36,729 bases of DNA from a virus. Position 1 is the stretch's first letter; the number at the start of each line of letters is the position of its first letter. This document shows positions 1-36,729 of the stretch, piece by piece. Location: IMG/VR virus record IMGVR_UViG_3300030099_004221, positions 1 through 36,729 of that record; one strand, 5' to 3'. Below the pieces are notes generated by a model. It was not told where the DNA came from and did no database searches. It saw nothing but the letters and a program-made list of their open reading frames with translations. The position numbers and the translations under genes were made by a program.

Positions 1-1
1 A

Positions 2-3000
2 GGTTTCGACGGTCGTCAGGGTAATGATGGTGTTCAAGGTGATGATGGAGCCCAAGGTAACGATGGAACCCAAGGTAATACCGGTTCTCAAGGTCGTGGC
101 ATTTCCTTTGCGGTCTCTGATCAACAACCTTCCGGTTCTACGCCTGGTGATATCTGGTATGATACGACAACTGGTCTTCACTTTATCTTCAACTATGATG
201 GTGATTCTTATCAGTGGGTTCAACTTGATGGTGTAAATGGAGACGAAGGATCTCAAGGCCCCGATGGTCCTCAAGGTAATGATGGTCCTCAAGGTAATGA
301 TGGTGTTCAAGGTTTCAACGGCGCTCAGGGATCCACCGGTATTACCGGTAATATAGGTCTTCTTTATAAGATGTCACTTGGGGCTGGCATCGACGGCAGC
401 AACGACGGTCGATTTTCGATTCAATCTGGCGCTAGAGTTCTAATACATCCAAACGATCAATTTGGTCAGGACTTTAGTGTGTACTGGGATGGTAGTTTTG
501 TCGGTGCTACGGGTGTGGGAAGTCTGTTCTTGACTCTTGAGTCTGATAGAAATAGATATCAAACTTTGAGATATGATGGCGTAACTTTTAATTCTTCTAG
601 TTTCCCGGGCGTTTATGAATATACTATTACCGGAACTGCTGGTTCAGAGTTGACTGGTTTCGTCGATGAAAAATTCTATGTATACTATCTGAAGGATGGT
701 GTGGATGGTATTGGTATCGGTGTTGCTGGTAATCAGGGTAATGATGGTCCTCAAGGTTTCGACGGTCGTCAGGGTAATGATGGTGTTCAAGGTAACGATG
801 GAGCCCAAGGTAATGATGGTGTTCAAGGTGATGAGGGGCCTCAAGGCCCCGATGGTCCTCAAGGTAATGACGGTTCTCAAGGTAATGATGGTCCTCAAGG
901 AGATGATGGTGTTCAGGGTAGAGGTGTTTCGTTTGCCGTTTCTGATCAACAACCATCAGGGGCCACGCCTGGTGATATCTGGTACGACACTACAACTGGT
1001 ATTCACTTTATCTTTAACTATGATGGAGATTCCTACCAGTGGTTACAACTTGATGGTGTGATTGGATCTGATGGTGTTCAAGGGCCAACTGGTCCGGCTG
1101 GGACAGGTGGATCTGGTGGCGTTGGGAAATACACTGTTGGCCCTGATTTGCCGATAAATTCTGTAACGGGTGAAAAGTGGTTTAATACTGGAGTTGGTCT
1201 AGAACTCACATCACTTGGACTTTCTGGCCCGTGGGTCGCACTCAACGCCTCTCGAAAGAACAACCCTGATGGTTACTTCCAGGCGAAAGACGCTAGCACC
1301 AGTCCCAAGGTTGTACACGATATGGCCTTCCTTGAGGTTATTGATAACTCAGAATTATATCCTCAATTCGAGGGACTCGCGGCCGGGTTTACAATAGGTT
1401 TCGAACCCGTGATTAGAGATGGAGTTACTGGTGCTAGATTAACAGTTCATGGTGTTGATCCGGCCGGATTGCAAGCACTGTCGGATCCAACATCACCTTC
1501 ACTGAAGACAGTCGGTGCGACCGGTCTTGGTGGTGCCATACCGTTCAATGTTAGTAACTCTGAGGGTGTTTCGTATTCTTCTAGTCTTCTGTTTGACGGT
1601 GTGAGTCTCGGTGTGTCCGGTGGTATTAATATTATCACGGGCGCGATCACTTTCCCAGACGGGACGATCCTCGCAAGTAACAGTGTGACTGGTGCAACGG
1701 GTGTTCAGGGTAACCAAGGAAATCAAGGACCACAGGGTAACCAAGGAAATCAAGGCAATCAGGGTATCGCGGGACCACAAGGTAATCAAGGCAACCAAGG
1801 CCCACAGGGCAATGATGGTGCGGACGGTCCTGTTGGTTCGCAAGGCAATCAGGGTATCGCGGGACCACAAGGTAATCAAGGCAACCAAGGCGTTCAAGGT
1901 TTGTCTGGTCCCACCGGATTTGCTATTGCTCCGTCTGGACCGCAAGGACATCAGGGTGCTGGAAGCCAAGGCCCTACTGGACCACAAGGTGTTCAGGGAA
2001 GACAGGGTGTAACTGGTAGTCTATCTTTTGTTGCTGGTCCAGTACAACCAACAAACGTGTTGCCTGGCGATATTTGGTATGACACCACTACCGGTATCCA
2101 CTTTATCTTTAACTATGACGGCGACTCATTCCAGTGGGTTCAGTTAGATGGTGTTGACGGACCCGTGGGACCAACCGGACCCGCCGGAGGGCCTCAAGGA
2201 AACCAAGGTAATCAGGGCAGGTTTGGTGTTGCCGGTGCTCAAGGAAACCAAGGCAATCAGGGCAACCAAGGAAACCAAGGCAATCAGGGCATGTTTGGTA
2301 TTGGTGTTGCCGGTGCTCAAGGAAACCAAGGAAACCAAGGCAATCAGGGCAACCAAGGTAATCAGGGTATCACTGGACCAGTTGATGATTACGTTGTATC
2401 TTTCAACGGTGCGACGGGAACTGTAACCACCAACTCAATAATACTGCCGGTTGCGGGACTCTCATCTGGTGGTGGCACATACAGTGGTGATCATTTCTAC
2501 CTCCCCGACTCCAAGATTATACTAGATGATGGCGTCGAGATTAGTAGTAGACTCGACGGTAATCCGATGTCGATACAGTTTAGGACTGGTGGCATCACTG
2601 GTTCTATGGAAATTGGTGATATTGGTGAAGAAGGAAACAGTACCATCCTCTTTATCAACGACGCTCAAAGGCAATTTGAATTTGGTGGTGGTAGTTCTTC
2701 CACTGTAAATGTATCAGGAATGCTCGAAGTTAACGGTGGTGGTAGTGCAACCGGTGGTATCACACTCGGTGAACGGGGCATCACCTTTAACGATGGTACG
2801 TTCCAGTCAACCGCATTCCGTGCCGGTCTGAAGTATACCGTTCAACATACCGACTTCACTGATGGAAACCCAACTGCGGGTGGTTGTAAACTCGTTAGTA
2901 ATATATCCGGAACTGCGATTGATGTGGTTGCCATACACGACACGGATGCTAACGGTAATGACATTTCTTCTCTTCTGACCCTACTTGCGGATAACGGCGG

Positions 3001-3733
3001 ATTCATTCAGTTCCTTAAGGAAGATGGTTCAGAACTGGTCGCGCTCGCCCTACTCCCATCTGAAAGTGCTGCTTTTGGAAGTGACATATTCACATTCACC
3101 GACATGTCTGGTGTAGAGGTTGACACGACTCCATCTGAAGGTGACATCGTTTATGTGTATGTTGTGCCGAATACGGTCAGTGCAGTTTCCACGTTCGGTG
3201 GTAGTAATATATGGAACACGGGCAACATTCAAGTTCAGAAGGGTCTCACCGTTGAGAACATTGCCAATGTTGGATACCTTGGTGTTGATGACAGGGCAAT
3301 TAAATTTGAGTCATATGCAGCTGGCGGAAGAGTCAAGGGGATTACCTTCGATGATGACACTCACCAGACATCTGCTGCTCAAGTAGACTCGGCCGTTGCT
3401 ACATTCACGGTCAGTGCCTCTAGTTCTATTGCGACTGGAGCTAAAACTAATTCTCTCTATCGAGTGCCATATAACGCTACACTAAGTAAGTTTGAAGTGA
3501 AGGCGAACACTGGTGGGTTCACCGCTGCCGTTTATGTCTCGGGTAGTGACTTTGCGAATCCAGAGACGGGAAAGGTGACTGGATGTTCTTTAGGTATTGC
3601 AGGGTTTACTGGTGAAACTACCGTTTTCAACCAGAGTAATGTAACCGGTGGTAACTTCCTATATCTTGATGTGTTTAGTAATGCTGGTGGGTCTACTGCT
3701 GCACAGGCTTTCTTGAGTTTTAATAGGAGATAA
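2..3733 (+). CDS. Giant collagen-like tail fibre / adhesin (5' end outside window)
   Basis: The reading frame is open from base 2, so the ATG at 371 is internal and the gene is truncated by the window start; about 1243 residues are visible. Long Gly-X-Y runs (about nt 2-100, 236-345, 735-925, 1695-2020, 2160-2380) are dominated by G-N-Q, G-N-D and G-P-Q triplets. They separate three copies of a roughly 44-aa globular module that contains PGDIWYDTTTG and FNYDGDS. The C-terminal third is Gly/Ser/Thr-rich beta-type sequence ending in FNRR. Phage collagen-like proteins are normally trimeric fibres or adhesins, so a virion-surface role at the tail or head is likely; the receptor is unknown. The gene is 3 nt upstream of the beta-helix gene and probably co-expressed with it. 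Confidence 0.85.
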   Translation, partial: GFDGRQGNDGVQGDDGAQGNDGTQGNTGSQGRGISFAVSDQQPSGSTPGDIWYDTTTGLHFIFNYDGDSYQWVQLDGVNGDEGSQGPDGPQGNDGPQGNDGVQGFNGAQGSTGITGNIGLLYKMSLGAGIDGSNDGRFSIQSGARVLIHPNDQFGQDFSVYWDGSFVGATGVGSLFLTLESDRNRYQTLRYDGVTFNSSSFPGVYEYTITGTAGSELTGFVDEKFYVYYLKDGVDGIGIGVAGNQGNDGPQGFDGRQGNDGVQGNDGAQGNDGVQGDEGPQGPDGPQGNDGSQGNDGPQGDDGVQGRGVSFAVSDQQPSGATPGDIWYDTTTGIHFIFNYDGDSYQWLQLDGVIGSDGVQGPTGPAGTGGSGGVGKYTVGPDLPINSVTGEKWFNTGVGLELTSLGLSGPWVALNASRKNNPDGYFQAKDASTSPKVVHDMAFLEVIDNSELYPQFEGLAAGFTIGFEPVIRDGVTGARLTVHGVDPAGLQALSDPTSPSLKTVGATGLGGAIPFNVSNSEGVSYSSSLLFDGVSLGVSGGINIITGAITFPDGTILASNSVTGATGVQGNQGNQGPQGNQGNQGNQGIAGPQGNQGNQGPQGNDGADGPVGSQGNQGIAGPQGNQGNQGVQGLSGPTGFAIAPSGPQGHQGAGSQGPTGPQGVQGRQGVTGSLSFVAGPVQPTNVLPGDIWYDTTTGIHFIFNYDGDSFQWVQLDGVDGPVGPTGPAGGPQGNQGNQGRFGVAGAQGNQGNQGNQGNQGNQGMFGIGVAGAQGNQGNQGNQGNQGNQGITGPVDDYVVSFNGATGTVTTNSIILPVAGLSSGGGTYSGDHFYLPDSKIILDDGVEISSRLDGNPMSIQFRTGGITGSMEIGDIGEEGNSTILFINDAQRQFEFGGGSSSTVNVSGMLEVNGGGSATGGITLGERGITFNDGTFQSTAFRAGLKYTVQHTDFTDGNPTAGGCKLVSNISGTAIDVVAIHDTDANGNDISSLLTLLADNGGFIQFLKEDGSELVALALLPSESAAFGSDIFTFTDMSGVEVDTTPSEGDIVYVYVVPNTVSAVSTFGGSNIWNTGNIQVQKGLTVENIANVGYLGVDDRAIKFESYAAGGRVKGITFDDDTHQTSAAQVDSAVATFTVSASSSIATGAKTNSLYRVPYNATLSKFEVKANTGGFTAAVYVSGSDFANPETGKVTGCSLGIAGFTGETTVFNQSNVTGGNFLYLDVFSNAGGSTAAQAFLSFNRR
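104..235 (+). repeat. Fibre module copy 1 (PGDIWYDTTTG module)
   Basis: First of three in-frame copies of a 44-aa segment (from SFAVSDQQP to VQLDGV) embedded between collagen-like runs. Copies 1 and 2 are nearly identical in protein and close in DNA. Confidence 0.9.
929..1060 (+). repeat. Fibre module copy 2 (PGDIWYDTTTG module)
   Basis: Second copy. The flanking collagen-coding DNA is also duplicated: the stretch starting near base 757 repeats the first roughly 60 bases of the window with few changes. This suggests recent internal duplication or recombination. Confidence 0.9.
1695..2380 (+). repeat. Gly-Asn-Gln / Gly-Pro-Gln collagen-type repeat tracts
   Basis: Near-tandem 9-nt units (ggt/ggc aac/aat caa/cag) code for G-N-Q repeats in two tracts, about 1695-2020 and 2160-2380, interrupted by module copy 3. 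A longer unit (QGNQGIAGPQGNQGNQG) is repeated at about 1760 and 1845. Such DNA is prone to slippage and recombination. Confidence 0.85.
2024..2155 (+). repeat. Fibre module copy 3 (PGDIWYDTTTG module)
   Basis: Third, more diverged copy. The first 15 residues differ (SFVAGPVQPTNVL), while the core PGDIWYDTTTG and FNYDGDS are kept. Confidence 0.88.
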
Positions 3734-3736
3734 TGA

Positions 3737-4873
3737 ATGGCACTGACTGACGTATTCATTTCACCAGCAGGAGCAGGGAGCAAGGACGGTAGTTCTGTTG
3801 CGAACGCACTACAGGCAATCGACAGTGGTGATTGGTCAACAGACATCGAGGGACTCGACCGAGCGAACAAGCGGTTTATATTTCTTGAGGGGACATATTC
3901 ACACACAACTAAGTTAACTTTTAGTGGTTCTGCCCCTACAGACGAACAACCCAATCAGTGGGTTGGTGCCAAGTCTGATGGAACCATTCTTAGACCTAAG
4001 TTTGATCAAACGGGTCTTCGATTGGACTTGACAAACTACCCACTTTTTGTCAATAGTTCAAATACTACTTCGGTTGATACAGAAGAACACACATATTATA
4101 AATGCTTGTCTTTTGAAAACACAAACGCCTCATACAATCAAGGTTCAATAGTTGAATCCGCCACCAGTGATATTGACGCACAGATGTGGTTTGGTTGTAA
4201 TTTTAAAGCAGCACCGGCAAATGACAATGCAGAGGTCATGGTCGGAAATAGCACTATATTTTCAATGTGCGTTTTTGAGTCAACAACAAAACAATATGAT
4301 AGAATACTAGACCTAAGAAGCAACACCAATGTATCAGATTGTAGGATCATCGGGGGAGGCACATCTTCAGGTAGTGGTGATGGAGATGGTGTAACCACAA
4401 CTAACTACTTTGGAAAGTTAGAGAGATGTGTGATTTGTAATGTTCATGGTCATGGTTTTAACCACACGGCAACGAACAACAGAAGTAATCCGCACATTCG
4501 TAACTGCTCGATTATCAATTGTGGGTCAGATGGGATAAAATCAACACCCACTGATCAAGCATCCGTTCAATCAGGAGTGATAGAGGGATGTATTATTTTT
4601 AACTGTACGGGTAATGGTATCGCAGCGGGGGCAGGTGACGACAGACAGAGTGGGGCGCAAATCGCCGCGATGGGGAGTAACGGTGCAAACTTTGAAAATA
4701 TGGACTCTTACGGGGACATGATTGATGTGATTGCGATCACCACCGCTGACTTTATTGATTATGCGAATGATGATTTTAGAATCAGAAGAGATTCTGTTTT
4801 GTATAATTTATACGGTGTGCAAAACTTTGGTGCTATTATGAACGAAGACTTTGAATTCGTGAGTGTGTCTTAG
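3737..4873 (+). CDS. Right-handed beta-helix virion protein (tail spike/fibre type)
   Basis: 378 aa. The ATG lies 3 nt after the preceding stop, with AGGAGAT as ribosome-binding site. The protein opens with MALTDVFISPAG...DG, typical of parallel beta-helix phage proteins. Residues of about 100-310 show ladder-like repeats of short strands with Asn, Cys and Gly at turns (for example CLSFENT, CNFKAAP, CVFEST, CRIIGGG, CVICNVHGHGF, CSIINCGSDGI, CIIFNCTGNGI). This matches the pectate-lyase-like fold used by tail spikes and adhesins. No catalytic residues can be assigned, so polysaccharide binding or degradation is only a possibility. It lies between two collagen-like fibre genes, which supports an adhesin role. 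Confidence 0.75.
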   Translation: MALTDVFISPAGAGSKDGSSVANALQAIDSGDWSTDIEGLDRANKRFIFLEGTYSHTTKLTFSGSAPTDEQPNQWVGAKSDGTILRPKFDQTGLRLDLTNYPLFVNSSNTTSVDTEEHTYYKCLSFENTNASYNQGSIVESATSDIDAQMWFGCNFKAAPANDNAEVMVGNSTIFSMCVFESTTKQYDRILDLRSNTNVSDCRIIGGGTSSGSGDGDGVTTTNYFGKLERCVICNVHGHGFNHTATNNRSNPHIRNCSIINCGSDGIKSTPTDQASVQSGVIEGCIIFNCTGNGIAAGAGDDRQSGAQIAAMGSNGANFENMDSYGDMIDVIAITTADFIDYANDDFRIRRDSVLYNLYGVQNFGAIMNEDFEFVSVS

Positions 4874-4881
4874 TATAAATA
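4874..4881 (+). promoter_or_regulatory. Late-type promoter element TATAAATA
   Basis: Exact T4 late consensus. It starts directly after the stop of the preceding gene and lies 15 nt before the ATG at 4897. Confidence 0.75.
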
Positions 4882-4896
4882 ACTTCAGGAGATACT

Positions 4897-6684
4897 ATGG
4901 GTATTGATTTTCCAGATGGACCAGAATGTAGTGTATACGGCTATACGTTTGAATCCGGATGCACAAACGAAAATGGAACTACTTTAACCTATGAACAAAA
5001 GTTCTCTGTTGTCGCATTTGATAATGGAAATACTGCTTGGGTTCCTTTGGGTGGTGTTTATTCGGGCAGAGACGGTGCTCCTGGCCTCCCCGGATCTCAG
5101 GGCCCTGATGGTGATCAGGGTAACCAAGGAAAGAAAGGTAACGAAGGATCTCAAGGCTTTCCCGGAAGAGAAGCTGATGATGGTTCTCAAGGCCCCGATG
5201 GTCCTCAAGGTGATATTGTGTCCGGATACGATTCGGACTCCGTGGAAAATAAAAGATTCACGATAGGTCTTTCAGGATCATATACCGTTCCGAGTCTTGA
5301 TTACTTTGGACTTGAAACTCTTGCTCCAACTACTAATAAACTTTTCCAAACGTATCTTCAACCGGGGAGAAATGACTTAAGCGATCCTTTCACGGGCGGT
5401 GCTTTCAATCCATTCTTTGTAGCAACTAAAGGTCAGGGATTAACGCATCCAACAGATATTGTTCCGGGTGCTACAGCAATAGCACATCCAACCAGGCATG
5501 TAAATCCGGACGATTTAATGTCATTTTCTCTGTGGAGGAGAGATAATTTTCCTGCCGTAAAATCCGAGAGTTTAGATTTAGACACAACCGATGTGACTGG
5601 TTATGAATTTAAATTCCTTGAGGTTAGTAGATTACTTTTTTCGACACCGCAGGGTTACTGTGGTGGGATAGACACTAAAGGCATAACTGGAATCGCAGAC
5701 CACGGAGACAGGCCCGTTATTGGTAGAATCATAGAGTCTCCGTATGTTGATCTCTTTAGGGAATTTCAAGGAGCAAATCCTTCTAATACAGCTGGATTTA
5801 CAGGAGCGCGAACTGGAACCCCGCTTGGAACTTTACCGGTCGCCGGTAGACCCGGTGATCTCACTGATCAGTTCACAGCGTCAAGGCAAGGTGGAGCTAT
5901 TTCTGCAATTAGAAGATGGAACATTAAAAATCTTGGGTCGGCATCTTACGAAAGTTCGGGTGTGATAGACCCCAGAGGGGCATTCACTAGAAATCCATTC
6001 TCATATTCTCCTTTGAATTTACTACCAGATGGGCCTACAGATGAATCTTGGGCAACTGTCCACGGTGGAAGAATGCCCTACATGTTTTACTATGGTGGTC
6101 CTATTATTCCGAAGGACGGAGACGTTGCTGCCTTTGACCCGGAATCTAGATGGAAATCTACTAAGGGTTCTGATGGGAAACATGCAATATACATTCAAGA
6201 TTTATACAAACCAGGCCCTAAATCTGGGTCCACCTTACCATCTGGCTCTTCCGGGCCCTGGCCTCTTAGACAGACCATGCACTTCAATGGATATAAGTAT
6301 GTCGATGCTGGCGCTACGGCGATTGATAAAATTGTTTTCTTGACAGGAACAGCTCAAAATGGTAACTATCCTTGCCCATTGGGCACTGGTGGTAGTGTTA
6401 CTTTAATTTTCAGTCAAAATAACCCCGGATCTGTCACTGGTGGTCCCACTTATGGTTTCGGGGGTTTGTTCGAATTTGTTGCGGGGTCTTGTGCGGACAC
6501 AGATCCAAAAATAGACTCTACGAATGAAAACGTAAGATTTGTTGGAGCTACTACATCTTCACTAGGATCTGCCACAGCGGATGTTGATGTTTTTCATATA
6601 TTCTGTACAGGTCTATTGGGTGGCGGAGAAACTGGTTATCTGATATCTCACCAACAATATAAGAATGCTGGGTATGAATTGTGA
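4897..6684 (+). CDS. Collagen-containing tail fibre/adhesin, paralogue A
   Basis: 595 aa with AGGAGAT ribosome-binding site. Residues 1-55 form an N-terminal domain (MGIDFPDG...YGYTFESGCT...TAWVPL) shared with the next gene. Residues of about 58-106 are collagen-like G-X-Y (nt 5068-5214). The large central region of about 390 residues has no match that I recognise. The last roughly 100 residues resemble the C-terminus of the next gene (VRFVGATT...DVDVFHIFC against VRISGGRT...DIDILYISC). By context this is a virion adhesin whose conserved ends would attach and trimerise while the middle differs. Confidence 0.75.
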   Translation: MGIDFPDGPECSVYGYTFESGCTNENGTTLTYEQKFSVVAFDNGNTAWVPLGGVYSGRDGAPGLPGSQGPDGDQGNQGKKGNEGSQGFPGREADDGSQGPDGPQGDIVSGYDSDSVENKRFTIGLSGSYTVPSLDYFGLETLAPTTNKLFQTYLQPGRNDLSDPFTGGAFNPFFVATKGQGLTHPTDIVPGATAIAHPTRHVNPDDLMSFSLWRRDNFPAVKSESLDLDTTDVTGYEFKFLEVSRLLFSTPQGYCGGIDTKGITGIADHGDRPVIGRIIESPYVDLFREFQGANPSNTAGFTGARTGTPLGTLPVAGRPGDLTDQFTASRQGGAISAIRRWNIKNLGSASYESSGVIDPRGAFTRNPFSYSPLNLLPDGPTDESWATVHGGRMPYMFYYGGPIIPKDGDVAAFDPESRWKSTKGSDGKHAIYIQDLYKPGPKSGSTLPSGSSGPWPLRQTMHFNGYKYVDAGATAIDKIVFLTGTAQNGNYPCPLGTGGSVTLIFSQNNPGSVTGGPTYGFGGLFEFVAGSCADTDPKIDSTNENVRFVGATTSSLGSATADVDVFHIFCTGLLGGGETGYLISHQQYKNAGYEL

Positions 6685-6688
6685 TGAT

Positions 6689-6696
6689 TATAAATA
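6689..6696 (+). promoter_or_regulatory. Late-type promoter element TATAAATA
   Basis: Exact T4 late consensus 18 nt before the ATG at 6715 and directly after the stop of the preceding gene, so paralogue B appears to have its own late promoter. Confidence 0.75.
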
Positions 6697-6714
6697 AAGT
6701 CATAGGAGAATAAA

Positions 6715-7644
6715 ATGGGCGTTGAATTTCCAACCGCTGATGCAGAATGTAATACTTATGGATATACTTTTGACTCCAATTGTACTGGAGCCGATGGTAA
6801 AACTCTAGATTATGATCAAACATGGCACGCTGTGGTTCTTAACGGCGTAACAGCATGGATCCCACTTTCATCTCCTACAATATCTGGTACTGATGGTACG
6901 GATGGTGCTCAGGGCAATGATGGATTCCAAGGTAATAACGGACCTCAAGGTAATGACGGTCCCCAAGGCGACTCTGGAGTTCAGGGTACAAACGCCACCG
7001 ATGGAACTCCCGGCGCTGAGGGCAATCAAGGTCGTCAAGGACCGGAGGTTAGAAGTGCAAGTCTAAAAAGTAAAGACATCAATGTCTTAGAAACCATGTT
7101 CGTTGAAAGTATTGATGGTAATACTTTTACAGTTAGTAGTACAGATTCATTAACATATGACCCTTCAAACCTAGGCGCGCTGAAAATAAAGAGACTAAGA
7201 GAGGACATAGGGACAGAGCCTGTCTTTAATAATGATGCTGATTTGATTCTTAGGGGTATTTGCGGACCCTCTCAGTTTGTAAACTTTACAGCTTCTACCC
7301 CTACAAAAATTATCTTAGACGACACTTCAGCGAGTGACGGATATGGAACTTGGAGTAGATGGATGGCTGGTGATTTCATGACGGTGATTATTAAGCAACC
7401 AACATCAGATCCGCCAAACAATTCTTGGGGACAAACAGGTCAAGACAATCAAAAGTTTTATAGATTAGATGGAACTCAATACGGTTCTGATGAAGTTAGA
7501 ATCTCCGGCGGGCGAACTGGATCATTTGGAAGGTCTTTAGGAGACATTGATATTCTTTACATTAGTTGTATAAATGAACCTTCACAGACCGCAATAAAAC
7601 CCTATTTTATAGTTAATCACGTTCCTTTCCACGCAACTGAATAA
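6715..7644 (+). CDS. Collagen-containing tail fibre/adhesin, paralogue B
   Basis: 309 aa with AGGAGA ribosome-binding site. The N-terminal domain (MGVEFPTAD...YGYTFDSNCT...TAWIPL) parallels that of the preceding gene. Collagen-like triplets follow (nt 6889-7050, G-N-D/G-P-Q/G-N-N), then a short central region. The C-terminal roughly 100 residues resemble those of paralogue A (TKIILDD...MTVIIKQ...DIDILYISC). It is about half the size of paralogue A because the variable middle is much shorter. A structural adhesin role is inferred from architecture and neighbours. Confidence 0.75.
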   Translation: MGVEFPTADAECNTYGYTFDSNCTGADGKTLDYDQTWHAVVLNGVTAWIPLSSPTISGTDGTDGAQGNDGFQGNNGPQGNDGPQGDSGVQGTNATDGTPGAEGNQGRQGPEVRSASLKSKDINVLETMFVESIDGNTFTVSSTDSLTYDPSNLGALKIKRLREDIGTEPVFNNDADLILRGICGPSQFVNFTASTPTKIILDDTSASDGYGTWSRWMAGDFMTVIIKQPTSDPPNNSWGQTGQDNQKFYRLDGTQYGSDEVRISGGRTGSFGRSLGDIDILYISCINEPSQTAIKPYFIVNHVPFHATE

Positions 7645-7647
7645 CGC

Positions 7648-7675
7648 TTGACTTCTTGTGAACATGTGGTATAAT
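7648..7675 (+). promoter_or_regulatory. Sigma70-like promoter for the primase-thyX-nrdJ block
   Basis: TTGACT (7648-7653), 16-nt spacer, TATAAT (7670-7675). The predicted transcription start at about 7682-7683 coincides with the in-frame ATG at 7683, so the primase message would be leaderless or nearly so. Confidence 0.75.
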
Positions 7676-7682
7676 GTTTGGT

Positions 7683-8741
7683 ATGAGTTTTTATGTCGAT
7701 AAAAAGTATATAAATTTAGTTTCGGCCAGGTTAGAAAGATTCTCTTGGAAAAGGGAAGATCTAGCTAATTGTAGGTGTCCTATTTGCGGAGACTCTACCA
7801 AGAATAAATCAAAGGCCAGAGGGTTCTTTTACAAGAAGAACTCCAACTTCTTTTATCGTTGTCATAATTGCAACTTTGGTTCCAACCTGTATAACTTCTT
7901 GGAACAACTTGACCCAACTTTAATGAAACAATATTCCCTAGAGAGATTCAAGAACGGAGAAACGGGTAAATCAAATTACAAGAAACCCAAAGATACAGAG
8001 CTCATGCCCATATTTTCTAGACCGAAGTTTAAAAAGAAAGATGATCTACTCAAACCACTTGTCCGAGTCAAGGATCTGCCGGACAACCACGTAGCAAAGC
8101 AATTCCTAGAACTTAGACAGATCCCAAAAAAGTTTTACGATATACTTTACTACTCTAAGGATTTTCACAAGTACATGAAACTAGTGGACCCTGAAGTTAG
8201 AGGTCTGGTGGGGGAAGATCAAAGACTAATCATACCCTTCTTTAATAAGAAGGATGAGGTAGTTGCAGTTCAGGGTAGAAGCCTATCTTTTAGAGAAGAA
8301 CACCAGGCAAGAAGAACCGCCAAGTATATTACTGTGAAGGCAGATAAGAGTATTGATCGTCTCTGGTATGGTATGTGGCGTGCAAACCCAAAGAAAACGG
8401 TTTACGTTGTTGAGGGCCCACTTGATTCTTTGTTCGTTCCCAACACCATCGCAATGGTAGGCGCGGGCGCTATTGATAACGTACATCCGAGGTTCGAAAA
8501 TTCTGAACTGATTTACGCTCTAGATAACGAACCAAGGAATCCACAGATATGCTCTTATGTGCAAAAACTCATCGATCGTGGAAAAACTGTGTGTATCTGG
8601 CCTAGGAACTTGCAACACAAAGACATTAATGATATGATAACCAGTGGTATGAGTGTTAGGGAGATAAAGAAAATGATGGATGAAAATTCTTGTGAGGGTA
8701 TGATTGCTCAATTAAAATTTAACAAATGGAAAAAGGTATGA
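7683..8741 (+). CDS. gp61: DNA primase, T4 gp61 type
   Basis: 352 aa from ATG 7683. An upstream in-frame ATG at 7674 lies inside the -10 box and is unlikely to be transcribed. N-terminal zinc ribbon: C32-P-I-C35 and C60-H-N-C63. A Toprim-like core follows, with the EGPLDS acidic motif (nt about 8411-8428), a hydrophobic strand ending in GAGA, and ALDNEP as the second acidic motif. Primases of this type make RNA primers at the phage replication fork together with a gp41-type helicase, which is not in this window. It is the first gene of a nucleotide and DNA metabolism block under its own early-type promoter. The assignment rests on the zinc ribbon plus Toprim order and length near the T4 protein. 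Confidence 0.88.
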   Translation: MSFYVDKKYINLVSARLERFSWKREDLANCRCPICGDSTKNKSKARGFFYKKNSNFFYRCHNCNFGSNLYNFLEQLDPTLMKQYSLERFKNGETGKSNYKKPKDTELMPIFSRPKFKKKDDLLKPLVRVKDLPDNHVAKQFLELRQIPKKFYDILYYSKDFHKYMKLVDPEVRGLVGEDQRLIIPFFNKKDEVVAVQGRSLSFREEHQARRTAKYITVKADKSIDRLWYGMWRANPKKTVYVVEGPLDSLFVPNTIAMVGAGAIDNVHPRFENSELIYALDNEPRNPQICSYVQKLIDRGKTVCIWPRNLQHKDINDMITSGMSVREIKKMMDENSCEGMIAQLKFNKWKKV

Positions 8742-8914
8742 ACGAAGATCCGGATGACAGATTACTCAAAGCACTACTGAAATTTAATAAATTATTTTCT
8801 GGTTACATAAAAGAAAACGATCCGGATCTGTGGAACCGAGCAGTAGATTTTGCCAAGGACTTTACTGACGTAGAAGGCGTGACACTATACTATCTTGATA
8901 AGGATGAAGAATGA
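8738..8914 (+). CDS. Small acidic protein of unknown function
   Basis: 58 aa from the ATG that overlaps the primase stop (ATGA); an in-frame ATG at 8726 would add four residues. There is no well-placed Shine-Dalgarno, so translation is probably coupled to the primase. The sequence is acidic and helical (LLKALLKFNKLF, DLWNRAVDFAKDF), with no metal-binding or catalytic motif. It sits between primase and thyX, joined to both by ATGA overlaps, so it is surely part of this operon. Function not recognised. Confidence 0.7.
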   Translation: MNEDPDDRLLKALLKFNKLFSGYIKENDPDLWNRAVDFAKDFTDVEGVTLYYLDKDEE

Positions 8915-9663
8915 GAGTTTTAGATAAAGGACATGTTCAACTCGTAGATCACATGGGAAGTGACCTCACCGTATGTAACGCGGCTAGAGTTTCTTTCAAT
9001 AACGAAACTGAGTGGTGCGAGGATAAAGAGGCTGTAATCAGACTCGCTGAAACAGGATCAAAATACCACAGAGAAGATATTCTGGTGTTGTGTGAAAAAG
9101 ATAAGAAGTTGATTCGTTATCTCGCTCGACACAATCACTGGACCCCATTTGCACACCCACAGATCACTTTACGAATTAAGGCGCCGATTTCTATCCGAAC
9201 CCAGTTCTTTAAGCATAAGCAGGGTTTCGTTGAGAACGAAATTAGTCGTCGTTACGTTTCATTTGAACCTGAATTTTACTACCCCGAGTGGAGAGGCAAA
9301 CCCACTAATGGCGCGAAACAAGGTAGTGAAGACTTTGTTGGCATCGATTCCGAAACGGAAAAGGGTTACGAGAATGCAATCAGAGCCTGCATGTACACAT
9401 ACGGTCAACTTCTTGAGAATGGGGTCGCCCCTGAACAGGCTAGATTTGTCTTGCCCCAAGGGATGTATACTGAATGGTATTGGACAGGCAGCCTCGCAGC
9501 CTACGCAAGGTTCTACAGTCAGAGAATTGACGAACATGCACAGTGGGAAATACGACAATACGCAAGAGCAATTTCAAATCTAATCCAACCTCTTTTCCCT
9601 GAGTCGTGGAAAGAATTGACATACATAAATGATCCAGAGAAAAGCATTACGGAGAATACGTGA
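8911..9663 (+). CDS. thyX: FAD-dependent thymidylate synthase ThyX
   Basis: 250 aa; the start overlaps the previous stop (ATGA). ThyX makes dTMP from dUMP using methylene-tetrahydrofolate, FAD and NADPH. The diagnostic region is residues 101-115: KHK, then N109-E110-x-S112-x-R-Y. This corresponds to the family's RHR-x7-S motif but has Lys for the Arg residues and one extra residue. Other family-typical stretches are CNAARVSF, LARHNHWTPFAHPQITLRIKA and ARFVLPQGMYTEWYWTGSL. It lies directly before the B12-dependent ribonucleotide reductase, so the two would supply deoxynucleotides for replication. Confidence 0.95.
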   Translation: MRVLDKGHVQLVDHMGSDLTVCNAARVSFNNETEWCEDKEAVIRLAETGSKYHREDILVLCEKDKKLIRYLARHNHWTPFAHPQITLRIKAPISIRTQFFKHKQGFVENEISRRYVSFEPEFYYPEWRGKPTNGAKQGSEDFVGIDSETEKGYENAIRACMYTYGQLLENGVAPEQARFVLPQGMYTEWYWTGSLAAYARFYSQRIDEHAQWEIRQYARAISNLIQPLFPESWKELTYINDPEKSITENT

Positions 9664-11613
9664 ATGGGACTACCTAGTTTATATCAAGATTTTATACACC
9701 TCTCTCGATACTCTCGATGGTTAGATAAAGAAAACCGACGAGAAACTTGGGAGGAAACCGTGAAAAGGTATTTTGATTTTTTTACAGAACACCTTAGAGA
9801 AACATGTGATCACGAAGTAGATCCCGGTCTCCGCGAAGAATTAGAACGAGCTGTTGTGAATCTAGAGATCATGCCATCCATGAGGGCATTGATGACTTCT
9901 GGTGAAGCCCTTAGAAGGGACAATATCGCAGGGTATAATTGTTCCTACGTTAGTGCAAATAAGGTCAAGTCGTTTGATGAAATTCTGTACGTTCTTATGT
10001 GCGGAACTGGCGTTGGATTTTCTGTCGAACGCGAACTCATCAAAACCCTGCCGACGATAGCAGAGGAGTTTGAAGACAGTGATACGACAATTGTTGTACA
10101 GGATTCGAAGATGGGCTGGGCGAAAGCGTATAGAGAGCTCTTTAGCCTGCTCATTGGAGGTCAGGTTCCAAAATGGGACACAAGCAAAGTTCGCCCTGCG
10201 GGCGCAAGACTTAAAACTTTTGGAGGTCGGGCAAGTGGACCCGAACCGCTTGAAGACTTATTTAAATTCACCGTCGAAACTTTCCGACGAGCAAAGGGTA
10301 GAAAACTTACTTCTATCGAATGTCACGATATCATCTGCAAAATTGCAGAGATTGTGGTTGTCGGAGGCGTACGCCGGTCCGCATTGATTTCTCTTTCTTC
10401 TCTTACGGACGAACGTATGAGAGACGCAAAGAGTGGTGCCTGGTGGGAAGCAGACCCCCAGAGGGCTCTTGCTAATAACTCCGTAGCTTACAGAGAGAAG
10501 CCGGAGTCCGGTACTTTTATGGAAGAATGGTTATCTCTTTATAAGTCAAAGAGTGGTGAACGCGGTATCTTCAATCGTGATGCTTCCAAGAAGCAAATCG
10601 AAAAGGCGAACAAGTTCCGTCTGGACATTGACTCTAGTTATGTGACCAGAGACCCGGATCACGACTTCGGAACCAATCCATGTTCTGAAATTATTCTTCG
10701 TGACAAGGAATTCTGTAATCTGACAGAGGTCGTTGTTCGCAATAATGACACCGAAGAGAGTCTCAACCGAAAGGTACAACTCGCAACCATTCTAGGAACT
10801 TGGCAGTCTACTCTTGTAAACTTTCGTTACCTGTCGGGTGATTGGAGAAAGAACTGCGAGGAGGAGAGGCTTCTTGGAGTGTCCATGACAGGCATCATGG
10901 ATTCTAAGATTACCAGAGACATGAAGGGTCTGTCGGATAGACTGGAGGGTTTCAGAAGAACTGCTATTGTTACCAACAAGGAACATGCAGATCTTCTTGG
11001 TATTCCTCAGTCTGCCGCAATTACATGCGTGAAACCATCCGGGACAGTCTCTCAGTTGACCGATGCCGCTTCTGGTATTCATGCTAGACACAATGACTAT
11101 TACATCAGAACAGTTCGGGCAGACAACAAAGATCCTCTGTGCAAGTTCATGAAGGATAAAGGATTCCCGAACGAAGCTGATGTGATGAAACCAGATCATG
11201 TTACAGTATTTTCTTTCCCGGTGCAGTCCCCCAAGGGTTCTGTTACGAGAAACGATATGAGTGCGATAGAACAACTAGAACTCTGGTTGGTTTATCAGAG
11301 ACATTGGTGTGAACACAAACCAAGTGTTACCATCACCGTTAAAGAAGAAGAGTGGCCTATGGTGGGTGGTTGGGTTTACGATCACTTTGATGAGATTTCA
11401 GGTATCTCATTCCTGCCTCACAGTGACCACTCCTACAGACAGGCTCCATACCAAGATTCTACCAAGAGGGAGTTTACCGAGTTTTGCAAGAAACTGCCTC
11501 AGGAAGTTGATTGGTTGGAACTATCCAGTTATGAAAAGGAAGACAATACATCCGGAACCCAGACGATGGCTTGTTCCGGAAACTCATGTGAAATTGTTGA
11601 CTTGACAAACTGA
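9664..11613 (+). CDS. nrdJ: Adenosylcobalamin-dependent ribonucleoside-triphosphate reductase (monomeric class II)
   Basis: 649 aa, starting directly after the thyX stop with GGAG upstream. It reduces ribonucleoside triphosphates to dNTPs with a B12-generated thiyl radical. By order and motif it aligns with the Lactobacillus-type monomeric enzyme. C93 (YNCSY) and C351 (EFCNL) are the redox pair, C340 (TNPCSEI) the thiyl-radical cysteine, E342 the acid, and C637/C642 (ACSGNSC) the C-terminal swinging pair. Also present are VGFSVER, TFGGRASGPEPL, GGVRRSA, GVSMTGI and VKPSGTVSQL. All key residues are intact. It is shorter than the bacterial enzyme (about 740 aa). The host must supply or import cobalamin. 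Confidence 0.95.
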   Translation: MGLPSLYQDFIHLSRYSRWLDKENRRETWEETVKRYFDFFTEHLRETCDHEVDPGLREELERAVVNLEIMPSMRALMTSGEALRRDNIAGYNCSYVSANKVKSFDEILYVLMCGTGVGFSVERELIKTLPTIAEEFEDSDTTIVVQDSKMGWAKAYRELFSLLIGGQVPKWDTSKVRPAGARLKTFGGRASGPEPLEDLFKFTVETFRRAKGRKLTSIECHDIICKIAEIVVVGGVRRSALISLSSLTDERMRDAKSGAWWEADPQRALANNSVAYREKPESGTFMEEWLSLYKSKSGERGIFNRDASKKQIEKANKFRLDIDSSYVTRDPDHDFGTNPCSEIILRDKEFCNLTEVVVRNNDTEESLNRKVQLATILGTWQSTLVNFRYLSGDWRKNCEEERLLGVSMTGIMDSKITRDMKGLSDRLEGFRRTAIVTNKEHADLLGIPQSAAITCVKPSGTVSQLTDAASGIHARHNDYYIRTVRADNKDPLCKFMKDKGFPNEADVMKPDHVTVFSFPVQSPKGSVTRNDMSAIEQLELWLVYQRHWCEHKPSVTITVKEEEWPMVGGWVYDHFDEISGISFLPHSDHSYRQAPYQDSTKREFTEFCKKLPQEVDWLELSSYEKEDNTSGTQTMACSGNSCEIVDLTN

Positions 11614-11630
11614 TCAAATTAAAGTATAAT
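11602..11630 (+). promoter_or_regulatory. Perfect-consensus sigma70 promoter for the porin operon
   Basis: TTGACA (11602-11607), exactly 17 nt, TATAAT (11625-11630). The -35 box lies in the last codons of nrdJ. Expected transcript start is about 11637, leaving a roughly 56-nt leader before the first ATG at 11693. Confidence 0.9.
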
Positions 11631-11692
11631 ACATATTGTTCACATTCGGTTAGTCCGTCTGTGACTACAGTCTAAACATAAGGAGAAAAAAT

Positions 11693-11887
11693 ATGACTAA
11701 GACTGCAAACAATTGCTCCTATTTTGGGTGCGCTACCGATGTCGTCGGTAAAACTCTTACGAAGTTCGGCGTGTGCCGTTCTACTCTCATTACTCTCGCT
11801 CTTATTCCCTTCGCATGGGATGGCGTAATTTGGTTCCGCGATGCAATCGCAACTGTTTGGGATGCTGTCACCTCTTGGGGTGCCTGA
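11693..11887 (+). CDS. Small cysteine-containing membrane protein upstream of porin
   Basis: 64 aa with an AAGGAG ribosome-binding site. Three cysteines (C8, C13, C28) lie in the N-terminal half, followed by a hydrophobic segment (about residues 32-48, STLITLALIPFAWDGVIWF) and an amphipathic C-terminus rich in Trp. It is the first gene behind a perfect sigma70 promoter and is followed after 22 nt by the porin, so the two are co-transcribed. I do not recognise the family. It could be a small inner-membrane or superinfection-exclusion-type protein, but nothing in the sequence decides this. Confidence 0.65.
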   Translation: MTKTANNCSYFGCATDVVGKTLTKFGVCRSTLITLALIPFAWDGVIWFRDAIATVWDAVTSWGA

Positions 11888-11909
11888 GTAAATGTCAAGG
11901 AGAAAAGAC

Positions 11910-12971
11910 ATGAATTTACTTACTACTATTGTTGCTGCGTCAATCGCAAGTGGAACTTGCTACGCAGATACTAACGTGGAGTCAATGAGAGCTGCCGAGA
12001 CTAGGGAAATGATCCGCGAGGTTCTTGCCGAGTCTGCAACTCACACTTCACTTCGGGATGGGGTCCACAGAGACTTCACCTTTACTCCCACCGGATTTGT
12101 ACAGTTTCGATACCTGTACAACGACGGTGATGACCTAGATGTTCGTCAGGGATTCGACGTTCGTAAGGCCGCCTTTGGGTTCAAGGGTCGTCTGCAACTC
12201 GGTGACGGGTTCGCAAGCTACAAGTTTACCGCAGAGGTAGGTTCTAACACCGATTTCCGACTTCGTGACGCTTATATTCGTAACGACTTTGGATTTGCGA
12301 CTGTTAAAGTTGGACAGTTTAAGACTCAGTTTATGTCTGAGGTTAATGTTTCAACTCCAGACACTCTGATTGGCGATTACTCGATCGTCTCTTATACCTT
12401 TGGTCAGGGACGATCGCAGGGTGTGGAACTTTCGAAGGAACTTGGAGACTTCAACCTCTCCGGTGCCTACACCGATGGTTTCAACTCCGCTAATACTGAG
12501 GTTACGACCGACCACGACTATGGTTTTGTTGGTCGTCTCTCTTACGGTGGACTCGACTGGGTAGATCTCGGTGCTGCTATTGCATACAACGAGGCTGCCG
12601 ATATGGGTGTTACATCGTACACCTTTGATGCCACTTTCGACCTGAGTGATGATCTCACCAGTAGCGTTGGTTATGTTGCCCGAGATGGTGACGCTGACGG
12701 CTGGGGTGCGGTTGGACAGGTCGGTTATCGAGTTGCAACCAATTGTCAACTGTTTGGTATGTACGAGTACGGCAAGATCGACTCGGAAGTTCTGAACATT
12801 GCGACTGTTGGTGTCAACTATGACCTCTGCACGAATGTCCGATGGACCAACTCTGTTGGTTACTCTTTCGAGGGTGTCGGCGCTTCATGGGATGTCAACG
12901 ACACTGGTTGGTCGAACAACTCCGAGGACGGACAGTACCTCGTTCGATCCCAGATCACTTTTAGTTTCTGA
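11910..12971 (+). CDS. Outer-membrane porin (phosphate-selective porin O/P-like)
   Basis: 353 aa from the ATG at 11910, chosen because AAGGAG lies 7 nt upstream and a clean signal peptide follows (19 residues ending TCYA). An in-frame ATG at 11892 would add six charged residues before it. The mature part has alternating beta-strand patterns throughout (for example GFVQFRYLYNDG, AAFGFKGRLQL, ASYKFTAEVG, ATVKVGQFKTQF, GVELSKELGDFNLSGAYTDG) and ends in Phe (ITFSF), the outer-membrane protein insertion signature. The GxGRLQLG...FKFxAEVG...LRDAYI...VGQFKxxF pattern is that of the OprO/OprP-like family. This is a host-type gene with its own strong promoter inside a phage genome. It would be inserted in the host outer membrane during infection to change uptake, or possibly to alter receptor exposure. 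Confidence 0.85.
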   Translation: MNLLTTIVAASIASGTCYADTNVESMRAAETREMIREVLAESATHTSLRDGVHRDFTFTPTGFVQFRYLYNDGDDLDVRQGFDVRKAAFGFKGRLQLGDGFASYKFTAEVGSNTDFRLRDAYIRNDFGFATVKVGQFKTQFMSEVNVSTPDTLIGDYSIVSYTFGQGRSQGVELSKELGDFNLSGAYTDGFNSANTEVTTDHDYGFVGRLSYGGLDWVDLGAAIAYNEAADMGVTSYTFDATFDLSDDLTSSVGYVARDGDADGWGAVGQVGYRVATNCQLFGMYEYGKIDSEVLNIATVGVNYDLCTNVRWTNSVGYSFEGVGASWDVNDTGWSNNSEDGQYLVRSQITFSF

Positions 12972-12996
12972 TACAAACTAAAAGAACAATAAAGAA

Positions 12997-13027
12997 CCTC
13001 TCCCTAAATATGGGGAGAGGTTTTTTT
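12997..13027 (+). terminator. Intrinsic terminator after the porin
   Basis: CCTCTCCC / GGGAGAGG stem (12997-13004 with 13013-13020), 8-nt loop, then T7. It is 25 nt after the porin stop. The 3' arm (GGGGAGAGG) also serves as ribosome-binding site for the next gene, 7 nt before its ATG. The loop contains CCTAAATA, which resembles a degenerate late promoter element. Confidence 0.85.
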
Positions 13028-13441
13028 ATGTTTGGACATTGGGAAAACTTACCAGTAGACTTTGAACCAGATCGGTGGTTTGGTTTTGTTTACGAGATCA
13101 CCCACAAAGAGACAGGCAGAAAGTATATCGGCAAGAAACAATTACACTCGTATACACGAAAGAAAGTGACCGGCAGGAAGAACAGAAAACGTGTGGTAAA
13201 AGAATCTAAGTGGAGATCCTACACAGGATCCTGCGACGAACTCAATCGGGACATCGAGGAATATGGTATAGAGAACTTCAAGTTCGAGGTTCTGAAACTG
13301 TGCAAGAGTAGAGGAGAACTTACATTCTCTGAAGTCGAGTATCAGATTAAGAATGATGTTCTATCTGAGTCTATGGATAATGGTGACCGGGCCTACTACA
13401 ATTCTAATATCATGAATCGGTGGTTTGTTCAGGAGGACTAG
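13028..13441 (+). CDS. GIY-YIG nuclease-like protein
   Basis: 137 aa from ATG 13028. An in-frame ATG at 13010 falls inside the terminator hairpin and was not used. The N-terminal pattern GFVYEI...TGRKYIGKK (residues 19-37) fits the two strands of a GIY-YIG domain. It is followed by YTGSCDELNRDIEEYGIENFKF and a C-terminal E102-V-E104 that can supply the metal-binding Glu. Between them is a basic insert (RKKVTGRKNRKR). Such small proteins in T4-like phages are homing endonucleases or nucleases of unknown target. Its 3' end overlaps the convergent lipoprotein gene by 32 nt. Confidence 0.7.
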   Translation: MFGHWENLPVDFEPDRWFGFVYEITHKETGRKYIGKKQLHSYTRKKVTGRKNRKRVVKESKWRSYTGSCDELNRDIEEYGIENFKFEVLKLCKSRGELTFSEVEYQIKNDVLSESMDNGDRAYYNSNIMNRWFVQED

Positions 13442-13652
13442 GTTTGAACTCTCTCCAGGCGAATATAACCGATGCCACAATGAGAACGAACCAGATCATA
13501 TAAACCCACCAATGGGATCCGGAGGCCTCCACGATTTCGACTGGAGAACCAACCTGTTTGATTGGAGCCGAATCATTCTCGCCTAAAATCTTCTGGTTGC
13601 CTGCACATCCGACTAAACCTGCACAAAATAAAATCAATAATAACTTTTTCAT
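13410..13652 (-). CDS. Lipoprotein with C-terminal membrane segment (spanin candidate)
   Basis: 80 aa. It starts with a lipoprotein signal (MKKLLLILFCAGLVGC, lipobox LVGC with C16). A Trp/aromatic hydrophobic segment follows at about residues 48-66 (WWVYMIWFVLIVASVIFAW), then a short Pro-rich tail. The start overlaps the stop of the upstream holin-like gene (ATGA). A lipid anchor plus a transmembrane segment next to a 3-TM holin-like protein fits a lysis-cassette role (unimolecular spanin type), but the periplasmic part is short. An alternative is a small host-envelope modifier. Confidence 0.65.
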   Translation of the reverse strand: MKKLLLILFCAGLVGCAGNQKILGENDSAPIKQVGSPVEIVEASGSHWWVYMIWFVLIVASVIFAWREFKPSPPEQTTDS

Positions 13653-14101
13653 CTAGATTTCCCCGCAGCGGTTCCGAAGTAGAACCCCACAATTGTAACT
13701 AATATTTGCCTGTTCTCTGTAGTAAACAGGAACCCATGTATCGATTCGAACGAAACGTACTCATTAGTCCCGAACATTCCAAAAATGTCAAGGGGTGAGT
13801 TTCTCTTCTCTACTATTTCTACCACAGTTGGAATCTGGAAGAACGGTAGAATGAACGGAGCAATGATCGTTCCGAATAAGATACAGAGAACGATAATTCT
13901 ACGAACCACCTTACCCGCACTGATAGGAACTCTGTTCACCGCAGAGTCGGCCATTTCGTTTTCGGTTTTCATCATGGAGATGGTTCTCTCGAACCTCTCT
14001 TGTTCCATCTGTCTTTTTTCTGCTATGGACTTGAAGAAGAATCCGGTCAAACTGCCGCCTACTAATGATAAAAATTCTGTTGTTAAAAACGACTCCAACA
14101 T
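13649..14101 (-). CDS. Three-transmembrane holin-like protein
   Basis: 150 aa. Hydrophobic segments lie at about residues 7-24, 68-88 (IIVLCILFGTIIAPFILPFF) and 132-147, with a charged helical stretch (AEKRQMEQERFERTISMMKTENEM) after the first. This layout resembles 3-TM phage/GTA holins. AGGAGG is placed 7 nt before the ATG and is formed by the two terminal Arg codons of the upstream gene. It is followed by the lipoprotein through an ATGA overlap. A lysis function is inferred from topology and neighbour; no endolysin gene is visible in the window. Confidence 0.6.
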   Translation of the reverse strand: MLESFLTTEFLSLVGGSLTGFFFKSIAEKRQMEQERFERTISMMKTENEMADSAVNRVPISAGKVVRRIIVLCILFGTIIAPFILPFFQIPTVVEIVEKRNSPLDIFGMFGTNEYVSFESIHGFLFTTENRQILVTIVGFYFGTAAGKSR

Positions 14102-14104
14102 ATT

Positions 14105-14440
14105 TTACCTCCTGAACAGATAGGACATTTCCCCTGTTTTTTCGTTTTGGATTATAATGCTTTTTGCACCGGATCGTCTAATTTGGTCTTTGACGCCATC
14201 AGTGTTTTCTTGCTTGAGATACTTTGCGTATCTCTCATACTTCACTTTACCCATGATACACTTGTCATACTCTTCTTGACTTACTTTGAAGACTGGGTTA
14301 CCCATGAACTTGTCATCAGGTTTTCTTTTCTTTTTTCTGACTGGAGGAAAATCATCAGGCGGAGGATTTATTCCTGCGATGCCTGGTCCTGTGGAATTAA
14401 CCGCAGTTTCTTCTTCAATGAATTGGTTGAAGGTCTTCAT
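14105..14440 (-). CDS. Small protein with capsid-targeting-like N-terminus
   Basis: 111 aa. The N-terminus MKTFNQFIEE closely resembles the T4 internal-protein capsid-targeting sequence MKTYQEFIAE, with I-x-E at residues 8-10. The rest has a Pro/Gly linker, a basic patch (RKKKRKPDD), and a C-terminal half with FKVSQEEYDKCIMGKVKYERY. It overlaps the upstream gene by 26 nt, and its last two codons (AGG AGG) are the ribosome-binding site of the next gene. The enzymatic role is unknown; it is a candidate head-packaged protein. Confidence 0.7.
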   Translation of the reverse strand: MKTFNQFIEEETAVNSTGPGIAGINPPPDDFPPVRKKKRKPDDKFMGNPVFKVSQEEYDKCIMGKVKYERYAKYLKQENTDGVKDQIRRSGAKSIIIQNEKTGEMSYLFRR

Positions 14441-14951
14441 GGGTGAATACTCTTTCTTTTATCTTAAATATGGGGACACCTAGAATTATGTCCACCGGTT
14501 CCATATACTCTGATATAACTACTTTCCTACCGTCTAGGATGTACTCTCCGTCCTCCAAGACGGTCGGAAACTCGAAAGACTCCTCCAGACCCTCTAGATT
14601 TAAATCCTCTAGATGGTTTAGGAGTGCATTCTCGATGGTATCGGGAGAACACCCCATTTTCATACTGTGTTCTTTGAGGAAGTAAATTGCAGCTGCGAGT
14701 GAAGCTAGTTTAGTTTTACCGAACGGCAGTTTTTCTAGAACTCTTTTCATCTTCCAGACGAGGGTATAAAACACGGAAGGGTATGCTTTTTTCTCTTCGG
14801 ATGTTTTGAGAGTCTTTCTCTTCTTAAGAATCTGGCCCCGTTCATCGATGATGCCTAGTTTATAAGCGTCAGTCTTATCGAATGGAACAACAAGAAGTTG
14901 TATAAACTTATATGCGATGAAAATATCAAGTGCCGTTCCTGCGAGTGCCAT
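14415..14951 (-). CDS. Conserved phage protein of unknown function
   Basis: 178 aa. A hydrophobic N-terminus (ALAGTALDIFIAYKFIQLLVVPF) is followed by AYKLGIIDERG, a basic stretch (KKRKTLKTSEEKK), a helical region (FYTLVWKMKRVLEKLPFGKTKLASLAAAIYFLKE) and an acidic C-terminus. From memory, similar proteins occur in T4-like marine phages without known role. The start directly abuts the preceding gene's stop. Membrane association of the first 23 residues is possible. Confidence 0.72.
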   Translation of the reverse strand: MALAGTALDIFIAYKFIQLLVVPFDKTDAYKLGIIDERGQILKKRKTLKTSEEKKAYPSVFYTLVWKMKRVLEKLPFGKTKLASLAAAIYFLKEHSMKMGCSPDTIENALLNHLEDLNLEGLEESFEFPTVLEDGEYILDGRKVVISEYMEPVDIILGVPIFKIKERVFTHEDLQPIH

Positions 14952-15328
14952 CAGATTCCTCTCAAAGTTTCTGCAATCTTTTGATCCACCGGAATGTCCA
15001 CTAGATCAACCTCTGGTATCGTTTCTGGTAAGTAGTTAAGATATAATAAAAAAGTTTTCAGTGGTGAGTGTATTTCTTTCTCTAGTTTTAGGAAAAGTAA
15101 TCTCACCGAAATTTGTCCTAACACGTTGTGTAGTATTATTAAATGATTTAGTATCAACCTCTCTCGTAAAGATCCACTGTTTAAATATTTTTTAAACAAT
15201 CTTTTTAGGTACTTCACTCGATCTAAGTCTTCATGGAATTCTTCAATACCCTTGCATTGTGGGTTATCGTAGAATTTCATACAAACCATCATGTAGTTAT
15301 CATTATTAAGAGGTTCACCATAGATCAT
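14951..15328 (-). CDS. Conserved phage protein of unknown function
   Basis: 125 aa beginning MIYGEPLNNDNYMM. It is helical, with FHEDLDRVKYLKRLFKKYL and a hydrophobic core (RLILNHLIILHNVLG). From memory this sequence pattern recurs in T4-like marine phages as an uncharacterised small protein. It is tightly packed: the stop overlaps the next start and the gene follows the previous one without a gap. No catalytic motif is visible. Confidence 0.72.
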   Translation of the reverse strand: MIYGEPLNNDNYMMVCMKFYDNPQCKGIEEFHEDLDRVKYLKRLFKKYLNSGSLRERLILNHLIILHNVLGQISVRLLFLKLEKEIHSPLKTFLLYLNYLPETIPEVDLVDIPVDQKIAETLRGI

Positions 15329-15793
15329 TTATTCTGTCTCTGTTTCTCCACTGTCGGGAACAATCATAACTTCTGCTTTATGTAAACCATTGCCGACTTT
15401 ATTGAAGTTGACTTCTAGGTTTAAACCGTGTCCTAGTTTTTCTCTGATGTTGTCACTTCTGTGAAACTCATCGAAAGGTGTGTCTACGGTCTTACCAAAA
15501 GAACCACCCCACATTTTGAGAGCGTACGTGCCTTCACTTGCAGAGGCGACATCGAAGTCCAAACCAAACTTGTGAAGGTTTGTCTTAAGTTCTACGACGG
15601 CTTGTCTTTTGTCAAAGTATAGTTTTCTTGTGTAGTTCTGTAGGAAGTTGTTTATGACTTCGATACTTTCCGGGTCACCTAGTTCGTGAACCCCATATGA
15701 ACCAGACCCTACGTTTGGTTGGGTTGAACCATAATCGTACACAGCTTGAAGATCTTCGTCTAGTTTTTCTCTAATTTTATCGAACGATTTCAT
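15329..15793 (-). CDS. Unknown protein with MKSF N-terminus
   Basis: 154 aa. The N-terminus MKSFDKIREKLDED has the MKSF opening shared with several proteins in this window and an L-x-E at residues 11-13. The middle is mixed alpha/beta (IEVINNFLQNYTRKLYFDKRQAVVELK, YALKMWGGSFGKT) and the C-terminus is acidic. The start overlaps the upstream stop (ATGA). It may be a virion-associated or scaffold-region protein by context. Function not recognised. Confidence 0.7.
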   Translation of the reverse strand: MKSFDKIREKLDEDLQAVYDYGSTQPNVGSGSYGVHELGDPESIEVINNFLQNYTRKLYFDKRQAVVELKTNLHKFGLDFDVASASEGTYALKMWGGSFGKTVDTPFDEFHRSDNIREKLGHGLNLEVNFNKVGNGLHKAEVMIVPDSGETETE

Positions 15794-16065
15794 TTGTCTA
15801 TTCTTCCTTCCATTGAGTGTGTTGCAATATCATAAAAGGTTCCGGCTTGCTTGTTTGAATACATCACACCATCAGCCGCTGTGGTTAAGTGCTTAGAGAA
15901 GGTTGCGTTTCTATCTTCTAGAGTCTTTGCCTCTCTAGCTTCAATTCCGGCCTGAATCGCAGCAGATCGCATATGATCTGGTAACTCGGAACCGACGGCT
16001 TTGTGACTAGACATCATGTTCGAGATATCGTTCACTAAATTACTATATTTGTCATCTTTGAACAT
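15790..16065 (-). CDS. Small unknown protein
   Basis: 91 aa, mostly helical and polar (KYSNLVNDISNMMSSHKAVG, MRSAAIQAGIEAREAKTLED), with no recognisable motif. It overlaps the 3' end of the nucleotidyltransferase gene by 14 nt and is joined to the following gene by ATGA, so it belongs to the same operon. Confidence 0.68.
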   Translation of the reverse strand: MFKDDKYSNLVNDISNMMSSHKAVGSELPDHMRSAAIQAGIEAREAKTLEDRNATFSKHLTTAADGVMYSNKQAGTFYDIATHSMEGRIDK

Positions 16066-17098
16066 TGTTTCTCCTAGAGTGTGGTGTTTGTTTCATGTAA
16101 TTCTTGAGAAGTTCGTCTGTTCCGTCTTCTCCAGCACCAGATTTTTGTTTCTCATTATATGTATTGTTTTCATTCTTTCCTCTGAGCCTAGCAATTCGTT
16201 CTGTCTCTTTTTTACGAATACTCGGGAGGAGTTTGGTGGTCAGTTTCTTGATTACTGCCTTTTTCTTGTCTATTTTCTTCTCAACCTTGTCTTTTTCCTG
16301 CGGTGACATTGTGTTCCAATTCCTGTCTCGAATGATCTTCTTTTTGATCTTCTCCCGTGCAGCTTTTTGAGCTATTTTTTTCAATTGGGTCGAGTTCTTC
16401 TTTATTTTCTTTTTACGTTCACGACTCTTTTGTCTCTTCTTTGCAGTTCTTTTTGCTGCACGGGCAATGTTTCTTCTGCCCTTCATGGAGATCTCGAAGA
16501 GGTTCATCTGTTCGTTGATGTCCATCTCCACATCTTCGACGATTGACATGCTCTTTCTTAACTCATTGTACATGGCCTTACCATCTGCAACACGCATCTT
16601 TGAAGGAATGCCCTTGAGGAAAGACTTGATATCTTTATTCTTCACGAACTTTCTCATTTTAGATGCGGACATACCAGAAACGCCTTCTGCGTCGGGATCT
16701 CGTTGACCTGCACTTACGACTTTGAACTTGTCAAAGTTGAATGCCTTTTTCGGATCCGGGTGTCCGATATATCGTTTGATGGCCCGATCGAACTCTCTAA
16801 CTCTGTCCGAGCCGACCACAAGTGTTACATCTGTGTACCCATCATCACTCATACTCTTAAGAGCATGGAAGACTGTGATTGATCGGGGGTCCATCATAAT
16901 ATTGGCATAGGGAAATGCCTTCTTTAGATACTTGACCTTTGATCTATAAGGTAGAGGATTACTTTTAGGATCATGTGATTGCGATGCGTAGATTCGGTGT
17001 TCTGATCCCTTTGATACAGAGATTACTCTTTGTACAAGAACTTCATGTCCGGATGTTGGGGGATTAAATCTACCGAATGTGAGTGTTGCTGACTTCAT
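16052..17098 (-). CDS. Nucleotidyltransferase (NMNAT/cytidylyltransferase-like) fused to a basic tail
   Basis: 348 aa. Residues 1-160 show the alpha/beta-phosphodiesterase nucleotidyltransferase signatures: GRFNPPTSGHE (residues 9-19, T/HxGH), LVVGSDR, and SGMSASKMR (141-149, equivalent to the ISSTxxR motif). This fold adenylylates or cytidylylates small substrates; NMN adenylyltransferase is the closest pattern, but the substrate cannot be proven. After INE|Q (196/197) comes a Lys/Arg-rich region of about 140 residues, probably nucleic-acid binding. Ribosome-binding site GGAG; preceded by a TATAAATA promoter. The fused basic tail recalls phage internal head proteins. Confidence 0.8.
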   Translation of the reverse strand: MKSATLTFGRFNPPTSGHEVLVQRVISVSKGSEHRIYASQSHDPKSNPLPYRSKVKYLKKAFPYANIMMDPRSITVFHALKSMSDDGYTDVTLVVGSDRVREFDRAIKRYIGHPDPKKAFNFDKFKVVSAGQRDPDAEGVSGMSASKMRKFVKNKDIKSFLKGIPSKMRVADGKAMYNELRKSMSIVEDVEMDINEQMNLFEISMKGRRNIARAAKRTAKKRQKSRERKKKIKKNSTQLKKIAQKAAREKIKKKIIRDRNWNTMSPQEKDKVEKKIDKKKAVIKKLTTKLLPSIRKKETERIARLRGKNENNTYNEKQKSGAGEDGTDELLKNYMKQTPHSRRNNVQR

Positions 17099-17113
17099 GG
17101 TTGTTCTCCAGTC

Positions 17114-17121
17114 TATTTATA
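17114..17121 (-). promoter_or_regulatory. Late-type promoter element TATAAATA (minus)
   Basis: Exact consensus on the minus strand, 16 nt before the ATG of the nucleotidyltransferase. It directly abuts the U-tract of the upstream gene's terminator. Confidence 0.75.
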
Positions 17122-17148
17122 AAAAAAAGACGCCTTTCGGCGTCTTTT
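17121..17148 (-). terminator. Intrinsic terminator of the ligase-like gene
   Basis: Minus-strand stem AAAAGACGCC / GGCGTCTTTT with GAAA tetraloop, followed by a run of T that merges into TATAAATA. It is 17 nt downstream of the ligase-like stop. On the plus strand the hairpin is also symmetrical, but no plus gene ends here. Confidence 0.88.
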
Positions 17149-17164
17149 GATAATCTTCCATGAT

Positions 17165-18379
17165 TCAGGGTGTCCAGTTCTTCGGAGCATTGAAATTTTG
17201 TCTTGAGAACTGCATTCGATCTACGAGTTTTAATGTAGAACCTTTTTTAAATCTGTCTATCGCTACAAATCCCTCTGGTGCGGTAGACTTATATCCATCT
17301 GATGTAGGTACAAATGTTCCTATGTCTTTAATTGTCTCTAACTTTCTAATGACATCAACCTTAACGACAGACAGATCGCGGTATAAAGAGAAAATTTTAT
17401 CTATCTTAGACTGATTCGACTTCAATTCTGAGATCAAGTCTTCTAATTCTGTGCTTTTTCTCTTTTTGGCGCTGTCTGTTTTAAGGTTATCTATAGCGGC
17501 CTGCATCTTGTCTTTCACGAACGTTGTGAAATCCTCCGCAGACCCAATGGCAGCTCCCTGCTTCACCATCGAATTACTATAGATTTTCAATTCATCTATT
17601 ATCCTTGTATTGGATATAAATGTATCTAAAAAACTACTCACTGAGTTTAGTGATGTTTTAAGTTTTGATATCTGTTTTTTTATTCTTGTTGTTTCAGCTT
17701 TGGTAAACGTGGCTGTGCCACTTACATCTTTAAATGCGGCATCGCGGAACCAGACATCCCTAGTCTTTCTTAACGCAGTCAAACGTGGGTTAAACGAGGC
17801 CTTTAACTTCGAGAAGGTTCGTCCCTTGTATGCTGTGTGGAAAACAATTCCCATCTTGGATGACTTTATTTCCTTGGATAGTGTTGAATCGACGGGAACA
17901 GCATACGCAATAGTATTGGGTTGAAATGTTACATGTTCTTGTCCATCGATAGTCTCCTGTTTTAAATCCGATTTAATAAACATCATATCGCCTTGAAGAA
18001 TACCTTTAATCCCGAGTTTCGGAAGGTACTTCAGTGCGATCTTGAGTCGTTCGCCAAGACCACCGGGGTGGTTCTTGTCAATATCTGCATTGGTGTAGTT
18101 GATTTTGGGAGTTCTTTTATTGAATACTGATTTCGATCCAACAAAGAATTTCCCGTTGTCCGGATTGATGCCTGCGAAGATCGCGGGAGCTCCGTCCCAC
18201 TTCACCGTAAGATCTACGCGAGATTGGTTGTTACCAGAAAGCATGTCCGTGACGGCGGACAGGAACTCTATTGCTTGTTCACCGCCGGCGGTGCCATCAT
18301 TGAGGATCGCATCCTCAAGATGCTCCATGTGGACGTTCTTAGCTTCCGTCAGAAAGGATTTGAACGGTTGAATTGTCAT
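17165..18379 (-). CDS. Putative KxDG nucleotidyltransferase (RNA/DNA ligase-like) with capsid-targeting-like N-terminus
   Basis: 404 aa with AAAGGAT ribosome-binding site. Residues 5-13 (PFKSFLTE|A) match the T4 capsid-targeting and prohead-protease pattern. Residues 59-66 (VKWDGAPA) carry a K60-x-D-G that fits motif I of covalent nucleotidyltransferases. GSKSVFNKR follows, then GILQGDMMF (126-134, motif III-like) and GIVFHTAYKG (motif IV-like). The C-terminal half is helical and lysine-rich. If correct, the enzyme would be adenylylated at K60 and act on nucleic-acid ends. It is next to a nucleotidyltransferase gene. From memory, homologues in T4-like phages are uncharacterised; the ligase assignment is inference. 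Confidence 0.6.
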   Translation of the reverse strand: MTIQPFKSFLTEAKNVHMEHLEDAILNDGTAGGEQAIEFLSAVTDMLSGNNQSRVDLTVKWDGAPAIFAGINPDNGKFFVGSKSVFNKRTPKINYTNADIDKNHPGGLGERLKIALKYLPKLGIKGILQGDMMFIKSDLKQETIDGQEHVTFQPNTIAYAVPVDSTLSKEIKSSKMGIVFHTAYKGRTFSKLKASFNPRLTALRKTRDVWFRDAAFKDVSGTATFTKAETTRIKKQISKLKTSLNSVSSFLDTFISNTRIIDELKIYSNSMVKQGAAIGSAEDFTTFVKDKMQAAIDNLKTDSAKKRKSTELEDLISELKSNQSKIDKIFSLYRDLSVVKVDVIRKLETIKDIGTFVPTSDGYKSTAPEGFVAIDRFKKGSTLKLVDRMQFSRQNFNAPKNWTP

Positions 18380-19034
18380 GATTATCCTTTCGTTCTACCC
18401 AGTATTTATTGATACATTGCCTTAGGGGTTCGCAATAATCGAGGGGATTCGCAACAAATTCCTGAATTTCTCCGTCTTCGTTGGAAATCAGGATTACGAT
18501 TTGTTCAATTGGTTGTCCAGTTCGCTCCTGCCACATGATTGCGTAAGCCGTAGACTGCATGAAATACTCGGTGATGTCCGACTTTCTCTTCTTTCGAGTC
18601 GAACCTTTGAAATCAACCACGGAAAGAACACCATTATACTCTGCAAGACAGTCAACTCTACCCGCAAGCATCAGGGTGTTGCTCCAGAGAGGAACTTCCT
18701 GTGCGACGATGTTATCGATGTTGTCTAGAAGAGGAATGACCTGTTCAAAGAGATCCCATGAGTTTGCATCCACATCCTTATAGGAGACTTCTTTGTTCTG
18801 TAGGTAGTCTTCGATGATGGCGTGGAACTTGTTCCCGCGTCGAAGTACTCGCTTCGACTCTTCGGGGTTGTTCTTTCTCCATTCCTTGAAGAACTTTTTC
18901 TTTTCGTGGCCAGTGACCGTGGTGACAGATGGGTACTTTTCGCCTGTTGGGGTTAGGTAGTGCCTACCGTTCTCTGTGGTCTCTGATTTGAGATCATCCA
19001 ACTGAGGTGTCTCTAAATGATTAAAACTTTTCAT
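18339..19034 (-). CDS. RecB-family / MGME1-like PD-(D/E)xK exonuclease
   Basis: 231 aa from ATG 19034; a GTG at 19046 would add four residues. The nuclease core is clear: RGNKFHAIIEDYL (residues 66-78), G-R-V-D128, D141-F-K143 within LSVVDFKGS, and Q160-S-T-A-Y164, the RecB motif III. Such enzymes degrade single-stranded DNA ends in replication or recombination, or recycle host DNA. The N-terminus begins MKSFNHLE, echoing the capsid-targeting-like starts nearby, although no I/L-x-E cleavage site follows closely. It has its own sigma70-like promoter and overlaps the ligase-like gene by 41 nt. Confidence 0.82.
   Translation of the reverse strand: MKSFNHLETPQLDDLKSETTENGRHYLTPTGEKYPSVTTVTGHEKKKFFKEWRKNNPEESKRVLRRGNKFHAIIEDYLQNKEVSYKDVDANSWDLFEQVIPLLDNIDNIVAQEVPLWSNTLMLAGRVDCLAEYNGVLSVVDFKGSTRKKRKSDITEYFMQSTAYAIMWQERTGQPIEQIVILISNEDGEIQEFVANPLDYCEPLRQCINKYWVERKDNHDNSTVQILSDGS
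18403..18410 (-). promoter_or_regulatory. Degenerate late-type element AATAAATA (minus)
   Basis: One mismatch to TATAAATA, 24 nt before the start of the ligase-like gene, inside the exonuclease coding region. Confidence 0.45.
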
Positions 19035-19053
19035 AACAATTCTCACAATCCAT

Positions 19054-19081
19054 ATTATACACTATTTATGTTAAAAGTCAA
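19054..19081 (-). promoter_or_regulatory. Sigma70-like promoter overlapping a late-type element (minus)
   Basis: On the minus strand: TTGACT (19081-19076), 16-nt spacer, TATAAT (19059-19054), the same arrangement as before the primase. The spacer contains CATAAATA (19070-19063), a late-type element. Predicted transcript start at about 19047 leaves only about 13 nt before ATG 19034. Confidence 0.75.
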
Positions 19082-19605
19082 GTATTTTTCTTTGACCGGT
19101 TGGAGGACTTGTCCACGATTTTTAGGTTTGATATCGCGTTTGTCCCACCTTTGGAGAGGGGTTTACGGTGGTCTACGTCCTTGCCGTCTCCCTTACTGAC
19201 TCTCCCCCTCTTCTCCATCTCTCGTCTCGCCAGGACTCTCAGGGACCGTCTACGTCTCTCCTGTGGTTTCCCGTGAAAGGTTTGGTACTCGCGCTTGTAG
19301 TCGCGGTCTTCCTTCTTGGTTGCGAGGTTGGTTTTTTTATTATAACTGTACTCCTCGGGTTTATTCCCGTCCTTCTTCGCAGCCCGGTCCTTGGCTCTCT
19401 CACCAGCAGACATACTGTTTCTTTTTTCGCCTTTTGCTGTGAGTTGTTGAGTGCCTGGCTTAAGTACGCCGTTTTTCTGGAGGGATGCAGTTGCGATTGC
19501 GTATGCAGCGTCCTTCGACTTACCCTTGTCCATCAGCTGTTGGACGAGTCGGTCGAGAATCTCGGGTTCGCGGAGTAGTTGAAGATGTTCTTTGAATGAT
19601 CTCAT
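19078..19605 (-). CDS. HNH-type endonuclease with basic linker and MRSF N-terminus
   Basis: 175 aa. The N-terminal helical part (MRSFKEHLQLLREPEILDRL, then MDKGKSKDAAYAIATASLQK) is followed by a highly basic linker. A compact HNH-like core sits at residues 143-169 (D-V-D145-H146-R...GG...N160...N169). There is no zinc-binding cysteine pair. The opening resembles the capsid-targeting-like starts of other proteins here. From memory, similar N-terminus plus HNH arrangements occur in T4-like marine phages. A nuclease packaged in the head and acting on host DNA is a possible role; packaging-associated nicking is another. Confidence 0.7.
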   Translation of the reverse strand: MRSFKEHLQLLREPEILDRLVQQLMDKGKSKDAAYAIATASLQKNGVLKPGTQQLTAKGEKRNSMSAGERAKDRAAKKDGNKPEEYSYNKKTNLATKKEDRDYKREYQTFHGKPQERRRRSLRVLARREMEKRGRVSKGDGKDVDHRKPLSKGGTNAISNLKIVDKSSNRSKKNT

Positions 19606-19606
19606 G

Positions 19607-20716
19607 TTATCCTATCTTTACAAAGGGTGCGCTCATTTTACTGGAGGACATCGCGTACAGAAGAATGGATGTCATTAGTTTGTTTCTCTCTGGACCGGTC
19701 AAATCTTCGAATAGAGTTAACAATTCCATCCCAAGATACTTTGAATAAATCCAAGTTGCTTCTTTTTTTCTCAACCCAACTGCAATTTCGGATTTGCTCA
19801 ATTTCTTACTACCACGATCTACCTGTTTGTAGTAATAGTAAAAATCATTGATAAAACTCTCAGACAGATTTTTGGGATTGGTTACTTCACTCGCAATCGC
19901 ATCGGAGTCTGATATTGAGATGATGTTGGAACTCTTTCTGGGGAATGTATCGACAATGATTTTGTTGAGTGGTCCCCCGGATACTTTACCCAAGTTTGCT
20001 TCTGCTCCCTTGATCTCCCCCTGCCATCCTGTTGGTCTGGACGAAAAGGATCGGAACTGAATCTTACCTTTATCGTATTCTAAGTAAACATCTTTACTGG
20101 CGAAGAAGTCACCACTTGTTAGAATACTCTTTGTGTATTTGAAATTGTACCGAGTGGACTGCGGCATATTGAAGAAGGAGACCGTACCCACACTAGTTTT
20201 CTTTAGGGACACACCAACAACATCTCCGCTTTTATATGCGTCCAACAAATACCTGTTAGCTTCTCCAAAGTTGGGGCAACTTTTCCAATCCTTTTTTGCA
20301 CCGGTTGAGGATATGATCCATATGTCAGCGGGCGTATATTTGTTGAGGTTTGAAAATACTTTACCGGATTCTGTATTCCAGACTTTATACTGGTTTTCAA
20401 ACGCATCAACCCACTTGGATCCTCTGTGGAAAATATATCTTTTGTTTGATTTTTTACTACCGACCAATTTATACATTTTGTTGGCAGTTATACACAAGGA
20501 AACAAACCATGTGGTATCTAGTTTATTGAAGATGTTTTTTATGATCCTTGGATCATCAACATCGACATGTTTCATGCTCTTTTTTAGTACAGATTCGGAG
20601 ATGTCTTCTGGTTTCAGGTCTCGACTGGGTTTGATATAAAACCGAACCGCAGCAAAAAGACATTGAGCGGATTCGGCTATGCGTGTTAGATCGGCACCAG
20701 CACCTGATTGCGCCAT
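19607..20716 (-). CDS. Unknown protein, possible nuclease-like core
   Basis: 369 aa starting 4 nt after the preceding gene. I do not recognise the family. Features seen: a mixed alpha/beta centre with YTPADIWII (D131) and about 40 residues later VVGVSLKKTS (K172). This spacing resembles the D...(D/E/S)xK arrangement of restriction-endonuclease-like folds, but it has Ser in place of the second acid. Later there are basic stretches (VDRGSKKLSKSEIAVGLRKKE) and a hydrophobic C-terminus. It is flanked by an HNH protein and a multi-module protein. Confidence 0.65.
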   Translation of the reverse strand: MAQSGAGADLTRIAESAQCLFAAVRFYIKPSRDLKPEDISESVLKKSMKHVDVDDPRIIKNIFNKLDTTWFVSLCITANKMYKLVGSKKSNKRYIFHRGSKWVDAFENQYKVWNTESGKVFSNLNKYTPADIWIISSTGAKKDWKSCPNFGEANRYLLDAYKSGDVVGVSLKKTSVGTVSFFNMPQSTRYNFKYTKSILTSGDFFASKDVYLEYDKGKIQFRSFSSRPTGWQGEIKGAEANLGKVSGGPLNKIIVDTFPRKSSNIISISDSDAIASEVTNPKNLSESFINDFYYYYKQVDRGSKKLSKSEIAVGLRKKEATWIYSKYLGMELLTLFEDLTGPERNKLMTSILLYAMSSSKMSAPFVKIG

Positions 20717-20720
20717 TGGG

Positions 20721-21755
20721 TCACCCTCCGGCGAGTTCTTCCTGATAATAGTCGAGCAGTTTGGTTGCGACTGCTTCCTTCTCCTGCTTGGAGAGTTTCA
20801 TACTACCAGAACCAAACTCTTTGTTGTACTTCTTGATTCCGTCGTTGACTGCGTATAGGAAACCCTTGACTGCCATCTCCTGATCGAAGATACCCTTCTT
20901 CATCTTTCTCTGGTAGTTCTTGATGAGTGGGGTGATTCTCTGTCGGTAGAGTTGTGCGTCGTTGGTGATGAAGAGGAACAGTTCGTTGATCATTACCTTA
21001 TCGGCTTCTGAGAGTTCAACACTTTCTTTCATAGAGTCCTTCTTGGTATGGAAAACTCTTTTAGAGTCCTTCGTGTGAGTTTTCCCGGTGTGAACTTCAC
21101 CGTTGGGCATTTTATGAACAGGACCATCGTATGGTTCGCCACCCTTGAAGAAGTGAGTTCCCTTGTGTGCGTAAAGATTAGCCTCTCGTTTTGCTAGTCT
21201 TTCTTTTTCTCTGTCGGCCGACGTTCGTGTCTGTTGTTGCATTCTCTTTTCGTGATCCTGCTTGACCTTTTTACGGTACGCGATCATCGAGGGTGTGTTC
21301 TCTATGCTCTTCACACTCAAGTTCATACCGTGAGGCATCATCTCATCAACCTGTTCAACGTCTTCGAGTTTCATGGAGTATTTCTTCATGAACTTATCTT
21401 TCATGCGGTCGTTCTTGAAGGTAAGTCTATACTCACCGTCTTTGACTTTTTTGCCTCCATCAAGTAAACCTGTTCGTGAGGTCTCGGATCCGAGCGCAGC
21501 CGCGCCGGCATTATCACTCTTAAACTTGACATTTGCGGTAACTGCTTCGTCAACGTCTTCCTTCATGAGTGCGTCATGGTTGTCAATTGCATACTTGTTG
21601 GCATCTGCTTCACTCTTGAATTCCTTAACCTTCTTCCCGCTCTTGTTATAAACACAGAACATTCCGGTTTCGGGATTCTTCTTGACATGCTTCTTGGGAT
21701 CCATTTCGACTAACTTTTTCATTCGCTCTAGGTATAGTTGACGTTGAATAGACAT
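20721..21755 (-). CDS. Multi-module lysine-rich protein with prohead-protease-like sites
   Basis: 344 aa; ribosome-binding site AAGGAG. Short modules are separated by acidic V/L-x-E sites: VDE|A at 70/71, VDE|M at 138/139, LSE|A at 250/251. Module 1 (residues 20-66) is a small alpha/beta unit with GMFCVYNKSGKKVKEF. Module 3 holds a His-rich stretch (about 196-236: THFFKGG, VHKMPNGEVHTGKTH). The last roughly 90 residues (INELFLFITNDAQLYRQRI...YYQEELAGG) form a helical domain. The sites match the T4 gp21-type cleavage rule. I infer a head-internal polyprotein; no enzymatic function is assigned. Confidence 0.7.
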   Translation of the reverse strand: MSIQRQLYLERMKKLVEMDPKKHVKKNPETGMFCVYNKSGKKVKEFKSEADANKYAIDNHDALMKEDVDEAVTANVKFKSDNAGAAALGSETSRTGLLDGGKKVKDGEYRLTFKNDRMKDKFMKKYSMKLEDVEQVDEMMPHGMNLSVKSIENTPSMIAYRKKVKQDHEKRMQQQTRTSADREKERLAKREANLYAHKGTHFFKGGEPYDGPVHKMPNGEVHTGKTHTKDSKRVFHTKKDSMKESVELSEADKVMINELFLFITNDAQLYRQRITPLIKNYQRKMKKGIFDQEMAVKGFLYAVNDGIKKYNKEFGSGSMKLSKQEKEAVATKLLDYYQEELAGG

Positions 21756-21780
21756 TGATATCTCCTTGTTGGACTTTTTT

Positions 21781-21788
21781 TATTTATG
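21781..21788 (-). promoter_or_regulatory. Late-type promoter element CATAAATA (minus)
   Basis: One mismatch to the consensus, 26 nt upstream of the multi-module gene start at 21755 and just after the stop of the gene before it. Confidence 0.6.
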
Positions 21789-21790
21789 AT

Positions 21791-22174
21791 TTATGATGAT
21801 TGGGTGAGGTTGAGAATTTTCTGCATTTGCAGTTCACACTGTGAAGATCTCTGTGATCCAGGCCAGTACAGATAGTCTTTATCAGAGTTCTTTTTGAGGT
21901 TGATGAGTAGTGGGAAGATGAGTGATTGAATCTCCCCGAGTTTTGCTTTGAGTAGTTCGTCGTACTGATCCTTGACCGCGTTCGCACCTTCGCAGGTGGA
22001 GTTCATCTCAAGAATCATATCTAGTTTGTTTTTGATGTTTTCAATTTCTTCTGGTGATGCGGTCTCTGCTGCTTTACCACCAAGGATGTCTTTGAGTTCA
22101 TCCTCATTGACAGCCATAAATCCGTAGGATTCGTCACTGTCGAATCCTTCCATGAAGTCGTTATCATCTGCCAT
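21791..22174 (-). CDS. Unknown acidic phage protein
   Basis: 127 aa. The acidic N-terminus (MADDNDFMEGFDSDESYGF) precedes a helical body (SPEEIENIKNKLDMILEMNSTCEG, KLGEIQSLIFPLLINLKK) and a C-terminal SQCELQMQKIL. No motif is recognised. It has its own TATAAATA element. It sits between the HNH gene and the multi-module gene. Confidence 0.68.
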   Translation of the reverse strand: MADDNDFMEGFDSDESYGFMAVNEDELKDILGGKAAETASPEEIENIKNKLDMILEMNSTCEGANAVKDQYDELLKAKLGEIQSLIFPLLINLKKNSDKDYLYWPGSQRSSQCELQMQKILNLTQSS

Positions 22175-22187
22175 TACATTGCCTCTC

Positions 22188-22724
22188 TTAAATGGGTTTC
22201 TTCATATTTATAGTTAACCATCTTCTCCAGATTTGTTTTCCCTGATTATCCAGTCCGACAAGTCGGAGTGTACAGAAAGATGGTTTGTATGGTTTATAAT
22301 TCAATTTCATTTTCGCTTCTTTGAGAGATTTATTAGACTTAGAATGGTTACAACTCTCGCACGACGTAATGAGGTTCGTCCACGACGAATCTCCTCCCCG
22401 GCTCCGAGGATGAACGTGATCGATTGTGAGAGTTCTTGGATTCTTCGATCTAAATCCGCAGTATTGGCAGGTCCAGTTGTCCCGTCTGAAGACATTTTTT
22501 CTCGTTGGTTGTGGGTCGTTGTCCCAAGGTATGTGAACATATTGAACAAGGACGATCGCAGCGGGTAGTGTGTATTTCCCTTTGACCGTCCTTACCGAAT
22601 AGTTTTCTTTGTAGTTGTGGGGTGCTTTTGCTTTTCCCGACTCGATGAGTCTGATTGCTTTTTTCCAATCTATGATTGAAAGTACTTCTTCACTTGCGTT
22701 TAGTAGGAGTACACTTCTCGTCAT
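22188..22724 (-). CDS. HNH endonuclease with zinc-ribbon cysteines
   Basis: 178 aa; ribosome-binding site GAGGAGG. The core is complete: C86-x-x-C89, I-D102-H103-V-H105-P, RGG, N117, C122-x-x-C125-N126. This is a classical zinc-stabilised HNH fold (McrA-like arrangement). The N-terminal half (LLNASEEVLSIIDWKKAIRL, VQYVHIPWDNDPQPTRKNVF) is typical of a free-standing bacterial and phage HNH family. It cuts DNA; in phages it serves as a homing or host-DNA nuclease. It is divergently arranged with the large structural gene. Confidence 0.88.
   Translation of the reverse strand: MTRSVLLLNASEEVLSIIDWKKAIRLIESGKAKAPHNYKENYSVRTVKGKYTLPAAIVLVQYVHIPWDNDPQPTRKNVFRRDNWTCQYCGFRSKNPRTLTIDHVHPRSRGGDSSWTNLITSCESCNHSKSNKSLKEAKMKLNYKPYKPSFCTLRLVGLDNQGKQIWRRWLTINMKKPI
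22205..22212 (-). promoter_or_regulatory. Late-type promoter element TATAAATA (minus)
   Basis: Exact consensus on the minus strand, inside the last codons of the HNH gene and 31 nt before the start at 22174. Confidence 0.7.
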
Positions 22725-22748
22725 AAAACCTCCTCAATCATACATATA

Positions 22749-22756
22749 TATAAATG
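22749..22756 (+). promoter_or_regulatory. Late-type promoter element TATAAATG
   Basis: One mismatch at the last base; 28 nt before the ATG at 22785, in the divergent gap between the HNH gene and the large structural gene. Confidence 0.6.
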
Positions 22757-22784
22757 TAGGTTCTAGAAAATGGAGTGATACCGC

Positions 22785-25700
22785 ATGTTCTTTAATGCTG
22801 GCCGAATGGGATTCAAACATTTCAGATCAGTAGTGACTCCGGGTGGACCAACCCCCGGTGGTGATACTTATTGTTTTGGTTTAACTGGTACGGAACACGT
22901 AGTGTTTGGTTTTGACAATTTCCCAGTCCCAGACAAACCAGCCTTTGCTTACATTTATGATTGTACAATGACATCTGAGTGCATAGATTACAACAGGCCG
23001 AGAACTTATCCACCGAATAATTGTATCGATAAAACCAGCGATGTTTATGAGGGCCCACCAGTAGGGATGCCTGATGAAGAGTTTTGTTCTTGTACGGGAG
23101 ATTATGTAAAAGGACTAAATTGTTTTTTCAAGAACATCGTTAATAGAATTTCTGCGAATTCTCAAAATCACCTTACGACTAATTGTGGAGCACCCCAAAA
23201 TGCGAACGCACAGGATCTGTGCGCCGTTGGTCCGGAGGACATATTTTGTAGGACTGGAGGACCGGATGATCGATTAAGTGATGAATGTTGCATAGAAACT
23301 GGAGTTAATTGTACGCAATTTGGACACACTTTCTGCATTCCAACTGAAGACGAAATGTGCGATTTTTGTTTCGGTGGTGTAACGGGAGATGCAATTCATT
23401 GCGGTATTAGCGTGCCTTACGTGTCACCTAATTGTCTATGCACCACCAGCACATGTGCCGAGGGTTGCCCGCAAAATTCCAACTGTGAACTCTGTGATGC
23501 CTCCGGATCATTGTCCTACTTAGGACCAGCAGGGCCCGGCGAAAACGGATGTCCAATTAATGTTGATATGCCAGAGTCTCCTTCAATTAGAGATCCTCTC
23601 TCTGAAACCCAAGGCGGGATCACGCCTCATTACTGCATCACTAACACTGGACATTTTGTGTCTGTTGAGGATTTTGGGCCTGGAATAACAAATACAAATC
23701 AAATCGATCCAAGTAGAATGATAAACATAACTGGAAATGATTGTGCTGGTTGTTCCAACTCTGCATATAAAGCGTTCTTTGCGTATATCACATATGAAGA
23801 GGGTGTTACTTTCTGTAATCTTTTCCTAACGCCGACCATTAGTGGTCCCTGTTCTCCTCCCACTTTCACTGAGACTGGGTGTACTTTTGCCTTAGCTGGA
23901 TTCACCGCACCGGGAAGGACGGAACAATTCCAATACCCAGAGTCAGACTATCTGCTTGAGTTTGGTTGCGGAAAGGGTTTGGTAAGATCCAACTGGAGCT
24001 CAGACCCGCTCGGATTGCCCTTCTTCGACGAGACCAAAAGAATTGATACTTCGTTGATTGATACATGTGGTATCAATCCCTGCGGGTGTTCTGACCCCCA
24101 AAATGATCTATCTGATAACGTTGGATTTACTGGTGGGGCTTGTAGAGAATTTATGAATGGTGAACCTTATATAGTTGGATCCGCTACGACTCGACACTAC
24201 GAACCTTACTTTTCGACATGTGATTCGATCCTCAACCAAGTCGGAGCAGACCCTCAACCCTCCAATACCGGAGATTTGGTGGTCAATCCAACTATCGAAA
24301 ATGCAAGAACTCCCTTTGCTAGAGAAGCCGTTAATAGAATAGGTGTCAGGTCAGAGGAGTTGTTCGACCTGCCAATAATTTCAACTGGAATAGCTAGATC
24401 TTTCTTTGCTCCTTGGACTGACAACTTCATAGACAGAGTTGCTATTAATGCCGCTTCACTTAGTGTTGCCAATGAGGGTGTCGCATTTAGTGTATATCCT
24501 GCGTCAAATTATCACAGTTGGTTTAGTGGACCCATGTTTGATATCATACATGGAAACAGTGACAGCTTCGCTTTCGAATCGCCGGTCGGTGCCATCGATG
24601 ATCAACTAAGATTTAGGGGGTCTATAACCCCACAAACCACTGCTCCCATAACGATCAGAGGTCAACAACACCCACAGTTATTTGGAAACTTTATTACACC
24701 CCCCGGTTTCTTTGGATACGCAAAGGAAGCTAGAGAAAACATAACAAATAGAGGATATATGAATAGTTGGGGGGCTGTAAAACTAAACGAGTTTTATCGT
24801 CAACCTGATAGTGTCTGGACAGGAGGAACCCTGCCATCTTTCAATGAAGTTTTGACGAACGGTATAGAAGCTCCGCCGAATCAGACACCCGGATCCGCTA
24901 ACCCATCAGCTACTCACCTACAATCTAACCCGATGGGACTCACTGGATATTGTGGGATGGGTTGGTGTTCGATGATAGGCAGACAGAACTGTTCTTGGTT
25001 AAACCCCAGATTTACAGTCTTAAGTAATTGGTTGTGGGTGGGGGCTGGTAACTCAGCAGCGTACAAGCCGGGCACTGAAAAATATGCCGGATCCACTTAT
25101 TGGACAAATGCAGAACTTGATAAAATCCAATCTGAACTCTTCGGGATCGGGGCCCCCGGTCTCCCAGATCGTGGGTTCGGTGGTGCCGGGATCGGTGAGA
25201 ACATCGAACCAATAACCGGTTCGGTCTTCCAACCGGAACAAAGAGTTTTCTCAGTAACGACGTTACTTTCCCAACTCCCTCGTTCAGATGACGAAGATGA
25301 TCATGGCCCCAGTGGTCTACCTACATCTCAATACCCATGTTATTACAGTGGTGCAAACTTCAGGCCCGAGTGGACAGTCGGAGATGGTGTTCGAAAATTT
25401 CAAATTGTCGAACGACTACAGGAACCAGCTGGGACTGGGCGCGGTGGGGAGAGATCAAATACTTGCCCACAAGAATTCAACGAGTCCGGCGGCGCCAACG
25501 ATGTGAATGGTACAGCTAGAGTTAATTATGGACTATTTAGAGACGCTACTAGACCATACGAACAAAACCAAAGATATCACGGCATGGATAGATGGGAATC
25601 AGATTCCGCAGTTGGTCATCGTGGTGGCCTACTAGGTTCTGATGTCGTGGATGGTATCATGCCCAGTCCTTCAATTCTATCCTACTACCCACTTAATATA

Positions 25701-27179
25701 GTGGGGGGATACCTTTATGCTGGTCCAAAAACCGTAGATACCTATGGTCAACCCACGGTCAGTCTGTCAGATCTAAATGAAGTGACCGGTATTGGTAATG
25801 CCAATGGATTTCTCTATGGTGGTTTTGGTAGGGATATATCTTGGAGACAAAAGGGCGATCGAAATGACAAAACTTTATACTTAAATCCCGATGGCAGTCA
25901 AGCCACCGGAGCAACCACTCCCGACTCAAATCAATCTGATCAATACAGTTCTCATCACGCCCAGAGACTTTACAATAGCGGATCGGATACAAATAGCGCA
26001 ACTACCGCTAAAGTTCTGGATCTCCCCTATCAGCAGACGGGTAAAGTTTTAGATATGATCAGTAATTGTGAGTACCGTGGATGGCAATACTTAGCTGCTA
26101 GTCACTGTCTGTTGGACATTTCCTCACAAGGTATTTCGACAATTAGTTCTAAGTTCGCAGGATGTACTGCTTTTTATAGACCGCCAAGCGCTGGATCTTT
26201 CCCTGCAAGTGATGGGTCAAACGCGACTTCAACTTACCAGTTCAACGGGAATGGTTGGTGGTATAGAACCCACGAACAGTTGAGTAGAGGTATTGACGAG
26301 TGTGGATGGACATCGGGTATCGGCCCGGCCGGGTGGGTTAAACATGAACACGGATGGTATCCGGACTATGATGTCACGGATGGGACCGTCCTATCCCAAC
26401 AAATGGAAACCGGGAAAAACGCGGGCGATGAAGGAGCGAATCTAGGAGACAATCGATATACACAACCGAACGCTGATTTTCTCAATTCCTCTAGTTCTAG
26501 TTTCTCAAGACATGTAAAAAACGATATCGGGGGTTTCGTTCCGGGCGAGGAGAGTTTAATCATACCATCCCAAGTGGGTAATGATAACTTAAATAATGGT
26601 TGGACTGCGTGTTCCATGAAGAGTCCATTCTCTGACTACCAAAGGCAAGCCACTGATACGCACTTCCCCCAAATTAACTCAGGATATTATCCAGTCTCCT
26701 CTGCTGGTGGAATTGAAATATTGAACGATACTAAGATGTTCGACGCTGTGTTTGCATGGAGAGACGGACTCTCAGCCGGATTTGGTGGTCATCCCGGTAT
26801 CGAAGCGGGTGGATACTTTACATTAATTTCCCAGAATGGTGACACCCTACAGATTAGGGCAACCGGCGGTGTCGCTAGTATGTTGGGAAGCACATTTTCT
26901 GACCCGATTAATTTGAATATTAGACCATATGATGCTTCCCTTGAGGTCTTTGGTTTTACAGGAGACGATGCAGACCTTATTTGCGCTACAAACGCTGATA
27001 TTGACAAACCATATCTTGGAGCGTGTAGTAGAATACACGACAAGACCAATGGTGGGTTCAATAGTAGAGTATACTTCTCCTCTTTTAGTGGGTCAGACTC
27101 GAATCAGGTCGCGGAAATCGATGACGTTATATGCACACTAGCGAGTCACGCTGCTCCGAATGGGATTACGGGTGCATAA
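22785..27179 (+). CDS. Very large cysteine-rich virion protein
   Basis: 1464 aa; ribosome-binding site GGAG 9 nt before the ATG. The first roughly 500 residues hold about 40 cysteines in small clusters (for example NCLCTTSTC, CPQNSNCELC, CGINPCGCS), suggesting many disulfides or metal sites. The central and C-terminal parts are Gly/Ser/Asn/aromatic-rich with few Lys, typical of extracellular phage fibre or baseplate-attached proteins. There are no collagen triplets, signal peptide or membrane segment. Size and a late-type promoter point to a tail or fibre component. I do not recognise the family; which end attaches to the virion is unknown. Confidence 0.75.
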   Translation: MFFNAGRMGFKHFRSVVTPGGPTPGGDTYCFGLTGTEHVVFGFDNFPVPDKPAFAYIYDCTMTSECIDYNRPRTYPPNNCIDKTSDVYEGPPVGMPDEEFCSCTGDYVKGLNCFFKNIVNRISANSQNHLTTNCGAPQNANAQDLCAVGPEDIFCRTGGPDDRLSDECCIETGVNCTQFGHTFCIPTEDEMCDFCFGGVTGDAIHCGISVPYVSPNCLCTTSTCAEGCPQNSNCELCDASGSLSYLGPAGPGENGCPINVDMPESPSIRDPLSETQGGITPHYCITNTGHFVSVEDFGPGITNTNQIDPSRMINITGNDCAGCSNSAYKAFFAYITYEEGVTFCNLFLTPTISGPCSPPTFTETGCTFALAGFTAPGRTEQFQYPESDYLLEFGCGKGLVRSNWSSDPLGLPFFDETKRIDTSLIDTCGINPCGCSDPQNDLSDNVGFTGGACREFMNGEPYIVGSATTRHYEPYFSTCDSILNQVGADPQPSNTGDLVVNPTIENARTPFAREAVNRIGVRSEELFDLPIISTGIARSFFAPWTDNFIDRVAINAASLSVANEGVAFSVYPASNYHSWFSGPMFDIIHGNSDSFAFESPVGAIDDQLRFRGSITPQTTAPITIRGQQHPQLFGNFITPPGFFGYAKEARENITNRGYMNSWGAVKLNEFYRQPDSVWTGGTLPSFNEVLTNGIEAPPNQTPGSANPSATHLQSNPMGLTGYCGMGWCSMIGRQNCSWLNPRFTVLSNWLWVGAGNSAAYKPGTEKYAGSTYWTNAELDKIQSELFGIGAPGLPDRGFGGAGIGENIEPITGSVFQPEQRVFSVTTLLSQLPRSDDEDDHGPSGLPTSQYPCYYSGANFRPEWTVGDGVRKFQIVERLQEPAGTGRGGERSNTCPQEFNESGGANDVNGTARVNYGLFRDATRPYEQNQRYHGMDRWESDSAVGHRGGLLGSDVVDGIMPSPSILSYYPLNIVGGYLYAGPKTVDTYGQPTVSLSDLNEVTGIGNANGFLYGGFGRDISWRQKGDRNDKTLYLNPDGSQATGATTPDSNQSDQYSSHHAQRLYNSGSDTNSATTAKVLDLPYQQTGKVLDMISNCEYRGWQYLAASHCLLDISSQGISTISSKFAGCTAFYRPPSAGSFPASDGSNATSTYQFNGNGWWYRTHEQLSRGIDECGWTSGIGPAGWVKHEHGWYPDYDVTDGTVLSQQMETGKNAGDEGANLGDNRYTQPNADFLNSSSSSFSRHVKNDIGGFVPGEESLIIPSQVGNDNLNNGWTACSMKSPFSDYQRQATDTHFPQINSGYYPVSSAGGIEILNDTKMFDAVFAWRDGLSAGFGGHPGIEAGGYFTLISQNGDTLQIRATGGVASMLGSTFSDPINLNIRPYDASLEVFGFTGDDADLICATNADIDKPYLGACSRIHDKTNGGFNSRVYFSSFSGSDSNQVAEIDDVICTLASHAAPNGITGA

Positions 27180-27182
27180 ATA
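27175..27182 (+). promoter_or_regulatory. Late-type promoter element CATAAATA
   Basis: Overlaps the stop codon of the large structural gene and lies 19 nt before ATG 27202. Confidence 0.55.
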
Positions 27183-27201
27183 AATTGAATTGGAGATTTA
27201 T

Positions 27202-27516
27202 ATGATTGTTAGAAATGTACAAGAGTTCGCTGAATCGTGTTCCAAGATAATTCATGTTCTTATTCCACAAGATTATGGAGTTATAAGTTCCATAATGAAA
27301 TACTATGTTGATGTATTGAAGAAATTCCCTGATGACACTGCTGCAGAGCAGAATGCAATGCACGTTTTATACGTTGGTGTTCATGAGTATCTAGATAAGA
27401 ATCAAGACAGAGCTTTAGCTCTTCTTCAACACTTGGGTGTCAATAAGATTGAGTTTTACAATGGTGAACTTCCTATCGGAGTTCTAGAGGTTCATTACGA
27501 AGAAGAACCGGTTTAG
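27202..27516 (+). CDS. Small unknown helical protein
   Basis: 104 aa from ATG 27202, chosen because GGAG lies 6 nt upstream; a TTG at 27190 would add four residues. Mostly helical (NVQEFAESCSKIIHVLI, ISSIMKYYVDVLKKF, AMHVLYVGVHEYLDKNQDRALALLQHLG) with an acidic end. It follows the large structural gene and may act as its chaperone or assembly factor, but this is only suggested by position. Its 3' end overlaps the convergent gene by 4 nt. Confidence 0.68.
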   Translation: MIVRNVQEFAESCSKIIHVLIPQDYGVISSIMKYYVDVLKKFPDDTAAEQNAMHVLYVGVHEYLDKNQDRALALLQHLGVNKIEFYNGELPIGVLEVHYEEEPV

Positions 27517-27902
27517 GGAATCAAACCGAAAACTGTGACCGATGCGGCTCGGAACCTATATGAACCATCTGCTGGTGGTATTGGTCTTACCACCACTTCC
27601 CCGGCGGCATGTCTTACACTTTTTAGGAGAACGGGCGTTCTTGGTGTTTTCCTGTTTTGAAGGAACCTTAGACCTTTTCCGCCGGCTGCAATGGTAGCTT
27701 GACCACCAATACTGGGGGCAGCGCTCCCTACGTAATCAGAGATTTCTCGTAATACTGCTTTACCGGCCGTGGGCATTTTGAATAGGATGGCTTGAACGTC
27801 TGCCGGTATATCAGAGCCACGCAGTTCATCTTGAACAGTTCCGCTGACAGCATGGACTGTAAGTTCTACAACGTTAGTGAATCTTTCTGGTGCGCTTCTC
27901 AT
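27513..27902 (-). CDS. Small beta-rich protein, paralogue 3 of a tandem set
   Basis: 129 aa. The core NVVELTVHA...DIPADVQAILFKMPTAGKAV matches the two upstream genes (AVELTI/AVEVTI, then P...KA followed by a hydrophobic strand). It carries an extra Gly/Arg-rich C-terminal half. Likely a small virion or decoration protein by context; function not known. Ribosome-binding site GGAAAA. Confidence 0.65.
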   Translation of the reverse strand: MRSAPERFTNVVELTVHAVSGTVQDELRGSDIPADVQAILFKMPTAGKAVLREISDYVGSAAPSIGGQATIAAGGKGLRFLQNRKTPRTPVLLKSVRHAAGEVVVRPIPPADGSYRFRAASVTVFGLIP

Positions 27903-27912
27903 GGTTATTTTC

Positions 27913-28191
27913 CTAGAATAACATTTCTATGGTCAGTTCTGCCGAACAAAATATAGATTCGGGTCTGAACGGTATGATTTTTCCATCGTCATCGTCCGCA
28001 TCTAATATTAGAGTCATTTGACTACTTTGAAAATTCATAATTAAAGCCGAGGCTGTGGTGGGGTGAATCTTGAATGCTTTCATCTTCGTAGGTAGTTTAA
28101 TTGAGGTGGTCCCAGCTGAAATGGTAAGTTCTACCGCCGAATCGTAGGCGATTCCGTCTTGTTTTGTTGTTGTGAGATCTAACGCCATCAT
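27913..28191 (-). CDS. Small beta-rich protein, paralogue 2
   Basis: 92 aa (88191-side ATG pair: 28191 or 28188; GAGG suits 28188 better). The core SAVELTISAGTTSIKLPTKMKAFKIHP is followed by predicted strands ending ELTIEMLF. It is similar in length and layout to the upstream paralogue, which ends RTIHYLF. Function unknown. Confidence 0.65.
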   Translation of the reverse strand: MMALDLTTTKQDGIAYDSAVELTISAGTTSIKLPTKMKAFKIHPTTASALIMNFQSSQMTLILDADDDDGKIIPFRPESIFCSAELTIEMLF

Positions 28192-28196
28192 TCACC

Positions 28197-28451
28197 TCAA
28201 AACAGGTAGTGGATTGTTCGGTTACTGGAACCGCCTGCTCTTATCTGGGAAGGTATGATGTTTGTTATCTGACCGGCTGTGGGTGATAACTCAATTTCCA
28301 CACCATTGTCAAATTTGATATCATAATCATCAGCAGTTGCAAAATAAATTGCTTTGGTGGTTGGGGGGACATCCGAAAAGGCACTGTTAGTGATGGTGAC
28401 TTCTACTGCGTTCGTATAATAATCTCTTCCGCCGATGGTACTGAGTGGCAT
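28197..28451 (-). CDS. Small beta-rich protein, paralogue 1
   Basis: 84 aa; ribosome-binding site AAAGGGA. The core NAVEVTITNSAFSDVPPTTKA is followed by IYFATADDYDIKFDNGVEIEL and a C-terminal RTIHYLF. It is the first of three tandem paralogues. The small all-beta layout fits a decoration or fibre-accessory protein, but no family is recognised. Confidence 0.65.
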   Translation of the reverse strand: MPLSTIGGRDYYTNAVEVTITNSAFSDVPPTTKAIYFATADDYDIKFDNGVEIELSPTAGQITNIIPSQIRAGGSSNRTIHYLF

Positions 28452-28453
28452 GT

Positions 28454-28741
28454 CTAATCCCTTTCACTGATTCCGCGAATCGCAATCGCGTTGTCTTGTA
28501 ATTGTTGTCTAATCCAAACAAGATCAGTCTTGATCTCTGCCAGGTTAGATTGAAGTTCTACTCGAAACTCCTCTGCGACACCAACTCGCGTTTCGAGTTC
28601 CCGTATGTCACCTTTGAGTGATTCGATTTCTAATGAGTAAGTTGCGTCTTTTACTGCTACTTGCCAGACAAGAGCTAAGAGAGTAAGCGCCCATCCCACT
28701 AGTGTTGCGACATTCGTCCTTGAACTACTTGATGATGCCAT
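28454..28741 (-). CDS. Small membrane protein with coiled coil
   Basis: 95 aa. Ser-rich N-terminus, one transmembrane segment (about residues 11-29, ATLVGWALTLLALVWQVAV), then a heptad-rich helix (YSLEIESLKGDIRELETRVG...EFRVELQSNLAEIKTDLVWIRQQL). This layout matches Rz-like inner-membrane spanins or small phage membrane proteins. It begins the operon of three beta-rich paralogues. GGGGAG precedes the ATG by 11 nt. A lysis role is possible but unproven. Confidence 0.65.
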   Translation of the reverse strand: MASSSSSRTNVATLVGWALTLLALVWQVAVKDATYSLEIESLKGDIRELETRVGVAEEFRVELQSNLAEIKTDLVWIRQQLQDNAIAIRGISERD

Positions 28742-28781
28742 TGTGTTTCATTCTCCCCATGAGTACTATATGTAGACAAAT

Positions 28782-28789
28782 TATTTATT
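28782..28789 (-). promoter_or_regulatory. Degenerate late-type element AATAAATA (minus)
   Basis: One mismatch; 41 nt before the start at 28741, back to back with the plus-strand TATAAATA at 28791. Confidence 0.45.
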
Positions 28790-28790
28790 C

Positions 28791-28798
28791 TATAAATA
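28791..28798 (+). promoter_or_regulatory. Late-type promoter element TATAAATA
   Basis: Exact consensus 30 nt before the ATG at 28829; drives the two lysine-rich multi-module genes. Confidence 0.75.
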
Positions 28799-28828
28799 AG
28801 GTAAACACCAAATCTGGAGTCCCTGCAT

Positions 28829-29980
28829 ATGAAATCCTTCCGTAATTACGTCAATGATCCCACCAAAAACCCAGAATACGATCCCGAACTCGCTGACATG
28901 AACATCGGTGAAGCAAAGTCTGATGTAAAGGTAGGTGATACTGTTCACCTCGGACATGGGACAAGGGGTGGTACTGGTGTCGTTGGTAGAGTCATTAAAA
29001 TTCAAGGTAACATGGTTCATATCAAGAACGACAAAGGTGACACATTCAAGGGCCCAATGAATCGTGTAAGTGTGAAGGAGTCCACTGAACTCGAAGAAGC
29101 AAAGTCCAAGGATATCGTCAAGGGTCTCACCGATATGGACGGCCCCTTCACCGTTGTTGCCATCAGAAACAAGAAGGTGATCAAGCAAGAAACCACCAAG
29201 ATGCGAAACATGCTTCCCGCCATCGTCAAGACGATGCGTAAGGATATCGGGCCTGGTGGCACCATCGCTATCGAGGATAAGAAGGGAACCATTCGCGGCA
29301 CCTTCAAGGAAGAAGTCGAAGAGGTTACCGAGAAGTTTGAGATGGAGTTTGCAGATAAAGAAACCGCTCAGAAGTTCATGTCTCAGATCGTTCGACTTCG
29401 ACTCGGTTCTGCCACTGGAACCAAGGACGGTAAGGTTACCGTTCACGGTCCACAACAGGCCGGCGTTGGTAGCCCAACAAGAGCTCACCAACAGATGTCA
29501 AAGATCATGAAGAAGTTCGGTGGTAAGATCATCAGTACCGACGAAGGTCCACGCATGAAGAAGGTCTTCGAAGCACCAAAGGTCAAGATCAAACTCGACC
29601 CCAAGAAGAAGATTGGATATGAGGTCAGGTCCGTTGGTCCCGGTGGTAAGACCACTGTCACCAAGAGAAGAGACATGCCCGGTAAGAAAGATGTCGGTGA
29701 AGCTAAAAGAGTTTATGGTCCCGGGCCCGATCCTAGAATCAAGAAACTATCCAAAGAGTCCAAAGCAGAACTTGCCATCATGGCGAACTCCTTCGGTCAC
29801 TCTGGTGGTCCTCATCTAGATGCAAACAATGTCACCGGAATAACCAAGAAGGCGGTCGATCTCTGCATCAGAGACGCAGAGAAAGCAATCAAGAATATGG
29901 GTCCAAAGATCCCTGCCAAATTCAAGAAGATGAGAGTGGACAATCTCGCTAAGTTGAAGAAGGAACTTGGTACTAAATGA
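28829..29980 (+). CDS. Multi-module basic protein with repeated prohead-protease-like sites
   Basis: 383 aa; GGAG ribosome-binding site. It begins MKSFRNYVND. Four [ILV]-x-E|A sites divide it: IGE|A (28/29), LEE|A (90/91), VFE|A (248/249), VGE|A (291/292); three are followed by AK. Module 2 (33-80) has a KOW-like layout (VKVGDTVHLGH...VVGRVIKIQG...VHIKNDKGDTF). Module 3 (91-248) has two alpha/beta units (PFTVVAIRNKKVI; FEMEFADKETAQKFM). The last module is Lys-rich and helical. The sites fit T4 gp21-type cleavage. I infer a head-internal polyprotein. The stop overlaps the next start (ATGA). Confidence 0.75.
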   Translation: MKSFRNYVNDPTKNPEYDPELADMNIGEAKSDVKVGDTVHLGHGTRGGTGVVGRVIKIQGNMVHIKNDKGDTFKGPMNRVSVKESTELEEAKSKDIVKGLTDMDGPFTVVAIRNKKVIKQETTKMRNMLPAIVKTMRKDIGPGGTIAIEDKKGTIRGTFKEEVEEVTEKFEMEFADKETAQKFMSQIVRLRLGSATGTKDGKVTVHGPQQAGVGSPTRAHQQMSKIMKKFGGKIISTDEGPRMKKVFEAPKVKIKLDPKKKIGYEVRSVGPGGKTTVTKRRDMPGKKDVGEAKRVYGPGPDPRIKKLSKESKAELAIMANSFGHSGGPHLDANNVTGITKKAVDLCIRDAEKAIKNMGPKIPAKFKKMRVDNLAKLKKELGTK

Positions 29981-32673
29981 GTCTGTTTGAAGGTACAAAT
30001 GTAAACCTCAAGGGGTGGATTCATGGGAAGAAGAGGAAGATCATCCTCTGGAAACCCAAGAGTCACATTCGTCCGTATCACACGGAACACGTTGTGAACA
30101 ACCCCAAGAAGTATGGGATGACCGAACATGATCTATTGAAGATCATCGCAAAGGGTATGGATGGATTTGAACCAGAGGACGACGAGACAAAGGATCTACT
30201 TCAGGATGTGAAGGTTGGTCGGTTCGACCGCGATGATCAGATCGACGAATACATGTATTCGCAGGGATGGGTCCGAGTCGTTCTGAACAAGGGTACGAGT
30301 TCCATTGAGGCCCCCAGAGCATACAATAGAAACATCCTGCCTGCCGCGAAGGTTCTTGCGAAGAGATTCGCATGGGAACAGATCGAGTTTCTGGAGATGG
30401 GTGACATTCTACACGATGATGTACCTCAACTAATCTCGGACGAAGGATCGTGGAAGACCTACCTCAAGACTGGTAAGGTTCCCAAGAAGACCGAGATCGG
30501 TTCCACCATGGCCATGTTCCGCGAGTGGACGCAACTCAATGAGGGTAAGTTTGGTCACACACTCTGGATCGACCCCAAGGGTAAGATCTATGACATGAAT
30601 GATCGCAAAGAAATCACACACCCCAAGGGTCACCCATACACTCACTATGATTGGGTCGCTGCAAACTTCACCAAGTATTTCGGTAAGACTGCACCAGATA
30701 ATATGGGTAAAGTTGTCTACGATGCACCACACGAAAAGGGGTGGGCAAGAGTACGAAACAACTCACGCGAGATTGATGTTGAAGTCAACATGAAGAAACT
30801 AACCAGATCACAAAAGAAAGCACTGAGAGATATTGTTGATGCTGGTCCTGAGTACGGCAACAAGGGAATAAATCGTCCCATGTACATCGACGCATGGGTG
30901 AAGAACAAGAAGAGTCGTGCTGGCGATAAGTCATACAACAACTATGAAGAGATCGTGGACTTCCTGAGTGAAGAAGTTCTCGACGAAGGTGTTCGTGACA
31001 TCATCATGAAACTCAGGAGAATGCCGGCGGTTATCAAGAAGATCAAGTCAACTGCCCAATTTGAACTCAAGAAGGCCGCCTCGACTCTACTCGCCATTCC
31101 TGCGGTGAGTAGTCTTCTCTCGAGCTCAGACAAACAACAACAGGCCGTGACTGTCGTGAGATCTCTGCGTTCTATGATTCTCGGTGAAGAGATCAACGAG
31201 TGCTGGAGTACCCATGTGCAGAGAGGGTACAAGATGAAGGGTGGGAAGAGAGTTCCCAACTGTGTACCAAAGAACGAAGATATACAGGAACGAAGAAGTG
31301 ATGTATTCTGCATAGTTGACCCCAAGGGCAAAGTGGTTGCCTCCAACCTCACCAGTAAAAATGCAGAGAAGGAAGTTTCAAGACATAGAAAGGCGATCAT
31401 CGTGTTAGATCCAGATGCAAAAACTGGAGATAAACTGCCTTACTTTGCTACGGAAGAGGTCGATGAGGTATACCGTGACTCCGGTCTGGGTAAGTGGTTT
31501 CATGGTCAGTCCGCCGGCGGTAAACCCGGATGGGATCGATACAACACCAAGGGCGAAAGAATCGGTAAGTGCGGAGACGCGAAGAAGGGCGAAGGTAAAC
31601 CCAAGTGTCTTTCGAGACAGAAGGCCGCGAAACTGCGAGCGCAGGGTGGTAAGAAGGCAATCGCAAATGCCGTTCGACGCAAACGTGCGAAGGATCCAGA
31701 CACCGATCGTCCCGGAACCGGAAACAAGCCGATCAACGTCTCGAACCGTATCGATAAAGACCCCAAGAAGAAGGGTATACAGGACGAGAACAATCCTCGC
31801 ATTCCTCGCAAGCCTGGTCAACCCGCGAACTCCAAGAAGCATTCGGATCTATACACCGATGAGAACCCCAAGGGTACGATTCACGGTCTTGGATTCAAGG
31901 ACGTAGAGACCGCGAAGTCATCCGTTGCCAAGATCAAGAGATCTGATCGATCACATGCACACAAGATTCAGGCTGCCATCGCCATGGAACAGAGGGCGAG
32001 AGAGATGGGTAAGACATCCGAAGCTGCCGTGTATCGCAAGTATATCAATCAGATGAAGAAGAAGACCAAAGAGAAGAACGAGGATTGGTCCGACAAGTAC
32101 AAGAAGTCCATTGATTGTGACAACCCCAAAGGATTCAGTCAACGCGCCCACTGTGATGGCCGTGATAAAAAGGAGGAGACGATGAAGTCTTTCAACCAGT
32201 ATCTACAAGAGAAGAACAAACCAACCAACCCCAAACTCTGGGCAGCATCCATCGCCGCCGCAAAGAGAAAGTTTGATGTGTACCCGTCCGCATATGCCAA
32301 CGCATGGGCATCCAAGCACTACAAGAGCAAGGGTGGAAGTTGGACTAAATCCAAATCCGAGTCAGTCGAAGAGGGCTGTGGATGTAACGGAACCTCCGAA
32401 GAGGCCAAGTCTCCCGCATGGCAACGTAAGGCCGGTAAGAACAAAGAAGGTGGACTCAACGCCGCAGGACGAAAGTCATACGAACGTGAGAACCCCGGAA
32501 GTGATCTGAAGGCTCCTGTCTCCGCGAAGACTGCAAAGAAGAACCCAGACGGTAAGGCCGCAAAGAGACGCAAGTCATTCTGTGCTCGCATGGGTGGTAT
32601 GCCTGGGCCCATGAAGGACGAGAAGGGAAGACCAACTCGAAAGGCCCTCGCACTCCGCAAGTGGGACTGCTGA
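29977..32673 (+). CDS. 898-aa lysine-rich polyprotein-like gene with internal capsid-targeting-like segments
   Basis: The start overlaps the previous stop (ATGA). Modules separated by acidic sites: LNE|G (189/190, preceded by MAMFREWTQLNE, CTS-like), LDE|G (337/338), INE|C (408/409), VDE|V (497/498), LQE|K (745/746, preceded by MKSFNQY), VEE|G (799/800). Several modules end or start with short Cys motifs (CWSTHVQRGYKMKGGK...C; IGKCGD...KCLSRQ; CGCNG; SFCARMGGM...WDC). Most modules are Lys/Arg-rich and likely to bind DNA. An internal Shine-Dalgarno plus ATG at 32182 could give a separate C-terminal protein. I recognise no enzyme; a packaged polyprotein is inferred. Confidence 0.75.
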   Translation: MSLFEGTNVNLKGWIHGKKRKIILWKPKSHIRPYHTEHVVNNPKKYGMTEHDLLKIIAKGMDGFEPEDDETKDLLQDVKVGRFDRDDQIDEYMYSQGWVRVVLNKGTSSIEAPRAYNRNILPAAKVLAKRFAWEQIEFLEMGDILHDDVPQLISDEGSWKTYLKTGKVPKKTEIGSTMAMFREWTQLNEGKFGHTLWIDPKGKIYDMNDRKEITHPKGHPYTHYDWVAANFTKYFGKTAPDNMGKVVYDAPHEKGWARVRNNSREIDVEVNMKKLTRSQKKALRDIVDAGPEYGNKGINRPMYIDAWVKNKKSRAGDKSYNNYEEIVDFLSEEVLDEGVRDIIMKLRRMPAVIKKIKSTAQFELKKAASTLLAIPAVSSLLSSSDKQQQAVTVVRSLRSMILGEEINECWSTHVQRGYKMKGGKRVPNCVPKNEDIQERRSDVFCIVDPKGKVVASNLTSKNAEKEVSRHRKAIIVLDPDAKTGDKLPYFATEEVDEVYRDSGLGKWFHGQSAGGKPGWDRYNTKGERIGKCGDAKKGEGKPKCLSRQKAAKLRAQGGKKAIANAVRRKRAKDPDTDRPGTGNKPINVSNRIDKDPKKKGIQDENNPRIPRKPGQPANSKKHSDLYTDENPKGTIHGLGFKDVETAKSSVAKIKRSDRSHAHKIQAAIAMEQRAREMGKTSEAAVYRKYINQMKKKTKEKNEDWSDKYKKSIDCDNPKGFSQRAHCDGRDKKEETMKSFNQYLQEKNKPTNPKLWAASIAAAKRKFDVYPSAYANAWASKHYKSKGGSWTKSKSESVEEGCGCNGTSEEAKSPAWQRKAGKNKEGGLNAAGRKSYERENPGSDLKAPVSAKTAKKNPDGKAAKRRKSFCARMGGMPGPMKDEKGRPTRKALALRKWDC
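32171..32184 (+). promoter_or_regulatory. Internal Shine-Dalgarno (AGGAGG) and ATG
   Basis: AGGAGG at 32171-32176 lies 5 nt before an in-frame ATG at 32182 within the 898-aa gene; it is encoded by Lys-Lys-Glu-Glu codons. The spacing is optimal for initiation. Confidence 0.7.
32182..32673 (+). CDS. Nested C-terminal product with capsid-targeting-like start
   Basis: In-frame ATG (residue 736 of the long form) gives a 163-aa protein beginning MKSFNQYLQE, followed by PTNPKLWAASIAAAKRKFDV, SAYANAWASKHYKSKGGSW, VEE|GCGCNG, and a basic C-terminal module (SFCARMGGMPGPMKDEKGR...RKWDC). The start is supported by the AGGAGG just upstream. Either this is a true nested gene, or two ancestral genes fused by loss of a stop. 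Both the long and the short form would end in the same modules. Confidence 0.5.
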   Translation: MKSFNQYLQEKNKPTNPKLWAASIAAAKRKFDVYPSAYANAWASKHYKSKGGSWTKSKSESVEEGCGCNGTSEEAKSPAWQRKAGKNKEGGLNAAGRKSYERENPGSDLKAPVSAKTAKKNPDGKAAKRRKSFCARMGGMPGPMKDEKGRPTRKALALRKWDC

Positions 32674-32677
32674 AAGA

Positions 32678-32726
32678 TAAACGCCCCGGTTACCCAAGGC
32701 GTTTACCGCATACCCTCAACGGGGTA
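32678..32726. terminator. Bidirectional hairpins between convergent genes
   Basis: TAAACGCC/GGCGTTTA (32678-32685 with 32698-32705, 12-nt loop) lies just after the plus-strand stop, with a T-rich run on the minus side (TTTATCTTT). A second short stem TACCC/GGGTA (32711-32715 with 32722-32726) is followed on the plus strand by GTTCTTTT. Together they probably terminate both convergent transcripts. Confidence 0.5.
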
Positions 32727-32979
32727 GTTCTTTTGCAATCGACATCATTCTATTCGTAGACCATTCACGGTTCTTATCAACATTATCAATGATATTGTCG
32801 ATGTCTCTCTGAACAGATCTCTCCAACCGTTGTCTCAAGTCTCTCTCGTTCGCCACTTGCTTTTCGAGAGTGGATACCTTGTGACTGATCTTCCAAACAA
32901 ATCCAATCAATGCGAACACGGCTGTTCCTAATGCACCCATGATGAAATCAATGAAATAGTTGCTAAGTGCTTCTTCCAT
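32716..32979 (-). CDS. Small membrane protein with coiled coil
   Basis: 87 aa. One transmembrane helix (about residues 9-30, FIDFIMGALGTAVFALIGFVW) is followed by a charged heptad helix (KVSTLEKQVANERDLRQRLERSVQRDIDNIIDNVDKN). The topology is similar to the protein at 28454-28741 but with no clear sequence identity. Candidates are a spanin/Rz-like or holin-accessory protein. CTAAATAG at 33015-33022 may be its late element. Confidence 0.65.
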   Translation of the reverse strand: MEEALSNYFIDFIMGALGTAVFALIGFVWKISHKVSTLEKQVANERDLRQRLERSVQRDIDNIIDNVDKNREWSTNRMMSIAKELPR

Positions 32980-33014
32980 TTGATTTCTCCCCTTTTTGAT
33001 CTTTATCGATCAAA

Positions 33015-33022
33015 CTATTTAG
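33015..33022 (-). promoter_or_regulatory. Degenerate late-type element CTAAATAG (minus)
   Basis: Shares the TAAATA core; 36 nt before the start at 32979, overlapping the stop of the upstream gene. Confidence 0.35.
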
Positions 33023-33245
33023 GGATATCACTCACTTTATCGTCAATTTTTCTGCCCCATTTTACATGATTCCAAACACGTTCATATATGATATACAAGA
33101 CAAGTGCAGATGCGTTGATCTGTAGAGCCAACAAGATATCATTTATACTGCCCCACTTGATCAACGAAACACACATGACAAAACCAATGATTCTAAAACC
33201 AATGGCTTTGACAAGACTTCTCGAAACAGATTCTTTGAAGTTCAC
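33015..33245 (-). CDS. DUF2061-like small membrane protein
   Basis: 76 aa. The GTG start overlaps the previous stop (GTGA). N-terminal KESVSRSLVKAIGFRIIGF followed by two hydrophobic segments (about 17-30 and 41-56) and a short basic/acidic tail; this matches the pattern of the DUF2061 family of small two-helix membrane proteins (R-S-L-x-K-x-x-x-x-R). Function unknown. In phages such proteins may act at the envelope. Confidence 0.72.
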   Translation of the reverse strand: MNFKESVSRSLVKAIGFRIIGFVMCVSLIKWGSINDILLALQINASALVLYIIYERVWNHVKWGRKIDDKVSDIPK

Positions 33246-33457
33246 TTATCGCATTCGCAACATCGACCCATGATCCACTTTAGTATAGAGCATTTTTTTG
33301 TGGGACAATCAACGGGCCATGATTTGCCTCCAGAGAGAGGAATATCATCGGGGTTCTTGATCGCCCTCTGAGATGCCCTCTTGATCTCTGATTCAGTAAG
33401 TAGTAGATCGACTTCGACTTCTGCGAGGTTCACTGTAGTATGGAAATAATCAGTCAT
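33242..33457 (-). CDS. Small unknown protein with C-terminal cysteines
   Basis: 71 aa. Polar N-terminus (TVNLAEVEVDLLLTESEIKRASQRA) and a C-terminal half with five cysteines (C51, C56 and the cluster CCEC). The end may bind metal or membrane. No family recognised. There is a weak AAAGGA 13 nt upstream. Overlaps the next gene by GTGA. Confidence 0.6.
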   Translation of the reverse strand: MTDYFHTTVNLAEVEVDLLLTESEIKRASQRAIKNPDDIPLSGGKSWPVDCPTKKCSILKWIMGRCCECDK

Positions 33458-33519
33458 AAAGTATAAAATCCTTTTTTAAATAAAAATAAAACGGCTATAT
33501 GCGGGCCATAGAGGGGGGA

Positions 33520-33804
33520 TCAATAGAAGTTTGAAAGGTTGTCTCCCCACTTAGTACCCTTGACTCCGGGTGAGTTTGCTACCTTGTTCATACTGTCCCG
33601 GAAATGTTGGGGAAGTTTACCCGTCCGAGTCATGTCGAGTTCTTGGAGTTTGCCCAGTGCAGGCATGCCTCCTATGGTCTTCACCACGGAGAGTTCTCCG
33701 CACTCGGGACAGGGTTCGGTTGTTGGTTGGTTGCGGTTGTCCATGCCGAGGTTCTTCTCGAAGGCATGTTCACACTTCTCACATTGGTAATCATATATGG
33801 GCAT
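33520..33804 (-). CDS. FmdB-type zinc-ribbon protein
   Basis: 94 aa from the second of two adjacent ATGs (33804), which gives the canonical MPIYDYQC start and a 7-nt spacing from GAGGAG. The zinc ribbon C8-x-x-C11...C32-x-x-C35 (YQCEKCEH, PCPECGE) is the FmdB/putative regulatory family. The C-terminal half (LQELDMTRTGKLPQHFRDSMNKV) is specific to phage versions. It has its own TATAAATA promoter. Likely a regulatory or assembly factor that binds nucleic acid; the exact role is not known. Confidence 0.82.
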   Translation of the reverse strand: MPIYDYQCEKCEHAFEKNLGMDNRNQPTTEPCPECGELSVVKTIGGMPALGKLQELDMTRTGKLPQHFRDSMNKVANSPGVKGTKWGDNLSNFY

Positions 33805-33820
33805 CATTCACTCCTCTGTA

Positions 33821-33828
33821 TATTTATA
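33821..33828 (-). promoter_or_regulatory. Late-type promoter element TATAAATA (minus)
   Basis: Exact consensus on the minus strand, 17 nt before the FmdB-like start; directly joined to the T-rich tract of the upstream terminator. Confidence 0.78.
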
Positions 33829-33855
33829 AAAGAAAACCCGGTCTTGCGACCGGGT
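33829..33855 (-). terminator. Intrinsic terminator of the HExxH gene
   Basis: Minus-strand stem ACCCGGTC / GACCGGGT with GCAA (GNRA) tetraloop, followed by TTTTCTTTT running into TATAAATA; it starts 7 nt after the stop of the HExxH gene. Confidence 0.88.
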
Positions 33856-33862
33856 GAACTCC

Positions 33863-34270
33863 CTAACGCTTACCTGCTAACCATTTCAAATAGGACTCCG
33901 AGTCCCGCTTTCTTGCAGGTAGGTTAATTGGGAGGTTGTATTGTTTCGCTAATTTTCTTGTTTCTTTTTCTGTGGCCTTCTCTAGTTCGAGGTAGTCTTC
34001 TGTGAGGAAGATCGGGTCGTTTCGAAACCACTGCATCATGTGAACGTATTCGTGCAGTAGAGTCCATGTCCATTCGGTCTTGGGACACTTAGTGGCGACC
34101 ACCAGGCGTCCTGGCGTCCCCTTCCACGGTCCTTCGATGTCTGGTTCTATGAAATACCCATCTGAGTACTCTCCTTGGAATTTCACGGTCTTGTAGGGTC
34201 TGAGAACGACTTGGACATTCAGCTTCTTGGCCTGGTCCCGCACCATCTTGAGTAGCTCATTCGTCTTCAT
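33863..34270 (-). CDS. HExxH metallopeptidase-like protein
   Basis: 135 aa from ATG 34270, chosen because GAGGGG is just upstream; a longer start at 34294 lacks one. LLH73-E74-YVH77-MMQW is a zinc-binding HExxH motif typical of small zincins (SprT-like or similar), with a possible third ligand among the downstream Glu residues (EDYLELEKATEKE). The preceding strands (GRLVVATKCPKTEWTW) fit the edge strand of such a fold. Target unknown. It overlaps the previous gene by 14 nt. Confidence 0.72.
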   Translation of the reverse strand: MKTNELLKMVRDQAKKLNVQVVLRPYKTVKFQGEYSDGYFIEPDIEGPWKGTPGRLVVATKCPKTEWTWTLLHEYVHMMQWFRNDPIFLTEDYLELEKATEKETRKLAKQYNLPINLPARKRDSESYLKWLAGKR

Positions 34271-34520
34271 AGAGCCCCTCGAGGGTTGAAACAATACCAG
34301 TGGTCAGGTCCACGATATCGGTGAGGTTCTCCTCCTCCAGTTCCGTGAGGTAGATGCCACCCAGACGTTGGAGAAGTTGAATGATGTACGCGCTGTTGTT
34401 GATCGTCTTGCAGATCTGAAGGATCTCCTCAGAGGAGAGGTTGTCCTGTTCTGCATGAAGAGTATCATACAGGACGGTCAGTGCTTCGAGTGAGTCGGTG
34501 ATTTCGGTGGTGGTGGTCAT
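34257..34520 (-). CDS. Small acidic helical protein
   Basis: 87 aa from the ATG at 34520, whose ATGA overlaps the stop of the microprotein gene upstream; an in-frame TTG at 34529 is less likely. It is acidic and helical (DSLEALTVLYDTLHAEQDNL, LQICKTINNSAYIIQLLQRLGGIYLTELEEENLTDIV). It may be an adaptor or complex subunit with its neighbours. Function unknown. Confidence 0.68.
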   Translation of the reverse strand: MTTTTEITDSLEALTVLYDTLHAEQDNLSSEEILQICKTINNSAYIIQLLQRLGGIYLTELEEENLTDIVDLTTGIVSTLEGLYEDE

Positions 34521-34609
34521 ATGGCCCAATGGTCCTCTGGAGTGTTGTTGATGTTTTCTTCTTCACGTTCGATGGTGCAACTGTGGCAGTCGCATTCTTG
34601 GGTGTCCAT
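34517..34609 (-). CDS. 30-aa cysteine microprotein
   Basis: ATG 34609 is preceded by GGAGG 6 nt upstream, within the last codons of the VWA gene. The product carries C-D-C-H-S-C (residues 6-11), then an acidic tail (TIEREEENINNTPEDHWAI). Its stop overlaps the next start (ATGA), so it is placed as a coupled member of the operon. A C-x-C-H-x-C cluster could bind zinc or another metal. No family recognised. Confidence 0.6.
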   Translation of the reverse strand: MDTQECDCHSCTIEREEENINNTPEDHWAI

Positions 34610-36729
34610 TCAGACCTCCGCAAAGTTACCGGCCAGGGTGGTGAGCATACTGCGTTCGGCCTTCTTCGCAGCAGCCTGCTTGATGAATGCGGTCTTCGCT
34701 CGTGCCGCGGAGGCGTTCTCCGGGAGATTGTCGAAAGCATTCAGTGCTCGTCCGTTGATCTTGGGATCGAAGACGAAGTAGTGATCGTATCCGGGGTAGT
34801 CGGTCAGTGCAACGTACTTGTTGTTCTGGAAGTCTTCGAGGGCCTTGGTAGCCTTGTCGTGGTCGTTCATGTACTGAGTGGCGTAGTGACCATTGTCAGT
34901 CAGGAAGTACCCGATGGTGCGGCATCCCGTGGCCTGTCGAAGCCAGTTCAGGAGTCGATCGGTGTCGTTCTTACCTTCGACGACCTTGTTTCCGATCTTC
35001 AGAATCGCATCGCGGTAGTATCCACCTTCGGACCCGTTAAGTGCAGCACCGTAGTAACTGATCGGACCAGAACCGGAGCATCCGTCCGTGAGGAACACGG
35101 CGGTGGGGTGCTGGACGCCGGCGTCACGCATTCGCATGATCAGAGGAGCAGTCGCGGCGATGGCCTCGTCGAGAGGAGTACCACCGAGACCCAGACGACG
35201 ACCGATGCAGTAGTAGTCGTTCGGGGTGAAGACTCGCGCCTTGCTCTTGCGGCGGCCGCCGTTGATGTTGAAGTAATCCATGAGCGTGACCATGTTGACC
35301 AGCGACTGAGCGTAATCGGTGGGACTGAGGTTCGAAGAACTCATCTCCAGAAGACGGAATCCGTCACCGGAAACCTTGAAGTTCTTGCTGCCCTTGGTGA
35401 TCGAACCGACTGCTTCGGGAGCATCGTAACTACGGCGATCCCATCCAGTGGTGAAACCGTAGACCGCGAAGGGAATTCCGATTCGCTTGCAGAACATGAC
35501 GAGGTTGATGGCCTGCTGGATGGTATCACCCATCTGCTGATCCATCGATCCAGACCAGTCGATCTGAACGACCATGCCGTGGTTCTTACCCTTGGGCAGA
35601 ATCGTGTTCTTGCGGAAGATGTCTTCCGAGAACTTGTAGTTGACCATCTTGACGGTATCGAGAACACCAGTCTTCGAGATCTGCGCCCTGCGGGCAACGT
35701 CCGCGGCCTTCTTCATGTCGAACTGCTTCGCCATGACGTTGATCAGAAGCTTCTGATCGCGGAGGAAGGTATCGGCGTAGGCCTTGATGGCGATCTTCTG
35801 ATCGATGGTCAGGTTCTGAGAGAGCTCCTTGGTGATCTCGCTCGCGGGCACGATCACCTTATCGACATCCATTCGCACGGGAAGCTGTCCGTAGAGAGCG
35901 GGATGCTCGTCTTCGGCTCGGTCCTTATCGACGAGCGCTTCTTCCATACCCTGCTGGGTAGTGGAACGCTGCAGCGTGGAACCAGTATCGCCCGCTTCGC
36001 GGCCGGACGCGGCAGTACCATCGACTTCATCGGAGTCAGCAGACTCGCCGGTGTCGGTGTCGTCGTCCATCGATCCGCCGGTGTCGTCACCGTCACCGGA
36101 CTCGCTGCCTTCGGGAGTACCGTTGACATCTTCGTCGTCGCCGGCGTCACCGCCCGAGCCCTTACCGTCTTCGCCTTCGGAATCGTCGTCAGTCGATTCG
36201 TTCGAGGGCGAAGGAGAACCGCCGTTGCCGGACTGGCCCTTCTCAGGAGTCTGGCCGCTCTCGGACTCTTCCTGCTCCTGCTCCTTCTCGTCCTGTTCGA
36301 GCTTCGACATGTCGTAGAGCTCGCGGGCGAGATCGACAACTTCGGACCATTCAGTCGCCACTGCGATTCGGTTGACGAGATCCTGCTCTTCAGCGTTGAA
36401 CGAGACCGCGTATCGGTCTTCGAGCTTGAAGTGGAGGTTGACGCGATCCATCAGGGGCATGCCGACGGAAGAAGCGGGAAGATCACCGAAGATGCCATCC
36501 GTGTGCATACGGTCGTAGCCCATGCGAAAGTCCCGGACCAGGCCCGGGAACTTATCCTTCATGAGCCGCTCGATGCGGGCGTCTTCGACGATGTTGAGGC
36601 AATCCTTCGCAGCTGCGAAGTCGCGGCTGTTGATCGTGGCGACTGCGGCCATGAGAGGATCCATGCCGGCAGGAGTGAAGAGCGCGTGAGCGACTTCGTG
36701 ACCGACGAGCATATCGTAGAGCTCGTTGG
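34610..36729 (-). CDS. HExxH plus VWA-domain protein, CobT-like (5' end outside window)
   Basis: The frame is open through the right edge of the window, so the N-terminus is missing; 700 residues are visible from the first internal Met. GHEVAHAL (residues 4-11) is a zinc-peptidase-like HExxH. A very acidic/Gly/Ser linker spans about 138-245. The C-terminal VWA domain has the MIDAS motif D385-W-S387-G-S389 and a downstream LTDG. The order N-domain, acidic linker, VWA resembles cobaltochelatase CobT and related MoxR-partner proteins. T4-like phages often pair such a protein with a CobS-like AAA+ ATPase, which would lie outside the window. A role in remodelling a complex is more likely than cobalamin synthesis. 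Codon use is GC-richer than in the fibre genes. Confidence 0.78.
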   Translation of the reverse strand, partial: NELYDMLVGHEVAHALFTPAGMDPLMAAVATINSRDFAAAKDCLNIVEDARIERLMKDKFPGLVRDFRMGYDRMHTDGIFGDLPASSVGMPLMDRVNLHFKLEDRYAVSFNAEEQDLVNRIAVATEWSEVVDLARELYDMSKLEQDEKEQEQEESESGQTPEKGQSGNGGSPSPSNESTDDDSEGEDGKGSGGDAGDDEDVNGTPEGSESGDGDDTGGSMDDDTDTGESADSDEVDGTAASGREAGDTGSTLQRSTTQQGMEEALVDKDRAEDEHPALYGQLPVRMDVDKVIVPASEITKELSQNLTIDQKIAIKAYADTFLRDQKLLINVMAKQFDMKKAADVARRAQISKTGVLDTVKMVNYKFSEDIFRKNTILPKGKNHGMVVQIDWSGSMDQQMGDTIQQAINLVMFCKRIGIPFAVYGFTTGWDRRSYDAPEAVGSITKGSKNFKVSGDGFRLLEMSSSNLSPTDYAQSLVNMVTLMDYFNINGGRRKSKARVFTPNDYYCIGRRLGLGGTPLDEAIAATAPLIMRMRDAGVQHPTAVFLTDGCSGSGPISYYGAALNGSEGGYYRDAILKIGNKVVEGKNDTDRLLNWLRQATGCRTIGYFLTDNGHYATQYMNDHDKATKALEDFQNNKYVALTDYPGYDHYFVFDPKINGRALNAFDNLPENASAARAKTAFIKQAAAKKAERSMLTTLAGNFAEV

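Follow-up and report, generated by a model that had tools for sequence, protein, structure and literature searches.

A collagen-like phage tail-fibre gene with Asn/Gln-rich tracts, bead modules and tract lengths that appear to vary by whole triplets

The fibre gene and its genomic setting

The window, by which we mean the whole stretch of 36,729 bases analysed here, is a virus record that is broken within a gene for a collagen-like tail fibre. Frame 2-3733 (+) is open, lacks a start codon at the contig edge, ends in a stop and encodes 1243 aa, the 3' part of the gene. The protein scores 128.7 bits with Pfam Collagen (PF01391; cut-off 27.2, E 6.8e-38) and matches many PHROG tail and tail fibre families (best E 5.4e-63), and an earlier note's reading of the locus as a phage collagen-like fibre is borne out by both. 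The assignment to tail fibres is carried by the PHROG tail families and by the phage neighbour genes. Nine runs of GXY triplets, each of at least four triplets and together comprising 110, lie between 2 and 2383. The features of the gene and its neighbour are listed here by window position.

2..3733, +, collagen-like tail-fibre gene, 3' part (open frame, Pfam, PHROG); 5' part in L013/G001
2..91, +, GXY run, 10 triplets (triplet scan)
98..235, +, module A copy 1, 46 aa (repeat comparison)
230..364, +, GXY run, 15 triplets (triplet scan)
362..706, +, non-collagen domain, 115 aa, family search negative
719..916, +, GXY run, 22 triplets, rich in GND (triplet scan)
923..1060, +, module A copy 2, modelled with AlphaFold2
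1121..1243, +, module B, related to module A but divergent from it (24% identity, common G-D/E-x-W motif)
1121..1690, +, module B and non-collagen domain, family search negative
1691..1924, +, GXY run, 26 triplets, rich in GNQ and GPQ (triplet scan), with an exact 51-nt repeat at 1751-1801 and 1841-1891
1961..2023, +, GXY run, 7 triplets (triplet scan)
2018..2155, +, module A copy 3
2189..2383, +, two GNQ tracts; G001 is 27 nt (three GNQ) longer at about 2291
2816..3730, +, C-terminal tip, also conserved at 15 further viral loci whose shafts differ
3737..4873, +, gene after the fibre gene, matching a right-handed beta-helix weakly; at 14 of the 15 loci with the tip it comes next to the tip gene

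The 5' part of the gene was recovered from IMGVR_UViG_3300030331_002718 (G001; 11,755 bases), the sole contig found by the scan with the gene's 3' part. G001 is 100% identical to window 1-2291 over 2,291 nt, with zero mismatches, and its frame extends upstream to an ATG, adding 697 codons and bringing the fibre to about 1,940 aa, a length made approximate by a gap of 10 N. Module A occurs four times in the G001 frame, module B three times and a short TGFAIAP motif four times. Upstream of it lie ORFs that resemble, as named by eye, DNA polymerase, RecA/UvsX and a replicative helicase. Elsewhere in the window, ORF 29977-32670 matches 510 phage records, 493 of which are named Synechococcus, Cyanophage, Prochlorococcus or Pelagibacter; we take these records to include T4-like myoviruses. 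The fibre gene is also a recurrent assembly breakpoint, as contigs at four of the nine loci with the N-terminal domain described below (L309/L013, L310, L313 and L314) end inside it, like the window.

Searches with the fibre protein itself added little. The whole protein gave zero tblastn matches to phages, probably owing to the low-complexity filter, and matched collagens and one fibril protein, and nothing else, among PDB sequences; its last 115 aa had no useful match there, and Rfam gave no match over window 1-8800. We attribute the antisense and out-of-frame ORFs within the collagen region to its repeat structure.

Composition of the collagen tracts and the bead modules

GNQ is the commonest triplet of the window tracts (23 of 110), followed by GPQ (12) and GND (11); Lys is absent and there is no Pro at Y. 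These tracts were compared with viral contigs matched by a pattern of 15 triplets in which only the Gly codons are fixed. There were 120 stretches among the matches listed, and 117 of the loci were kept, three having no open tract of the required size. The comparison used runs of at least five triplets and at least 15 triplets (a separate tally, with sample runs of at least 14, gave slightly different fractions). Among the 117 viral GXY proteins from the matches listed, median Pro at X is 19.5%, against 18.9% in the window, while the GNQ fraction of the window (21.7%) and its Asn at X (34%) are each equalled or exceeded in just one protein and its Gln at Y (54.7%) in six. The proline content of the tracts is ordinary and their Asn/Gln bias is unusual; the fibre is of an ordinary kind with an uncommon composition. 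Table 4 of PMC3368898 gives an average of 22.1% Pro at X for viral collagens and 48.1% for E. coli prophage fibres. The premise of the earlier note, that most phage tracts are rich in G-P-x, is at odds with both viral figures, and its claim that Asn and Gln take the place of Pro fails, given the rank of GPQ and a Pro content close to the viral median. GNQ does predominate as that note had it, but GND is outranked by GPQ; the unusual Asn/Gln bias was correctly seen. Five consecutive GNQ triplets occur in at least 119 viral stretches (108 of the 119 listed are in open frame) and, across 84,980 species genomes, in 54 stretches, 50 of them open. GNQ tracts are a recurring style among viruses; literature searches on length variation in phage collagens and on a collagen XVIII likeness of the module brought up the precedents cited here but no account of GNQ fibres.

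The tracts alternate with small bead modules. Besides the three copies of module A in the window, at 98-235, 923-1060 and 2018-2155, a fourth lies upstream in G001, which adds two further copies of module B as well. The copy at 923 shares 91% (91.3%) of its residues with that at 98, and the copy at 2018 shares 72%. The three copies that had been noted as a triplicated module are present, but G001 carries four, and what looks like a triplication is therefore part of a longer array truncated by the contig edge. Matches to module A at 39-49% identity come from 20 phage records, of which 19 belong to Synechococcus phages. Cyanophage fibres with a G-D-x-W module (P-SSM2, S-SCSM1, S-CREM2, ACG-2014i) share about 28-49% identity with module A and have the same predicted fold; the S-CREM2 protein P0003, unlike the window fibre, has no collagen tract. 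A Pfam match to DUF6440 (26.9 bits against a cut-off of 26.5) was set aside as too weak, as the isolated module scores only 16.7 bits.

The AlphaFold2 model of module A, a monomer prediction, has a pLDDT of 91.8 and matches 15 viral structures at E <= 0.001, several of which are annotated 'Collagen triple helix repeat'. Against the PDB, Foldseek returned none at E 0.001, the trimerization domain of collagen XVIII/XV standing at E 0.29. In a structure ranking (VIA), this domain aligns with the model at Z 5.3 and rmsd 1.7 A over 42 of 46 residues with 2% identity, a Z below 8 that may reflect a common arrangement. The top seven rows all carry the collagen XVIII/XV domain, again at weak Z values below 8, followed by TSP3 of phage CBA120 (Z 4.7). 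The N-terminal domain of the K1 lyase of a Klebsiella phage is described in PMC8822698 as resembling the collagen XVIII domain; the K1 lyase structure is absent from the best 50 rows of the ranking. Sequence comparisons give no such likeness: the module profile found nothing useful among PDB sequences, the collagen XVIII/XV domain not being among the matches, and nine module members searched against Pfam gave no support for homology with it. The model of module A suggests a weak resemblance to the collagen XVIII/XV trimerization domain. The human domain is likewise a small beta domain adjoining collagen, and the predicted fold of module A aligns with it at that low Z, but the low identity comes with no sequence match.

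Shaft exchange and tract length

The ends of the fibre are shared with relatives whose shafts differ. The 88-aa N-terminal domain of G001 was found in eight other viral loci (nine with G001) as well as 35 phage records, of which some bear a tail fibre annotation, and it matches a PHROG tail protein at E 4.9e-06. Pfam phage-fibre N and C domains were found neither in the window protein nor in the N-terminal 88 aa nor in the tip. Locus L310 has the N-terminal domain (at 93%), a B module and the FAIAP motif in common with the fibre, but its collagen is made of GPT, GVQ and GFQ. In L316, a relative of the N-terminal domain heads a fibre at least 2,413 aa long in which GIQ, GVQ and GLQ triplets dominate. 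At the other end, six relatives match the tip (2816-3730) at 44-54% identity, and a seventh, partial one does so at 37%. The tip is present in 15 viral loci, seven of which have GXY-run shafts, led by GTT/GAT, GST, GPT, GPQ or GER/GEK, and eight of which have none, NGxTG-repeat shafts being among the latter. The tip has no match in phage records, and its model is so poor (pLDDT 53) that the PDB matches listed for it were set aside. The beta-helix-like gene at 3737-4873 (+), which has no match among 50,697 phage records, lies directly 3' of the tip gene in 14 of the 15 viral loci. Judged from these comparisons, the tip and the beta-helix-like gene form a conserved two-gene cassette beneath changing shafts. 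The modularity of tail fibres is well described (PMC10684548).

Within otherwise matching fibres, tract length appears to vary between near-identical viruses. In the tract that ends near 2291, G001 is 27 nt longer than the window, with eight GNQ triplets where the window has five. For a wider view, the window, G001 and the GNQ and GXY loci fetched were compared in 214 pairs with at least 800 nt aligned at 99% identity or more. L077 was excluded because it duplicates part of L013. The pairs are not independent, most coming from one phage group. The 15 in-tract gaps among them are all of 9, 27 or 63 nt, that is multiples of 9, and we grouped them into seven distinct events. Outside the tracts there are eight gaps of 1 nt, taken as one event (in L036). 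As tracts make up 29% of the aligned bases, the binomial chance of at least seven of eight events falling within them is 0.001, assuming an independence that holds only in part. More diverged pairs (86-97% identity) also have gaps of 1-8, 17 and 29 nt. Together, the alignments offer good evidence for in-frame length change in GNQ-style fibres. The earlier note had expected length variation in related genomes and a change of fibre length. The former is seen in the seven in-tract indels; of the latter, what stands is that tracts shift by whole triplets and that shafts differ greatly among relatives with the same tip, and the length change seen between near-identical genomes lies in the GNQ tracts rather than in module number.

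Alternative readings and the proposed fibre

The same note had ascribed the likeness of module copies 1 and 2 and their flanks, taken as nearly identical in DNA, to recent recombination. Near-identity is confined to the 5' flank, where 1-66 and 754-819 are 95.5% identical over 66 nt, 40 of them exact; gene conversion acting locally there would account for it. A comparison of 2-97 with 757-852 was discarded as out of register. The modules themselves are 84.8% identical in DNA and 91.3% in protein, with 15 synonymous and four non-synonymous codon differences in 46 codons, and the upstream copy, 79.7% identical to copy 2, is about as distant from it as copy 1 is. A recent duplication of copies 1 and 2 is contradicted by this synonymous divergence, barring an extreme mutation rate, and is very improbable. 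Because of the 15 synonymous changes, we read the copies as an old duplication under selection, with no sign of recent recombination. The length differences, for their part, might be artefacts of short-read assemblers that mis-resolve 9-nt repeats, in a population with one tract length. The window and G001 both end within the fibre gene, as do contigs at four of the nine N-terminal-domain loci, and G001 has its 10-N gap in its part of the gene; the 27-nt site is no more than about 100 nt away from the end of G001, and an assembly error is therefore possible for that one case. However, a 63-nt difference separates contigs that are otherwise 100% identical over aligned parts of up to 8.4 kb, and the shafts of same-tip relatives differ by hundreds of residues, so that artefact is an unlikely explanation.

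A further question is whether the GXY tracts fold as collagen at all, or instead make up a different bundle of polyproline-II type or a disordered linker. With just 19% Pro at X and none at Y, stability without hydroxyproline is uncertain; certain viral GXY repeats (GSS, GTS, GYS) are entirely without Pro. Against this stand the strict Gly periodicity and the Pfam Collagen score, the alternation of bead domains with tracts, as in other phage collagen fibres, and the average of 22% Pro at X that PMC3368898 gives for viral collagens. The same source reports that an E. coli prophage collagen fibre was demonstrated to be triple-helical. We regard a structure other than the triple helix as improbable.

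We consider it likely that the gene encodes a homotrimeric tail fibre with a collagen shaft, bead-module clamps and a conserved tip, and that the phage, tailed and aquatic, is a relative of T4-like cyanophages. The 88-aa N-terminal domain would anchor the fibre to the virion. It would be followed by a shaft of roughly 1,500 aa in which collagen triple-helix segments are interleaved with small beta-modules (four of A, three of B), and these modules may act as trimer clamps that hold the three chains in register. The GNQ, GND and GPQ tracts would form triple helices without hydroxyproline, and the conserved C-terminal tip, encoded just before the beta-helix-like gene, would probably contact the host. 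The repetitive DNA of the tracts may gain or lose whole triplets in frame by slippage or unequal recombination, with a possible effect on reach; over a longer term, whole shafts would be exchanged while the tip and its neighbour gene are retained.

Several known systems share parts of this layout. The EPcl proteins, fibres of E. coli O157 phages and prophages described in PMC3368898, likewise have a collagen domain between N- and C-terminal fibre domains, lack hydroxyproline and favour Gln at Y, and their collagen domains vary among prophages by whole triplets (63, 78, 81, 111, 114 and 144 aa). In contrast, EPcl tracts have 48% Pro at X and many Lys/Arg, where the window has 19% Pro and 34% Asn at X and no Lys, and the Pfam phage-fibre domains of EPcl type are those not found here. 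In streptococcal phages, the siphophage Tal proteins covered in PMC9437275 have collagen-like linkers of variable length alternating with beta domains of about 60 aa; the phage type differs from that of the window and the likeness is one of layout. A tentative and rather doubtful extension is that the 46-aa module has the collagen XVIII/XV trimerization fold and serves as an internal clamp at which, beyond each collagen segment, the triple helix is renucleated and brought back into register. In that case phages and animals would both pair one small trimer fold with collagen, and in phages the clamp would leave the Asn/Gln tracts free to drift in length in whole-triplet steps, so that fibre reach would evolve fast. 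Near-identical genomes with in-frame tract-length variation, and one tip on many shafts, offer a way to test whether collagen length tunes reach. Asn/Gln collagens without lysine or hydroxyproline are a natural test of triple-helix stabilisation, and the bead module could serve as a compact tag for trimerization.

Three further observations concern other ORFs of the window. ORF 34529-36727 (+; 733 aa), itself without a match, is antisense to an ORF at 34610-36727 (-) that matches the PHROG annotation 'peptidase'. ORF 22785-27179 (+) encodes 1,464 aa with 49 cysteines, 35 of them within the first 470 residues, and is Pfam and PHROG negative. ORFs 4897-6684 and 6715-7644 (both +) are fibre-like; their N-termini are paralogous, at 45.5% over 112 aa, and their collagen tracts are short, 12 and 17 triplets long.
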